Positions 1 to 53,079 of a stretch of DNA of 53,079 nt are shown piece by piece. The DNA comes from Glutamicibacter nicotianae (lineage in GTDB: Bacteria > Actinomycetota > Actinomycetes > Actinomycetales > Micrococcaceae). Position numbers and translations under genes: made by a program. The notes under the pieces were generated by a model, which saw only the letters and a program-made list of their open reading frames with translations, was not told the DNA's origin and did no database searches. The DNA lies in NCBI RefSeq assembly GCF_006539525.1, contig NZ_BJNE01000017.1:1-53079 (forward strand). Direction: 5' to 3'. Each line of letters opens with the position of its first letter. Within the stretch, counting starts at the first letter, position 1.

Positions 1-33
1 TTGGCGCTGACCGGAGAATTCGGTCAGCGCCAA
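1..33 (-). terminator. Hairpin downstream of pncA
   Basis: A perfect 13-bp inverted repeat (TTGGCGCTGACCG, 7-nt loop, then its complement) starts at the window edge and lies 25 bases past the pncA stop codon. Read on the minus strand it could end the pncB-pncA transcript, but a following T-run would lie outside the window and cannot be seen. Confidence 0.55.
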
Positions 34-58
34 GCCGTTGTGGTTTTCAAGGCAAGGA

Positions 59-652
59 TCAGCCCAGCGACAGCACCGTGACGCCGGCTGCGCGCAGTTC
101 CTCGCGGATCGCTGGCAGATTCTCCGGCGAGACCGCTGCGGTCAGCGGGGAAATGATGGTGGTGGTGAACCCGGCTTCCACCGCATCGAACGCGGTGGCC
201 TTCACGCAGTGGTCAGCGGCAAGTCCCACGACATCCACCGAAGTGATGCCCTTGGCCTTGAGCCAGTCGCCGAGCAGTTCTCCGCTTTCATCGGCCTTGT
301 CTGCCGAAGGATCCAGTTTCCGGGCTTCGAAGCCGGAATAGGCCGCGGCGAAACGTCCCTTGGCGAAATGCGCGTCGACTGGCACGTGCGCGAGCTGCGG
401 ATGCAGCGCTGCGCCAGGTGTGCCGGCGACACAGTGCACCGGCCAGGAATCAATGAAGTCCGGGTTCTGAGAGAAATGATCGCCCGGCTCGATGTGCCAA
501 TCCTGGGTGGTCACGATGGCCGAGTAGGAATCGCGGCGTTCGGCAATGTCCGCGGCAATGGCCGTAGCTACAGCATTGCCGCCGGTTACCGCGAGGGCAC
601 CGCCTTCGCAGAAGTCCGGCTGGACATCAATGATCAATAGGGCTCTGCTCAT
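59..652 (-). CDS. pncA: Nicotinamidase (isochorismatase-family hydrolase)
   Basis: Hydrolyses nicotinamide to nicotinate in the cytoplasm, supplying the nicotinate phosphoribosyltransferase encoded just upstream. The 197-aa protein shows the full cysteine-hydrolase triad D9 (in IIDVQPDF), K98 (in AKGRF) and C149 (in ADHCVKAT), and metal ligands D51, H53 and H59 in the DWHIEPGDHF segment. The cis-peptide region before C149 (VVGLAADHC) is also present. The ATG at 652 follows a GGGAGG ribosome site. Length matches the family (about 190 aa). It lies 104 bases after pncB on the same strand and is probably co-transcribed with it, so the pair converts nicotinamide to nicotinate mononucleotide. Confidence 0.93.
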   Translation of the reverse strand: MSRALLIIDVQPDFCEGGALAVTGGNAVATAIAADIAERRDSYSAIVTTQDWHIEPGDHFSQNPDFIDSWPVHCVAGTPGAALHPQLAHVPVDAHFAKGRFAAAYSGFEARKLDPSADKADESGELLGDWLKAKGITSVDVVGLAADHCVKATAFDAVEAGFTTTIISPLTAAVSPENLPAIREELRAAGVTVLSLG

Positions 653-690
653 CGCTGCCTCCCTGGCTAGTGAATGTAGACCTTGGACAA

Positions 691-734
691 CTGCGGACCG
701 CAGGATCCTTGAACCTGGATCCTACGTTCCGCAG
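691..734. other. Intergenic hairpin between pncB and pncA
   Basis: CTGCGGA at 691-697 pairs with TCCGCAG at 728-734, and inside it AGGATCC (702-708) pairs with GGATCCT (717-723) around an 8-nt loop. On the plus strand it is followed by a T5 run, but no plus-strand gene ends here. On the minus strand it separates pncB from pncA without a T-run, so it may be a partial terminator or RNA-stability element tuning pncA relative to pncB. Confidence 0.4.
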
Positions 735-755
735 CTGAGTTTTTCGTGTGTTTGT

Positions 756-2054
756 CTAGTCCTGGATCATGACGGTCGGGATGACCGGTTCGCCGCGCTG
801 CATCTTGCGGGCCACGCCCGGCAGCTCCTGGACCGATGCGTGGTGGCGCTCGGTGGCGCGCTTGACGCCGGCAGCGCCGACATGGGCCTGGTCGATCTCG
901 CCGTTGCGCACCAGCGGGACAACCAAGTCGCGCTCGGGGCCGCCGGTGGTGTACTCGGAGGTGGAGACGATTTCGGCGACGGCGCGGTTGCGCTCGTTGA
1001 GCTGGCGCACCGCATACTTGCGGCCGCCCACGCTGGCCTTGTTCGCCGCGGCCTTGGCCACGGGAATCCATTCGCCCGCATCGTCCTGGCGGGCCACCAG
1101 CTTGTAGACCATGGACGCGGTCGGGTGCCCGGAGCCGGTGACCAGGGCCGTGCCCACGCCGTAGGAGTCCACCGGGGCGCTGGCCAAGGCAGCGATCGCG
1201 TACTCGTCCAGGTCCGAGGTGACGGTGATCTTGGTGTTCCAGTTGCCCAAATCATCGAGCAGCTCGCGGACCCAGCCCGCCTGCTGCACCAGGTCGCCCG
1301 AGTCGAGGCGGACGCCGCCCAGCTCGGGACCGGCCACCTCGACCGCGGTGCGTACGCCGTTCTCGACGTCGTAGGTGTCGACCAGCAAGATGGTGTCCTT
1401 GCCCAGCGAGGCAACCTGCGCTTCGAAGGCGGCGCGCTCGGTGTCGTGCAGCAGGGTGAAGGAGTGGGCCGAGGTGCCAACGGTTTTCAGGCCGTAGCGT
1501 GCACCGGCTTCCAGATTCGAGGTCGAGGAGAATCCGGCAATCATGGCGGCGCGCGCGGCGGCCACCGCTGATTCCTCATGGGTGCGGCGCGAGCCCATCT
1601 CGATGCAGGGGCGCTCGCCGGCCGAAGCGATCATGCGCGAGGCGGCCGAGGCAATGGCCGAATCATGGTTCATCGCCGAGAGCACGAACGTCTCGATGAC
1701 GCAGGCTTCGGCGAAGGTCGACTCCACGGTCAGCAGCGGCGAGTTCGGGAAGTACAGCTCGCCCTCGGCATAGCCGGAGATGTTGCCGGTGAAGCGGAAG
1801 TTCTCCAGGTACTTGATGGTCTCGGCGTTGACCACCTTGTTGTCGCTGAGGAAACGCAGCTGCTCGTCATCGAAGCGGAAATCTGCCAGGCCTTCGAGCA
1901 CGCGGCCAGTGCCTGCGACCACACCGTAACGCCGGCCTTCGGGCAAGCGGCGTGCGAATGCCTCGAAGACGGATGGGCGGTGAGCTGCACCGGATTCAAG
2001 CGCTGCCTGGAGCATGGTCAGCTCATAGTGGTCGGTGAAGAGACTGGTGCGCAT
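756..2054 (-). CDS. pncB: Nicotinate phosphoribosyltransferase
   Basis: Converts nicotinate and PRPP to nicotinate mononucleotide in the Preiss-Handler route of NAD synthesis. The 432-aa protein opens with FTDHYELTM, carries the family segments GSRRTHEESAV and GTSAHSF (the His being the expected phosphorylated catalytic residue) and GVRLDSGDL, and ends near the family's usual length. The reading frame stays open to an ATG at 2252, but that would overlap clpS on the other strand. The ATG at 2054 has an AGGAG ribosome site 8 nt upstream and starts with the conserved N-terminus, so it is chosen. Divergent from clpS; a 15-bp palindrome lies 59 bases upstream of the start. Confidence 0.93.
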   Translation of the reverse strand: MRTSLFTDHYELTMLQAALESGAAHRPSVFEAFARRLPEGRRYGVVAGTGRVLEGLADFRFDDEQLRFLSDNKVVNAETIKYLENFRFTGNISGYAEGELYFPNSPLLTVESTFAEACVIETFVLSAMNHDSAIASAASRMIASAGERPCIEMGSRRTHEESAVAAARAAMIAGFSSTSNLEAGARYGLKTVGTSAHSFTLLHDTERAAFEAQVASLGKDTILLVDTYDVENGVRTAVEVAGPELGGVRLDSGDLVQQAGWVRELLDDLGNWNTKITVTSDLDEYAIAALASAPVDSYGVGTALVTGSGHPTASMVYKLVARQDDAGEWIPVAKAAANKASVGGRKYAVRQLNERNRAVAEIVSTSEYTTGGPERDLVVPLVRNGEIDQAHVGAAGVKRATERHHASVQELPGVARKMQRGEPVIPTVMIQD

Positions 2055-2096
2055 GTGACGCTCCTGATGATCGGAAAAGGCCTTGTGCGGTGCTGC

Positions 2097-2127
2097 TTGG
2101 GAAAGCAGACCCGTTTTACTGTATAAC
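2097..2127 (+). promoter_or_regulatory. Candidate clpS promoter
   Basis: TTGGGA (2097-2102) and TATAAC (2122-2127) are separated by 19 bases, a slightly long but acceptable spacing, 70 bases upstream of the clpS ATG. The -10 element lies inside the palindrome at 2113-2127. Confidence 0.3.
2113..2127. promoter_or_regulatory. Near-perfect palindrome in the pncB/clpS divergent promoter
   Basis: GTTTTACTGTATAAC is a 15-bp palindrome with one mismatched pair. It sits 59 bases upstream of pncB and contains the only good -10-like hexamers of the region on both strands (TATAAC towards clpS, TACAGT towards pncB). A candidate operator for an NAD-responsive repressor such as NrtR; the regulator is inferred, not seen. 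Confidence 0.4.
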
Positions 2128-2196
2128 GGCTCACGCCCAAGGTGATATTTGCCGTGTCCGGTGTTGCGTTCAGCTTCCGCGCGTAAAATGGTAGCC

Positions 2197-2481
2197 ATGA
2201 CCGCAATGCCCGATGTACTTTCCGAATTTGAAACCCTGGTATCCCAAGACAAGCCATGGCGCTTGGTTGTGTGGAATGATCCAGTGAACTTGATGAGCTA
2301 CGTATCCTACGTGTTCCGTTCCTACTTTGGTTTCAGCCCGGAAAAAGCTGAGAAGCTCATGCTGCAGGTGCACCATGACGGCTTCTGCACCGTGCGCAGC
2401 GGCAGCCGCGAAGCCATCGAATCCGATGTGCAGGCCATGCACGGGTTCGGACTGAACGCAACCATGACCCAGGGAGCCTGA
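2197..2481 (+). CDS. clpS: ATP-dependent Clp protease adaptor ClpS
   Basis: Delivers N-degron substrates to the ClpC/ClpP protease in the cytoplasm. The 94-aa protein has the ClpS core: WNDPVNLMSYV, which forms the N-end residue pocket, then FGFSPEKAEKLM and VHHDGFCTV. Several in-frame starts exist upstream (GTG/ATG from 2149, ATG at 2188); the ATG at 2197 gives the usual length and N-terminus, though no strong ribosome site is visible for any of them. It is followed after 2 bases by the DUF2017 gene, the order also found in mycobacteria. Confidence 0.92.
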   Translation: MTAMPDVLSEFETLVSQDKPWRLVVWNDPVNLMSYVSYVFRSYFGFSPEKAEKLMLQVHHDGFCTVRSGSREAIESDVQAMHGFGLNATMTQGA

Positions 2482-2483
2482 AC

Positions 2484-3062
2484 GTGGCCAAGGCCTTCAA
2501 GAACGGTTCCAAGGGCATTACCGGCACGCTGCATTCGGCCGAACGCAAGCTGATCCGCGAACTCTTCTCCGATCTCATCGAAATGCTCGAAGAACGTGCC
2601 CGGCTGCACCAGCTGCCCGAGGACATAGACCCGCTCTACGCCCTGACCGGCATGCGGCCCGAGTCCATGGACTTGCCTCCGATTGCCGATCCGGCACTGG
2701 CCAGGCTGCTGCCCGATGCCAGCGACGACGCCGTGGCGGCCGCGGAGCATCGCCGGCTGACCGAAGCCGATTCGATCGCGCAGAAGGTTGGCCGCCTGCG
2801 CGAAGCCCAGCTGCTGCTGGAAACCGACAGGCTCGTGCTGGACAAGGACGCCGCGACGCGTTTCGCCCAGGCGCTGAACGATGTGCGCCTGGTGCTCGCC
2901 GAACGCCTTCAGATCCGCAGCGAAGAGGATTCGGCCCGGGTCGCCGAGGTGCTTGATGCTTCCGAGGTGGAAACCCCCGAGGAGTACATGTCCCTGGTGT
3001 ACAACCTGATCTCGTGGGTGCTCGATACATTGATGGGCGCGCTGATGGATGCGGAGTCCTGA
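2484..3062 (+). CDS. DUF2017 family protein
   Basis: A 192-aa, mostly helical acidic protein of unknown function that follows clpS in many actinobacteria; the translationally tight coupling (GTG start 2 bases after the clpS stop) suggests a role connected with Clp proteolysis, which is inference. It contains no enzymatic motif that can be recognised, no signal peptide and no membrane segment. The segment around residues 20-40 ([17 protein letters not shown]) and the C-terminal [17 protein letters not shown] are typical of the family. Confidence 0.8.
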
Positions 3063-3066
3063 GCCC

Positions 3067-3990
3067 ATGAATTCCTACTTTGCCACCGAGCAGGTCTCCG
3101 CCCCGGACGCCAATACCCCCATTGGGATCTTCGACTCCGGAGTTGGCGGGCTGACCGTGGCCCGCGCCATCATCGACCAGCTGCCCGGCGAATCGCTGAT
3201 CTATGTAGGGGATACCGCCAACTCTCCCTACGGTCCGCTGCCCATCGCCCAGGTGCGGGCCAACGCCCTGGGCGTGATGGACGAACTGGTCGATTCCGGC
3301 GTGAAGCTGCTGGTCATTGCCTGCAATTCGGCCTCCGCCGCGGTGCTGCGCGATGCCCGCGAACGCTACACCGCGCGCTATGGCATCCCGGTAGTCGAAG
3401 TCATCCAGCCGGCGGTCCGCCGTGCCGTGGCCGGCACCAAGAATGGCAGGATCGGCATCATCGGCACCCAGGCGACCGTGGGCTCGCGCGCCTATGAGGA
3501 TGCTTTTGCCGCTGCCCCGAACCTGCAGGTATCGACCGTGGCCTGCCCGCGTTTCGTGGAGTTCGTGGAATCCGGCATCACCGCCGGAGCCGAGCTGCTG
3601 GAGATCGCGCAGGAATACCTGTCGCCGCTGCAGGCCGCCGAGGTGGACACCCTGGTGCTGGGATGCACGCACTACCCGCTGCTCACCGGCGTCCTCTCCT
3701 ACGTGATGGGGGATTCGGTCACCCTGGTGTCATCTGCAGAGGAAACGGCGAAGGACGTTTTCCGGGCGTTGACCCGCCATTCGCTGGTGCGCAACGACGG
3801 CGCCGCGGCGCGTCATGAGTTCCTCGCCACAGGCAACGCTGATAGTTTTGGTGTACTGGCTCGCCGTTTCCTCGGACCCGAGGTGCTGCAGGTGCGCCAC
3901 GTGGACCATGTAGCCGCCCACTATCCGACCGGAGCCATCTCGCGGATTACTCCGCAAATGATTGCCGCGTCGAAAGCGAGTAACGAATGA
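3067..3990 (+). CDS. murI: Glutamate racemase
   Basis: Interconverts L- and D-glutamate, providing D-Glu for peptidoglycan. The 307-aa protein has the family opening [12 protein letters not shown] with catalytic-site D23-S24, the first catalytic cysteine C86 in ACNSASA and the second, C200, in LGCTHYPLL, plus the substrate-loop motif GDTANSPYG. An ATG at 3049 overlaps the DUF2017 gene, but GGAG lies about 10 bases before the ATG at 3067, which is therefore preferred. Part of the clpS-DUF2017-murI-hydrolase transcription unit; its last codons overlap the next gene by 4 bases. Confidence 0.95.
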
Positions 3991-4928
3991 AGCTGACCAT
4001 CATCGGATGCACCGGGTCATTCCCAGGGCCGGGATCGCCCGCGTCCTGCTACCTGGTGACGGCCTTTGATGGCACCCGCGACTGGAAGATCCTGCTGGAT
4101 CTGGGGTCCGGGGCTTTGGGCGTGCTGCAGCGCTACACCGATTTGAAAGACATCGACGGGATCATGATTTCCCATCTGCATCCCGACCACTGCATGGATT
4201 TGTGCGGTTTGCATGTGGCGATCCGCTGGGATCCTGACGGCTGGGGCCGCGAGAGGATGCTCGTGCACGGCCCGGAAGACACCGCCGAGCGCATCGAGAC
4301 TGCCTACTCGCTGCCTGACGGCGACACCATGGCCAAGGACTACGACTTCCAGGTCTGGAAATCGCTGAAGCCGGTGAATATCGGGCCGTTCACCATCACC
4401 CCGTACCCGGTGCGCCACCCGATCAAGGAAGCCTATGCCCTGCGCGTGGAAGCGCATGAACCGGGCCCCGACGGCGAGCTGCTGACCAGCGTGCTGACCT
4501 ATTCCGGGGATACCGACAGCTGCGATGGCCTCGTGGAAGCCGCCCGCGGCGCCGACATGTTCCTGTGCGAAGCGGCCTTCGAGGAAGGCCGCGATGACCA
4601 TATCGACGGCGTGCACCTGACCGGGAAGCGCGCCGGCGAAATGGCCGCCGCCGCCGGCGCCGAGCGCATGCTGCTCACCCACATTCCGGTATGGACCGAC
4701 ATCAACAAGGTGGTTGAAGAGGCCAAGGAAACCTACAGCGGCGGCATTGCTGTGGCCGTATCCGGCGTAACCTACGGCGTGTACTCCGGCAGCCTGAAGG
4801 AAGACAAGGACCCGGCCCTGTTCAAGGGGGATCGCGGTACCGACTACCTGAAGACCCGTACCGGCTCCATGCCGACCATCAAGTACGAGAAGATCCGCAA
4901 GTTCCCGCTGCTCAAGCGCAAGAAGTAG
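3987..4928 (+). CDS. Metallo-beta-lactamase-fold hydrolase, Rv1339-like cyclic-nucleotide phosphodiesterase
   Basis: A 313-aa cytoplasmic metallohydrolase starting inside the murI stop (ATGA overlap). The zinc motif H63-L-H65-P-D67-H68 is intact, with further ligand candidates in VRHP and LTYSGDTD and a final LLTHIP histidine. In Mycobacterium tuberculosis the protein at the same position after murI (Rv1339) has been described as an atypical cAMP phosphodiesterase. By position and fold this is the probable orthologue, but substrate cannot be read from sequence. In mycobacteria rph follows directly; here rph is about 12.5 kb away. Confidence 0.82.
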
Positions 4929-4950
4929 CCGCTGGAGTACCTTGGTTATC

Positions 4951-4994
4951 AGGCCCGGCCGCGCCGCACCATTTGGTGCTGCGAGGCCGGGCCT
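4951..4994 (+). terminator. First of two tandem terminator hairpins after the murI operon
   Basis: AGGCCCGGCC (4951-4960) pairs perfectly with GGCCGGGCCT (4985-4994), with an inner GCACC/GGTGC pair around an ATTT loop. No long T-run follows, but position just after the stop codon fits transcription termination. Confidence 0.55.
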
Positions 4995-5035
4995 TGCACT
5001 CTGTGGCGCAGCTAGGCCGCTTCGGAAAATAACAT

Positions 5036-5067
5036 AGCCCAGCACGAGAGCTTTCGTGCTGGGCTTT
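5036..5067 (+). terminator. Second tandem terminator hairpin, convergent with the SDR gene
   Basis: A perfect 12-bp stem (AGCCCAGCACGA with a 6-nt loop, 5036-5065) followed by TTT. It separates the plus-strand murI operon from the minus-strand SDR gene and marks the left edge of the catabolic island. Confidence 0.7.
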
Positions 5068-5105
5068 GGTCGTGATGCTAAAGGCTTACCGCCTAGCTAG
5101 GCGTT

Positions 5106-5906
5106 TCAGGCCTGAGTGGCGGGCACCGAGCTGCTGCGGTAGGCGACCAGACCGCCATCGACGCGCACATCGGTACCGTTAACCCATATCGGCTGGCTGG
5201 AGAGCAGGTAGGCGATGACCTCGGCAATGTCCTCGGGGGCGGCAAAGCGGCCAAGCAGTTCAGCGGCGGAATTGACCTTATCCTGGCCGTGGTCCTTCTT
5301 GAAGTCATCCAGGATCGGAGTCTGCACCGGGCCGGGGCTGACCGAGTTCACCCGCACCCGAGCGCCGACAAACTCGGCGGCCAACTGTTCGGTCAGCAAT
5401 CGTACGCACTGCTTGGAGAACAGGTAGCTATTCTCCGCAATGGCGGTATCGGCCGCGGCCTGCTCCAGCGCCTGGTCCTGGTCCTCGGCCAGCGCGAAGT
5501 CGCGGCAGGCCTCGGCCACACTGCGCCAGCCAAAGGCCACCGAGGAAGCCAGATTCACCACGGAGGCGCGTTCGCCCAGCAGCGGGGCCAGGCCTCGGGT
5601 CAGTTCACGCACGGCAAAGACATTGACCGACAGCACGGTGCGCAGCGGCGCGGTGCCTGGTACCCCGGCAATATTTGCCAGGCCAGCCAAGCCCTGCGGG
5701 GCCAGTGTGGTCAGTTTCTCGATGACTGCCGAAATGCCGGCAGGGGTGGACAAGTCAGCTTGGATGAAGTCACCCGCGAAGCCAGTGGTCGCGGTGCGGT
5801 CGATGCCGATGACTGTGTAGCCGCGGGAGGCCAGTAGCGCCGCGGTGGCCGCGCCAATGCCCGAGGCGCATCCGGTCAAGGCAATGGGCAGTGAAGATGC
5901 TGACAT
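5106..5906 (-). CDS. Short-chain dehydrogenase/reductase of the aromatic-catabolic island
   Basis: A 266-aa NAD(P)-dependent alcohol/ketone dehydrogenase. The glycine-rich cofactor motif TGCASGIG is at residues 11-18, NIAG at 78-81, the catalytic serine in NLASS (about 121), and the Y161-LFS-K165 catalytic pair. D36 at the end of the second beta strand (VIGID) suggests NAD(H) preference. The length and the PGPVQTPIL segment are typical of classical SDRs such as 3-alpha-hydroxysteroid dehydrogenase/carbonyl reductases. It is divergent from the aldehyde dehydrogenase with an island operator between them, so a role as the benzylic or terpene alcohol dehydrogenase of the same pathway is likely but inferred. 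Confidence 0.85.
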   Translation of the reverse strand: MSASSLPIALTGCASGIGAATAALLASRGYTVIGIDRTATTGFAGDFIQADLSTPAGISAVIEKLTTLAPQGLAGLANIAGVPGTAPLRTVLSVNVFAVRELTRGLAPLLGERASVVNLASSVAFGWRSVAEACRDFALAEDQDQALEQAAADTAIAENSYLFSKQCVRLLTEQLAAEFVGARVRVNSVSPGPVQTPILDDFKKDHGQDKVNSAAELLGRFAAPEDIAEVIAYLLSSQPIWVNGTDVRVDGGLVAYRSSSVPATQA

Positions 5907-5999
5907 GGGGTTCTCCTAGGATGTAGGGGGCCACCGGGCGTCGCCGGGCCGTGCTTGATAGTTAATCCTGCGTCATTGTCCAGGTGGTACACGACACAC

Positions 6000-6016
6000 T
6001 TTCCATCCAATGGAAT
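6000..6016. promoter_or_regulatory. Island operator copy A (IclR-type palindrome)
   Basis: TTTCCATCCAATGGAAT: 7-base arms around CCA, one outer mismatch. Located between the divergent SDR and aldehyde dehydrogenase genes. Nearly identical palindromes occur at 13608-13624 and 14529-14545, always in upstream regions of island genes. Confidence 0.6.
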
Positions 6017-6088
6017 CAGATCCGGTGTCGGGGCTGGACACCGGGCAAGCTGACATTAGCTAAGATTTCCCGTGAAGAGAGGGTGCTG

Positions 6089-7468
6089 ATGAAAGTGCCA
6101 GTCTACGATGTGCTCGACCCGGCCACCCTAGAGGTCGTTGGGCAGGCCCCGGAACACACCGAAGAAGATGTGCGCCAGAGCATTGCTACGGCCAATCTCG
6201 CCGCCGCCGGCTGGGCCGCCGACCGTGAGTCCCGTCGCTCCACGCTGCGTGAAGTGGCAGCCCGTATCCGCACCCGCGCCCCACAACTAGGCCGCATCCT
6301 GTCCCTGGAACAGGGCAAGGTGCTGAGCGAAGCAATCGGCGAATTTCAAGTGGCCGCGGACCTCTTCGAATACTACGCAAACATGGACTGGGATGAGACC
6401 GAGGCACTGCCCGAACGTGCTGGTCGCAAACTGCAGGTGCAGTACCGCCCGGTCGGGCTGGTTGGCACCATCACGCCATGGAATTTCCCGATATCACTGC
6501 TCTGCGTGAAACTGGCCCCAGCCCTGGTGGCTGGGTGCACGGTGATTGCCAAGCCTTCGGCGACCACTCCGCTGTCCACTATCGCACTGGTGGAACTGGC
6601 TAACGAGCTGCTCCCCGAAGGCGTGCTGCAGGTACGCACCAGCAGCCGCCGCACGGTTAACGTGGCGCTGGCCGAGCTGCCAGAAATCCGCAAGATTTCC
6701 TTCACTGGCTCTACCGAGGTGGGCGCAGCGGTCGCCGCCGCGGCCACGTCGAGTGTCAAGCGGGTTACCCTGGAACTGGGTGGCAATGATCCGGCCATTG
6801 TGCTGGACGACGCCGATTTGGAAGCCACCGCCCGCGGCATCGTGGGCAGTGCCTTCCGCAATGCCGGACAGGTCTGCATGGCCGTCAAGCGCGTGTACGT
6901 GCCGCGTGCAATGCAGGGGGCATTCACCGAGGTTGTGGTGGCCGAAGCGGCCAAGCTGAGCTTGGGACACGGGGTAGCCGAGGGCACCACCATGGGCCCG
7001 ATGCACACCGCCAAACAGCGCCAGAGCGTGCAGGAGATGGTCGATGCAGCGTTGAATTCCGGAGCCCGGCTGGCTGCCGGGGGAGGTACCGGTTGCGATT
7101 TGCCTGGCCACTTCATGAATCCGACGATCATCGCCAATGCGGCCGCGGGCATGGCGCTGGTTGATCAAGAACAATTTGGCAGCGCACTACCCATCATTGG
7201 ATACGACAGCGTCGATGAGGCCATGGTGCAGGCGAATTCCGGGCCCTTTGGTCTGGGCGCATCGTTGTGGACTCCGGATCTGGACCGCGCTGAAGCGCTG
7301 GCCTCGAACCTAGAGGCGGGCACGGTGTGGATTAACCAGCACACCGTGGTAGAACTCGATGCGCCCTTTGGCGGGTGGAAGGCCTCGGGCACGGGCCGCG
7401 AACGCGGCCGCTGGGGCCTAGAGGAATACCTTGAACCACGCACTATCAATGCTCGAAGCCACGGCTAA
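6089..7468 (+). CDS. NAD(P)-dependent aldehyde dehydrogenase
   Basis: Oxidises an aldehyde to the carboxylic acid. The 459-aa protein has the oxyanion-hole asparagine N132 in TPWNFP, the general base E229 in TLELGGNDP, and the catalytic cysteine C263 in NAGQVCMAVKR; FTGSTEVG and PFGGWKASGTGRE complete the family signature. The frame is open from 5984, but the ATG at 6089 has an AGAGAGG ribosome site and matches the normal N-terminus, so it is chosen. It is slightly shorter than typical (about 480 aa), the region around residues 180-200 being compact. Followed after 33 bases by the metallo-hydrolase gene, probably one operon under operator A; an aromatic aldehyde substrate is inferred. Confidence 0.9.
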   Translation: MKVPVYDVLDPATLEVVGQAPEHTEEDVRQSIATANLAAAGWAADRESRRSTLREVAARIRTRAPQLGRILSLEQGKVLSEAIGEFQVAADLFEYYANMDWDETEALPERAGRKLQVQYRPVGLVGTITPWNFPISLLCVKLAPALVAGCTVIAKPSATTPLSTIALVELANELLPEGVLQVRTSSRRTVNVALAELPEIRKISFTGSTEVGAAVAAAATSSVKRVTLELGGNDPAIVLDDADLEATARGIVGSAFRNAGQVCMAVKRVYVPRAMQGAFTEVVVAEAAKLSLGHGVAEGTTMGPMHTAKQRQSVQEMVDAALNSGARLAAGGGTGCDLPGHFMNPTIIANAAAGMALVDQEQFGSALPIIGYDSVDEAMVQANSGPFGLGASLWTPDLDRAEALASNLEAGTVWINQHTVVELDAPFGGWKASGTGRERGRWGLEEYLEPRTINARSHG

Positions 7469-7501
7469 GCCCCGCAAGCCACAAGAACTTTAAGGATTGA
7501 A

Positions 7502-8443
7502 ATGAACATTTCGTCGAGCACTGAGCTCATCACGCTCGGTACCGCGGCCGGACCGGCCATCCGTGGTAAAGAAAATGGGATGGCCAGCGCCGTCGTCGTC
7601 GATGGCAAGCATTATCTGGTGGACTTCGGATTGGGCTGCGTGAGGGCCGCCCACCAGGCAGGACTGCGCGGCCAGGATCTAGTCGCCGGGTTCATCACGC
7701 ACCTGCACTCCGACCACGTGGGTGAACTGCCGGCCTATCTCATGTGGAACTGGGGTGCCCCTGTGGACGGCTTCACCACACCGGTGGGCCTCTATGGTCC
7801 GGGGAAGGACCCGAACCATGTGCGTGGCCAGCAGCTGGCCGGCACCCGCGAGCTGGTGGATCATACGCTCAAAGCCTTCTCCTACGATCTGGATATCCGC
7901 GTCACGGATGAGGCACGCCCGGTGATGAACACGTTGCTGGACGTCCAGGAGATCACGCTGCCCGCAGCGGCCGAAGGTTCCGGCAACCGCCCCTTCATCA
8001 TCTACGAAGATGACCGGGTGACCGTGCGCGCGGTTCTGGTGGAGCACCCACCGGTATTCCCGGCTTTCGCCTTCCGCTTTGATACGGCCCACGGGTCGAT
8101 GACCTTCTCCGGGGATACAGCAGAATGCGATGCGCTCATTGAGCTGGCACGCGGCAGCGACATTTTGGTGCATGAGGCAGTGAATCTGGAATTCTTTACC
8201 GCCATGGGCTTCAGCCCTACCTTCATCAACCACCAGCGGGAGTCGCACACTCCGCCGGAAGGTGCCGGCCGAGTGGCGCAGGCTGCCGGGGTGAAGCATT
8301 TGGTGCTCTCGCATCTGGCCGGGGTAGCAACCCCGGAAGAATGGAAGCAACGTGCCGAAACCAGCTTCGCCGGTCAGGTCACCGTGGCGAGCAGTGGCCA
8401 GCGTTTTGCGCTCAACACATTGGCAGCGGACGTCGTCGGCTAG
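7502..8443 (+). CDS. Metallo-beta-lactamase-fold hydrolase of the island
   Basis: A 313-aa zinc hydrolase of the RNase Z/arylsulfatase-like branch: H67-L-H69-S-D71-H72 (THLHSDHVGELP), SGDTAECDAL for the bridging aspartate, and a C-terminal LSHL histidine. No signal peptide. Ribosome site AAGGA lies before the ATG. It follows the aldehyde dehydrogenase by 33 bases, so it should act in the same catabolic process. Possible jobs are hydrolysis of an aromatic ester or lactone that feeds the pathway, or of a thiol ester of formaldehyde released by demethylation. None can be decided from sequence. It is not a close copy of the other metallo-hydrolase at 3987. Confidence 0.8.
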   Translation: MNISSSTELITLGTAAGPAIRGKENGMASAVVVDGKHYLVDFGLGCVRAAHQAGLRGQDLVAGFITHLHSDHVGELPAYLMWNWGAPVDGFTTPVGLYGPGKDPNHVRGQQLAGTRELVDHTLKAFSYDLDIRVTDEARPVMNTLLDVQEITLPAAAEGSGNRPFIIYEDDRVTVRAVLVEHPPVFPAFAFRFDTAHGSMTFSGDTAECDALIELARGSDILVHEAVNLEFFTAMGFSPTFINHQRESHTPPEGAGRVAQAAGVKHLVLSHLAGVATPEEWKQRAETSFAGQVTVASSGQRFALNTLAADVVG

Positions 8444-8463
8444 GAACCGTCGAAATTCTCTGA

Positions 8464-8517
8464 GCCCCCGGGATTTGATCCTCGAATATATTGTGGATCG
8501 AAGCCCGGGGGCGTTGT
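8464..8517 (+). terminator. Terminator of the aldehyde dehydrogenase/hydrolase operon
   Basis: GCCCCCGGG (8464-8472) pairs with CCCGGGGGC (8504-8512), extended inside by TGATCC/GGATCG pairing; followed by a T-containing tail GTTGTTCT. Confidence 0.7.
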
Positions 8518-8589
8518 TCTGTCCCTCGGAACCCCATCGACGTGTGCTGTGACCCGGTTTGAGCGGGCAATTTGGGTGAGAATTGGATC

Positions 8590-9111
8590 ATGCCAAGTGA
8601 GTGGTTCGATAAGCCTGGTGGGGAACCGGTGGAACTCTATGAATCTGATCCGCTGTGGCCATTGATAGCGGCTGAATGGACCAACCGAATCCAAAGCAAC
8701 ATTCTTCCTACGCTTGCGCGAGTAGAACATGTAGGGTCAACATCGATCCCCGGCCTGATCGCCAAGCCCGTACTTGACTTGCAAATAGCTGTGCCAGATT
8801 TAAACGATGAAGCGGCCTACCGTACTGGTCTTGAATCCTTAGGCCTCGTGCTTCGGCAACGCGAACCTGACCACCGGTTCTTTCGGCCACCAGCCGGTGA
8901 ACCTCGCCTCGTGCACGTACACGTCTGCGAACAATGATCGGTTTGGGAACACGGCGTACTGCGTTTCCGGGACAGGCTCCGAGTCGATCCGAAGCTTGCC
9001 GCCGAATATGCCACGCTTAAGCTCGGACTCGCTGACCGTTTCGGCACTCACCGGCTTAACTACAACAACGGAAAAGCTCAATTTATCTCGCGCGTCATGG
9101 CTGGCGAGTAG
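8590..9111 (+). pseudogene. GrpB/UPF0157-family gene interrupted by an in-frame stop
   Basis: The first 115 codons encode a clear GrpB-family (nucleotidyltransferase-fold, UPF0157) protein, with VEHVGSTSIPGL, KPVLDLQI and RLVHVHVCE. At 8935-8937 there is a TGA, yet the same frame continues without interruption to TAG at 9109-9111, and its translation (SVWEHGVLRFRDRLRVDP..., AAEYATLK) is the family's normal C-terminal part. Without the TGA the protein would be 173 aa, the usual size. The ATG at 8590 has a GGTGAGA ribosome site. Base composition is visibly less GC-rich than its neighbours, suggesting separate acquisition. Either a nonsense mutation or a sequencing error; a functional truncated protein is unlikely. 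Confidence 0.8.
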
Positions 9112-9673
9112 TTGCTGCGAAGATGTTGACTCTGGAGGCGTTTCCCTGCCGGTCATCCAAGATGTACGTTATATTCGTCTGTAATTTGGTCGTTCACCGG
9201 GACATCCGCCCTAATGACTTGGCTAGCAAGCCATTTCCATATTCATAAGCAAGAGAGGCATCCCGTATACCCGCCCGCAAAGCTGGCCGGTGAACGTGCC
9301 GTATGCGGACGCGAAAAACGACCGTTACATAACAATGGGTGTCAATCAGAGGTTGGCATACGTGGCTTCGCTTGCAGGCCAATAAGAAATTGCCTCGTGC
9401 TCCGATTCGTGCCACTCATTGCAAACACGGATCTCCGGCTCTCCGTCGTTTTTTTCAGGGGCGCGCTCCGGGTGTATTCTCACGACGTGCATTCCGGGCA
9501 CCATACAACCCTGAGATCCATCGCACGCGTGCCATATTCTTCCATTTTCTCCACTTTCTAGCGCTCCATCACCAATATTTTCAGCTTCTCCCGATAAAGC
9601 CGTTCGGATACGTTCCAGGATGCGACCTGCTACGCCAAAGGGAGTAACCCCAGCGCAAAGCGGAAGAGTCAGT
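9112..9673. other. Non-coding, AT-richer stretch
   Basis: About 560 bases between the GrpB pseudogene and the terminator of the MFS gene hold no gene I can support. Composition is less GC-rich than the rest of the window. On the minus strand a short open frame (about 9346-9500, containing EIRVCNEWHESEHEA) is unusual in composition but has no recognisable family, ribosome site or clear start. The whole stretch looks like remnant DNA. Confidence 0.5.
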
Positions 9674-9723
9674 GCACAAAAACACCACTGGCGCACTACC
9701 CGACAAGGGTGGAGCGCCAGTGG
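9674..9723 (-). terminator. Rho-independent terminator of the island MFS gene
   Basis: Read on the minus strand, a perfect 10-bp stem (CCACTGGCGC at 9685-9694 with GCGCCAGTGG at 9714-9723) is followed by TGTTTTTGTGC. Lies 33 bases after the MFS stop. Confidence 0.85.
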
Positions 9724-9755
9724 CATCATTGTGCGGCGCGAAGCCGGAGTGCAGC

Positions 9756-11114
9756 TTAGAGCTGCAGCCCCAATTTCTTGCGGTCGCGCTGCTGGTTGAT
9801 GCCGAAACAGGCGATGATGCCGGCAATGGTGATCATGATGCCGGTAAGCCAGAAAGCCTGCTCGTATCCGATTGCCGGGGTCGCTGCGGCGCTGACCATG
9901 GCACCGACCACGGCCGGGGCGAACAGGCCGCCAGCGGTTAGGAAGGCGTTGGTAATCTGCAGCAGGGCCCCACGCTGGGCGATGTTGGTGGTTTCCGCGG
10001 CGACCAGGTAAGTAAGAGCGAACAAGGCCGGGGCGGTACCGAAACCGAAGGTGAAGAAGGTCAGCGCCGCGCCCTGCGAGTCGGCGGCGGTACCCAGCAG
10101 CACCATCACGCCGGAGAACACAGCCGACCCGCCGAGAACCAGACCACGGGAGATGCGGGTGTTCAGGCCACGGTTCCCGAGCACCTGAGTAAGCCAGGAC
10201 AGGCCCACGGTGGAGATCGCACCCCAGATGGCCGGCAAGGCGATTAGCGAGCCGCCCTGCTGGGTGCTGGTGCCCATCACAGTCTCGAAGTAGGCAGGCA
10301 GCCAGGTCATTGCGACGGTGAAGGTCCAGTAGCCCAGGAAGGAGCAGAGCACTGCCAGCAACCAGCTGGGGGTGAGGAATGACTTCAGATAAGGAACCTT
10401 GGAGTCGGCCGCCACGGCGGTGGCGCCTTCCAACGGGCTGGTGCCTTCGATTTCGTGTTCGGCTTGCACCGAGGTGTAGGGGCCTTCCTTGCCGATGAAC
10501 AGCCACAGAACGGACCAGACTACACCAACCAAGGCGACGAAGATGAAGGCTGACTTCCAGCCGAACTCGGAGGTCACCCAGGCGATGACCGGGGCGAAAG
10601 CCACCACGCCGAGGGTCACCCCGGCCGAGGCCACTGCAGCCGGGGTGGCCGAACGGCGCATCGGGAACCACTTGTAGACCGCGTGCATGGTGATCGGGGC
10701 CAGCGGGCCCTCGCCGGCGCCGAGCAGCAAGCGGCTGAACCACAGTGCGGGAAGCGACGCGAAGACGATGACCGGGACCTGCGCGATGGACCAGACGAGG
10801 CACAGCGCCAGCAGGATCCACTTGGCTTGGACGCGGTTGGCGATCGGTGCGGCCACGAACTGGGCGACACCGAAGAGGGCGAACACGGCGCTGCCAAGCA
10901 GACCGAATTGGGCCGGGGTAATGCCCAGATCCTCCATGAGCGGAACGGCCACGATACCCAAGATGGCCTTGTCGGCCCAGCTGACCATCATCAAGATGAG
11001 CAGCATGATGGTGACTGTCCAGCCGTAGGCGGTGCGTTTGCGGCTGGTCCACGTGGCGGGGTTGGAACGCTGAGACTTGCTGGGCACCGGTGGTGCCGGA
11101 GTGGTCTGTGTCAT
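9756..11114 (-). CDS. MFS transporter, anion:cation symporter (ACS)-like
   Basis: A 452-aa, 12-segment major facilitator of the ACS (phthalate/galactonate permease) type, which takes up organic anions with protons. The first membrane helix (about residues 30-55) carries the WADKAILG segment in the position of the ACS-type signature; a loop after helix 2 has ANRVQAKW, GEGPLAPIT follows in helix 4, and a long central loop precedes helix 7. It is the last gene of the minus-strand reductase-P450-MFS run, 201 bases after the P450, with a hairpin between, and has its own strong terminator. By context it should import the aromatic acid or precursor used by the P450; the substrate is inferred. Confidence 0.85.
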   Translation of the reverse strand: MTQTTPAPPVPSKSQRSNPATWTSRKRTAYGWTVTIMLLILMMVSWADKAILGIVAVPLMEDLGITPAQFGLLGSAVFALFGVAQFVAAPIANRVQAKWILLALCLVWSIAQVPVIVFASLPALWFSRLLLGAGEGPLAPITMHAVYKWFPMRRSATPAAVASAGVTLGVVAFAPVIAWVTSEFGWKSAFIFVALVGVVWSVLWLFIGKEGPYTSVQAEHEIEGTSPLEGATAVAADSKVPYLKSFLTPSWLLAVLCSFLGYWTFTVAMTWLPAYFETVMGTSTQQGGSLIALPAIWGAISTVGLSWLTQVLGNRGLNTRISRGLVLGGSAVFSGVMVLLGTAADSQGAALTFFTFGFGTAPALFALTYLVAAETTNIAQRGALLQITNAFLTAGGLFAPAVVGAMVSAAATPAIGYEQAFWLTGIMITIAGIIACFGINQQRDRKKLGLQL

Positions 11115-11212
11115 TGGTATTCCCAGGTGTTTTCGGGCGGCGTCATTGCCGGGTACGAGTGCCGAAGGTGGCGTGTGTTCACCCTAAGTAGTTGCGACAG
11201 GGTGCATTAGAT

Positions 11213-11255
11213 GGAATTCTCCGCCGGCGAGCAGGTGGTGCGGGCGGAGAATTCC
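11213..11255 (-). terminator. Hairpin between P450 and MFS genes
   Basis: A perfect 13-bp inverted repeat (GGAATTCTCCGCC at 11213-11225, complement at 11243-11255, 17-nt loop). It stands about 60 bases past the P450 stop on the minus strand. There is no T-run, so it may reduce rather than end read-through into the MFS gene. Confidence 0.5.
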
Positions 11256-11315
11256 TTGACAAGCGCGGTGTTTCGCGGGCTTCAAGGTGTCGACTCCAGG
11301 GAGCCGACGGCGGTA

Positions 11316-12515
11316 TTAGCGTGCCGGAGTAATAGTTACCGGAAGCGATTCGAAACCGCGCAACACATTGTGGATGATCGGTACGGCCGGGCCGGCAGGG
11401 GCGATGGTTTCCACCCGTTCCAGCAGTGCTTGGAGCACGATTTCCATTTCCAGGCGGGCAATGGGTTGGCCCACGCACTGGTGCAGCCCCATACCAAAGG
11501 CCACGTGGCCAGAGGAGGAGCGATCGAAACTGAACTTATCGGCGTCCGGTCCCCACTTCTGCGGGTCGCGGTTGGCTGCACCGAGGAAGACCAGCACCTT
11601 GGTACCGGCTGGCAGGTGCACCCCGCCCAGTTCGGTATCCACCGAGACGGTGCGGTGGAACTTCTGGAAGGGTGATTCCAAACGCAGGGCCTCATCGATG
11701 GCGAACTTGGCCAGGTTTGGTTGGCGGCGTAGTTCGGCCCAGGCTTCGGGTTCCTTGGCGAGTACCGAGAGGGTGTTGCCAATGCCGAAGATGGTGGTGT
11801 CCACTCCGGCCGATAGCAAGGCGCGCACCAGCAAGGTGGCTTGCTGCTCGGTGATCAGCCCGTCGGCAACGCGGTCCCAGATCTGTTTGCCAAAGCCTGT
11901 GTCGTTCAGCGATTCGCGCTCGCAGGCAGCCATGACCACCTTGGAGTGCACATCGGCTTCGGCGAAGGCCTGTTGGAAAATGTAGTTCTCCGGGCCGAAG
12001 GCGTTGAAGACCATGTTCCCATAGGGCAGCAGATGCTCGCGCCCTTCCTCTGGGATGCCTACCGCGTCGGGGAAGACCCTAATCGGATACTTTTCAGCTA
12101 GGTCGGTGACCGCGTCGAAGCCACTGCGGGTAGCCAGTTCATCGGTCAGTTCTAGAGCTGGGGGAGTGAAGGGGCCGCGCAGCGCGCGCACGGTGCCCGG
12201 GTTGATGACCCCGGTCAGCGCGCGGCGCATGAGGGTGTGGATCGGCGGGTCGGATTCCAGGATGCTTGGTGGACGCCAGGCTTCATCCTTGCGGATATCC
12301 CGGGGACCCAGGCCGCCGGCGGAGGAGTAGGTTTCGAAGTCAGTGAGGACCTCGTAGACCTGCTCGTATCCGGTGACGGCGTAGCTGCCGGTGGCTTCCA
12401 GATAGCTTACCGGGCCGGCCTCGCGTAGTCGATCAAGAAACGGGTAGGGGTCGGAGATGGCGGCAACGTCGAAGGGGTCTTCCTGGAAGACCATAGGTTG
12501 AGTGCGCAAAGACAT
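11316..12515 (-). CDS. Cytochrome P450, CYP199-like (para-substituted benzoate monooxygenase)
   Basis: A 399-aa soluble bacterial P450. Heme ligand C347 in FGMGLHQCVG, I-helix acid/alcohol pair in AGVDTT (236-241), ExxR as E275-ALR. The chain resembles CYP199A enzymes (recalled sequence) over its full length: AWRPPSILESDPP, VFNAFGPEN, LLVRALLSAGVDTT, LRGFESLP. CYP199A members O-demethylate or hydroxylate 4-methoxy-, 4-alkyl- and related benzoates. The ATG at 12515 has an AAGGA site and lies 11 bases after the reductase stop; an upstream ATG at 12554 lies inside the reductase gene. Operon with the reductase upstream implies that this is its electron donor. Substrate is inferred from family and neighbours. 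Confidence 0.9.
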   Translation of the reverse strand: MSLRTQPMVFQEDPFDVAAISDPYPFLDRLREAGPVSYLEATGSYAVTGYEQVYEVLTDFETYSSAGGLGPRDIRKDEAWRPPSILESDPPIHTLMRRALTGVINPGTVRALRGPFTPPALELTDELATRSGFDAVTDLAEKYPIRVFPDAVGIPEEGREHLLPYGNMVFNAFGPENYIFQQAFAEADVHSKVVMAACERESLNDTGFGKQIWDRVADGLITEQQATLLVRALLSAGVDTTIFGIGNTLSVLAKEPEAWAELRRQPNLAKFAIDEALRLESPFQKFHRTVSVDTELGGVHLPAGTKVLVFLGAANRDPQKWGPDADKFSFDRSSSGHVAFGMGLHQCVGQPIARLEMEIVLQALLERVETIAPAGPAVPIIHNVLRGFESLPVTITPAR

Positions 12516-12526
12516 GGTGGGCTTCC

Positions 12527-13507
12527 TTAGAGTTCGAGGACGAGTTTGGAACAACCGGCAGCGGCGCGGGATACGCAGACCATCATGACCTCGTTAGCGT
12601 CCTTATCGGCCTGGGAAAGGGCGGCGTCGCGATGTTCGGGCTCGCCAGAGATGATGCGGGTTTCGCAGGTGCCGCAGAGTCCGGCCCGGCAGCTGGATAG
12701 GACTCGGGCGCCGACCTGTTCGACGGCTTCGAGGATGGTCTGGTCGGACTCCACGGTGAGCGTGGTGCCGGTGAGGGACAGTTCCACCTCGAATGGTTCG
12801 GAGCTGCCGCCCACGCCGAGGCTGTCGGCGGCGAAGCGTTCGGTGTGCAGGGCACCCGGAGGCCAGCCCATGCAGAAGTCTTCCACTGCACCGAGCATGC
12901 CGCCTGGGCCGCAGGCGTAGACCAGCATATGGGCGCGGGGCAGACCCAGGATCTGGCTCAAATCCAGACGACCCGATTCATCCTCGGCCACAATGCGAAC
13001 CTTGTTGTTGCCGAATTCGGCTTCAAGTGCTTGGGCGAACGCCATGGTGTTGCGGGATCGGCCACCGTAGTAGAGTACCCATTCGCGGCCTGCGGCCTCG
13101 GCAGCGCGCATCATCGGGATGATCGGGGTGATGCCAATGCCGCCGGCAAGAAAGAGGTACTTGCGCGAATCAATAAGCGGAAAGTTATTGCGTGGTGCGG
13201 AGATGCGCAGTTCGGAACCGGCGCTCAGGCGATCGTGCACCCAAGCGGAGCCGCCACGGGAATCCGGGGTGCGCAGTACGCCAATGCGCAGGGTGGACAG
13301 GTCCTCGGTGTCCGAGCACAGCGAATATTGCCGGGTGAGATCGTCGGTGAGGTGCACGTCGATGTGCGAGCCTGGGGCCCAGCTGGGGAAGTTCTGCCCA
13401 TCGGCGCGACGCAGCACCAAGGAGGCGACGCCGTCCGCGGGATACTCTACGGCGTCGATCACCGTATTGATGATGGCCGGTGCCTGAATGGGCGCAGTGA
13501 TAGTCAT
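12527..13507 (-). CDS. FMN/2Fe-2S reductase of the phthalate dioxygenase reductase (VanB) type, P450 partner
   Basis: A 326-aa NADH-dependent electron-transfer protein. Domains in order: flavin domain with R59-Q-Y61-S62-L63 (the FMN-binding RxYSL motif), nucleotide-binding domain with GGIGITP (122-128) and CGPGGML (199-205), and a C-terminal plant-type [2Fe-2S] domain with C273, C278, C281 and C311. This layout is that of VanB and phthalate dioxygenase reductase, which normally serve Rieske oxygenases; none is present here. The gene instead precedes a P450 by 11 bases, so it should feed the P450 directly without a separate ferredoxin. Start ATG at 13507 has AGGAGCGG. Island operator B lies 101 bases upstream. 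Confidence 0.92.
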   Translation of the reverse strand: MTITAPIQAPAIINTVIDAVEYPADGVASLVLRRADGQNFPSWAPGSHIDVHLTDDLTRQYSLCSDTEDLSTLRIGVLRTPDSRGGSAWVHDRLSAGSELRISAPRNNFPLIDSRKYLFLAGGIGITPIIPMMRAAEAAGREWVLYYGGRSRNTMAFAQALEAEFGNNKVRIVAEDESGRLDLSQILGLPRAHMLVYACGPGGMLGAVEDFCMGWPPGALHTERFAADSLGVGGSSEPFEVELSLTGTTLTVESDQTILEAVEQVGARVLSSCRAGLCGTCETRIISGEPEHRDAALSQADKDANEVMMVCVSRAAAGCSKLVLEL

Positions 13508-13607
13508 GCTCTACCGCTCCTGAATGCAGTGGTTGCGAGGTGGCCGACCCCACAGGGCCGGTGCGTGAATCCAGCGTAGGTGGAGCTGGTCACACTTAAG
13601 CGATTGT

Positions 13608-13624
13608 TTTCCATCCAATGGAAA
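13608..13624. promoter_or_regulatory. Island operator copy B (IclR-type palindrome)
   Basis: TTTCCATCCAATGGAAA, a perfect palindrome with 7-base arms around CCA, in the promoter region of the reductase-P450-MFS run. The arms match the half-sites known for IclR-family regulators (TGGAAA/TTTCCA type). Confidence 0.65.
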
Positions 13625-13652
13625 TCTCTGTGGGCTAAGGTGTGCAGTCTAC

Positions 13653-14451
13653 TTAGCTCTCGGTGGACATGCTTAGGCGGCGGGCAATACTGCGTGCCGC
13701 GATACGCAAGACGGGCACCACCGCACCCACGGAGGCCGGACGCTCCAGAGTCACAACTCCCAGTGCCGCGAGGCAGCGGCCATTGAGCGAAATCACCGGC
13801 ACTGCGACCCCATAGTTCTGTGCGCCTGCCTCTTGGCTGGTAGTGGCGTAGCCATCTTCGCGAACCTTGGCGATTTCGCGGCGCAGCTGCTGGGGGGCCG
13901 TGATGGTGTGCTCGGTCAGTTGGGTGAGGCTGGCCATGCCTGCCTCTAATACATCAGATTCGCCAAATGCCATCATGACCTTGCCCGCGGCCGAGGCGTG
14001 GAGAGGGAGGTGTTCACCGACGCGCCGGAATGGGGGCTCCCACCCGGGTGCCCGACATGCGTTCGAGAAGCAAAACCTGATCGTTGTCCAATATGAACAG
14101 GTTCACGACGTTCTGGGTCACGAATAGAACATCTTGCATATAGGGCGCGGCCAATTCGGCGAAGCCTTGGTGGGCAGGTGCCAGCAGTCCCAGTTGCCAG
14201 ATCCGGTGGCCAATGAGGTAATCCTGGCCGGAGCGCTGCAGCGCACCCCAACTGACTAATTCGCCGGTGAGACGGTGTGCAGTGGCCACCGGCAGGCCGG
14301 CCCGAGAGGCCATGTCGCTCAGGGTGAGTCGCGGGTGTTCGGAGTCAAAAGTGCCTAAGAGTGCGAGAGCGCGCGAAGTTACCGACTGTCCTGTTGGGGC
14401 GCTGGTGGTGCTGTCACGTTTGAGCCGTGGTTTCGGATTGGCGATGGGAAT
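13653..14451 (-). pseudogene. IclR-family regulator of the island, frameshifted
   Basis: Two frames together make a complete IclR protein. The N-terminal part (winged HTH with TLSDMASRAGLPVATAHRL, then the effector domain to LLERMSGTRVGAP) is open from 14478 down to 14014. The C-terminal part (from GEHLPLHASAAGK to RRLSMSTES) is in another frame down to 13653. Removing one base from the five-base C run (plus-strand G run 14032-14036) restores GTRVGAPFRRVGEHLPLHAS. No in-frame ATG, GTG or TTG precedes the HTH: the stop at 14479-14481 is followed only by an ATT at 14451 with GGAG before it. The ATG at 14313 would remove part of the HTH. Thus probably inactive, unless the run is a sequencing error and a rare start is used. 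Confidence 0.82.
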
Positions 14452-14528
14452 GCTCCATGGTTCAAGACTTCTTCGGACTCATCAGCATAGGCATTGGGCG
14501 GTCACCCTCGGCAATAGATGACCCGGTG

Positions 14529-14545
14529 TTTCCATTGGATGAAAT
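14529..14545. promoter_or_regulatory. Island operator copy C (IclR-type palindrome)
   Basis: TTTCCATTGGATGAAAT, the reverse-complement form of copies A and B with one arm mismatch, between the divergent IclR gene and the second MFS gene. Position fits autoregulation plus control of the carrier. Confidence 0.55.
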
Positions 14546-14581
14546 CCTAGGAGCAGAATCCAACGAGCTGGGAAAGCCTTG

Positions 14582-15936
14582 GTGATTAGCATTAACCCAC
14601 CTTCCGGCGTTTGGCGCCGTGCTCAGAAAGCCCTATTGCATATGTCTTGTCCTGTTCCACGTCCCACAGTCGTCGCCGGCGCGGTCGAAGCGACCGAAGC
14701 GCATGCACCGCACGCTCAGGGACGCGGTCCAGGGGTGGCGGCGGGGCGCTGGATGATCGTGGTCGGTGTGGGAGTAGTTGCAGCGATGAACATCTGGAAA
14801 CTGCCGTTGGCGCTGCAACGATTGGAAGCCGAACTGGGCTTTGGGTTGGTGTTCTCCGGACTTCTCTTGGGGGTTATCCAGGTGGCGAGCATGCTCGGTG
14901 GCTTGCTGGTTGCCTGGGGTGGGGAGCGTTTCGGCTTGCGCCGGTTGCTGATGCTCGGATTGATTTTGCTGGCGCTTGGCTCGGCTGGTGGTGCGGTGTC
15001 ACCGAACCCCGGATTATTGCTTGGCACGCGCATGGTCGAAGGCATCGGGTTTCTGCTGTGCACGGTGCTGGCCCCGGCCTTGATCCGTGTGATTTGCCGC
15101 CCGGCCGATCTTGATCGGGCCATGGGTGCTTGGGGGTCCTTCCAGGGCATCGCGATCATGCTCTCCTTCAGCGGCGGGATCTTGGCCTTGCAGGTGCTGC
15201 AGTGGCGTGCTTTGTGGCTGCTGATGGCGCTGCTGGCCGTCGGTATGCTGTGGCCATTGGCTCGGTGGGTGCCGGCCGGCCCGGTGGAGCGGGGCATTGA
15301 CGGGCGCGGTTCCTTGCGCAAAATTCTGCTGACCATCAAGGTATTGCCGCCGTGGATGGCAGGACTGGCCTTTGCCTGTTACACAGTGCAGTGGATGGCC
15401 GTGATGGGCTTTTTGCCGCGCATTTATGCCGCCATGGATTGGAAGCACTGCCGGCAGGGTTGCTCTCGGCGCTTGTGGGTGGCCTCAACATTATCGGTGC
15501 CTGGATCTCGGCGGCCTGGTTGCAGCGCGGACGCGGCGCCACCGGAATCCTGCTTTTGTGCTTTGCGGTCATGGCCGTTTCTTCGGTGGGGCTCTTCGCC
15601 GTGCCGTGGATGCAGCTGCCGCGCGGGATCGTCGGGGCGCTGGCTTGCGCCTCGGTGTTCTCGCTCATTGGCGGGATCGCACCGGCCGCACTGAGCAGGG
15701 TGGCCGTGGATCTGGCACCGCCTGGCGGGGCGGTGAGCGCAGTGATTGGGCTGATGCAGCAGCTGTTTAATGTGGGCAACTTCCTCGGCCCTTTCCTGCT
15801 GGCCTGGATTGCGGTGCAGGTCGGCGGTTGGCAGGCTTCCTGGGTGATGACCTGCGGCTTCTGTGCCCTCGGGATGAGCGCGACGCTGGCGTTACACGTG
15901 CGCACGCGATCAGTGAATCCCTCAGTGGTTCGCTAG
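14582..15936 (+). pseudogene. MFS transporter (CynX/NimT-like), frameshifted
   Basis: A second carrier of the island, split over two frames. Frame one runs from about 14582 through eight or so membrane segments to GFLPRIYAAMDW; frame two continues with EALPAGLLSALVGGLNIIGAW to 15936. Adding one G to the GG at 15441-15442 joins them as AAMDWEALPAGLL, giving about 451 aa, the normal size for a 12-segment MFS carrier. The GTG at 14582 has GGGAAAG upstream; an ATG at 14642 is an alternative start. Divergent from the IclR gene and preceded by operator C. As read it would yield a truncated, non-functional carrier; the lesion in a short homopolymer could also be a sequencing error. Confidence 0.8.
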
Positions 15937-16121
15937 CAGTAGTTGCTTGGAGCGCTGTGAACACTGGCGAATGAAGAAGGTCTTCGGCAGGAAGCGGGAT
16001 TCCAAGCTCAATATCATGCGGTTAATGGGACACGGCCGATGCAACGCCTGCTTGATCAGGCTGTTGCAACGACCGTTTGAAGCCAAGCAGTTCCCGGTGC
16101 TTTGCTCTGTACTGCAGCGGA
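15937..16121. other. Right edge of the island, no gene seen
   Basis: A 185-base spacer between the MFS pseudogene and the DoxX-like gene. It contains an imperfect hairpin (GCAACGCCTG at 16041-16050 with CAGGCTGTTGC at 16057-16067) that may end the DoxX-like transcript. No direct repeat matching the left edge, integrase or transposase was found. Confidence 0.4.
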
Positions 16122-16586
16122 TCAGCGGGTGCCGTGCTTGGCGCCCCACGGTTTGTCGTACTTGCTGGCCAGCCGGGTCAGCGCCAGTGCGGCAACGAGC
16201 AGGCCGACGTCGCGCAGGGCGACATCGAGGAAGATGCCCATCGAGACCAGATTGATGATGATGCCCAACAGCCACAGGGCGAGCACATAGCTCGCATAGC
16301 GCGGCTTGATGATCATCGATGCGGCGGCAACCAGTTCCACCACGCCAACCACGTGCATGGCGGTTTGCGCGGAGAACGGCAGGATGGCAATGACCCACGG
16401 GGCCAGGTAGTCCGGCCAGTAGGTCATCATGTTCGCGAACTTGTCCAGTCCCATGAGCAGGGGCAGGACGACAAATCCAATGCGCAGGATCCAGAATGCG
16501 CTCAACGACGGGTCGGTGCTGACCCGTTCAGCTGTTGTTGCCCGGATGTGCGAGAGCGGATGCTTCTCGCTCCATGAGGCGCTCAT
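16122..16586 (-). CDS. DoxX-like four-helix membrane protein
   Basis: A 154-aa integral membrane protein with four predicted helices: FWILRIGFVVLPLLMGLDKF, a second beginning at APWVIAILPFSA, MHVVGVVELVAAASMII, and SYVLALWLLGIIINLV with a further hydrophobic tail. The pattern, with a conserved D/K after helix 1 (GLDKF), is that of DoxX/DUF417-type proteins, linked in some bacteria to thiol and oxidative stress. The ATG at 16586 has GGAGGG 9 bases upstream; a TTGACA -35-like element is at 16649-16644 on this strand. Divergent from a cysteine-rich HTH regulator sharing the 88-base promoter, which probably controls it. Confidence 0.7.
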   Translation of the reverse strand: MSASWSEKHPLSHIRATTAERVSTDPSLSAFWILRIGFVVLPLLMGLDKFANMMTYWPDYLAPWVIAILPFSAQTAMHVVGVVELVAAASMIIKPRYASYVLALWLLGIIINLVSMGIFLDVALRDVGLLVAALALTRLASKYDKPWGAKHGTR

Positions 16587-16674
16587 GGCGATCACCCTCC
16601 AAAGATTTGAACGTATACCCAGAATTCGCCTCCCGGACCTATTTGTCAAGATCTATTGTTGATAGAATTTGGCC

Positions 16675-17331
16675 ATGTCGAGAAAACTGAACTTGCACCA
16701 AGATGCGGTCATCAAATCGCTCAACGATCCGGTGCGGCGCCAGCTGTTCGAGTTCATTTCGCAAAGCACGCAACCGGTAGGACGCGAGGCGGCAGCCAAA
16801 GCCGCGGGAATCAGCCGGACCCTGGCGGCCTACCACCTGGACCGGCTGGCCACCGCAGGATTGCTGGCCGTGACCTTCGCCCGGCCTGAAGGAAGAACCG
16901 GGCCCGGCGCCGGGCGCACGGCCAAGCTCTACGCGCTCGCCCAATCCGAAGTGTCGGTGAGCCTGCCAGCGCGCAACTACCGGCTGCTGGGCAGCTTGCT
17001 GGCCCAGGCGGCCAGCGCCGACACCTCGGGGGCCGTGCTCACTGCGCTGCATCAGGCAGCACGCGGCGAAGGCAGGAAACTCGGCCAGGGCGGCGACGGG
17101 CTCGTGCCGCTGCTCGATGAGCTGGGCTATGAGCCCGAAGTGGATGAGCACGGGGAAATATCCATGCGGAACTGCCCATTCCACCAGGTCGCCCAGCAGC
17201 AAACCGAAATGGTCTGCTCGATGAACTACGAACTGGTTTCCGGCGCCCTGGAAGGTTGCCAGCTGGACTGCGGCAGGGCCGAGCTGAGCCCGCAATCTGG
17301 CCGGTGCTGCGTCGTGGTGCATCCGCACTAG
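16675..17331 (+). CDS. ArsR/SufR-type HTH regulator with C-terminal cysteine cluster
   Basis: A 218-aa transcription factor. Residues 9-70 form a winged HTH (SLNDPVRRQLFEFI, AAKAAGISRTLAAYHLDRL). The C-terminal third has C167-PF-H170, C181, C195, C199 and a final C211-C212, the CPFH...C...C spacing seen in SufR-like regulators that hold an iron-sulphur cluster. Cluster binding here is inferred. No ribosome site is visible, but TAGAAT at 16663-16668 ends 6 bases before the ATG, as expected for a leaderless message; a TTG at 16669 is the alternative. Divergent from the DoxX-like gene, its likely target. Confidence 0.75.
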   Translation: MSRKLNLHQDAVIKSLNDPVRRQLFEFISQSTQPVGREAAAKAAGISRTLAAYHLDRLATAGLLAVTFARPEGRTGPGAGRTAKLYALAQSEVSVSLPARNYRLLGSLLAQAASADTSGAVLTALHQAARGEGRKLGQGGDGLVPLLDELGYEPEVDEHGEISMRNCPFHQVAQQQTEMVCSMNYELVSGALEGCQLDCGRAELSPQSGRCCVVVHPH

Positions 17332-17420
17332 CGGCCGCGAACGGCCCACGAGGTGCATTTCACCGTAACGCGCGGCGCCGCCCGTGCGGATCGCGGGGCG
17401 CACGTGGTTAGGATGGAACC

Positions 17421-18155
17421 ATGACTTTACGCGCTGACGGCCGAGGAGCCGCGCAACTTCGAGACATCACCATCACCCGCGGCTGGTCCGCTCAGGCCGA
17501 AGGCTCGGCCCTGATCGAATTCGGCAACACCCGCGTGCTGTGCACCGCTTCCTTCACCGAGGGTGTGCCGCGCTGGCTCAAGGGCGAAGGCACCGGCTGG
17601 GTCACCGCTGAATACGCGATGCTCCCGCGTGCCACCAACACCCGCAACTCCCGTGAATCGGTCAAGGGCAAGCTCTCCGGCCGCACCCACGAAATCTCCC
17701 GCCTGATCGGCCGCTCCCTGCGTGCCGTGGTGGATACCAAGGCGCTGGGCGAAAACACCATCGTGCTGGACTGCGATGTCCTGCAGGCCGACGGCGGCAC
17801 CCGCACCGCAGCGATCACCGGCGCCTACGTGGCGCTGGCGGAAGCAATCTCCTGGGCCCGTTCGCAGGGCATCGTGAAGCCCGGCGCCAAGGTGCTGACC
17901 GACTCGGTGGCAGCAATCTCGGTGGGCATCATCGACGGCATCCCGATGCTGGATCTGCCCTACGAGGAAGATGTCCGCGCCGAGACCGACATGAACGTCG
18001 TGGTCACCGGATCCGGCGACTTCGTCGAGGTCCAGGGCACCGCCGAGGGCGTGCCCTTCAAGCGCGAAGAACTGGACGCCCTGCTGGATCTGGCTCTGGG
18101 CGGCACCAACGAGCTGGCCGAAATCCAGCGCGAGACCCTGAACAGCACCAAATGA
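17421..18155 (+). CDS. rph: Ribonuclease PH
   Basis: A phosphate-dependent 3'-5' exoribonuclease that trims tRNA 3' ends. The 244-aa protein is full length and highly conserved: MTLRADGR start, the phosphate-site segment [42 protein letters not shown], and [17 protein letters not shown]. It is coupled to the next gene by a 4-base ATGA overlap. In mycobacteria rph follows murI and the Rv1339 gene; here the pair rph-rdgB is separated from those by the catabolic island and the DoxX/regulator pair. Confidence 0.96.
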
Positions 18156-18784
18156 GCAAGCCGGTACTTGTCCTCGCCTCGCGCAACCAGGGCAAGCTGC
18201 GCGAATTGCGCGAACTGCTGCGCGGAAAGGTGCCGGGCCTGGACGTCGATACGCAGGTCATCGACGCCGCCACCGCGGGAGCTCCCGATCCTGTCGAAGA
18301 CCAGGTCAGCTTCGCCGGCAACGCGCTGAAGAAGGCCCGCGAGATCTCGGCATCCACCGGACTGGTGGCGCTCGCCGATGATTCCGGCCTGAGCGTTGAT
18401 GTGCTCGGGGGAGCGCCGGGCATCTTCTCGGCCCGCTGGTCCGGAGTGCACGGCAACGACGAGGCGAATATCGATCTGCTGCTCGGCCAGCTTGGCGATA
18501 TTGCCGCCGAGCATCGCGGAGCGCAGTTCGTCTGCGCCGCGGCGCTTGCTGCCCCAGGCGGAGCCGAGCACGTGGAACTCGGCACGGTCGAGGGCGTGCT
18601 GCGCACCGAGCGGGCCGGAGAGCATGGCTTCGGCTATGATCCGATCTTCGAACCTGCGGGGGCCGGCAAGTCCATGGCCGAGCACACTCCGGAGGAAAAG
18701 AACGCGATCTCGCATCGCGCTCGCGCCTTCGCCGCCTTGCTGCCTAGCATCATCGACGAGGTGACCAAGGCCCTGGCCAAGTAG
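18152..18784 (+). CDS. rdgB: RdgB/HAM1 non-canonical purine NTP pyrophosphatase
   Basis: Hydrolyses ITP, dITP and XTP to monophosphates, cleaning the nucleotide pool. The 210-aa protein shows the substrate-site opening [16 protein letters not shown], the FAGNALKKA segment, the metal-binding [22 protein letters not shown] stretch (key residues D-D-S-G), and the C-terminal [10 protein letters not shown] and SHRARAF motifs. Starts within the rph stop codon and is followed by a perfect terminator. Confidence 0.95.
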
Positions 18785-18803
18785 CACCAAGGCAAGGACA
18801 GCA

Positions 18804-18844
18804 GAACGCCGGCACATCCAATTCAGGATGTGCCGGCGTTCTTG
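18804..18844. terminator. Bidirectional terminator after rdgB
   Basis: A perfect 16-bp stem (18804-18819 with 18826-18841) and 6-nt loop, followed by TT on plus. It sits between the convergent rdgB and HNH-protein genes and can serve both. Confidence 0.85.
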
Positions 18845-18847
18845 TGC

Positions 18848-19975
18848 TCAGCGCTGCAGGTTCTGCCCGTATATTGCCCAGGCCTGGTGCGGCCGGTCAT
18901 CGAATTCGGCCACCAGGTACCGGGTTTTGCAGGCGCGGCACTCCCATTGCGATGGAGGCCCGAAAGGCATCACGCATCCCGCGGTCACGAATTCATCATC
19001 ATCTGGTCCGAAAGCTGGCATGCCCCAGACGACTTTCCGCGGATTGCGCTCCCCGCAGGCGGGGCAGGCAGGTTTCGCGTAGTTGCGCAGCTGCTGCAAG
19101 GTTGGCTGGTGGGCCATCTGGTGGCAGTCGCCGCACAGCAGCACCAGCTCATCCACGTGGTCCTGGATCTCCCAGCGCAGGCTGTCCTGGTGCGCCTGCG
19201 GCAGGTGGATCTGTGGGCGGGCAGAGATGTCCCGCTCGCAAATTTCGCAGGCCAGCGGCTGGCCCGGCGCGCTGCGCTGGAGAATGGCAGCAACGCCCAG
19301 CACCCGGTTGGCCTTGGCCGGCTTCGACGGCGAGCATGCGCCCGCGGTGACGAAGATCGGGCGCGGGCGTTCGACGAGCTCCGCGATGCTTTCCAGAACC
19401 TTATCGGCCAGCGGATCTTCCAGATATTGCGAACGCCGTGGCAGCTTCTCGCCGATCGTGGACTCGATGTCGGCCACCGAAATGGGATCAGTGAAGGTCG
19501 CCAATGCAGTGAAAGTGAGCTTTCCGGGTTCCTCCGAACTGGCGATTTCCAAGCTGGCAACCAACGCCGGAGTGCTCTTCAATGCCGTCAGGATCAGATC
19601 TCCCGCTTGCATGGTTTCGGGCAAATTCCAGAGGTAATTCTGGTCCACCTGCCCCAGAGCTGCAGCTGATTCCAGGGGCTTGGCCTGTCGGCACCAGTAG
19701 ACCGACTGGCCTGGTTCGCGGACCAGCAATCCGGGTTTCACATCCCCAAGGTTCGGACGGCGCAGGGGATAGTCGTCGATGATGCAGCTGGGACGGTGCC
19801 CGGCATAAGCGCGTTCGGTCTGGATCCTGGTGATCAGTTCACGTCGGCTCATACGCGCAATGTCTTCACCGCTGCAATCGGGGAAGCACGCCTTGAACAG
19901 CTCGAGCAGAACTTGGCGGTCCAGCGCTCCAAGAAGCTGATCTGGTATCTCAAGTCGGTTGAAATCTTCTTGCAT
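18848..19975 (-). CDS. HNH-nuclease-like protein with a second zinc ribbon
   Basis: A 375-aa protein whose family I cannot name. Residues 243-289 form an HNH-type fold, C243-x2-C246, H257, then LC281-GD-C284-H285 and H289. The classical EVHH is replaced by QIHL and the N position looks like D, so activity is uncertain. A second zinc ribbon follows: C304-PAC307 paired with C346-RAC349. The middle (about 80-180: VYWCR, YLWNLP, AGDLILTAL) is beta-rich and faintly recalls PUA/EVE-like modified-base-binding domains; that is weak inference. The frame is open to 20134, but GGGAGGGACC immediately precedes the ATG at 19975. Convergent with rdgB, divergent from the GntR/ABC operon. Confidence 0.65.
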   Translation of the reverse strand: MQEDFNRLEIPDQLLGALDRQVLLELFKACFPDCSGEDIARMSRRELITRIQTERAYAGHRPSCIIDDYPLRRPNLGDVKPGLLVREPGQSVYWCRQAKPLESAAALGQVDQNYLWNLPETMQAGDLILTALKSTPALVASLEIASSEEPGKLTFTALATFTDPISVADIESTIGEKLPRRSQYLEDPLADKVLESIAELVERPRPIFVTAGACSPSKPAKANRVLGVAAILQRSAPGQPLACEICERDISARPQIHLPQAHQDSLRWEIQDHVDELVLLCGDCHQMAHQPTLQQLRNYAKPACPACGERNPRKVVWGMPAFGPDDDEFVTAGCVMPFGPPSQWECRACKTRYLVAEFDDRPHQAWAIYGQNLQR

Positions 19976-20294
19976 GGTCCCTCCCATAAATGCCTGCAAC
20001 ACGAGGAGGGCTGTTGGCCTCCAAGTGGGCGATCGCAATTTTCCGAACCGAACCTGGCCAATTTTTTCGCTGCCCGCGCTCGTGTTCCACGGTTTCGGGC
20101 TGGGCGTACAACTCTCCCGGTTGGGCGTTTCCAATCAGGGCTTCACCACTGTGAACGCAGCATCGATGGTGCGCGTGCAGGGCTACCTTTCTTGGCAAGT
20201 CCCAGCTTAGATGCCGTGGCGGACAGTATGGAGCCCCTAATTTCCACGGGAATTCTGCCGCTCCGTACTTGCGCAGAACTTCCCGAGGTTCTAT
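19976..20294. other. Divergent spacer without a gene
   Basis: About 320 bases between the HNH-protein start and the operator of the GntR/ABC operon. Nothing codes convincingly here; it presumably carries the HNH-protein promoter, but no clear -10/-35 pair was identified. Confidence 0.5.
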
Positions 20295-20318
20295 GGTTAG
20301 TTGCATGAGTAACTAACC
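20295..20318. promoter_or_regulatory. Operator of the YtrA-type regulator
   Basis: GGTTAGTT, an 8-base spacer, then AACTAACC: a perfect inverted repeat 41 bases upstream of the GntR gene, with a further ACTAACTAG just after it. The TAGTTGCAT core within it resembles YtrA-subfamily sites in other actinobacteria. Autoregulation of the GntR-ABC operon is the likely role. Confidence 0.6.
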
Positions 20319-20359
20319 CACTAACTAGCCTGGTGGGGATGAGCACGGAGGGAGCCAGC

Positions 20360-20719
20360 ATGATTGATGATTCAAAACCGATCTTCATGCAAATTGCTGA
20401 GCTGATTGAGAACGACATCATCTCTGGTGTTCTGGCGGAAGAAGCGCAAGTTCCATCAACCAATGAATTCGCAGCGTTCTACCGGATTAATCCGGCCACA
20501 GCAGCCAAGGGAATCAACCGGCTCGTGGAAGATGGGCTGCTCTACAAGAAACGGGGAATCGGCATGTTCGTCACCGAAGGAGCGCCGCAGCGGCTGAGAG
20601 CGCAACGCCGCGAGAAATTCCAGCAGCAATTCATCGCGCCATTGACCGCAGAAGCTTCCAAGCTGGGCATTGGCGTGGATGAGCTGGTCGCCATGATCAA
20701 GACCGGCTCGGAATCTTGA
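20360..20719 (+). CDS. GntR-family repressor, YtrA subfamily
   Basis: A 119-aa regulator: an N-terminal GntR winged HTH (KPIFMQIAELIENDIISG, VPSTNEFAAFYRINPATAAKGINRLVEDGLLYKKRG in separated key segments) with only a short C-terminal helix, the size and shape of YtrA-type proteins that dimerise without a ligand domain. The ATG at 20360 has GGAGGGAG. It heads an operon with an ABC ATPase and a membrane protein and has a palindromic operator upstream, so it probably represses its own exporter and responds to cell-envelope stress or an antibiotic, as known for the subfamily. Confidence 0.88.
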   Translation: MIDDSKPIFMQIAELIENDIISGVLAEEAQVPSTNEFAAFYRINPATAAKGINRLVEDGLLYKKRGIGMFVTEGAPQRLRAQRREKFQQQFIAPLTAEASKLGIGVDELVAMIKTGSES

Positions 20720-20748
20720 AACATCTCTACAGCACAGGGAGGAACGAC

Positions 20749-21666
20749 ATGCCACGCACGACAGCAATCGCCACACGCGAACTGAGCAAGACCTACAAGG
20801 ACGTGAAAGCGCTCGACAACGTCACCCTGGATCTGGAGCCGGATCGGATCTACGGGCTGCTTGGACGCAACGGAGCTGGCAAGACCACGCTGATGTCCAT
20901 CCTGACCGGGCAGAACTATGCAGACCACGGCACCGCCGAAATCTTCGGCCACGCCCCGTTCGAGCATGATCCGACGCTTTCGCGCATCTGCTTCATCCGC
21001 GAATCACAGAAATATCCCGATGATTTCAAGGTCCACCAGGCATTCGAATCCGCAGCCCTGTTCTTCGAGAACTGGGATGAGGATTTGGCCCAGGAGCTCG
21101 TCGAAGCATTCGCGCTGCCGATCAATCGGAGGATCAAGAAGCTCTCCCGCGGGCAGCTGTCCGCCGTTGGCGTCATCATCGGCATGGCCTCGCGGGCCGA
21201 CATCACCTTCTTCGATGAGCCCTACCTCGGCCTGGACGCGGTAGCCCGGCAGATCTTCTACGACCGCCTTGTCGAAGACTTCGCTGAATACCCACGCACC
21301 ATCGTGCTCTCCAGCCACCTGATCGACGAAGTCGCCAACCTTCTCGAACACGTCATCGTGATCGACAAGGGGCAAATCGTCATCGACTCGGATGCCGAAG
21401 AGCTGCGCGGCACGGCGGTCACTGTCACTGGTGATGCCGCCAAGGTCCAGGAATTCATCGGCGCCGCGCAGGTATTGCATCGCGATGCGCTCGGCGCCCT
21501 GGCCAGCGTCACGATCAAGGCCAAGCTGGATGCGGACCAGCGCGAGCAGGCGAAACTCATGGGCCTGGACCTGAGCCCCGTGTCGCTGCAGCAACTGGTG
21601 GTGCGCAGCGCATTGAGCGGCACCACGGCACAAAGGACAGAAGAACGGACGGAGGCAAGAAAATGA
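20749..21666 (+). CDS. ABC transporter ATP-binding protein
   Basis: A 305-aa nucleotide-binding subunit: Walker A GRNGAGKTT, signature LSRGQLSA (one change from LSGGQ, common in this subfamily), Walker B ITFFDEPYLGLD, and switch histidine in LSSHLIDE. The C-terminal 90 residues form an extension like that of BcrA/YtrB exporters. GGAGG precedes the ATG at 20749; an in-frame ATG at 20716 overlaps the GntR gene and lacks a site. Pairs with the membrane protein encoded next, starting within its stop codon. Confidence 0.9.
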   Translation: MPRTTAIATRELSKTYKDVKALDNVTLDLEPDRIYGLLGRNGAGKTTLMSILTGQNYADHGTAEIFGHAPFEHDPTLSRICFIRESQKYPDDFKVHQAFESAALFFENWDEDLAQELVEAFALPINRRIKKLSRGQLSAVGVIIGMASRADITFFDEPYLGLDAVARQIFYDRLVEDFAEYPRTIVLSSHLIDEVANLLEHVIVIDKGQIVIDSDAEELRGTAVTVTGDAAKVQEFIGAAQVLHRDALGALASVTIKAKLDADQREQAKLMGLDLSPVSLQQLVVRSALSGTTAQRTEERTEARK

Positions 21667-22358
21667 ACCGCGTCATCAAAGTTGCCCGCATGCAACTGAT
21701 CAACAAGGGCACCTTCATCGGAATTCCGCTGATCATCCTGGGTGCATCATTCCTCTTCACCATGGCCATCTGGTGGCTGGTCCGGCGCAACGGCGGAGAC
21801 GGGGCAATGTACAGCGGCGGCGCCCAAGCGCCCATGTGGTACTTCTTGGCCCTGGGAATCCAGTCGCTGACGTTGACCTTCCCGTTCTCCATGGCCATGA
21901 GCATTTCGCGGCGTACCTTCTATCTGGGCACCGTGGCACTGTTCTCCGTATGCGCGCTGGCGCTCTCGGTGTTCTACTACCTGATGGGACTGCTGGAAGT
22001 TGCTACCGATGGTTGGGGCATGGGCGGACAGTTCTTTGCGCTGCAATGGATTGCGGATAACAACTGGCTGGTCCAGATCCTGTTCTACTTTGTGCTGATG
22101 GTGCTGCTGTTCATGATCGGATTCCTGGCAGCGACCATCTACATGAGGTGGCGCACCACTGGCATGGTGGCATTCTTCATCTGCTTGGGTGTGCTGGTGC
22201 TGGGGATCATCGCCCTGATCACCTTGACCAACTCCTGGGGTGAGTTCTGGAGCTGGGCACTGACCTGGACCGCCGCTGGAGTGACCTTGTGGGGCGGTAT
22301 TGTCGCCCTGCTGATGGCTGGCGGCTCCTATCTCACCTTGCGCAAGGCTACCGCGTAG
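21663..22358 (+). CDS. ABC transporter membrane subunit
   Basis: A 231-aa membrane protein with six predicted helices, the first starting around GIPLIILGASFLFTMAIWW, the fourth around WLVQILFYFVLMVLLFMIGF, the last at WTAAGVTLWGGIVALLM. It overlaps the ATPase gene by 4 bases (ATGA), so the two form one exporter. No family beyond ABC-2-like can be named. Substrate unknown; the YtrA-type regulator suggests a role in antibiotic or envelope-stress response. Confidence 0.85.
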   Translation: MNRVIKVARMQLINKGTFIGIPLIILGASFLFTMAIWWLVRRNGGDGAMYSGGAQAPMWYFLALGIQSLTLTFPFSMAMSISRRTFYLGTVALFSVCALALSVFYYLMGLLEVATDGWGMGGQFFALQWIADNNWLVQILFYFVLMVLLFMIGFLAATIYMRWRTTGMVAFFICLGVLVLGIIALITLTNSWGEFWSWALTWTAAGVTLWGGIVALLMAGGSYLTLRKATA

Positions 22359-22392
22359 CCCGTCTGCTGGCCGGGTCCAAGACCATGAAATG

Positions 22393-22436
22393 AGCGCTGG
22401 TTTCTTTTCCATTCGGGAGGGAAGCCAGCGCTTTTT
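22393..22436 (+). terminator. Terminator of the GntR/ABC operon
   Basis: AGCGCTGG (22393-22400) pairs with CCAGCGCT (22425-22432), extended by partial inner pairing, and is followed by TTTTT. Confidence 0.85.
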
Positions 22437-22516
22437 GCTATTCTTCAATCACTGCCGGCGAAGGCGTTGGAATAGCCAGTGCCGCGGTGGCAGTGGAGCA
22501 ACCCAGGAGTACAGCC

Positions 22517-23014
22517 ATGAGCGCTACGCCCACCGGAAACCGCACCGCGCACGGCGCGCTGGAATTGCGCCGCGTGTTCACCGAATCCCCGGGCAGGATC
22601 TGGCGCTATCTGGCCGATTCCGAGTACTTGGCGCTCTGGTTCGGATCCTGGCACGGGGATCCAAAAAGCGGCGCCGTCGAGGTAGTGCTGCTGGCCGAAG
22701 AGGAAGCGCCCGCCGAACGCGTGGAGATCTTGCAGTGCGATCCGCGCACGCGACAGCTGCAGGTGCGCACTGGAACCGGCGATTCGGGTTGGCAGCTGGA
22801 GCTGAAGGTAGAGGCATCGGGCCAGGGCAGCTGCCTGGTCTTCCAAATGCCGGGGCTTGACCCGCAGCAGGCCGGGTCCATCGGGCCGGGCTGGGAGTTC
22901 TACCTTGATCGGCTGGCCGCGGCGGTGGACGGAACCGACGTGGCGAGCGTAGTCTTCGAGCCCGATTACTATCCGGCGCTCAGCGAGTACTACGAGAAAT
23001 TGTTCCGCAGCTGA
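22517..23014 (+). CDS. SRPBCC (AHSA1-like) domain protein
   Basis: A 165-aa single-domain protein of the START/SRPBCC superfamily, of the AHSA1 branch: RRVFTESPGRIWRYLADSEYLALWFG at the start of the fold in separated key positions, and the C-terminal helix GPGWEFYLDRLAAAVDG, where AHSA1 proteins have GW..L..L. These bind hydrophobic ligands in a deep pocket; ligand and role are unknown here. The ATG at 22517 has AGGAG. Transcribed alone after the ABC operon's terminator. Confidence 0.8.
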   Translation: MSATPTGNRTAHGALELRRVFTESPGRIWRYLADSEYLALWFGSWHGDPKSGAVEVVLLAEEEAPAERVEILQCDPRTRQLQVRTGTGDSGWQLELKVEASGQGSCLVFQMPGLDPQQAGSIGPGWEFYLDRLAAAVDGTDVASVVFEPDYYPALSEYYEKLFRS

Positions 23015-23232
23015 CTTCCGGGCACACCAAAAGCGAGGTTGCCGGTTTCGCATGTGAGATGCCCGGCCTCGGGCTTGCGCCGCGCGGGCCGGCGATTACT
23101 TGATATCCACAGGTCAATTCCGGGACTGCAGTGAATTGCCACCACGGTATCGCCCTGCGAAAACCCCGCCGGGCACGGCGCGCGCGTCACACCCATGCCA
23201 GTGCCAGCGATAAAGCGAGTAAGCTATTGGGC

Positions 23233-24234
23233 GTGGCATTGGACTTCACAGCAGTAGATTTTGAGACAGCAAACGGTTTTATCGGCTCCGCCTGCTCGGT
23301 GGGCCTGGTCAAGGTGCGCTCCGGGAAAATCGTCGAAACCGAGCAGTGGCTCATGCAGCCGCCGGCCGGATTCGACCACTTCGACCCGCGCAATGTCTCG
23401 ATCCACCACATCACCCCCGACATGGTGAGTGCGGCGCCACGGGTTACCGACAAGATTCCGCAGCTGCTGGAATTCATCGGATCCGATGTGCTGGTGGCTC
23501 ACAATTCATCTTTCGATTCGGGCGTGATCCGCGCGGCCAGCGAGGCCGGCGAAGTCGCCGTGCCGGAAATCGCGCACCTGTGCACCGTCAAGCTCTCCCG
23601 CAAGGCCTACGACCTGCCCAGCTACTCGCTGCCGTTCGTTGCCGAAGAAGCCGGGCACCCGATCGAGAACCACCACGAAGCGCTGGCCGACGCCGAGGCC
23701 TGCGCGTGGGCGATGATCGACATGTCCCTGCGCAGCGCACAGCCCTCGGTGCTGGAAACGGCAGACCACTATGGCGTCCGGCTGAGCCTGACCCAGGCCT
23801 GGCAGCCAGGCGACGAACTGTCCCGCGCCACCCGCGACGCGCAGGGCTGGCTGGCCGCAGGCAACCCGCTGCCGCCGCAGGATGCCTTCAACAACTGGCC
23901 GCAAGAAGGCCCGAACCCCAAGCCGAGCGAGAACGCGGATCCGAGCCACCCGCTGTTCGGCCAGATCATGGTGTTCACCGGCAACCTGTCCATGCCGCGC
24001 CCCAAGGCCAAGGAACTGGCGGCCGAGCACGGAGCGCAGACCGCATCGCGGGTGACCCGCGCCACCACCGCGCTGGTGGTCGGCGACGGCTTCGTCCCGG
24101 AGGACCTGGCCACCGGGCGGCTGACCAACAAGGCCAAGCACGTGCTGCGTCTGCGCGAAAAGGGCCAGCGGGTCAGCATCATCTCCGAAGGAGAATTCAT
24201 GCAGATGGTGGGCGGCTTCGGGCTGACTGCCTAG
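23233..24234 (+). CDS. DEDDh 3'-5' exonuclease fused to a BRCT domain
   Basis: A 333-aa protein. Residues 1-165 are a DnaQ-type exonuclease with all acidic positions: D9-x-E11 (VDFETA), the HNSSFD aspartate, and H-EALADAEA for ExoIII. Residues about 235-330 are a BRCT domain (FTGNLSMPRPKAKELAAEHG, TALVVGD, KAKHVLRL) like that of DNA ligase and Dpb11-type proteins. This combination occurs in other actinobacteria and suggests DNA repair or proofreading outside the main polymerase. The frame is open from 23131 without a good start. The GTG at 23233 is chosen because the fold begins there and TAAGCT ends 7 bases before it, as in a leaderless message; the start is uncertain. Confidence 0.85.
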   Translation: MALDFTAVDFETANGFIGSACSVGLVKVRSGKIVETEQWLMQPPAGFDHFDPRNVSIHHITPDMVSAAPRVTDKIPQLLEFIGSDVLVAHNSSFDSGVIRAASEAGEVAVPEIAHLCTVKLSRKAYDLPSYSLPFVAEEAGHPIENHHEALADAEACAWAMIDMSLRSAQPSVLETADHYGVRLSLTQAWQPGDELSRATRDAQGWLAAGNPLPPQDAFNNWPQEGPNPKPSENADPSHPLFGQIMVFTGNLSMPRPKAKELAAEHGAQTASRVTRATTALVVGDGFVPEDLATGRLTNKAKHVLRLREKGQRVSIISEGEFMQMVGGFGLTA

Positions 24235-24255
24235 CAGCCAAGAAAAGCAGAAAAG

Positions 24256-24299
24256 AAACCTCCGGCCGGCACAGATCGCTCTGTGCCGGCCGGAGGTTT
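24256..24299. terminator. Bidirectional terminator
   Basis: A perfect 20-bp stem around a TCGC loop, with A- and T-tracts at the outer ends (AAACC..., ...GGTTT), between the convergent exonuclease and ADP-ribosylglycohydrolase-like genes. Confidence 0.9.
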
Positions 24300-24320
24300 G
24301 TCATGCTCCCCTTCGGGCGC

Positions 24321-25268
24321 CTAGACGAGCAGCGCCATCCAGCGGTCATGCAGCTCGGAGATGATGTCATCCAGCGCGCTAGCGGGGCGCTCGCCGACAG
24401 CTTCGGTGCCGTAGACGGCGGCCAGCAGCGCAACAGCGTAGGCATCCACCTCGGGATCCCTCACGGCTGCTTCCTCGGCGGCGGCCGCCGGGGCGGCCTC
24501 CACGTCCGAATCTCCGGCTGGCTCGGCTGCCTGCTCGCCGAAGTAGGCGTCATAGGCTTCCTGTCCGGACAACGAGATGTTCTCGCCGATCTTGGTGGCG
24601 ACCTCGCGCAGCGCATCGGCCGACGGTCCTTCGAGGCCATCGAGCAGCGCGGCCCATTCGCCGGCAGACGCCTCGGAGCGTTCCATGGCCGAGCGGATGA
24701 TCTTCGCCGCGGCCACGGCGGTCTTGGCCGCCTGGGCGTCGTGGGTCAGGAAGGCCGCCGAACGGGCCAGGGTTTCGGTGGTGCCCAGCGGGACCCGGGC
24801 CAGCAGCGCGGTCGCCGCGGCGCGCGGCAGCACGCCGGTGGAGTCGGCGCCGGCACCGGTTGGACGCCCGGGCTGCCCCATGTCGGGGCTGTCCAGGCCG
24901 GCCAGGTTCTGCGGATCTCCGTCGTGGATCTTCTCGAAGATCTCGACGTTGGAAAATTCCTTGTCGATCCAGCGGCCCAGCGGTTCCGGGGTGCGCTCCG
25001 GGAAAGAACCGGTGATCTTGCGGTAGCCGCGCAGGGCGGCAAGCCACATGCAGGCCGCTTCGTCGCTGGCTACACCGTCATGGGCCCATTCCAGCGCTTC
25101 GAGCAGGCCGTCGGCCAGGTAGAGCGGGAGGATTTCGGTGGCTCCGGGATCAATGTCGTCACGGGCGTGGGTTGCGCCATCGGCCAGGCCGAGGAGGATC
25201 GCAAACACCTTGTCTGAGTAGTTCTCTGGCAGGAGTGCAGTTTCACCGGTTTCATTCACAACCCCCAT
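24321..25268 (-). CDS. Diverged ADP-ribosylglycohydrolase-like protein
   Basis: A 315-aa cytoplasmic helical protein. Two stretches recall ADP-ribosylglycohydrolases (DraG/ARH): VFAILLGLADG near the start and LPRAAATALLARVPL...LARSAAFLTHDAQAAKTAVAAA in the middle (separated key segments). However, the GDAxG loop and the paired aspartates that bind magnesium are not recognisable, so catalytic activity is doubtful. Residues 245-285 are an Ala/Glu-rich linker. The ATG at 25268 leaves only 43 bases to sbcD on the other strand; longer starts would overlap sbcD. Role unknown. Confidence 0.6.
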   Translation of the reverse strand: MGVVNETGETALLPENYSDKVFAILLGLADGATHARDDIDPGATEILPLYLADGLLEALEWAHDGVASDEAACMWLAALRGYRKITGSFPERTPEPLGRWIDKEFSNVEIFEKIHDGDPQNLAGLDSPDMGQPGRPTGAGADSTGVLPRAAATALLARVPLGTTETLARSAAFLTHDAQAAKTAVAAAKIIRSAMERSEASAGEWAALLDGLEGPSADALREVATKIGENISLSGQEAYDAYFGEQAAEPAGDSDVEAAPAAAAEEAAVRDPEVDAYAVALLAAVYGTEAVGERPASALDDIISELHDRWMALLV

Positions 25269-25273
25269 TCTAA

Positions 25274-25310
25274 TGTCCAAGTTGTCCGCGGCATTGCATA
25301 AGGTTGGACA
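25274..25310. promoter_or_regulatory. Compact divergent promoter of sbcD and the glycohydrolase-like gene
   Basis: The 43-base spacer holds an inverted repeat TGTCCAA (25274-25280) / TTGGACA (25304-25310). TAAGGT at 25299-25304 ends 7 bases before the sbcD ATG, which suggests a leaderless sbcD message, although AAGG could also act as a weak ribosome site. Confidence 0.35.
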
Positions 25311-25311
25311 C

Positions 25312-26478
25312 ATGCGATTGCTTCATACCTCGGACTGGCATTTGGGCCGCACCTTCCACGGAGCCTCCCTGATCGAAGCGCAGCGGGCAGTGCTGCAGGA
25401 AATCATCGACATCACCATCAACCAGCAGGTTGACGTGGTGCTGATCTCCGGGGACATCTATGACCGGGCACTGCCGCATGTGGATGCCGTCCAGCTGTGC
25501 AACTGGGTGCTGCGCGAGCTGCGCGCCACCGGGGCCAGTATCGTCATCACCAGCGGCAACCACGACTCGGCCTCCCGCCTGGGCTTCGGCGCCGATCTGC
25601 TGGATTCCGCCGGGGTACACATCATCGCCGATACCCAGCGCATGCTGCAGCCGGTGCTGCGCGATGCCGGCGACCACCAGGTGGCCATCTATGGCATCCC
25701 GTACCTGGAACCGCGCATGGTGATGGAACGTTTGGGCGTCGCCAAGGCCAGCCATGAAGCGGTGGTGCAGGCGGCCATCGCGCAGATCGACGAGCATCTG
25801 GAGCAGCTGCGGGCGGGTCAGAAGCCGGTCGTTTCCATCGCTATGGCGCACCTGTTCGCCGCCGGCGGCATCGGCAGCGACTCGGAACGCGAATTGAGCA
25901 CCGGCAACCTCGACGTGGTGCCGGCCGAGCTGTTCGAGCACTTCGACTACTCGGCCCTGGGGCACCTGCACGGACGGCAGAAGGTCAAGGAGCATGTGCG
26001 CTATTCGGGCTCGCCGCTGGCCTACTCCTTCTCCGAGGCCACCCAGCGCAAGGGCGTATGGCTCATCGAGACCAGCGCCTCGGGCATCGAGTCCATCGAA
26101 GAAATCCTGCTGCCGGTGCCGAAGAAATTGGCCATCCTCAAGGGCAAGCTCGCCGAGCTGCTGGCCGACCCGGACCTGGAGTCCGCCGTGGGGGCCTGGT
26201 GCCAGGTCACGCTGACCGACAGCGAGCGCCCCGCCGACGCGATGGCAACGATCCGAACCCGTTTCCCCGACACCGTGGTGCTGAACTTCGCTCCCGAAGG
26301 AACCGGGGAAAAGGAGCAGCCGGCCAGCTATGCCGAGCGCATGGCCAAGGCAACCAGCACCGAGCAGGTGGTGCGGGACTTCGTGGAGCACGTCCGCGAA
26401 CGCGCCGCCGATGACCCCGAACGCGAAGTCATCGACTCAGTCATCCAAGCCACCCGAGAGGCACAGGTCAGCCAGTGA
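25312..26478 (+). CDS. sbcD: Exonuclease subunit SbcD (Mre11 family)
   Basis: Nuclease subunit of the SbcCD complex, which cuts DNA hairpins and blocked ends. The 388-aa protein has the calcineurin-like metallophosphoesterase motifs in order: TSDWHLGR (D8, H10), SGDIYDR, SGNHDS, AMAHLF and LGHLHG, followed by the capping domain (FSEATQRKGVWLIE). The ATG at 25312 places the invariant DWHLG at residue 8; upstream in-frame ATG at 25273 would add unconserved residues and overlap the divergent promoter. Its stop overlaps the sbcC GTG start, ensuring coupled synthesis. Confidence 0.95.
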   Translation: MRLLHTSDWHLGRTFHGASLIEAQRAVLQEIIDITINQQVDVVLISGDIYDRALPHVDAVQLCNWVLRELRATGASIVITSGNHDSASRLGFGADLLDSAGVHIIADTQRMLQPVLRDAGDHQVAIYGIPYLEPRMVMERLGVAKASHEAVVQAAIAQIDEHLEQLRAGQKPVVSIAMAHLFAAGGIGSDSERELSTGNLDVVPAELFEHFDYSALGHLHGRQKVKEHVRYSGSPLAYSFSEATQRKGVWLIETSASGIESIEEILLPVPKKLAILKGKLAELLADPDLESAVGAWCQVTLTDSERPADAMATIRTRFPDTVVLNFAPEGTGEKEQPASYAERMAKATSTEQVVRDFVEHVRERAADDPEREVIDSVIQATREAQVSQ

Positions 26479-29400
26479 GAATCCACCGACTCCAAATCCA
26501 GGCTTTCGGTCCCTTCGCCGGCACCGAAGAAATCAATTTCGATGAACTGGCCGACGGCGGGCTGTTCCTGCTCGATGGCCCCACCGGGGCCGGCAAGTCC
26601 AGCATCCTGGACGCGATCTGCTATGCCCTGTACGGCGCGCTGCCCGGAAGCCGGGCGGGCAGCCGGCAGATCCGCTCCGACCACGCCCCGGCGGGCCTGG
26701 CACCGGAAGTGGTCTGCGAGCTGACCATCGGCGACCGGCGGTTCGAGGCCACCCGTTCCCCGGCGTGGATGCGCCCCTCCAAGCGCGGCAAGAACAAGAC
26801 CACCGAGCAGAAGGCCGCCAGCTTCCTGCGCGAATTCACCGATGCCGGCTGGCAGGAACTGTCCACCCGCAATGACGAGGTGGGCCACATCCTGGGCAGC
26901 CTGCTGGGCCTGGACCGCGAGCAGTTCACCAAGGTGGTCATGCTGCCGCAGGGCGGCTTCGCCGACTTCCTGCGGGCCAAGGCCAAGGACCGCGAAGAGC
27001 TGCTGGCGAATCTCTTCGACACCAGCGGCTATGCGCGGATCGAAGATGAATTCGCTGCCCGCCTTGCTGAAGCGCGCAAGCACACCGAAAGCGTGGAAGC
27101 GCGCCTGAGTGCCAGCGAGGAAGCCATCCACTCAGCTGCCCGGTCATTCCTGGCCGGCCGCGAAACCGCCGACGAGCTGGACGGCACTGAGTTGGACGGC
27201 GCCGAGGGCACTGGCCAGGCGGAGGCGGGCGAGGATGCGGCGCAGGCCGAGCAGTTCGCCGGTTATCGCCGCCGGATCGCGGTGATCCTCCAGCGCTCGG
27301 CCGACGAAGCGGCCGCCCTGCGCACTGAGAAGACCCGCACCCGCGAGCAGTCGCAGGCACTGGAAGAGCGGCGACGGATTTTCGCTCGCCTGGCCGAGCT
27401 GCAGGGGATGCAGGCAGGCTACGCTGAAAAGCATGAGGCTGCCGTGGCCGCTGGCACCCGGTTGGAGGCCGATGCCAAGGCCGGGGCGGTGCGCGCCTAT
27501 TTGAATCAGCTCCATGAGGCGACCGCGGCGCAGGAGCAGGCCAATGAGTCCTGGCTGCGCAGCCAGCAGTGGCTCGAAACCGAGACGGGGCTGGAGCCCG
27601 GTGCCGATGCCGACGGCCTGGAACAGCTGCGTCTGCCCGCCCAGCAGGCTGCCGAGGAACTGGCGGTAGCCAAGGCCGCCCTGGAAGATGAGCAGCGCCG
27701 CGATCTGCTCGCCGGCCAGGCGCGCAAGGCCGCCGAATTGGCTGCCGAGCATGAGAAGACCCGGGCCCAGGCCGAAACCGAGGTGGGCCTGCTCAAGGCA
27801 GAACGCGAGACGCTGGAAGCCGGGGACCTGGACCTGGTGGCCGCCAATGAAAAGCTCCAGCAGGCCAAGGCACGCGTCCTGGAGCTGGAGACCAGGATCA
27901 AGCACGCCACCGAGCGCGACGCGCTGGAACGCAAGGCGCTGGCCGCCCGTGAGAAGGCCAGCGCGCAGGAACTGGTCATTGCCGGTGCCGCCAAGTCCCT
28001 GCTCGACTTGCGCACCGAACAGCTGGCCCAAAGCGCCCTGCGCTTGGCCGCCGCACTGGAAGACGGGCAACCCTGCCTCGTCTGCGGTGCGCAGGAGCAT
28101 CCCGCCCCGGCACAAGCCGATGCCGACGCCCTGCTGATCGACGATGCGCAGATCCAGGAGCTGGAGGCCGAGGAGGCTGCGGCACGCACCGCCGGGCAGC
28201 AGGCCGCGCAAGCGCGCGACATGCTGGTGGCCAAGTTCCAGACCGCCCAGGAAGCGGCCGGCGAGGCCTCGGTCATTGACCTGCGGGCAGAACTCGCCAC
28301 GGCCCAGGGACTACTGGAACAGCTGCGCAGGCAGCAGGCAGAGATCGCCGCCCGCGTGGCCAAGCTGGATGCGGTGCGCCAGCGTACTGAAAAGCACGCT
28401 GCGCGGGCCAACCAAGCCGCACTGGAGCACGCGACGGCCAAGCAGCAGGCCCAGTCCCTGGAATCCCAGCTGGCTGAACTGGATGCCAAGCTGGCGCAAC
28501 TGCGCCAAGGCAGGAAGAACCTGGCTGAGCTGGTGGAGGAACTGGCGAAGAAGTCCAATGGGCTGGCCAGCGCGGTGCAGCACCTGCGCCGCCTGATCGA
28601 CGCCGCCGAGGCCGTGCGGAAAGCGGAAGCCACCTGGAACAGCCAGCGCACCGCCTCCGGCTTCGAGAACCTGGCTGCCTTCGAGGCGGCCCTGCTGGAA
28701 AGCGCCGAACGCGATCGCCTGCGCCAATTGCAGCGTGCGGATGCGGATTTGGCCAGCGCCATCGCCACGCTCCAAGCATCCCAGGACTGTATCAAAGCCC
28801 AGGAACTTGCGGGGCAAGGCATCGCCGCACCCAGCGAGGAAGATCTTGCCCAAGCGCAGGTGCTGGCAACCCAAACCGAAGAACGCTTCGAGGCGGCACG
28901 GGAACAGGAAGTCCTGGCACAGACCCAGCTGGCTCGCCATGAGCAGGCCACCAGCGACCTTGAACGGCAGCGGTCCGAGGCAGGTCCGGTCATCGAAGCC
29001 TATCGCCGGCTGCGTTCCCTGGCAGAAGTGGTGCGCGGCGGGGGCGAGAACCTCTACAAGATGACGCTGAGCACCTATGTGCTGGCAGCTCGCCTTGAGG
29101 AAGTGGCCATCGCCGCGACGCAGCGCCTGGACGTGATGTCCGGCGGACGCTACTCGCTGCACCATGATGATTCCAAGCAGGGCAACGCCAAATCCGGGCT
29201 GGGGCTGCAGGTGCTCGATTCATGGACAGGCAAGCGCCGCGAGACCCAGACGCTTTCCGGGGGCGAGACCTTCATGGCCTCGCTGGCGTTGGCCTTGGGC
29301 TTGGCGGACGTCATTTCCCACCACTCCGGCGCCGTGGACATGCAGACGCTCTTCGTGGACGAAGGCTTCGGTTCGCTGGATGCCGAGACGCTGGAAGAAG

Positions 29401-29561
29401 TCATGCTGGCCTTGGAAAACCTGCGTGCAGGGGGCCGGACCATCGGCCTGGTCTCGCACGTTGCAGAGATGAAGCAGCGGATCACCAACCGGATATCGGT
29501 GGTCAAGACCCAGCATGGTTCCACCATTGAATGCGAAGGCGCTGTGATCTTGGCTGGATAG
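26475..29561 (+). CDS. sbcC: Exonuclease subunit SbcC (Rad50 family)
   Basis: SMC-like ATPase partner of SbcD. The 1028-aa protein has Walker A GPTGAGKSS at 35-43, the Q-loop segment MLPQGGFADFLRA, long Ala/Glu/Gln-rich coiled coils on each side of a zinc hook (C-LV-C near residue 535), the ABC signature TLSGGETFMASLALALGLAD near 925 and Walker B LFVDEGFGSLD near 958. Starts at GTG inside the sbcD stop. Length is typical. Confidence 0.95.
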   Translation: MRIHRLQIQAFGPFAGTEEINFDELADGGLFLLDGPTGAGKSSILDAICYALYGALPGSRAGSRQIRSDHAPAGLAPEVVCELTIGDRRFEATRSPAWMRPSKRGKNKTTEQKAASFLREFTDAGWQELSTRNDEVGHILGSLLGLDREQFTKVVMLPQGGFADFLRAKAKDREELLANLFDTSGYARIEDEFAARLAEARKHTESVEARLSASEEAIHSAARSFLAGRETADELDGTELDGAEGTGQAEAGEDAAQAEQFAGYRRRIAVILQRSADEAAALRTEKTRTREQSQALEERRRIFARLAELQGMQAGYAEKHEAAVAAGTRLEADAKAGAVRAYLNQLHEATAAQEQANESWLRSQQWLETETGLEPGADADGLEQLRLPAQQAAEELAVAKAALEDEQRRDLLAGQARKAAELAAEHEKTRAQAETEVGLLKAERETLEAGDLDLVAANEKLQQAKARVLELETRIKHATERDALERKALAAREKASAQELVIAGAAKSLLDLRTEQLAQSALRLAAALEDGQPCLVCGAQEHPAPAQADADALLIDDAQIQELEAEEAAARTAGQQAAQARDMLVAKFQTAQEAAGEASVIDLRAELATAQGLLEQLRRQQAEIAARVAKLDAVRQRTEKHAARANQAALEHATAKQQAQSLESQLAELDAKLAQLRQGRKNLAELVEELAKKSNGLASAVQHLRRLIDAAEAVRKAEATWNSQRTASGFENLAAFEAALLESAERDRLRQLQRADADLASAIATLQASQDCIKAQELAGQGIAAPSEEDLAQAQVLATQTEERFEAAREQEVLAQTQLARHEQATSDLERQRSEAGPVIEAYRRLRSLAEVVRGGGENLYKMTLSTYVLAARLEEVAIAATQRLDVMSGGRYSLHHDDSKQGNAKSGLGLQVLDSWTGKRRETQTLSGGETFMASLALALGLADVISHHSGAVDMQTLFVDEGFGSLDAETLEEVMLALENLRAGGRTIGLVSHVAEMKQRITNRISVVKTQHGSTIECEGAVILAG

Positions 29562-29721
29562 ATTGGACTTGCCTTGGGGCAGTAGCTATCTTGAAAGTAG
29601 TGCCATCAGGCATGTTTGGGAAATTTGTGCGTCGGGGGGTGTGGGACGACGCACGCTTCGTCATGGAGTTTTGTTGACTCAGCATACTTTGTCGAAGGAA
29701 AACAGTGAGGAATCCGAGAAA

Positions 29722-30948
29722 ATGTCCGGATACTCCGCGTTAGTTCCTTTGGTGGGAGCACCGTTCCTGCCACTCACTTTCCTTGCACGTCTCCCGCTCG
29801 CGATGCTCACCATCGGGTCCATGACCCTGGTGACCGCAACCACCGGCTCCTATGCCATGGGCGGCATGGCCGCGGCCATGGTTGGCCTGGGATCCGCCGT
29901 GGGCGGCCCCAGTATCGGCTATCTGGCCGACCGCGTCGGCCAGCGCCCGGTCTTGACCACTGTCGCCGTCATCCACACGATCCTCCTGGTGGCCCTGACC
30001 CTCTTCGGCAATTCCGGCCCCGACATGTCCGCGGCGCTGCTCGCAATCCTGTGCCTTGCCACCGGTGCCACCGGCCCGCAGGTCGGTCCGATGTCCCGTG
30101 TCCGCTGGATCTCCATCACCCGCCAGCAGAAAAAGAATCACAAGGTGCTGTCGGCGGCCCTGAGCCTTGAATCGATGTTCGATGAACTGGGCTTCGTCTT
30201 CGGCCCGGTGGCCGTCGGCCTGCTGGCCTCCTTGGTGGATCCGGTGCTGCCGCTCTACCTCGCCGCGCTGTTGACCCTCGTGCTGGTGCCGGTCTTCGCC
30301 TCGCATCGTACAGGCCATGCCGTGAAGCCGGTGGAGAATACCGAACACGCGCCGAAGGTCTCGATCAGCGGCGCGCAGGTTGCCTCGATCGGAGCCCTGA
30401 TCCTGGGCATGGTGGCGCTGGGCACGGTCTTCGGGTCCTCGGCAGCCGGTACCCTGGCCTTTGCCGGCGCGCAGGGCGACTCCAACTCCGGTGGCCTGCT
30501 TTATGGCGCCATGGGCTTCTCCAGTGCGATTGCTGCAGTCTCCGTGGCAGCGTGGCCGCAATCCTTCAAGCAGATCAACCGCTGGATCCTGTGCGGCGCG
30601 GCACTGACGGTGCTCAGCTTCGGGATGCACGTGGCCGGCAATGTGCCGCTGATGCTGCTGGCCCTGTTCATCGCAGGCTTTGCCGTGGGGCCGGTGATTG
30701 TCACGGTCATGACCCTGGGCGGTGAAGTCGCTCCACCGCAGCGCCTGTCCACCGTGATGACCATGCTCTCTGCCGGCATCGTGGTGGGAACCGCGATCGG
30801 CAACGGACTGGCCGGCGTTTTTGCCGAAACCCTGGGCTATCTCGGCGCCTTCTGGGTCTCCACCGGTGGCGCGCTGGTGATCTTCCTGGCCGCTGTGGCA
30901 ATGAAGCTCATCGTCGCGAAGTCTCCGTCGCTTGCCCGCGTCCGCTAG
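29722..30948 (+). CDS. MFS transporter
   Basis: A 408-aa major facilitator with about 12 membrane segments; the inter-helix 2/3 loop YLADRVGQRPVL carries the general MFS signature (G...D..GRR type), and the central loop around HRTGHAVKPVENTEHAP divides the two halves. The frame is open from 29563, but the ATG at 29722 has a GAGGAA site and gives a normal MFS N-terminus; TTG codons around 29674 are possible alternatives. It stands alone between sbcC and the IclR/MHS pair, so substrate cannot be inferred; an efflux function is as likely as uptake. Confidence 0.8.
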   Translation: MSGYSALVPLVGAPFLPLTFLARLPLAMLTIGSMTLVTATTGSYAMGGMAAAMVGLGSAVGGPSIGYLADRVGQRPVLTTVAVIHTILLVALTLFGNSGPDMSAALLAILCLATGATGPQVGPMSRVRWISITRQQKKNHKVLSAALSLESMFDELGFVFGPVAVGLLASLVDPVLPLYLAALLTLVLVPVFASHRTGHAVKPVENTEHAPKVSISGAQVASIGALILGMVALGTVFGSSAAGTLAFAGAQGDSNSGGLLYGAMGFSSAIAAVSVAAWPQSFKQINRWILCGAALTVLSFGMHVAGNVPLMLLALFIAGFAVGPVIVTVMTLGGEVAPPQRLSTVMTMLSAGIVVGTAIGNGLAGVFAETLGYLGAFWVSTGGALVIFLAAVAMKLIVAKSPSLARVR

Positions 30949-30970
30949 GGAGCGAACGCCAAGAACCGTG

Positions 30971-31045
30971 CATCCGGCCGCCATGGCCGGATGAGCAGAA
31001 TCCCGTGGCACTGCAGCCATCAAGGTGCAGTGCCACGGGATTTCG
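30971..31045. terminator. Two hairpins between convergent MFS and IclR genes
   Basis: CATCCGGCC/GGCCGGATG (30971-30993) is followed by a perfect 17-bp stem (30999-31015 with 31026-31042) and a T-containing tail on plus; the second can also serve the minus-strand IclR gene. Confidence 0.8.
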
Positions 31046-31062
31046 TTCTGTGCCGGGAATTC

Positions 31063-31758
31063 CTAGTGCGCGAGCTTGTCGCTGATGCGTGCCGCCGCGT
31101 GCTTGAGCTCCTCGATCATGCGCTCGTAGTTGCCGGCCGTGCTGGTCGCGAAGACCACGGCCAGCGCCGCCGGGGTTTGCCCCGAATGCTGGATCGGAAC
31201 GGCAATGGACTTCACGCCCTGGATGACTTCATTCTCGCTGGTGGCATAGCCGTCAACCCGTGCCTGGGTGGCAGCGTCACGGTATTCGATGCCCGTGTCC
31301 AGCGCATCCCACTCGGCCTTGGTGTAGCGCGACTGGATTGCGATGCCGGCGGCTCCCACGTCCATGCCGTGCACCGAACCCGGGCGGTGGACAATCGCGC
31401 GCTGGGAGTTCAGCGGGGAGACCGACTGCAAGGTGGTGCACAGGTCATGTTCCCAGACGGCCACGAAGGTGGTCATGGACAGCTCGTTGGCCAGTGCGTT
31501 GAGCTCGGGAGCGGCGGCCGCCTGCAGATCGCGCTGGACCGAGCGGGCGAGCACGGCCAGGCCGGAGGCCGAGCGGATATGGCCGGCCTCATCGCGGTTG
31601 AGCAGGTGATGCTGTTCCAGGGTGCGGATGATCCGGTAGGCGATGGATCGGTGGACTTCCAGCTTCGCGGCGATTTCCGCGATGGATAGGTTCACCGGGG
31701 AATTGGCGACGATTTCAAGGACGCGGATTCCACGCGAAAGCGTCTGGGAAGTAGGCAT
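31063..31758 (-). CDS. IclR-family transcriptional regulator
   Basis: An intact 231-aa regulator: winged HTH at residues 1-65 (SRGIRVLEIVAN, LSIAEIAAKLEVHRSIAYRIIRTLE in separated parts) and the IclR effector domain (HRPGSVHGMDVGAAGIAI, SENEVIQGVKSIAVPI). Start ATG at 31758. Divergent from an MHS-family carrier across 267 bases that contain a 15-bp palindrome, so it probably controls that carrier and itself in response to the carried acid. It differs clearly in sequence from the broken IclR gene of the island. Confidence 0.9.
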   Translation of the reverse strand: MPTSQTLSRGIRVLEIVANSPVNLSIAEIAAKLEVHRSIAYRIIRTLEQHHLLNRDEAGHIRSASGLAVLARSVQRDLQAAAAPELNALANELSMTTFVAVWEHDLCTTLQSVSPLNSQRAIVHRPGSVHGMDVGAAGIAIQSRYTKAEWDALDTGIEYRDAATQARVDGYATSENEVIQGVKSIAVPIQHSGQTPAALAVVFATSTAGNYERMIEELKHAAARISDKLAH

Positions 31759-31858
31759 TGATCTTCAATCTGGCCTGCGGCGTTGCGGGAACGTCGTCGA
31801 GGCCTGCTTAGTGAGCCTGGGGACCAGGAAGGTCCGTGATCTATCTTCGATTTTAGTC

Positions 31859-31873
31859 GTTCTCTATTAGAAC
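31859..31873. promoter_or_regulatory. Candidate operator of the intact IclR regulator
   Basis: GTTCTCTATTAGAAC: perfect 5-base arms around a 5-base centre, the 15-bp layout usual for IclR-family sites, about 100 bases upstream of the IclR start. A -10-like TAAAAT for the IclR gene lies next to it at 31855-31850 on minus. Confidence 0.5.
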
Positions 31874-31938
31874 ACCGAATTCGCTGGCGAGGCAGGTCGC
31901 AAAGTGCCTGCCTGCATGGGTCACGTTTGGGGCAGATC

Positions 31939-31968
31939 TTGTGATCCGCTTCACTCTGCGCTTATGAT
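31939..31968 (+). promoter_or_regulatory. Promoter of the MHS-family carrier
   Basis: TTGTGA (31939-31944), 18-base spacer, TATGAT (31963-31968). The transcript would start near 31975, about 50 bases before the ATG. Confidence 0.55.
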
Positions 31969-31983
31969 GGTGTGCGACACATA

Positions 31984-32001
31984 ACCGTCCGAACGGTCGG
32001 T
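31984..32001. promoter_or_regulatory. TetR-type palindrome in the carrier's leader
   Basis: ACCGTCCGAACGGTCGGT is an 18-bp imperfect palindrome of the ACCGNCCGNNCGGNCGGT kind usual for TetR-family repressors. It lies directly downstream of the predicted transcription start, where a bound repressor would block elongation. No TetR gene is adjacent. Confidence 0.4.
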
Positions 32002-32025
32002 ATACAACTCGCAAAAGGTCTTCAC

Positions 32026-33366
32026 ATGTCATCGACTGTCTCTCGCACCCAGGAGGAGCGCCGGGTACTTGCCGGCACCCTCGTGGGCACCACCATTGAG
32101 TGGTACGACTTCTTCATCTTCGCCCAGCTCACCGCGACGCTGCTGACCCCGCTGTTCCTCGAGCCCCTGGGCGAGTCGAACCCGGGCATCGCGCAGATCC
32201 TTTCCTTCGCAATGATCGGCATCTCCTTCTTCTTCCGTCCGCTCGGCGCAGTAGTTGCCGGGCACCTGGGCGACCGCTACGGACGCAAGCGCATCCTGGT
32301 GCTCACCCTGATCCTCATGGGCATTGCCACCGCTGCCATCGGCCTGCTGCCAACCTACGCATCCATCGGCGTGGCCGCGCCAATCCTGCTCGTGCTGCTG
32401 CGCGTGATCCAGGGCTTCTCGGCCGGCGGCGAATGGGGCGGCGCCGCCTTGATGGCGGTAGAGCATGCACCGAACCACCGACGCGGCTACTTCGGCGCCT
32501 ACCCGCAGATCGGTGTGCCTATCGGCATGATCCTGGCTACCGGCCTGCTGTACATCCTGCGTGTTGCCATGAGCCCGGAAGACTTTATCGCCTGGGGCTG
32601 GCGCATTCCGTTCCTGCTCTCCATTGCGCTGATCTTCGTGGGCTACATGATCCGCCGTGCGGTCGAGGAATCCCCGGTCTTCAAGCAGCTCTCCCAGCGC
32701 AAGGCCGCCGAGCACACGCCGTTGCGCGAACTGATGACCGGCCACACCAAGCAGGTCCTGCAGGCTGCGCTGATCTTCATCTCGAACAACGCCGCCGGCT
32801 ACCTGGTCATCGCGTTCTTCATCTCCTACACCACCAAGGTGCTGGAAATGCCGGTTGCGCCAATCCTCTTGGCCACCACCATTGGTTCGGTGGGCTGGCT
32901 GATCTTCACCCTGGTCGGCGGCTGGCTCTCGGATAAGATCGGGCGCCGCGCGACCTTCGTGATCGGCTACGCGCTGGTCTTCGTCTGGATGATCCCGATG
33001 TTCATGCTGGTCGATACCGGCAACATCGTGCTGTACACCATCGCCATCTTCGTGCTGACCGTTGGCCTGGGCTTGTCCTATGGCCCGCAGTCGGCAATGT
33101 ACGCGGAAATGTTCCCTGCACAGATCCGCTACTCGGGCATCTCCATCGGCTATGCGCTCGGTGCTATCCTCGGTGGTGCCTTCGCTGCCACCGTGGCGCA
33201 GATCCTGCTGGAGACCACCGGCGCTTCGGTCTCGATTGCCGTCTACATCATGGTGCTGACCGTCATCTCCGTGGCGGCCGTGCTCTGGGTGGGCGAGACT
33301 CGCGGACGCAACCTGCATCTGGAAGAAGTCGAGGGCGAACAGGCCGACTCGACTGTGGCGCACTAA
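32026..33366 (+). CDS. MFS transporter of the metabolite:H+ symporter (MHS) family
   Basis: A 446-aa proton-coupled carrier. It has the MHS/ProP-ShiA hallmarks: TTIEWYDFFIFA in helix 1, a conserved loop GHLGDRYGRKRIL, and GEWGGAALMAVEHAP in helix 5, where these symporters have GGE(Y/W)GG. Twelve membrane segments. Family members import shikimate, proline/betaine, citrate, ketoglutarate or dicarboxylates. The ATG at 32026 has AAAGG; earlier in-frame start at 31972 lies in the promoter. Divergent from the IclR regulator, with a clear promoter and two palindromes. An organic acid or aromatic acid is the probable substrate, inferred from IclR control. Confidence 0.87.
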   Translation: MSSTVSRTQEERRVLAGTLVGTTIEWYDFFIFAQLTATLLTPLFLEPLGESNPGIAQILSFAMIGISFFFRPLGAVVAGHLGDRYGRKRILVLTLILMGIATAAIGLLPTYASIGVAAPILLVLLRVIQGFSAGGEWGGAALMAVEHAPNHRRGYFGAYPQIGVPIGMILATGLLYILRVAMSPEDFIAWGWRIPFLLSIALIFVGYMIRRAVEESPVFKQLSQRKAAEHTPLRELMTGHTKQVLQAALIFISNNAAGYLVIAFFISYTTKVLEMPVAPILLATTIGSVGWLIFTLVGGWLSDKIGRRATFVIGYALVFVWMIPMFMLVDTGNIVLYTIAIFVLTVGLGLSYGPQSAMYAEMFPAQIRYSGISIGYALGAILGGAFAATVAQILLETTGASVSIAVYIMVLTVISVAAVLWVGETRGRNLHLEEVEGEQADSTVAH

Positions 33367-33381
33367 TTCCACAGCAGCGCG

Positions 33382-33431
33382 ATGCCCGCGCGGGCACTGG
33401 ATCAAGCGATCCGGTGCCGGCGCGGGCATTT
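33382..33431. terminator. Terminator after the MHS carrier
   Basis: A long hairpin: ATGCCCGCGC (33382-33391) pairs with GCGCGGGCAT (33420-33429), with inner GGCACTGGATC/GATCCGGTGCC pairing; TT follows. Lies between convergent genes. Confidence 0.8.
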
Positions 33432-33503
33432 GCGTGTTCGGCGATCGGCGATATCGATGGCAGCCAATGGAATCAGCGGGCTGGTGAATCCCTGTCCAGG
33501 CTG

Positions 33504-34508
33504 CTAGGCCGGTCGGGTGGTAGATGAGCGCACGACCAGCCGATGCTCCAATTCGTGGGCCTGTGCCGGTTCCTCTCCGCGGATTGCCCGCAGCAGCATC
33601 GCGACCGCCAGCTGACCCTGCTCATGCGGTCGCTGCTCGACGGTGGTCAAGCCGAAAAGTTCGGCAAGGTCATGGTTGTCCACGCCGACCACCGAGAGAT
33701 CCTGCGGAAGCTGCAATCCGAGATCGCGCGCGGCCAGGATGGCGCCGATGGCCATTTCGTCACTGGCCGCGAAGATTCCGGTGGGCCGGGACGCCGGGTT
33801 GCCCAGCAGCTGCTTGGCCACTGCGTAGCCCTGGGGCAGGGTGAAGTCGGCGCTCACAATCAGCGACTCATCCACTTCAAACCCAGCCTCGGCCAGGGCC
33901 CGCTCATAGCCGGTGCGGCGGTGCGTGGGCACGAGGAAGTCCACATCGGTTTCCTCGTTTCCGCCGATGAAGCCGATGCGTTCATGGCCCAGGGAAACCA
34001 GGTGCCCGGTCGCGAGGGCCGAGATCGCTTCGTCGTTGACATGCAGGGTGGGCACGCCGGGCAATGGGCCGCCCACGCCAACCAAGGGCTTGTCAACCGC
34101 CAGCAGCGCCTGGACCTCGTCCTCGGCCAACTCGACATTGACCGCGATGACCGCATCTACCCGCTGGCGCAGCAGGAAATCGGAGAAGATCTTCTCGCGA
34201 TGGGTGCGGTCCTTGGTCAGCTGGTAGAGGGTGGTGTCATAGCCCTCGTCCATCAGGCGGCTGGAGATGCCTTCCAGCACGCAGGCATAGAACCAGTGGT
34301 TGATTACCGGCACGAGCACGCCGATATTGCGAGTGCGGCCCGATGCCAGCCCGGACGCGGAGGAAGAGACCACGTAGCCCAGTTCCGCGGCGGCACGCTG
34401 CACCGCCTCCTGCGCGGCCGCAGAGACCGAACCCCGCCCAGATAGCGCGCGAGAGACGGTGGCAATGGATACGCCAGCGGCTTGCGCGACGTCCTTGATT
34501 CCGGCCAC
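33504..34508 (-). CDS. LacI-family repressor of the alpha-glucoside module
   Basis: A 334-aa regulator with the N-terminal LacI HTH and hinge (IKDVAQAAGVS, ATVSRALSG, LASGRTRNIG) followed by a periplasmic-binding-protein-like sugar domain (NIGVLVPVINHWFY to SVVGVDNHDLA). The ATG at 34526 is possible, but GTG at 34508 has a strong AAGGAAGGA site and puts the HTH at the usual distance from the start. It follows the glucosidase gene on minus by 112 bases and probably binds the two TGTAAACGCTT palindromes in the glucosidase/malE divergent promoter, responding to maltose or another alpha-glucoside. Confidence 0.9.
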   Translation of the reverse strand: MAGIKDVAQAAGVSIATVSRALSGRGSVSAAAQEAVQRAAAELGYVVSSSASGLASGRTRNIGVLVPVINHWFYACVLEGISSRLMDEGYDTTLYQLTKDRTHREKIFSDFLLRQRVDAVIAVNVELAEDEVQALLAVDKPLVGVGGPLPGVPTLHVNDEAISALATGHLVSLGHERIGFIGGNEETDVDFLVPTHRRTGYERALAEAGFEVDESLIVSADFTLPQGYAVAKQLLGNPASRPTGIFAASDEMAIGAILAARDLGLQLPQDLSVVGVDNHDLAELFGLTTVEQRPHEQGQLAVAMLLRAIRGEEPAQAHELEHRLVVRSSTTRPA

Positions 34509-34620
34509 TTCATGTCCTTCCTTCATGCCAGTAGCCGCGGCTGGGGAAATCTCTTTCCCATGGCCACGGCTACTGCCTAACGTTACCCGGTGCGGCTGCT
34601 GCCGGAAACTTGATTGCTAC

Positions 34621-36309
34621 CTATGCCAGCTGGAACCAGATGGCGGTTTCGCCCGGGATCATTCCCGGTTCCGCGGACTGCTCCATTTGGCTGCGCACCA
34701 GCTCGGTGGCGCTGTGCGCCTGCACCGGCAATGGCAGGGGGGTTGCGGCGTAGTTGGCCACGACCAGCACGTTGCCGTTGGCGAAGGCCAGGACCTCGTC
34801 CTCGGTGCCGTCGATCCATTGAAGGGTGCCGGTGCCCAGCGCGTGGTCCTGGCGCAGCTGCAGCAGGCGGCGGTACAGGTTCAGCGTGGAGGACTGGTCT
34901 TCGAGCTGCGCATCGCGGGCGTAGGAATCCCAGCCGGCTGGCTGCGGCAGCCAGCTTTCGCCGGTCGAGCTGAAGCCGAATGCCGGCTTGCCGCTCTCCC
35001 ATGGCAAGGGGACGCGGCAGCCATCGCGGCCATAGCGTTCGCCATTGGTGCGGAACCAGGTCGGATCCTGGCGCGCATCATCGGGCAGGTCGATGGCTTC
35101 CGGCAGGCCCAGTTCCTCGCCCTGGTAGAGGTAGGCGCCGCCCGGCAGGGCCAGCATCAGCGTGCTGGAAGCGCGTGCGCGGCGCAATCCGACGGCAGGC
35201 TCTGGCAGGTTCGGGGTGTTCGGGCCAATGCCCTCGCCCTGCGGATTCTCATCGGTCAGCGCCAGGCGGGTCGCATGGCGCACCACGTCGTGGTTGGAGA
35301 GCACCCAGGTGCTCGGTGCTCCGACCTTGCCGAACTCCTGAAGGGACTCGTCGATGGTCTTGCGGATCTGCTTGGCATCGAAATCGCAGGAGAGGTACGG
35401 GAAGTTGAATGCCTGGTGCATCTCGTCGTTGCGCACCCACTTCGCCATCAGCGACAGGGGATTGACCCATGCCTCGGCGCAGAGCACGCGGTCGCCCTCG
35501 TACTCGTCCATGACCTTGCGCCAGTCGCGGTAGATTTCATGCACGCCGTCCTGGCCCCACCACGGAGCCAGTTCTTCGGTGCCGCCCATCGAAGCTGCCA
35601 TGGGGTCCGGCGTGAAGTCGGGCAGGCCTTCGGCCTTGATCAAGCCGTGGGCCACGTCGACGCGGAAGCCGTCGGTGCCCCGATCCAGCCAGAAGCGCAG
35701 GACGTCGCGGAACATCGCGCGGACTTCCTCGTTGTGCCAGTTGAAGTCAGGCTGCGAGGAATCGAAGATGTGCAGGTAGGACTGGCCGGTGCTGCCATCC
35801 GGGTTCCTGGTTGCGGTCCACATCGGGCCGCCGAAGACCGAACCCCAGTTGTTCGGGTGTCCGGTTTCCGGGGTGTCCTTGAAGATGAAGCGGTCGCGTT
35901 CGGGGGAGCCGGGAGCTGCCTGGAGCGCCTCCTGGAACCATGGGTGCTGGTCCGAGCAGTGGTTCGGGACCAGATCGATGATGACCTTCAGACCCAATTC
36001 ATGGGCCCTGGCCACCATCGCGTCGTAGTCTTCCAGGGTTCCGAACAGCGGATCCACGTCGCAGTAATTCGAGACGTCGTATCCGGCGTCCTTCTGCGGG
36101 GAAGTGAAGAATGGCGAAAGCCAGATCGCGTCGACCGAAAGCTGCGCGATGCTTTCCAGGCGTTGGGTAATTCCGCGCAGGTCGCCCATGCCATCGCCAT
36201 TGGAATCGGCGAAGGAGCGCGGGTAGATCTGGTAGATCACCGAGGAGCGCCACCACTGCGCGTTTTCGGCCTGCACAGGGAAATCAGCTGCTGAACGAAT
36301 TGAAGTCAT
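34621..36309 (-). CDS. Alpha-glucosidase / oligo-1,6-glucosidase (GH13)
   Basis: A 562-aa cytoplasmic GH13 hydrolase that should split the imported alpha-glucosides. N-terminal WWRSSVIYQIYPRSFADSNGD in separated key positions marks the family; nucleophile D218 in GFRVDVAH, acid/base E279 in LCAEAW, and third acid D341 in LSNHDVVRH are present, as is DLVPNH. No signal peptide. The ATG at 36309 gives the usual N-terminus; no ribosome site is visible, and an earlier ATG at 36354 lies inside the operator. Transcribed divergently from malE; the LacI gene follows. Confidence 0.92.
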   Translation of the reverse strand: MTSIRSAADFPVQAENAQWWRSSVIYQIYPRSFADSNGDGMGDLRGITQRLESIAQLSVDAIWLSPFFTSPQKDAGYDVSNYCDVDPLFGTLEDYDAMVARAHELGLKVIIDLVPNHCSDQHPWFQEALQAAPGSPERDRFIFKDTPETGHPNNWGSVFGGPMWTATRNPDGSTGQSYLHIFDSSQPDFNWHNEEVRAMFRDVLRFWLDRGTDGFRVDVAHGLIKAEGLPDFTPDPMAASMGGTEELAPWWGQDGVHEIYRDWRKVMDEYEGDRVLCAEAWVNPLSLMAKWVRNDEMHQAFNFPYLSCDFDAKQIRKTIDESLQEFGKVGAPSTWVLSNHDVVRHATRLALTDENPQGEGIGPNTPNLPEPAVGLRRARASSTLMLALPGGAYLYQGEELGLPEAIDLPDDARQDPTWFRTNGERYGRDGCRVPLPWESGKPAFGFSSTGESWLPQPAGWDSYARDAQLEDQSSTLNLYRRLLQLRQDHALGTGTLQWIDGTEDEVLAFANGNVLVVANYAATPLPLPVQAHSATELVRSQMEQSAEPGMIPGETAIWFQLA

Positions 36310-36339
36310 GACGGTAACGATAAATGATCGAACGCAGAA

Positions 36340-36353
36340 TGTAAACGCTTGCA
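36340..36353. promoter_or_regulatory. LacI-type operator near the glucosidase start
   Basis: TGTAAACGCTTGCA, a LacI/CcpA-type palindrome with one mismatch, 30 bases upstream of the alpha-glucosidase ATG. Confidence 0.7.
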
Positions 36354-36459
36354 ATTATGAACTACGGATTACGCCTCCTGAGTTGCCGTAATTCCACGTA
36401 AGAGTGATTAAAACTGATTTTATGGCTACTCTTGTCAAAGTTGATGATCTATGCCACGC

Positions 36460-36473
36460 TGTAAACGCTTACA
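36460..36473. promoter_or_regulatory. LacI-type operator in the malE promoter
   Basis: TGTAAACGCTTACA, the same motif with complete outer arms, 120 bases from the first copy and about 100 bases upstream of the malE-like ATG. The pair allows one LacI protein to control both directions. Confidence 0.75.
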
Positions 36474-36575
36474 AATATGGTGTTACTCGCACCACTCAAG
36501 ACCCGACCGGTAGCCATAGCTGATATCGCGGCCAGCCCGGTCCCTGATGACACAGTTGTCACGAAAGGACATCCC

Positions 36576-37844
36576 ATGAAGGTGAACAAACACCCTTGGC
36601 TTCTTGGCGGAGCGTTGACGGCGATTGCCGCACTCTCGCTCACCGCTTGCGGCGGGTCCGTCACCAGCGAACCAGCAGCATCTTCGAGCCCGGCCGCCGC
36701 GGAATCCTCCCCGGCAGCCGCTTCCGGCGGCAAGCTGACCGTCTGGGTCGATGCCAACCGCGAACCAGTGCTGAAGGAAGCCGCCGCAGACTTCGAGAAG
36801 CAGTCCGGTGTCAAGGTGGACCTGGTGATCAAAGACTTCTCCAAGATCCAGGAAGACTTCCTGCGCCAGGTGCCAACCGGCAAGGGGCCGGACATCACCA
36901 TCGGTGCCCACGACTGGCTGGGCAACCTGGTCAACAACGGCGTAGTCCAGCCGGTTGAACTGGGCGGCAAGGCCGGCGAGTTCCAGGATGTGGCAGTGAC
37001 CGCGATGAGCTACGAGGGCAACACCTACGGCGTTCCGTACGCCACCGAGAACCTGGCCCTGCTGCGCAACGCGGATCTGGTCGACGAAGCCCCTGCGACG
37101 TTCGATGAGATGATCGCCGCCGGCGAGAAGGCCGACACCGAATTCCCATTCCTGGTGCAGGTCTCTGACGTTGGCGATCCATTCCACGCCTACCCATTCC
37201 AGACCTCCTTCGGCGCACCGGTGTTCGGCACCGATGAAAAGGGCGCCTACGATCCGGCCGACCTGCAGATCGGCAACGAAGGCGGCATCGAATTCGCCAA
37301 GTGGCTGGCTGAAGAGGGCGAAGAAGGCAACCTGAAGACCAGCATCGACGGGGACATTGCCAAGGAGAAGTTCGTCTCCGGCGACTCGCCATTCTTCCTG
37401 ACCGGTCCATGGAACGTGGACGCTGTCGAAGACGCTGGCATCAATCTGGAAATCGATCCGATTCCATCGGCTGGTGGCGAACCAGCCCAGCCTTTCGTCG
37501 CAGTCCAGGGCTTCTTCGTTTCCTCGAAGACCGAGAACCTGCTGGCAGCAACCGAATTCCTGACCAACTACATCGGCACCGAGGAAGTTCAGACCGAGCT
37601 GTACGAGGTAGGCAACCGACCGCCAGCCAACAAGGCGGCCTTCGAAGCTGCCAAGTCCGATGAGACCATCGCCTCCTTCGGCGAGGTCGGCGCTAACGGC
37701 GTTCCGATGCCGAACATCCCTGAAATGGCGGCCGTATGGGAGTTCTGGGGTGTGGCCGAGGCCGAGATCATCTCCGGCAAGGCTGATCCGGCCAAGCGCT
37801 GGAAGCAGATGACCTCGGACATCGAGAAGGCCATCTCCAAGTAG
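36576..37844 (+). CDS. malE: Maltose/alpha-glucoside ABC transporter substrate-binding lipoprotein
   Basis: A 422-aa lipoprotein: signal peptide ending in the lipobox LTAC with C25 as the lipidated cysteine, a Ser/Ala/Pro linker, then the cluster-1 binding fold (KLTVWVDANREPVLKEAA, QVPTGKGPDITIGAHDWLG, GVPYATENLALLRN, FLTGPWNVDAV). Binds malto-oligosaccharide or a related sugar outside the membrane and hands it to the MalF/MalG permease encoded next. The ATG at 36576 has AAAGGA; the frame is open to 36477 but lacks a site there. Upstream LacI operator indicates induction by the sugar. Confidence 0.92.
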   Translation: MKVNKHPWLLGGALTAIAALSLTACGGSVTSEPAASSSPAAAESSPAAASGGKLTVWVDANREPVLKEAAADFEKQSGVKVDLVIKDFSKIQEDFLRQVPTGKGPDITIGAHDWLGNLVNNGVVQPVELGGKAGEFQDVAVTAMSYEGNTYGVPYATENLALLRNADLVDEAPATFDEMIAAGEKADTEFPFLVQVSDVGDPFHAYPFQTSFGAPVFGTDEKGAYDPADLQIGNEGGIEFAKWLAEEGEEGNLKTSIDGDIAKEKFVSGDSPFFLTGPWNVDAVEDAGINLEIDPIPSAGGEPAQPFVAVQGFFVSSKTENLLAATEFLTNYIGTEEVQTELYEVGNRPPANKAAFEAAKSDETIASFGEVGANGVPMPNIPEMAAVWEFWGVAEAEIISGKADPAKRWKQMTSDIEKAISK

Positions 37845-37959
37845 TACCGCCTGCCACCAGGCACACCGATGGCGCTGGGGACGGAAGGCGATCCTTCTGG
37901 CCCCAGCGCCTGCAATCCAGCAGCATTAGCTGCACTTGATCGACAGGGACATCTGGAAG

Positions 37960-39555
37960 ATGACAAAGACTGCCCACCAGGGGCCGCAATCAAGCACCGA
38001 GGAGAGGAAGCCCAAGCTGTCACCGGCGGCCAGGCGCTTCGCCAACGCCACCAGCACCTCCGTTGGCGCCATGCTCGCCAAGATCATCCTGGTGGCAATC
38101 GTCGATGCGACAGCCATCTTCGCGGTTTTCACCGCGCTGGGACGCGAAGCCTGGGTGATCGCCTCGGCGATCGCCGTGATCACCGTGCTGATCAACGTGA
38201 TCTACTTCAAGCGCGGCTGGCTGCCGGCCAAGTACCTGCTGCCGGGCACCATCTTCCTGCTGATCTTCCAGGTCTTCGTGATCGGCTACACGGGATACAT
38301 CGCCTTCACCAACTACGGGTCGGGACACAACTCGGACAAGGACGATGCGATCACCGCGCTGCTGCAGTCCAACCAGAACCGCGTCGAGGGAAGCGCTGGC
38401 TACCCGGTGTCCATCCTCGACGGGCAGGACGGGCTGGCGATGCTCATCGAGCGCGATGGCCAGCAAATGCTCGGCGACGCGGATAAGCCGTTCGCCCCGG
38501 TCGATCCTGCAGCCCTGGGGGACTACTCCGAATTGGCCTTCGGCGATCTGCTGGGTCGCCAGCAGGAGGTCACCTCGCTGACCGTTCCGGTCAGCGAGAA
38601 CCCTGCCGATGGCACCCTGCGCACCAGCGACGGGCGCACCGCATACCAGTACACCTCGTCCCTGAAGTACGACGAAGCCGCCGACACCATGACCGATCAG
38701 AAGACCGGCGTGGTGTACCAGGACACCGGCGTCGGCGCGTACACCGCCGAAGATGGCACGCAGCTGATGCCCGGCTGGTCCATCAACGTGGGCTTCGACA
38801 ACTTCACCCGCGCGGTCACCGACTCCTCGATCCGCAACGCCCTGTTCTCCGTCACCGTATGGACATTCGCCTTCGCCTTCTTGTCGGTGGCAACCACCTT
38901 CTTCCTGGGCCTGTTCCTCGCAATCGTCTTCAACGACATGCGCATGAAGGGGCGGAAGATCTACCGTGTCATCTCGATCCTCCCGTACGCCTTCCCGGCG
39001 TTCCTGGGCGGCCTGGTCTGGGCCGGCATGCTCAACCGCGACTTCGGTTTCATCAACCAGGTGCTGCTGGGCGGGGCGCAGATCCCGTGGCTGACCGACC
39101 CGTGGCTGGCGAAGTTCTCGGTGCTCTGGGTGAACTTGTGGCTCGGCTTCCCGTACATGTTCCTGGTCTGCACCGGCGCGCTGCAGTCCATTCCGGATGA
39201 GCTCTCCGAAGCGGCCACCCTCGATGGGGCGAAGCCATTTCAGATCTTCCGCTTGATCAAGCTGCCGCTGCTGCTGGTCTCGGTAGCTCCGCTGCTGATT
39301 AGCTCCTTCGCGTTCAACTTCAACAACTTCAACGTGATCTACATGCTCACCGAAGGCGGGCCGCGCCTGCAGGATGCAGGATTGAACGTGGGATCCACCG
39401 ACATCCTGATCTCCATGGTCTACAAGGTGGCCTTCGTCGGCTCGCAACGCGACTACGGCCTGGCCAGCGCCTTCTCCATCATCATCTTCGTGATCGTCGC
39501 GATCATCTCGATTATCAGTTTCAAGCAGACAAAGGCACTGGAGGAGCTGAACTAA
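37960..39555 (+). CDS. malF: Maltose/alpha-glucoside ABC transporter permease, MalF-type
   Basis: A 531-aa inner-membrane permease. Three N-terminal helices, then an extracytoplasmic domain of about 150 residues (roughly 125-275, like the MalF P2 loop that contacts the binding protein), then the transmembrane core with the EAA loop ELSEAATLDGAKPFQIFRLIKLPLL. The ATG at 37960 is chosen; TTG at 37936 is an alternative and neither has an ideal site. Ends overlapping malG by one base. Works with MalG as heterodimer. Confidence 0.93.
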   Translation: MTKTAHQGPQSSTEERKPKLSPAARRFANATSTSVGAMLAKIILVAIVDATAIFAVFTALGREAWVIASAIAVITVLINVIYFKRGWLPAKYLLPGTIFLLIFQVFVIGYTGYIAFTNYGSGHNSDKDDAITALLQSNQNRVEGSAGYPVSILDGQDGLAMLIERDGQQMLGDADKPFAPVDPAALGDYSELAFGDLLGRQQEVTSLTVPVSENPADGTLRTSDGRTAYQYTSSLKYDEAADTMTDQKTGVVYQDTGVGAYTAEDGTQLMPGWSINVGFDNFTRAVTDSSIRNALFSVTVWTFAFAFLSVATTFFLGLFLAIVFNDMRMKGRKIYRVISILPYAFPAFLGGLVWAGMLNRDFGFINQVLLGGAQIPWLTDPWLAKFSVLWVNLWLGFPYMFLVCTGALQSIPDELSEAATLDGAKPFQIFRLIKLPLLLVSVAPLLISSFAFNFNNFNVIYMLTEGGPRLQDAGLNVGSTDILISMVYKVAFVGSQRDYGLASAFSIIIFVIVAIISIISFKQTKALEELN

Positions 39556-40469
39556 TGAGCACCCAAATCACCGGCCGTCCCGCGGCACGCGCGTCCAGGG
39601 AACGGGCACCGCGGCGAGGCTTTGGCAAATGGTTCGCCACCACCGGTTGGCGCCACCTGATCGGCGTAGCCCTGTGCATCTATGCGGCGTTCCCGTTGCT
39701 CTATGTGCTTTCGGCATCGCTGAACCCCAACGGCACCCTGCTGTCCTCCAACGGCTTCTTCACCACCGTCGGCTTCAACAGCTATGTGGAGCTGTTCCAG
39801 AACGAGCAGCGTCCCTTCGGTGCTTGGTTCGTGAACACCTTGTTCATCGGCCTGACCACCGCCGCCGCCTCCGTGTTCCTCGGGGCGCTGGCCGCCTACA
39901 GCTTCTCGCGGATGCGCTTCACCGGGCGCCGCGTGGGCCTGGTCAGCCTGCTGATCGTGCAGATCTTCCCGCAGCTGCTGGCAGTGGTGGCGATCTTCAT
40001 CCTGCTCACCTCGCTGGGAGATGTCTTCCCGGTGTTGGGCATCGACAGCCAGATCGCCTTGATCATGGTGTACCTGGGCGGCGCACTGGGAGTGAACACC
40101 TACCTGATGTACGGCTTCTTCAACACCGTTCCAGTGGAAATCGATGAAGCGGCGAAGATCGATGGTGCCGGCCACGCCCGCATCTTCTTCACCATGATCC
40201 TGCGCCTGGTGGCGCCGATCCTGGCAGTTGTCGGCCTGCTGTCCTTCATCTCCAGCACCTCGGACTTCGTCATCGCCTCCGTCATCCTGGTCTCCCCGGA
40301 GAACCAGACGCTGGCCGTGGGCCTGTACTCCTACGTCTCGGAGGAGTTCACTTCCAACTGGTCGGTCTTCGCCGCCGGCGCGGTGCTGGCAGCAATCCCG
40401 GTGATGGCGCTGTTCCTGTTCCTGCAGAAGTACATTGTCGGCGGGCTCACCGCCGGCGCAGGCAAGTAG
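39555..40469 (+). CDS. malG: Maltose/alpha-glucoside ABC transporter permease, MalG-type
   Basis: A 304-aa permease with six membrane helices and the EAA loop PVEIDEAAKIDGAGHARIFFTMILRL in separated key positions (E, A, A, G). Starts in the malF stop (TAATG). Closed by a strong terminator. No ATPase gene is present in the cluster, so the transporter probably uses a shared MsiK/MsmX-type ATPase encoded elsewhere. Confidence 0.93.
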   Translation: MSTQITGRPAARASRERAPRRGFGKWFATTGWRHLIGVALCIYAAFPLLYVLSASLNPNGTLLSSNGFFTTVGFNSYVELFQNEQRPFGAWFVNTLFIGLTTAAASVFLGALAAYSFSRMRFTGRRVGLVSLLIVQIFPQLLAVVAIFILLTSLGDVFPVLGIDSQIALIMVYLGGALGVNTYLMYGFFNTVPVEIDEAAKIDGAGHARIFFTMILRLVAPILAVVGLLSFISSTSDFVIASVILVSPENQTLAVGLYSYVSEEFTSNWSVFAAGAVLAAIPVMALFLFLQKYIVGGLTAGAGK

Positions 40470-40498
40470 CGCTCGAGCACCTCTACGCTGCTCGAAGA

Positions 40499-40529
40499 GG
40501 GGGCAACGCCACTGGCGTTGCCCCCTTTT
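40499..40529 (+). terminator. Terminator of the malEFG operon
   Basis: GGGGGCAACGCC, an ACT loop, its perfect complement, then TTTT: a 12-bp stem rho-independent terminator. Confidence 0.93.
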
Positions 40530-40570
40530 CCTGCGCTGGCCAAGCGCTCGGAGCACGTAGAGTAAATGGC

Positions 40571-41560
40571 ATGAAGCCCTACCTGCCGCGCGCCGCCCGC
40601 AACTATTTGGAGCAACTTCGCCGGGCCTTGGACTTCCTGTCGCTGGAAGAACGCAACGAGGTCATTGAAACCACCAAGCAGGAGATACTGCGCCTGCCGG
40701 GCGGCGGACGCCGCAAACGCGATCTGGTTCGCCTGCTTGGCGAGCCTGCATCGCGTGCGCGCAAATTCGAACGCCATGAGCCCGAAGCCCTGGAAGTCAG
40801 CAGCGGCAAGCACTTCCTCACCCGCATCCTGGCATGGCCAATCTTCGCGCTTGCCTTGCTCACCCTGATGGTGGTGCTCTTCGCCCCGCCCCAGACCGCC
40901 TTGGTCGGGGGACAAGGCTTCGGATTTGTTGCCGGGGGAGCAAGCGGCTTCCTGGGGGAACTTGAATTGCTGATCGGCTCGCAGCTGCTTTGGCTGGCCT
41001 TCATTCCGGCCATCCTCAGCCTCGTGCCGTTGTGGCTTCCGAATATTGCCGGCACCATCATCCAGATCCTAGGGGCGGTGATCATGACCGCCATCTGCGT
41101 GGCCGGTGGCGGAACGCTCGCTCTCTACTTCGTCCCGGTCACCGTGCTGCTCTGGGCACAGGTATTCACCCCGCTGCTGATGATGCGTGGTTCCATGGCC
41201 AGGCCAGGGCCAGCCTGGCTCATCTGCGCTGCCGTGCTGCTGATCCTTGTTGTCGGGTATGCCAGCTACCAGGGGCTGGCTGGATTCAGCGGTGCACCGT
41301 GGCTGATTGCGGCTCCGGCCGCGCTGCTGGCTGTGCTGGCGCTGCTGCTGCCGTTCCGCTGGAAGCTGGCCCATATTGCCCTGGTGGCAGCCGGCCTGCT
41401 GGTGATGGCTGCTGGATTCGTCGCCGCGCTGCCCGGAACCTACGGCGCAGTTCTAGCGTGGCCATGGCTGGCTGGCGGGATGGGCTTCGCCGTAGGCCAT
41501 CTCGCGGTAGCCGCGGGCATGTGGCATGAGCGGGCCAGGAAGTTGCTGGCCCTGTTTTAG
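40571..41560 (+). CDS. Membrane protein with N-terminal HAAS-like domain
   Basis: A 329-aa protein of unknown function. Residues 1-75 form a short helical domain (YLPRAARNYLEQL, LSLEERNEVIETTKQEI, LVRLLGEPASRA) like the HAAS/DUF1700 domain found next to PadR-type regulators; the rest has about eight membrane helices. No PadR gene lies beside it. Start ATG at 40571. Transcribed alone between the mal terminator and the TetR gene. Confidence 0.65.
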   Translation: MKPYLPRAARNYLEQLRRALDFLSLEERNEVIETTKQEILRLPGGGRRKRDLVRLLGEPASRARKFERHEPEALEVSSGKHFLTRILAWPIFALALLTLMVVLFAPPQTALVGGQGFGFVAGGASGFLGELELLIGSQLLWLAFIPAILSLVPLWLPNIAGTIIQILGAVIMTAICVAGGGTLALYFVPVTVLLWAQVFTPLLMMRGSMARPGPAWLICAAVLLILVVGYASYQGLAGFSGAPWLIAAPAALLAVLALLLPFRWKLAHIALVAAGLLVMAAGFVAALPGTYGAVLAWPWLAGGMGFAVGHLAVAAGMWHERARKLLALF

Positions 41561-41583
41561 CGTTTTCAGGTCTTGTGGTGCTT

Positions 41584-41599
41584 TATGGGATTTTCCATA
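41584..41599. promoter_or_regulatory. Palindrome upstream of the TetR gene
   Basis: TATGGGATTTTCCATA has perfect 5-base arms around GATTTT, 24 bases before the TetR start codon; a -10-like TATATC lies at 41609-41614. Probable autoregulatory operator. Confidence 0.45.
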
Positions 41600-41622
41600 G
41601 GGAATGCGTATATCCTCTTGGC

Positions 41623-42378
41623 ATGGCCGAAAATAAGGAAAAATCCTCTCCTGAACCTATAAAACGAGGTCGCGGGCGCCCGCGCAAGGACTCCGAGTTC
41701 CAGACCCTGAGCAAGGATCAGATTGCCCAGAAGGCATTGGAAATAGCCGGTGCCGAGGGCTATGACGCGCTGACCATGCATCGTCTTGCGACCGAATTCA
41801 ATGTCACCCCGCGGGCGTTGTACAACTACGTGGCTGACCGCCAGGAAGTCATCAACCTCGCTGTATCGCGATTCATATCGATTAATCCGCTGATTGAATT
41901 CGACTGCAACGACTGGAAGCGTGGTGTGACCGAAGCCTACAATGCGACGCGCAAGGCCTACCGCGCCTACCCCCGGGCATCGCAGATGGCGCTCGACGAA
42001 AAGCTCAAGGTCGAGCCCGGCCCATTCCGCAACGAATTGATGGAACGGATCCTAGCGTTCTACGTGGATATCGGATTGACGCTCAAGCAGGCTGTAGCGC
42101 TGGTCCGCGCGCTGGAACGGGACGTCCTGGGTTTCGTGATGCATGTGGATTACTACTACGACCGCCGTTCGAAAGACAGCCCGGACTACGTGAGCTCGCT
42201 GGTGCCGCTCCAATTGCTTGACGCCTACCCGGAAGTTCCCACGCCGCTGGCACGCCAATCCCTCGAGTTGCCTCAGCAAGACAGCGACGACCTCTTCGAG
42301 GAAGTTATCGAGTTGAGGTTGCTGGCCATTGCGCAGATGCTTGAGCTCAATCGCACCGCCGAGAATCCCGAACAGTGA
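41623..42378 (+). CDS. TetR-family regulator with AT-hook-like N-terminus
   Basis: A 251-aa regulator. After a basic tail KRGRGRPRKD, which resembles an AT-hook and may contact the minor groove, there is a TetR HTH (IAQKALEIAGAEGYDALTMHRLATEFNVT in separated key positions, ALYNYVADRQEVI) and a helical ligand domain of the TetR_C type. The ATG at 41623 is chosen because TATATC just upstream and lack of a ribosome site suggest a leaderless or near-leaderless message. It is followed after 97 bases by a DHA2 efflux pump on the same strand, which it probably represses. Confidence 0.85.
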   Translation: MAENKEKSSPEPIKRGRGRPRKDSEFQTLSKDQIAQKALEIAGAEGYDALTMHRLATEFNVTPRALYNYVADRQEVINLAVSRFISINPLIEFDCNDWKRGVTEAYNATRKAYRAYPRASQMALDEKLKVEPGPFRNELMERILAFYVDIGLTLKQAVALVRALERDVLGFVMHVDYYYDRRSKDSPDYVSSLVPLQLLDAYPEVPTPLARQSLELPQQDSDDLFEEVIELRLLAIAQMLELNRTAENPEQ

Positions 42379-42475
42379 AAAAGCACGTCGACAGGGAATA
42401 ATAGCCAACCGGCTGGCGCTGTAGGGTGCAGGGCCGCAGGAATCTGCGGCCTGGAATTCGTGTGAAAGTTGGCCC

Positions 42476-44032
42476 ATGTCCCAGAGCAAGCCGCATGCGG
42501 CACCAGTTGCTGAAGAACTCTCGGCCGGAGCCCGGTGGCGATTGCTGGGTGTGCTGCTCGCCGCGATGTTCATGTCCCTGGTGTCGGTCAGCATCGTCAA
42601 CGTGGTTCTCCCAGCCATCGGTTCCACGCTGCACGCCACCGAGGCCGACCTGCAGTGGGTGCTGGCCGGATATGCGTTGACCTTCGGCGTGGTGCTGGTA
42701 GCCGCCGGACGCGCCGGCGACCTGCTGGGCCGCGGCGTGATGTTCGTGGCAGGCGTCGCGATCTTCACGGCGGCCAGCGTCCTGGCCGGATTGGCAGCTG
42801 ACCCGCTGGTATTGAATATTGCCCGGTTCATCATGGGCATTGGCTCCGGCCTGCTCAACCCACAGGTGATGGGCATGATCCAGCAGCATTTCCGTGGCGC
42901 TGCCCGCGGCCGGGCCTACGGCCTGCTGGGCACAGCTGTTGGCTTCTCGGTCGCCATCGGACCGGTGCTGGGCGGACTGCTGATCAACTGGTTTGGCGAA
43001 GACGCCGGCTGGCGTTCCACCTTCCTGATCAACGTACCGGTAGGAGTGCTGGCCATCGTCCTGGCGTTGCTGTGGCTGCCCAAGCCGCTGTTCAGCAAGC
43101 CAACGGGCAAGGTGGATTTGGATCCAGTTGGCGGTTTGCTGCTGGCAGTAGGCATTTTCGCCCTGCTGCTGCCCTTCGTGCAGGGACGCGAAACCCCGTG
43201 GCTCTGGTCGCTTCTGGCATTGGCAGTCCTGCTCCTGGTGCTCTGGGTCCAGTGGGAGAAGAAGTACAAGAAGCGCGGTCGTGAACCCATGGTGGAACTG
43301 GCTTTGTTCAAGATCCGCAGCTTCACCAATGGCACGCTGATCGCAGGCCTTTACTTCATGGGGGTTTCCAGCGTCTGGGTGCTGGTGGCCATCTATGTCC
43401 AGCAATCCCAGGGCTTCAGCGCACTGGAAGCAGGTTTGATCTGCCTTCCGGCCGCACTGCTGTCGGCCTTCAGCTCCGATATTGCCGGACGCTACGTGAT
43501 GACCTTGGGGCGGAAATTGGTTATTGGCGGCATCCTCAGCGCACTGTTCGGCCTGCTGGCCACTATTGCCGTGGTGCTATTGGAAGAGCGCGGGGTGCTG
43601 GGCATCTGGTGGATGCTGCTTTCGCTGGCCTTCATCGGAGTGGCGCAGGGCTTCATTATTTCGCCTAACCAGGCGCTGACCCTGATGGAAGTTCCCGTGG
43701 CCAACTCCGGCAGCGCCGGAGGCTTGATGCAGACTTCCCAGCGCGTGGGCACGGCCGTGGGCATTGCGGTGATCACCGCTGTCTTCTACGGCATGAATCA
43801 TATTGCCGGCTATTCGCTGGCAATGTCGCTCTCCTTTGTTGCCATTTCGTTGCTGGTCTTGGCCACCCTCGTGGTCGGCGTCATCGACCTGCGCCATGGC
43901 CATGCCGCGCACGCCAAGCCTGAAGCTGAAGAAGTAGTTCCGGCCAGCACCGGCGCGCAGCGTACGGTGACCGGGGCTATCGAGATCGCCGGGCCGAAGG
44001 AACCAACCCAGCCAGTAGACTCCCAGCCATAA
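42476..44032 (+). CDS. MFS drug efflux pump, DHA2 (EmrB/QacA) family
   Basis: A 518-aa, 14-segment proton-drug antiporter: motif in helix 1 (FMSLVSVSIVNVVLP), AGRAGDLLGRGVMF after helix 2, and the motif C-like GPVLGGLLINWFG in helix 5 (antiporter motif). Hydrophilic C-terminal tail ends ...QPVDSQP. Preceded by the TetR gene, a common layout for inducible efflux. Substrate unknown; quaternary ammonium compounds, dyes or antibiotics are typical. Confidence 0.9.
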   Translation: MSQSKPHAAPVAEELSAGARWRLLGVLLAAMFMSLVSVSIVNVVLPAIGSTLHATEADLQWVLAGYALTFGVVLVAAGRAGDLLGRGVMFVAGVAIFTAASVLAGLAADPLVLNIARFIMGIGSGLLNPQVMGMIQQHFRGAARGRAYGLLGTAVGFSVAIGPVLGGLLINWFGEDAGWRSTFLINVPVGVLAIVLALLWLPKPLFSKPTGKVDLDPVGGLLLAVGIFALLLPFVQGRETPWLWSLLALAVLLLVLWVQWEKKYKKRGREPMVELALFKIRSFTNGTLIAGLYFMGVSSVWVLVAIYVQQSQGFSALEAGLICLPAALLSAFSSDIAGRYVMTLGRKLVIGGILSALFGLLATIAVVLLEERGVLGIWWMLLSLAFIGVAQGFIISPNQALTLMEVPVANSGSAGGLMQTSQRVGTAVGIAVITAVFYGMNHIAGYSLAMSLSFVAISLLVLATLVVGVIDLRHGHAAHAKPEAEEVVPASTGAQRTVTGAIEIAGPKEPTQPVDSQP

Positions 44033-44075
44033 TTCGGTGCTGGTCAGCGGAGGATTCTGGACCTAGGCTGGGACC

Positions 44076-44492
44076 ATGAAGCGATTCTTCCTGAGCAGCG
44101 CAGCAGTAGCTCTGGCCTGTGGCGTTGCCGCCTGCGCATCTACCGGGAGCGGGTCTGGCGCCAGCCAGCCTACTGAAAGCGAGACCAGCGTGATACTGCA
44201 GGATCCGGCAGGTTTGTGGGGCAGCAAGGAACAAGGCCAGCCGTGGCTGGAACTTTCAGCGGACGGCAAGGTCGCCGGCAGTGATGGCTGCAACCGCATT
44301 ACCGGCACATGGAGCGGATCCGAAGAGCTGGAATTCGGCGCGTTGGCTTCGACCAAGATGTACTGCGAAGGCGTGGATGACTGGCTTTCGCGTGCCGCCA
44401 CCGCCAAGCTGGAGGAGGGCAACAAGATGCTTGTTCTTGACGCCAACGGCGAAGAGCTGGGAACCCTTGCCTATGGTGGCAGCAATTCCTAG
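44076..44492 (+). CDS. META-domain (HslJ-like) lipoprotein
   Basis: A 138-aa secreted lipoprotein: signal peptide with lipobox VAAC (C20), a Ser/Gly-rich linker, and a META domain recognised by DGKVAGSDGCNRITGTW and LASTKMYCEG. META proteins such as HslJ are linked to novobiocin resistance and heat shock in Gram-negatives; function here is unknown. It follows the efflux pump by 43 bases and may be cotranscribed. Confidence 0.8.
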   Translation: MKRFFLSSAAVALACGVAACASTGSGSGASQPTESETSVILQDPAGLWGSKEQGQPWLELSADGKVAGSDGCNRITGTWSGSEELEFGALASTKMYCEGVDDWLSRAATAKLEEGNKMLVLDANGEELGTLAYGGSNS

Positions 44493-44513
44493 CTCATGCG
44501 CCTGGCGCAGACG

Positions 44514-45614
44514 CTATGCGCTAACGCGGTAACCGGAGATCATCGGGCACTCGAAAGGATCCCGGGCCGATAGCCCTACCTTGTTCAGGTAGGTGATCAC
44601 CTGTGCGTAGGATTCACGGACACTGGCCACGGTGTAGGGCACCTGATGCTCTTCGCAGTACTGGCGCACGATGCGCGAGACGCCGGCCAGGTTGGCGCGC
44701 GGCATGGATGGGAACAGGTGGTGCTCCACCTGGTAGTTCAATCCGCCGTAAACGTGGGATAGCACGCGGTTTCCCCAGCTGGACTTGGCCATGACGTTGC
44801 GTCCGGTCAGTACTTGGCGGGAGAAGAAGTCGATGCGGGCGTCCTGGGGAACCATCGGCATGCCCTTGTGGTTCGGGGCAAAGGATGCACCCATGTAGAT
44901 GCCGAAAACTGCCAGCTGCACGCCCAGGAAGGCGAAAGCCATGCCTACTGGCAGGAAGTAGAAGACGATGGCCAGGTAGATTCCGATGCGCAGTGCAACA
45001 CCGGTCATTTCGCGCTTGCGGTTCTTGACCCGCTCAGCCTTGAACAAGTACATGATCGAGTGCATGTGCAAATTCAAGCCCTCAAGGGTGAGCAGCGGGA
45101 AGAACAGGTAGCCCTGGCGGTTGGTGATCCACTTGAGCAACCCGCGCTGGCGCTTGGCATCCTCGGTCTGAAAGGAAATGGTGTCCCACTCGATATCAGG
45201 ATCCTTGCCCACGGTATTGGGCGTCGCATGATGCTTGTTGTGCTTGTTCATCCACCACTGGTAGCTGATGCCCACGACGATATTGGCCAGGAACTGGCCC
45301 AGCTTGTCATTGCGCTTGTGCGAGGCGAGGATCTGGCGGTGTGCCGCCTCATGCGCCAGGAAAGCGAACTGGGTGAGCAGCAGGCCCAAGGCCCCTGCCA
45401 TCAGCAACTGGAACCAGCTGTCGCCAAGGAGGATGAATCCGGCAACGGTGCCAGCCAGCAGCACCGTCAGCACGATGCCCAGGCCGAGATAGTGCCCGCG
45501 TCGGCGGCCAATCAATCCGGCTTCGGTGACCAGCTTCTTGACGTGGAAGAAGCTCTTGGGGTCGCCCGGCTTGAGTGTAGGCCCTTGGGAATGGAGTGTT
45601 GCAGTGCTTCTCAA
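44514..45614 (-). CDS. Membrane fatty acid desaturase (acyl-lipid/acyl-CoA type)
   Basis: Introduces a double bond into membrane fatty acids using a di-iron site. The 366-aa protein has all three histidine boxes: H88-EAA-H92, H125-NKH-H129 and Q295-VE-H298-H299, with hydrophobic segments between. The Q in the last box matches front-end/linoleoyl-CoA-type desaturases (DesA3-like in mycobacteria). Start is TTG at 45614 with AAGGA 10 bases upstream; no ATG fits. Electron donor genes are not adjacent. Confidence 0.88.
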   Translation of the reverse strand: MRSTATLHSQGPTLKPGDPKSFFHVKKLVTEAGLIGRRRGHYLGLGIVLTVLLAGTVAGFILLGDSWFQLLMAGALGLLLTQFAFLAHEAAHRQILASHKRNDKLGQFLANIVVGISYQWWMNKHNKHHATPNTVGKDPDIEWDTISFQTEDAKRQRGLLKWITNRQGYLFFPLLTLEGLNLHMHSIMYLFKAERVKNRKREMTGVALRIGIYLAIVFYFLPVGMAFAFLGVQLAVFGIYMGASFAPNHKGMPMVPQDARIDFFSRQVLTGRNVMAKSSWGNRVLSHVYGGLNYQVEHHLFPSMPRANLAGVSRIVRQYCEEHQVPYTVASVRESYAQVITYLNKVGLSARDPFECPMISGYRVSA

Positions 45615-45741
45615 GAAAATATCCTTGGGTACTAGGCGTCGACCTCGCAGTCGAAAGAACTGAAAAACTCGGCTCCCATGATGCCAATCCTACGTTGGAT
45701 TGCTGTGAAATTGCCTATGTAAGACGTGCCCAAGCCAGACC

Positions 45742-47382
45742 CTAGAAATGGGCAGTTAGTTGCCCTTCGGCAACTTCCCAGTGGGCGGACAGGCGGACAT
45801 TCTCCAGCAGCCGGCGATCATGGGTGACCAGCAGCAACGCTCCAGTGTATGCTTCCAGTGCTTCTTCGAGCTGTTCGATGGCCGGCACGTCGAGGTGATT
45901 GGTCGGCTCGTCGAGCACCAGCAGGTTCACCCCACGGGCCTGGAGCAATGCCATCGATGCGCGGGTGCGCTCGCCGGGAGACAGCGAATCGACCAATGCA
46001 GAGGACTGGTCTGCCTTCAAGCCGAACTTGGCCAGCAGGGTGCGGACCTCGGCAGCGGAGTACTCGGGAACTTCCTTTTCGAAGGCTTCGCCCAACGGCA
46101 GATCACCGGGAAGCTGGGTGCGCGCCTGGTCGATTTCGCCGATGCTCACCGAGCTGCCCAGGGAAGCGGTGCCGCTGTGCGGAGCCAGCTTGCCCAGCAG
46201 CAGGTTCAGCAAGGTCGACTTGCCTGCTCCATTTGGGCCGGTGATGCCAATCCGGTCCCCGGCATTGACCTGAACCGACACCGGCCCGAACGTGTAATCG
46301 CCGTGGGACACCGAGGCTTCGTTGAGCGTGCACATCACCGAGGATCCGCGCGGGGCCGACGCGATGGAGAACTGCAGAACCCATTCCTTGCGCGGTTCGG
46401 CCACTTCCTCAAGACGGGCGATGCGCGATTCCATTTGGCGCACCTTGGCTGCCTGCTTCTCCGAGGATTCGGTGTTGGCACGTCGGCGGATCTTGTCGTT
46501 GTCCGGCGCCTTGCGCATGGCATTGCGCACCCCTTGCGAGGACCACTCGCGCTGGGTGCGGGCACGGGAGACGAGATCCGCCTTCTGGCTTTCGAACTCC
46601 TCGTAGGCTTCACGCGCGTGCGTCCGCTTGACGGCCCGTTCGGCGAGATACGCGTCGTAGCCGCCTTCATAGGTGGCTACCTGATTCTGGGCCAAGTCCA
46701 GTTCGATGATGCCGGTGGTGCAACGGGCGAGGAACTCGCGGTCATGCGACACCAGGATCACCGGTGCGCGCAGGGACTTGATGAAGTTCTCCAGATGCTC
46801 CAGGCCTTCAAGATCAAGATCGTTGGTCGGCTCATCGAGCAATACCGCATCGAAGCGGGAGAGCAGCAAGGCCGCCAGGGCAACGCGGGCAACTTGGCCG
46901 CCGGACAGAGCAGTCATCTCGGTATCGACCGGGAGGGTGAAGCCGAGCTTGGCCAGCACCTCGGGGATGCGGTCTTCAAGATCCATGGCGCCAGAGGCCA
47001 TCCAGTGATCGAAGGCGGCGCTGTAGGCATCATCTGCGCCCGGCTTGCCGCTGCCCAGTTCTTCGGCGGTCGTCTCCATGGCGGTGGTGGCCGCGGCGCA
47101 ACCGGTCCGGCGGGCCAAGTACGCGGCAATGGTTTCACCTGGAATGCGCTCGTGCTCCTGCGGCATCCAGCCGATGAACGCGGAATCCGGGGCAGTGCTC
47201 ACGGTTCCGGCCTGCGGGGTTGCGGCCCCGGCTAGCAGCGACAGCAACGTGGATTTGCCGGCGCCGTTGGCGCCCACCACGCCATAGACATCACCGGGCG
47301 AGGCGGTGAAGTTCAGATTCGAGAAGAGGGTTCGGTGGGCGTGGCCACCGGCAAGGTCCTTGGCCACGAGCGTTGCAGTCAT
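45742..47382 (-). CDS. ABC-F family ATPase
   Basis: A 546-aa soluble protein with two ABC domains and no membrane part. Walker A motifs GANGAGKST (near residue 37) and GPNGAGKST (near 385), signatures LSGGQVARVAL and LSPGERTRAS, Walker B VLLDEPTNDLD and LVLDEPTNHLD. Between the halves lies a charged helical linker (about 245-320) with the KRTHAREAYEEFESQK start, the P-site tRNA interaction motif region in this family. ABC-F proteins act on the ribosome, in translation control or antibiotic resistance. Which subgroup cannot be said. Confidence 0.92.
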   Translation of the reverse strand: MTATLVAKDLAGGHAHRTLFSNLNFTASPGDVYGVVGANGAGKSTLLSLLAGAATPQAGTVSTAPDSAFIGWMPQEHERIPGETIAAYLARRTGCAAATTAMETTAEELGSGKPGADDAYSAAFDHWMASGAMDLEDRIPEVLAKLGFTLPVDTEMTALSGGQVARVALAALLLSRFDAVLLDEPTNDLDLEGLEHLENFIKSLRAPVILVSHDREFLARCTTGIIELDLAQNQVATYEGGYDAYLAERAVKRTHAREAYEEFESQKADLVSRARTQREWSSQGVRNAMRKAPDNDKIRRRANTESSEKQAAKVRQMESRIARLEEVAEPRKEWVLQFSIASAPRGSSVMCTLNEASVSHGDYTFGPVSVQVNAGDRIGITGPNGAGKSTLLNLLLGKLAPHSGTASLGSSVSIGEIDQARTQLPGDLPLGEAFEKEVPEYSAAEVRTLLAKFGLKADQSSALVDSLSPGERTRASMALLQARGVNLLVLDEPTNHLDVPAIEQLEEALEAYTGALLLVTHDRRLLENVRLSAHWEVAEGQLTAHF

Positions 47383-47465
47383 GGTTCCAATTCTAGTTCG
47401 AGTCGAAGGCTGAATACTTCCGGTGTGCTCTAGGCAGTGCCAGGGAAAAGCATTAGTCTATTAGC

Positions 47466-47831
47466 ATGCATGCACATAATAAGATTTATGCTCCGGATCC
47501 CTCCTCGGATTTCGTGGAGCTGGCCGCGGAAGTCTTCGGACTGCTTTCCGACGCCACCCGAATCCGGATTGTGCTGCATCTGCGCCGTGCCGGAGAGCTT
47601 TCGGTCAATGCGCTCGCAGAGCTCGTCGAGAAGAGCCCTTCGGGGGTTTCCCAGCACCTGGCTCGCTTGCGCATGGCGCGCATGGTGACCACGCGCCAAG
47701 TCGGAACCAAGGTCCTGTATAGCCTCACCGATGAGCACCCCGCACGCCTGGTCAGCGAAGCGATCAAGCAGGCAGAGCATTCTGTATCCAACGGCCAATT
47801 GCCGCTGCATCACGAAGCGCCAAACACCTAG
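47466..47831 (+). CDS. ArsR-family metal sensor, NmtR-like
   Basis: A 121-aa winged-HTH repressor (LSDATRIRIVLHL, LVEKSPSGVSQHLARLRMARMV in separated segments). It lacks the cysteine metal site of ArsR/CadC. In the last helix D89, H91 and H105 match three of the four ligands of the Ni/Co sensor NmtR (as recalled), and H2/H4 at the N-terminus plus H115-H116 could complete a site. The ATG at 47466 has no ribosome site but TAGTCT ends 6 bases before it, suggesting a leaderless message. Followed after 26 bases by an MFS exporter, its likely target. Confidence 0.83.
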   Translation: MHAHNKIYAPDPSSDFVELAAEVFGLLSDATRIRIVLHLRRAGELSVNALAELVEKSPSGVSQHLARLRMARMVTTRQVGTKVLYSLTDEHPARLVSEAIKQAEHSVSNGQLPLHHEAPNT

Positions 47832-47857
47832 GACTAAAGAAGACGGGGGCGGCCAAG

Positions 47858-49102
47858 ATGCTTTCAGTTCTCAGGGACCAGGCGTACGCCAAGCTCTTCG
47901 GCGCGCAGATGATTGCGCTTCTGGGCACTGGCTTGCTCACCGTAGCGCTGGGCCTTTTGGCTTTCGATATCGCCGGCAACGACGCGGGCTTGGTGCTCGG
48001 CCTGGCCTTGACCGTCAAGATGGTCGCCTATGTGGCGGTTGCACCATTGGTCAACGCCCTGGTGTCCCATATTCCGCGCAAACCGGTGCTTGTCGGGTCC
48101 AATGTCATTCGTGGACTGGTGGCGCTCTGCCTCCCCTTCGCCAGTGAAGCGTGGCAGATCTATGTGCTGATATTTGTCCTGCAATCGGCATCGGCGACCT
48201 TTACCCCCGCATTCCAGGCGGTCATTCCCTCCATCCTGCCTGGAGAACGGGAATATACGAAGGCCCTGTCCCTGTCGCGTCTGGCCTATGACATGGAGTC
48301 GTTGGCCAGTCCGATGCTGGCGGCCGCGTTGTTGACTGTCACCAGCTACCACAACCTCTTTGCCGGGACCGTGATCGGCTTTGCCGCATCGGCTCTGCTT
48401 GTTGCCGCGACCCGGTTCCCGTTGATCCCGCCGCCGCAGAGGATGCAGTTCTTCCATCGACTCACCGGCGGAACCCGGGCGTTCTGGTCGGCACGCGAAC
48501 TGCGCAGCCTGATGGCGCTGAATCTGGTCGTTGCCGCGGTCTCCGCCATGGTCATCGTCAACACGGTGGTGCTGGTGAAGGGGGAGCTGGGCCGTTCGCA
48601 GGTGGATGTTGCCTTGCTGCTCGGAGCCTATGGTGCAGGTTCGATGGCGGTGGCACTGGGCATGCCGGGGTTGCTGGAGCGATTCGAGGACAGCACTGTG
48701 ATGCTCGCCGGCGCCGTAATGATGCCGCTGCTGCTGCTCATTGGTGCTACGGTCATCGGCTGGGCACAGGGAGCCGGGCAATGGGCCGGGCTTCTTGGCT
48801 TATGGATGGCTTTGGGTGCGGCGACTGCAAGCATCCTCACGCCCTCGTCCAGGCTATTGCGCCGCAATAGTACAGAGCAGACGCGCCCGGGGGTTTTCGC
48901 CGCGCAATTTTCCTTGTCCCATGCCTGCTTCTTGCTGACCTACCCGGTGGCCGGTGTCCTCGGCGCGTCAATCGGCTTGTGGGGCGTCGCCGTGGTTCTG
49001 GTCGGGATCGGCGCGATCGGCACGGTACTGGCCTTTGCCTCGTGGCGCCAGCCAGTGGTGCCGGTGTGCGGCGCTGAATCGGAACGCGGCACCAATTGCT
49101 GA
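47858..49102 (+). CDS. MFS exporter, probable Ni/Co efflux (NreB-like)
   Basis: A 414-aa 12-helix major facilitator of the group with the loop NALVSHIPRKPVLVGSNVIRGL after helix 2. Members found next to NmtR/ArsR-type sensors export nickel or cobalt. The operon with the sensor gene is the main evidence for metal efflux; a His-rich tail as in NreB is absent, the C-terminus ending in PVCGAESERGTNC instead. General drug export is the alternative. Confidence 0.75.
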   Translation: MLSVLRDQAYAKLFGAQMIALLGTGLLTVALGLLAFDIAGNDAGLVLGLALTVKMVAYVAVAPLVNALVSHIPRKPVLVGSNVIRGLVALCLPFASEAWQIYVLIFVLQSASATFTPAFQAVIPSILPGEREYTKALSLSRLAYDMESLASPMLAAALLTVTSYHNLFAGTVIGFAASALLVAATRFPLIPPPQRMQFFHRLTGGTRAFWSARELRSLMALNLVVAAVSAMVIVNTVVLVKGELGRSQVDVALLLGAYGAGSMAVALGMPGLLERFEDSTVMLAGAVMMPLLLLIGATVIGWAQGAGQWAGLLGLWMALGAATASILTPSSRLLRRNSTEQTRPGVFAAQFSLSHACFLLTYPVAGVLGASIGLWGVAVVLVGIGAIGTVLAFASWRQPVVPVCGAESERGTNC

Positions 49103-49407
49103 GATGCGGTCGTCGGGATCCACGCGCCGCTGTTGGGCAGCAGGCATCCGTGTGGTGCTGAAATTCTGAGCGCAGTGGTGGGGTGCCTTCACCCTGCGAC
49201 TGGGCATGCCAGCAATTGGCGGACCATGCCTTGGCTTCGATCCCAGACGGATATCATGCCTCGCCGGAGGTCGAGGGCAGTCATTTTATTTCAATTGACC
49301 CTTGCTGTGTTGTGGCTCACTTGTTACAGTCTTACCGCTGAAAGGGATACAGATCCCAATCAGTGGGAAAATCTATCTCTGAATTAACACGAAAAGGGGT
49401 CATTCTG
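49103..49407. other. Promoter region of the CoA-transferase operon
   Basis: A 305-base non-coding spacer. The distal part shows no gene. The last 70 bases hold two palindromes, GGGATACAGATCCC (49344-49357) and TCCCAATCAGTGGGA (49354-49368), overlapping by 4 bases. Confidence 0.5.
49354..49368. promoter_or_regulatory. Candidate IclR-type operator of the CoA-transferase operon
   Basis: TCCCA-ATCAG-TGGGA: perfect 5-base arms in a 15-bp layout, 40 bases upstream of the CoA-transferase ATG. The regulator is not encoded in the window next to it. Confidence 0.45.
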
Positions 49408-50640
49408 ATGGCCAATCAGCTGAACCTCGGCGAGAACAACCAGCCATTAGCCGGCGTGCGCGTGCTGGAACTGGGAAACTTCATCGCTGCGCCCTTCGCT
49501 GCCCGCATTTTCGGCGATTTTGGCGCCGAAGTGATCAAAATTGAACGGCCCGATGGCGGCGACGAATTGCGCGACTGGCGCAAGGCCCGCGGCCAAACCT
49601 CCATGCTCTTCCGGACCATCGCACGCAACAAGAAATCCGTCGAACTTGATTTGCGCAGCGAGCTTGGTGCGACGGCAATCAAGGAAATCATCAAGACCAC
49701 AGATGTGCTGATCGAGAATTTCCGCCCAGGCACGCTGGAAAAGTGGGGGCTGGGTCCGGAAGTGCTCAGCGGAATCAACCCTGATCTTGTTCTCGTGCGG
49801 ATCTCGGGCTACGGGCAGACTGGCCCCTATAAGGACCGTGCCGGATTCGGCAGCTCCGCAGAATCATTTGCCGGACTGCGCTACATCACCGGCGAACCCG
49901 ATCGTCCCGCAGGACGTGCCGCCGCATCCCTGGGCGATACCGTTGCAGGACTATACGGAGTCATCGGCGCCTTGATGCTCATGCTCAACAAGGCCAAGGG
50001 AGGAAGGAACCAGGAACAGAACGTCGTCGACGTGGCGCTCTACGAGGGCGTATTCTCGCTGCTCGAATCACTGGTTCCGGACTACGATGCGTACGGCATG
50101 GTGCGAGAGCGCACCGGCGGACGGCTTCCCGGCGTCGTGCCTACCGGCTCTTACACGTGCCAGGATGGCCTGGAAGTGGTCATCGGCGGAAACTCCAACT
50201 CGGTCTTCACCCGGCTGATGCGCGCCATCGGCCGCGAGGACCTGGCCAGTGACCAGTCCCTGATGACCACCGAGGCCCGCGGTGCCCGCGAAGAAGAGCT
50301 CAACGGAGCTATCGAAGCCTTCACAGGGTCCCTGCCGCTGCAGCAGGTACTCGCCGCTTTGGACTCCGCGGGGGTCCCTGCCGCACCGGTCTACGACGCT
50401 CCTTCCATTGCCCAGGACGCGCACTACCAGGCTCGCGGGATGATCGAAACCCATGAAGTGGTTGTCGACCGGAATCCGGAGTTGATCCGCTTTCCGGGGG
50501 TGGTGCCAAAGATTCCCGGTCACCAGGGAGAGGTCAAATGGGTTGGCCCGGATCTGGGGGAGCATACCGAGGAAGTCCTCATGGGCCTGACCGGCTTCGA
50601 TGCCGGGCAGATTGCGGCCATGGGCAGCAAAGCGGTGAAA
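49408..50640 (+). CDS. Class III (CaiB/BaiF) acyl-CoA transferase
   Basis: Moves CoA from a donor such as succinyl-CoA to an organic acid. The 411-aa protein has the family opening PLAGVRVLELGNFIAAPFA, the KIERPDGGD segment, ENFRPGTLEKWGLG, GYGQTGPYKDR and the catalytic aspartate D177 in ASLGDTVAGLYG. The ATG at 49408 has AAAGGGG; the frame is open to 49363. Overlaps or abuts the lyase gene (TAATG), and a 2-hydroxycarboxylate carrier follows, so the acceptor is probably a hydroxylated dicarboxylate such as 3-hydroxy-3-methylglutarate, citramalate or malate. This resembles human SUGCT and bacterial citramalate/itaconate CoA-transferases, by inference. Confidence 0.9.
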
Positions 50641-50642
50641 TA

Positions 50643-51521
50643 ATGCAGATCGAGATCACTGACGTGTTCCTGCGTGACGGACTGCAGGACGAACCGGTCA
50701 TCGTTCCCACTGCCGGCAAGGTCCAGATCGCCCGGGCTGCGACTGCCGCCGGGATCGGGCGCATGGAAATCGCCTCCTTCGTCAACCCGAAACGCGTGCC
50801 GCAAATGGCCGACGCCGACGACGTGGTCACCGCGCTGTCCGGCGAACCGGGAGTCCGCTTCACGGTCCTGGCCCTGAACGGGCGGGGCATCGCCCGGGCC
50901 GTGGCCGCCGGCGCGAGCGAAGTGCAGGTGGTCGCTTCGGCCAGCCAGGCGCACAGCAATGCGAATGCCGGGGCCGGAATCGAGCAGGTCCTGGACTCGC
51001 TCGCCGCCGATGTCGCCGCACACCCGCAGCCCGGCTTCTTTGCCGGGATCTCTACCGCTTTTACCTGTCCATTTGAGGGGGAGATCGACCCGTCCCGGCT
51101 GCTGCGGCTGGTGCGCGCGTTCAAGTCCATGGGCATCACGGACATCGGGCTGGCCGACACGCTCGGCACCACTCCGCCGCGACGCCTGATCAGCAACGTG
51201 AAGCGCATCCAGGATGCCGAGCCCGACCTGGCCTACTCATTGCACCTGCACAATGCCCACGGCCAAGCACTGGACACCGTGAAACTGGCCATCGATGCGG
51301 GCATCGCCCGCTTCGATGCCGCACTGGGCGGCTACGGCGGCTGCCCTTTCGCTCCGGGCGCGGCAGGAAACCTGTCGACCGGGGAACTCGTGGATTTCCT
51401 GCATGCCGAAGGGCACACGACCGGGATTGATCCTGCAGGACTCGCAAAGGCCACCGATCTGGCCCGCGCAACCATTTCCAGTGCACCACCCGTCCAACCA
51501 GATTCCCTCTCCATCCACTAG
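50643..51521 (+). CDS. HMG-CoA lyase-like DRE-TIM metallolyase
   Basis: Cleaves a 3-hydroxyacyl-CoA in a retro-Claisen reaction. The 292-aa protein has the DRE-TIM features: metal/catalytic VFLRDGLQDE (R11, D12), MEIASFVNPKRVPQMAD, GLADTLGTTPP, the metal-binding HLHNAHG near residue 200, and GGCPFAPGAAGN with the catalytic cysteine of HMG-CoA lyases near 233. The ATG at 50643 overlaps the preceding TAA; the frame is open further upstream only as an overlap with the transferase gene. Expected products are acetyl-CoA plus acetoacetate (from HMG-CoA) or acetyl-CoA plus pyruvate (from citramalyl-CoA). Confidence 0.9.
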   Translation: MQIEITDVFLRDGLQDEPVIVPTAGKVQIARAATAAGIGRMEIASFVNPKRVPQMADADDVVTALSGEPGVRFTVLALNGRGIARAVAAGASEVQVVASASQAHSNANAGAGIEQVLDSLAADVAAHPQPGFFAGISTAFTCPFEGEIDPSRLLRLVRAFKSMGITDIGLADTLGTTPPRRLISNVKRIQDAEPDLAYSLHLHNAHGQALDTVKLAIDAGIARFDAALGGYGGCPFAPGAAGNLSTGELVDFLHAEGHTTGIDPAGLAKATDLARATISSAPPVQPDSLSIH

Positions 51522-51614
51522 GCAACTCGGCCTGCCCTCGCAGCAGGCAAAGCAACTGCATTCCGCGCAAAGAAGCCGGTAGCATTGCAAGCCACGAAAC
51601 ATCGGGAGAATACG

Positions 51615-53024
51615 ATGTCAAAGACCAACCAGGAAGCCCAGCTTCCCCGTCCTGTCCAGGACGAAGACCAGGACGTCCTGCAGCGGCTGAACGAAAAGGC
51701 CCAGCTGCCCAAAGGCTCCCACCACTCGAACCCGCGGCACTTCGCCATTGCGGGAATGCCCATCTGGCTCTACGTGATCATGGCCGCCGTCGTGCTCATC
51801 GCGGCGGTTACCGGCAATCTTCCAGGCGGCATGCTGCCGGGCTTCGCCGTTTCGATGCTGCTGGGCGGATTGCTGATCTGGTTCGGCAACCTCTTCCCGG
51901 TGGTGCGCGACTTCGGCCTTCCCACCATCTTGTGCACGTTCATCCCGGCCCTGGTAATCTTCTACGGATTCATGCCCGAGGCAATCATCACCGTCGTGAC
52001 GGATTTCGTCACCACGCACGGATTCCTCGACTTCTTCGTGGCCGCGGTGATCGCCGGCTCGATCCTGGGCGCGCCGCGCGCCTTGCTGATCAAGGCCGGG
52101 CCGCGCTTTGCCATTCCGCTGCTGGCCTGCATCCTGCTGGCCTTCACCCTCACCGGAGTGGTGGGTGCCGCCACCGGCTACGGGTTCTGGACCTCGGTGC
52201 TCACCGTCGCCGCACCGGTGATGGCTGGCGGCCTGGGCCTGGGCGCGGTGCCGATGAGCGAGATGTACGCCGCCCGCACGGGCCAGGATTCCTCGGCCTT
52301 CATGGGCGACCTGATGTCGGCAGTGGTCGTCGCCAACATCTTCTGCATCCTCTTCGCCGGCATCCTCAACGGCTTGGGCAAGCGCAAGCAGCTCTTCGTG
52401 GGCTTCAGCGGCAACGGCGAGTTGATGCGGTTCAAGGGCAAGAGCAAGGAACTGGTCACCCCTCCCAAGCGCACCGTCGCCAGCTTCCTGACCCTGGGCA
52501 AGGGCCTGGCCCTGACCGCGGTGCTGTTCGTCCTCGGCGAGTTGCTCGGCGCCTACTTCGAGATCCTGCATCCTTACGCCTGGATGATCATTGCCGCCTC
52601 GGCGCTGAAGATCTTCGGCCTATTGCCCAAGGATCTGGAGGAAGCCACCACCGACTGGGGCGAGATGATCACCGCGGTCATGGTTCCCGCCCTGCTGGTG
52701 GGCGTGAGCATCTCCTTCATCGACATCAACGAGGTCCTCGCGTCGCTGGGCGATCCGATGTTCATGGTGCTGGTCGTCTTCACCGTCATGGTGGCCGGAG
52801 CAGTCGCCGGCCTGGTGGGGTGGCTGCTGAAGTTCAACTTTGTCGAAGCGGCGATCACCCCGGGGCTGGTCATGGCCGATACCGGCGGCTCGGGCGATGT
52901 CTCGGTGCTCAGCGCCGCGGAGCGCATGCACCTGATGCCCTTCGCCGCCTTGTCCACCCGCATCGGCGGAGCCTTCGTCCTGTTCCTCACCACCTTGCTG
53001 GTGCCGTTCCTTCCGGTCGGATAG
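51615..53024 (+). CDS. 2-hydroxycarboxylate transporter (2HCT family)
   Basis: A 469-aa carrier of the CitS/CitP/MalP family with about 11-12 membrane helices. Both signature re-entrant loops are present: GGLG in PVMAGGLGLGAVPMSEMY and GGSG in ADTGGSGDVSVLSAAERM. A hydrophilic N-terminus of about 45 residues precedes helix 1. Family members move citrate, malate, lactate or citramalate with Na+ or H+ or by exchange. The ATG at 51615 has GGGAGA. It lies 93 bases after the lyase gene; substrate is expected to be what the transferase activates. Confidence 0.9.
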   Translation: MSKTNQEAQLPRPVQDEDQDVLQRLNEKAQLPKGSHHSNPRHFAIAGMPIWLYVIMAAVVLIAAVTGNLPGGMLPGFAVSMLLGGLLIWFGNLFPVVRDFGLPTILCTFIPALVIFYGFMPEAIITVVTDFVTTHGFLDFFVAAVIAGSILGAPRALLIKAGPRFAIPLLACILLAFTLTGVVGAATGYGFWTSVLTVAAPVMAGGLGLGAVPMSEMYAARTGQDSSAFMGDLMSAVVVANIFCILFAGILNGLGKRKQLFVGFSGNGELMRFKGKSKELVTPPKRTVASFLTLGKGLALTAVLFVLGELLGAYFEILHPYAWMIIAASALKIFGLLPKDLEEATTDWGEMITAVMVPALLVGVSISFIDINEVLASLGDPMFMVLVVFTVMVAGAVAGLVGWLLKFNFVEAAITPGLVMADTGGSGDVSVLSAAERMHLMPFAALSTRIGGAFVLFLTTLLVPFLPVG

Positions 53025-53047
53025 CACGACGGAAATCACCGAGGGGC

Positions 53048-53079
53048 GGGAGGCCCGGAGCCGTGGCTCCGGGCCTCCC
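53048..53079 (+). terminator. Terminator at the window end
   Basis: GGGAGGCCCGGAGCC and its complement GGCTCCGGGCCTCCC run to the last base, 23 bases past the carrier's stop. A following T-run would lie outside the window. Confidence 0.65.

Follow-up and report, generated by a model that had tools for sequence, protein, structure and literature searches.

Background

PbdA and PbdB of Rhodococcus jostii RHA1 are a characterised P450-reductase pair, in which PbdA belongs to CYP199A and PbdB carries a flavin and an Fe-S centre (PMC11530827, main text). With NADH and O2 the two proteins demethylate p-methoxybenzoate, veratrate and isovanillate; structures of PbdA are available (PDB 9g9q/r/s), and the same text refers to a ‘two-component system’ of Amycolatopsis magusensis for 4-methoxybenzoate (PMC11530827). 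Substrate contacts in PbdA are given there as Arg84, Ser87, Ser237, Leu90, Val288 and Phe291, with the carboxylate-binding Arg84, Ser87 and Ser237 described as ‘conserved in the CYP199A family’, whose members may share as little as 51% identity. The S237A variant of PbdA keeps near wild-type activity on p-methoxybenzoate and binds it about 8-fold more weakly (PMC11530827, Table 3). Because the words VanB and phthalate are absent from the main text of that paper, the gene order beside a PbdA homologue was examined in Rhodococcus opacus ATCC 51881 (the genome of locus L087). This homologue is 96% identical to PbdA over 388 residues, and a 325-residue PDR-type reductase ends 24 bases upstream of it.

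CYP199A2 (presumably the protein in 2fr7) and CYP199A4 (4dnz), both of which we take to come from Rhodopseudomonas palustris, use a separate ferredoxin and ferredoxin reductase. O-demethylation restricts how far lignin-derived aromatics can be used biologically, and P450s with a single partner protein are easier to transfer between hosts.

The P450 and reductase genes of Glutamicibacter nicotianae

The window, a stretch of 53,079 nucleotides from G. nicotianae, carries two adjacent genes on the reverse strand with the reductase gene first. A PDR/VanB-type reductase of 326 aa is encoded at 12527..13507 (ATG at 13507, stop ending at 12527) and a CYP199-like cytochrome P450 of 399 aa at 11316..12515 (ATG at 12515, stop at 11316), with 11 bases between the reductase stop and the P450 ATG. 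The reductase has the order flavin, NAD and C-terminal plant-type [2Fe-2S] domain that defines the PDR/VanB family, with RQYSL at residue 59, GGIGITP at 122, CGP at 199 and Cys273/278/281/311, and with Pfam domains NAD_binding_1 at residues 119-209 and Fer2 at 246-315. Open reading frames, Pfam domains and motifs thus agree with the preliminary description of this DNA, which had noted an RxYSL flavin motif, an NAD site and a C-terminal [2Fe-2S] domain in a reductase ending 11 bases before a CYP199-like P450. It had also seen no ferredoxin or Rieske gene nearby, and scans for Rieske and PF00111-type domains found no such gene on the contig.

The closest solved structures to the P450 are 9g9q (PbdA; E 1.1e-114), 2fr7 and CYP199A4 chains, and the signatures EALR, AGVDTT and the heme-loop Cys347 are all kept. 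Identity is 48% to PbdA, 50% to CYP199A2 and 49% to CYP199A4, the nearest solved relatives after PbdA, while the nearest protein among the matches listed, from Glutamicibacter ardleyensis, is 84% identical. By convention, P450s of one family share more than 40% identity and those of one subfamily more than 55%. The protein therefore falls within the CYP199 family and below the subfamily value for the three CYP199A members compared; in addition, Ser237 of the carboxylate-binding triad Arg84/Ser87/Ser237 is replaced by Ala. Because of the 48-50% identity and the absent Ser237 we did not file this P450 under CYP199A; it forms a sister branch among CYP199-like P450s, branch IIa below.

The reductase finds its closest solved matches in two fused P450 chains, 6kbh (E 2.9e-72) and 6laa (7.2e-69), whose C-terminal parts it resembles and which we take to be CYP116B self-sufficient P450s; a further solved relative is the phthalate dioxygenase reductase 2pia (E 6.8e-51). 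In CYP116B, however, P450 and reductase form one chain, whereas here there are two open reading frames, separated by a stop and the 11-base gap, with the reductase first. GcoA/GcoB is likewise a two-component O-demethylase with a flavin/Fe-S reductase, but GcoA belongs to another P450 family and the domain order of the reductase differs. Residues 46-174 of the window reductase align to residues 133-273 of 5ogx, presumably GcoB, consistent with a ferredoxin-first arrangement there, whereas Fer2 stands last in the window protein (246-315 of 326), as the preliminary description had stated. VanB belongs to the same reductase family, yet the terminal oxygenase of VanA/VanB is a Rieske protein and the window contig has no Rieske match, beside the reductase or elsewhere.

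The closest likeness is to PbdA/PbdB: both combine a CYP199-kind P450 with a flavin/Fe-S reductase, and in the R. opacus homologue a PDR gene lies directly upstream of the P450 gene, as it does here, with no PF00111-type ferredoxin gene beside the window pair. The differences are the 48% identity to PbdA, the 49% identity of the window reductase to the R. opacus reductase (a homologue, not PbdB itself), changed substrate contacts and other neighbour genes. The window pair had been called a two-component P450 system of a little-described kind. A conserved P450-PDR unit with no neighbouring ferredoxin is indeed present; however, since PbdA/PbdB is already characterised, the kind is a known one, and the pair is therefore very probably a two-component P450 system of the PbdAB kind. 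The accompanying statement that a separate ferredoxin and reductase serve the characterised CYP199A enzymes is contradicted by PbdA, whose partner is PbdB (PMC11530827, main text).

Conservation of the gene pair

In a family survey, 51 of 197 genomes had a P450 match with an E value no worse than 1e-60. The reductase adjoins the P450 in 29 of 30 loci of this survey, the window locus counted among them; the exception (L033, P450 49% identical) has no reductase within 1.5 kb. A broader comparison set was made of the best 80 of 510 confirmed P450 matches and five hand-added plasmid loci (L047-L051). These 85 loci, in which loci and neighbours were counted from tblastn, divide into group I (39), IIa (28) and IIb (18), group sizes that reflect the choice of the best 80 matches plus five plasmid loci and are not frequencies.

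In all 28 IIa loci (P450 identity at least 59%, among the best 80 of 510 matches) the reductase gene lies directly upstream of the P450 gene on the same strand, so that the same gene pair, which the preliminary description had proposed to seek in other genomes, recurs both here and in the 29 family loci. Among the matches listed, the 28 loci come from Glutamicibacter, Arthrobacter, Zafaria, Yaniella, Pseudoglutamicibacter, Pseudarthrobacter, Paeniglutamicibacter, Kocuria, Micrococcus, Citricoccus, Tersicoccus, Sinomonas, Streptomyces and Blastococcus. Such conserved pairing rules out chance adjacency of the two genes. The two proteins also diverge in step: P450 and reductase similarities correlate with r 0.90 over 29 IIa pairs, a value that still includes the kinship of the species and that none of 2000 permutations reached. 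The IIa reductases form one group in the reductase tree (support 100). Transfer as one cluster may account for part of the linkage between the two genes. Motif letters vary somewhat among the IIa reductases, the flavin motif, for instance, being RQYSV or RQYSI in 4 of 29 rows. On Rhodococcus and Pseudonocardia plasmids an annotated ‘PDR/VanB family oxidoreductase’ and a P450 also occur together, in one case with a tautomerase gene between them.

A side branch with an altered substrate pocket

In PbdA numbering, the window P450 has Ala in place of Ser237, Phe in place of Val288, Lys in place of Thr290 and one residue fewer beside Leu90. Arg84 (R81), Ser87 (S84), Phe291 and both Phe of the FNAF motif are kept; the motif was compared because the residues called Phe173/Phe176 in the main text of the PbdA paper are not Phe in the printed chain when this is numbered from Arg84. 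Across the matches listed, all 42 group I rows have Ser237 and Thr290 and lack the deletion, and 41 of the 42 have Val288, whereas Ala237, Phe288 and the deletion are present in every IIa (29/29) and IIb (18/18) row. The groups were drawn by identity and by the letters at 237 and 288, so the split at these two positions is partly one of definition, which does not apply to positions 87-90, position 290 or the trees. Position 290 is Lys or Met in the IIa matches listed, and Ser87, kept in the window, is replaced by Gly in five IIa rows out of 29 and in all 18 IIb rows of the same matches. The P450 tree, of about 75 rows (15 of 89 were left out, mostly Bradyrhizobium), has one change for each of the groups I, IIa and IIb, with support of 100, 99 and 100; both trees are quick IQ-TREE runs and the support values are SH-aLRT only.

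Most of the IIb loci among the matches listed adjoin a gene for a HAL-like lyase. With the pocket change that they share, IIa and IIb may act on arylacrylate-like or other non-benzoate acids. At residues that have been mutated in PbdA, branch IIa offers naturally occurring variants of the pocket.

Neighbouring genes

Upstream of the pair lies an IclR-type regulator gene (13659..14445, reverse strand) that is split over two frames near 14030, by decay or by an assembly error; its frames match the IclR of locus L052 with 72% identity over 140 aa and 64% over 128 aa, and the relative is typed as IclR. Downstream of the P450 an MFS transporter gene follows (9756..11114, reverse strand; TIGR00893-like, below the cut-off), then genes for an MBL-fold hydrolase (7502..8443, forward strand), an aldehyde dehydrogenase (ALDH; 5984..7468, forward strand) and a short-chain dehydrogenase (SDR; 5106..5906, reverse strand). 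The nearest NCBIfam model to the SDR is coniferyl-alcohol dehydrogenase, at 224 bits against a cut-off of 242, with two relatives scoring 237 and 220. A specific name for the MBL hydrolase was considered and dropped, its similarity to RNase Z and arylsulfatase being weak.

Neighbours were searched with the window proteins as queries (for IclR, that of L052) at no less than 45% identity over at least 130 residues, in flanks of about 6 kb that are shorter at contig ends (e.g. L061, L067, L074). Among the matches listed, IIa loci carry ALDH in 27 of 28, SDR in 25, MBL in 23, IclR in 23 and MFS in 21, while none of the five was found at this threshold in the flanks of the 57 other loci. The reductase itself, at the same threshold, matches 28 of 28 IIa and 19 of 57 other loci. 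Below 45%, 20 of the 57 other loci among the matches listed have an IclR homologue (26-43%) and 3 an ALDH homologue (31-36%), with no match for MFS, MBL or SDR in those flanks of about 6 kb. All six partner genes occur together in the flank in only 11 of the 28 IIa loci among the matches listed.

For Arthrobacter sp. C2 (L063) a homoprotocatechuate pathway next to the cluster was considered; the LigB-family gene there is best matched by 4,5-DOPA dioxygenase, below the cut-off, and the aldehyde dehydrogenase is unspecific, and therefore no substrate was drawn from this locus.

Proposed pathway and substrate

The two genes very probably encode a two-component system, similar to PbdAB, of a P450 monooxygenase and its PDR-type reductase within a conserved catabolic cluster. 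NADH would reduce the flavin of the reductase (FMN by homology), from which electrons would pass to its C-terminal [2Fe-2S] centre and on to the P450 heme with no ferredoxin between. The heme would then activate O2 for oxygenation of a small aromatic carboxylate, by O-demethylation or hydroxylation. The SDR would oxidise an aryl alcohol to the aldehyde and the ALDH would convert this, probably, to the acid used by the P450, with the MFS protein predicted to serve uptake and IclR to control the cluster. An aromatic catabolic unit running from SDR through ALDH to P450/PDR would be the most economical reading. The product may enter PobA-like and protocatechuate dioxygenase-like genes of the genome. 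A PobA-like gene lies beside two Dioxygenase_C genes (C4:20461-23059) and scores above the NCBIfam PRK08243 cut-off and below that of TIGR02360; this locus could take a 4-hydroxybenzoate product. Among the matches listed a PobA gene adjoins only 1 of 85 loci (L047), outside IIa.

As a special case of this system, the window pair might simply be PbdAB, an O-demethylase that acts on 4-methoxybenzoate/veratrate and has an unchanged substrate range. We regard this as possible though somewhat doubtful. It draws on the 48-50% identity to PbdA, CYP199A2 and CYP199A4, on the retained Arg84, Ser87, FNAF Phe pair and Phe291, and on the activity of S237A described above. However, all IIa members share Phe288 and the loss beside Leu90, and they have Lys or Met in place of Thr290; moreover, five of the 28 IIa relatives have Gly in place of Ser87, and the SDR/ALDH/MBL cluster is absent at 45% from the 57 other loci, in each case among the matches listed. 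Because the P450 lies outside CYP199A, its pocket differs and the cluster is conserved, 4-methoxybenzoate should not be assumed; it would be only one candidate substrate among others.

Quite possibly, IIa is an uncharacterised P450 subfamily outside CYP199A which, with its own PDR reductase and the recurring SDR, ALDH, MBL, MFS and IclR genes, serves an undescribed catabolic route that starts from an aromatic alcohol, aldehyde or ester, the corresponding acid being longer than, or differently substituted from, 4-methoxybenzoate. The branch and its gene cluster, a side branch with a changed pocket, look new, whereas the kind of pair is known. A title-level literature search, in which few subscription papers were covered, found no publication on the IIa cluster. 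A CYP199A25 of Arthrobacter was reportedly described by Klenk and colleagues in 2020; if it belongs to IIa, the branch is partly characterised already. To specialists in lignin catabolism the branch should be useful rather than astonishing.

Redox partners in the genome and across loci

A profile search of the whole genome returned five Rieske matches, none on the window contig, and eight Fer2 matches, of which only the window reductase lies on that contig; the ferredoxin scan covered PF00111-type proteins only, as distinct from 3Fe-4S and 4Fe-4S types. One Rieske match is a recognised ring-hydroxylating oxygenase (C2:159929) that has an adjacent FAD/Fe-S reductase gene of its own (C2:157698), a second sits in a cytochrome bc gene set by ORF reading, and three, of unassigned type, fall in open frames of 108, 168 and 172 aa. 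Among other loci, a VanA-like Rieske gene stands upstream of PDR and P450 genes on the same strand in seven of group I (L048, L089, L094, L095, L097, L098 and L106, with Pfam VanA_C confirmed in just two of them, L048 and L097), where a reductase common to both oxygenases is plausible.

These loci, together with the resemblance of the reductase to the PDR/VanB family, are what speaks for a VanB-type reductase whose true partner is a Rieske oxygenase elsewhere, its place beside the P450 being incidental or shared. We consider this very unlikely for the window pair. The VanA query matched 0 of 28 IIa loci among the matches listed, and reductase and P450 diverge in step. The search of the genome for a Rieske partner yielded one recognised oxygenase that has its own reductase, the cytochrome bc-type match and the three untyped short frames, so that reliance of a Rieske oxygenase elsewhere on this reductase, which the preliminary description had named as one case against its proposal, looks unlikely.

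Elsewhere in the genome lie a second P450 (C2:121991), a third, weak match to P450 (C6) and, some 4 kb from the second, an adrenodoxin-type ferredoxin (C2:126530) that could serve the window P450 too. Loci were searched with an adrenodoxin-type query at E 1e-8, which other ferredoxin types escape. Among the matches listed, the query found a gene immediately after that of the P450 in 12 loci of the 85, each of them from Bradyrhizobium (12 of 14) and none with a PDR gene, and it matched 0 of 28 IIa loci; no sampled locus among these matches has both a ferredoxin and a PDR gene. In this the Bradyrhizobium loci, related to CYP199A2 and CYP199A4, differ from the window pair. It is most unlikely that a separate ferredoxin and ferredoxin reductase feed the window P450 with the PDR gene a bystander. 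The C2 ferredoxin and the CYP199A-like loci of Bradyrhizobium lend this some support; against it, a PDR gene is present in 28 of 28 IIa loci among the matches listed, none of these gave a match to the adrenodoxin-type query that hit the 12 Bradyrhizobium loci, and PbdAB sets a precedent (PMC11530827, main text).

A point against the two-component system favoured here is that PDR genes are not universal among the relatives. Of the 39 group I loci among the matches listed, 17 have a co-directional PDR gene within 700 bases, one has it farther away and 21 have none in the flank; nine of these 21 also show no ferredoxin match (L080, L081, L083, L084, L090, L105, L120, L122 and L128), six of the nine being actinobacterial. 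In IIb (18 loci, same matches) the PDR gene is divergent or far in 11 and none was counted in the flank of seven, reductase matches shorter than 250 aa (L108, L113, L116) being left out of the PDR counts. In the loci compared, CYP199-like P450s appear to have switched redox partner, with ferredoxin in Bradyrhizobium and PDR in many actinobacteria; because nine group I loci, six of them actinobacterial, have neither, the data suggest a trend and not a rule. The same loci suggest that PDR reductases, best known from Rieske oxygenases, are frequent neighbours of a P450, in some runs together with a VanA-like Rieske gene.

Genomic position of the cluster

The window cluster sits between a phosphodiesterase-like gene, which ends at 4928, and rph, which starts at 17421. 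In the genomes of L064, L053 and L054 the genes murI, phosphodiesterase, rph and rdgB are contiguous (L140, L141 and L142, respectively), and each genome carries its own IIa cluster away from this site. Similarly, the gap between phosphodiesterase and rph is 1.8 kb in Glutamicibacter ardleyensis, whose IIa cluster lies on another contig. A near relative (L151) keeps the gene order of the cluster, with no murI, phosphodiesterase or rph in the 20 kb examined. These comparisons suggest that the cluster moves as a block.

Genomic context of the cluster

The P450/PDR cluster is flanked by housekeeping genes on both sides, murI-phosphodiesterase (3049-4928) on one and rph-rdgB (17421-18784) on the other. 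In the window these are separated by the approximately 12.5 kb that hold the cluster; the same genes are contiguous in three other genomes.

Upstream of the P450/PDR pair, two genes are split over two frames when compared with their homologues at the related locus L052. The IclR regulator gene (13659-14445) is split near 14030, and the neighbouring divergent MFS gene (14684-15924) near 15440-15460. These splits reflect either decay or assembly error. In the near relative L151 the IclR homologue aligns unbroken in one stretch.

The genome's second P450 is found on another contig, with an adrenodoxin-type ferredoxin gene roughly 4 kb off (G000:C2, about 121991-126775 for the two together).

Neighbouring genes at related loci

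Among the loci compared, drawn from the best 80 of 510 matches plus five plasmid loci, a gene of the histidine ammonia-lyase kind adjoins 13 of the 18 branch-IIb P450s (L082, L085, L086, L088, L091, L092, L093, L096, L100, L102, L103, L110 and L130), and amino-acid ABC transporter genes lie alongside at some of these. The five IIb lyase-kind genes that were typed score above the PRK09367 cut-off and below that of hutH. The substrate of the IIb P450s is possibly an arylacrylate or a methylated urocanate.

A VanA-like Rieske gene, a PDR reductase and a CYP199-type P450 form a single run at L048, L089, L094, L095, L097, L098 and L106, with one small ORF interposed at L048. In such runs one reductase may serve both the Rieske and the heme demethylase. 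On the Rhodococcus opacus plasmid NZ_CP130954.1 (L047), a small tautomerase gene (4529-4732) is located between the PDR and P450 genes, and a 4-hydroxybenzoate 3-monooxygenase gene lies downstream.
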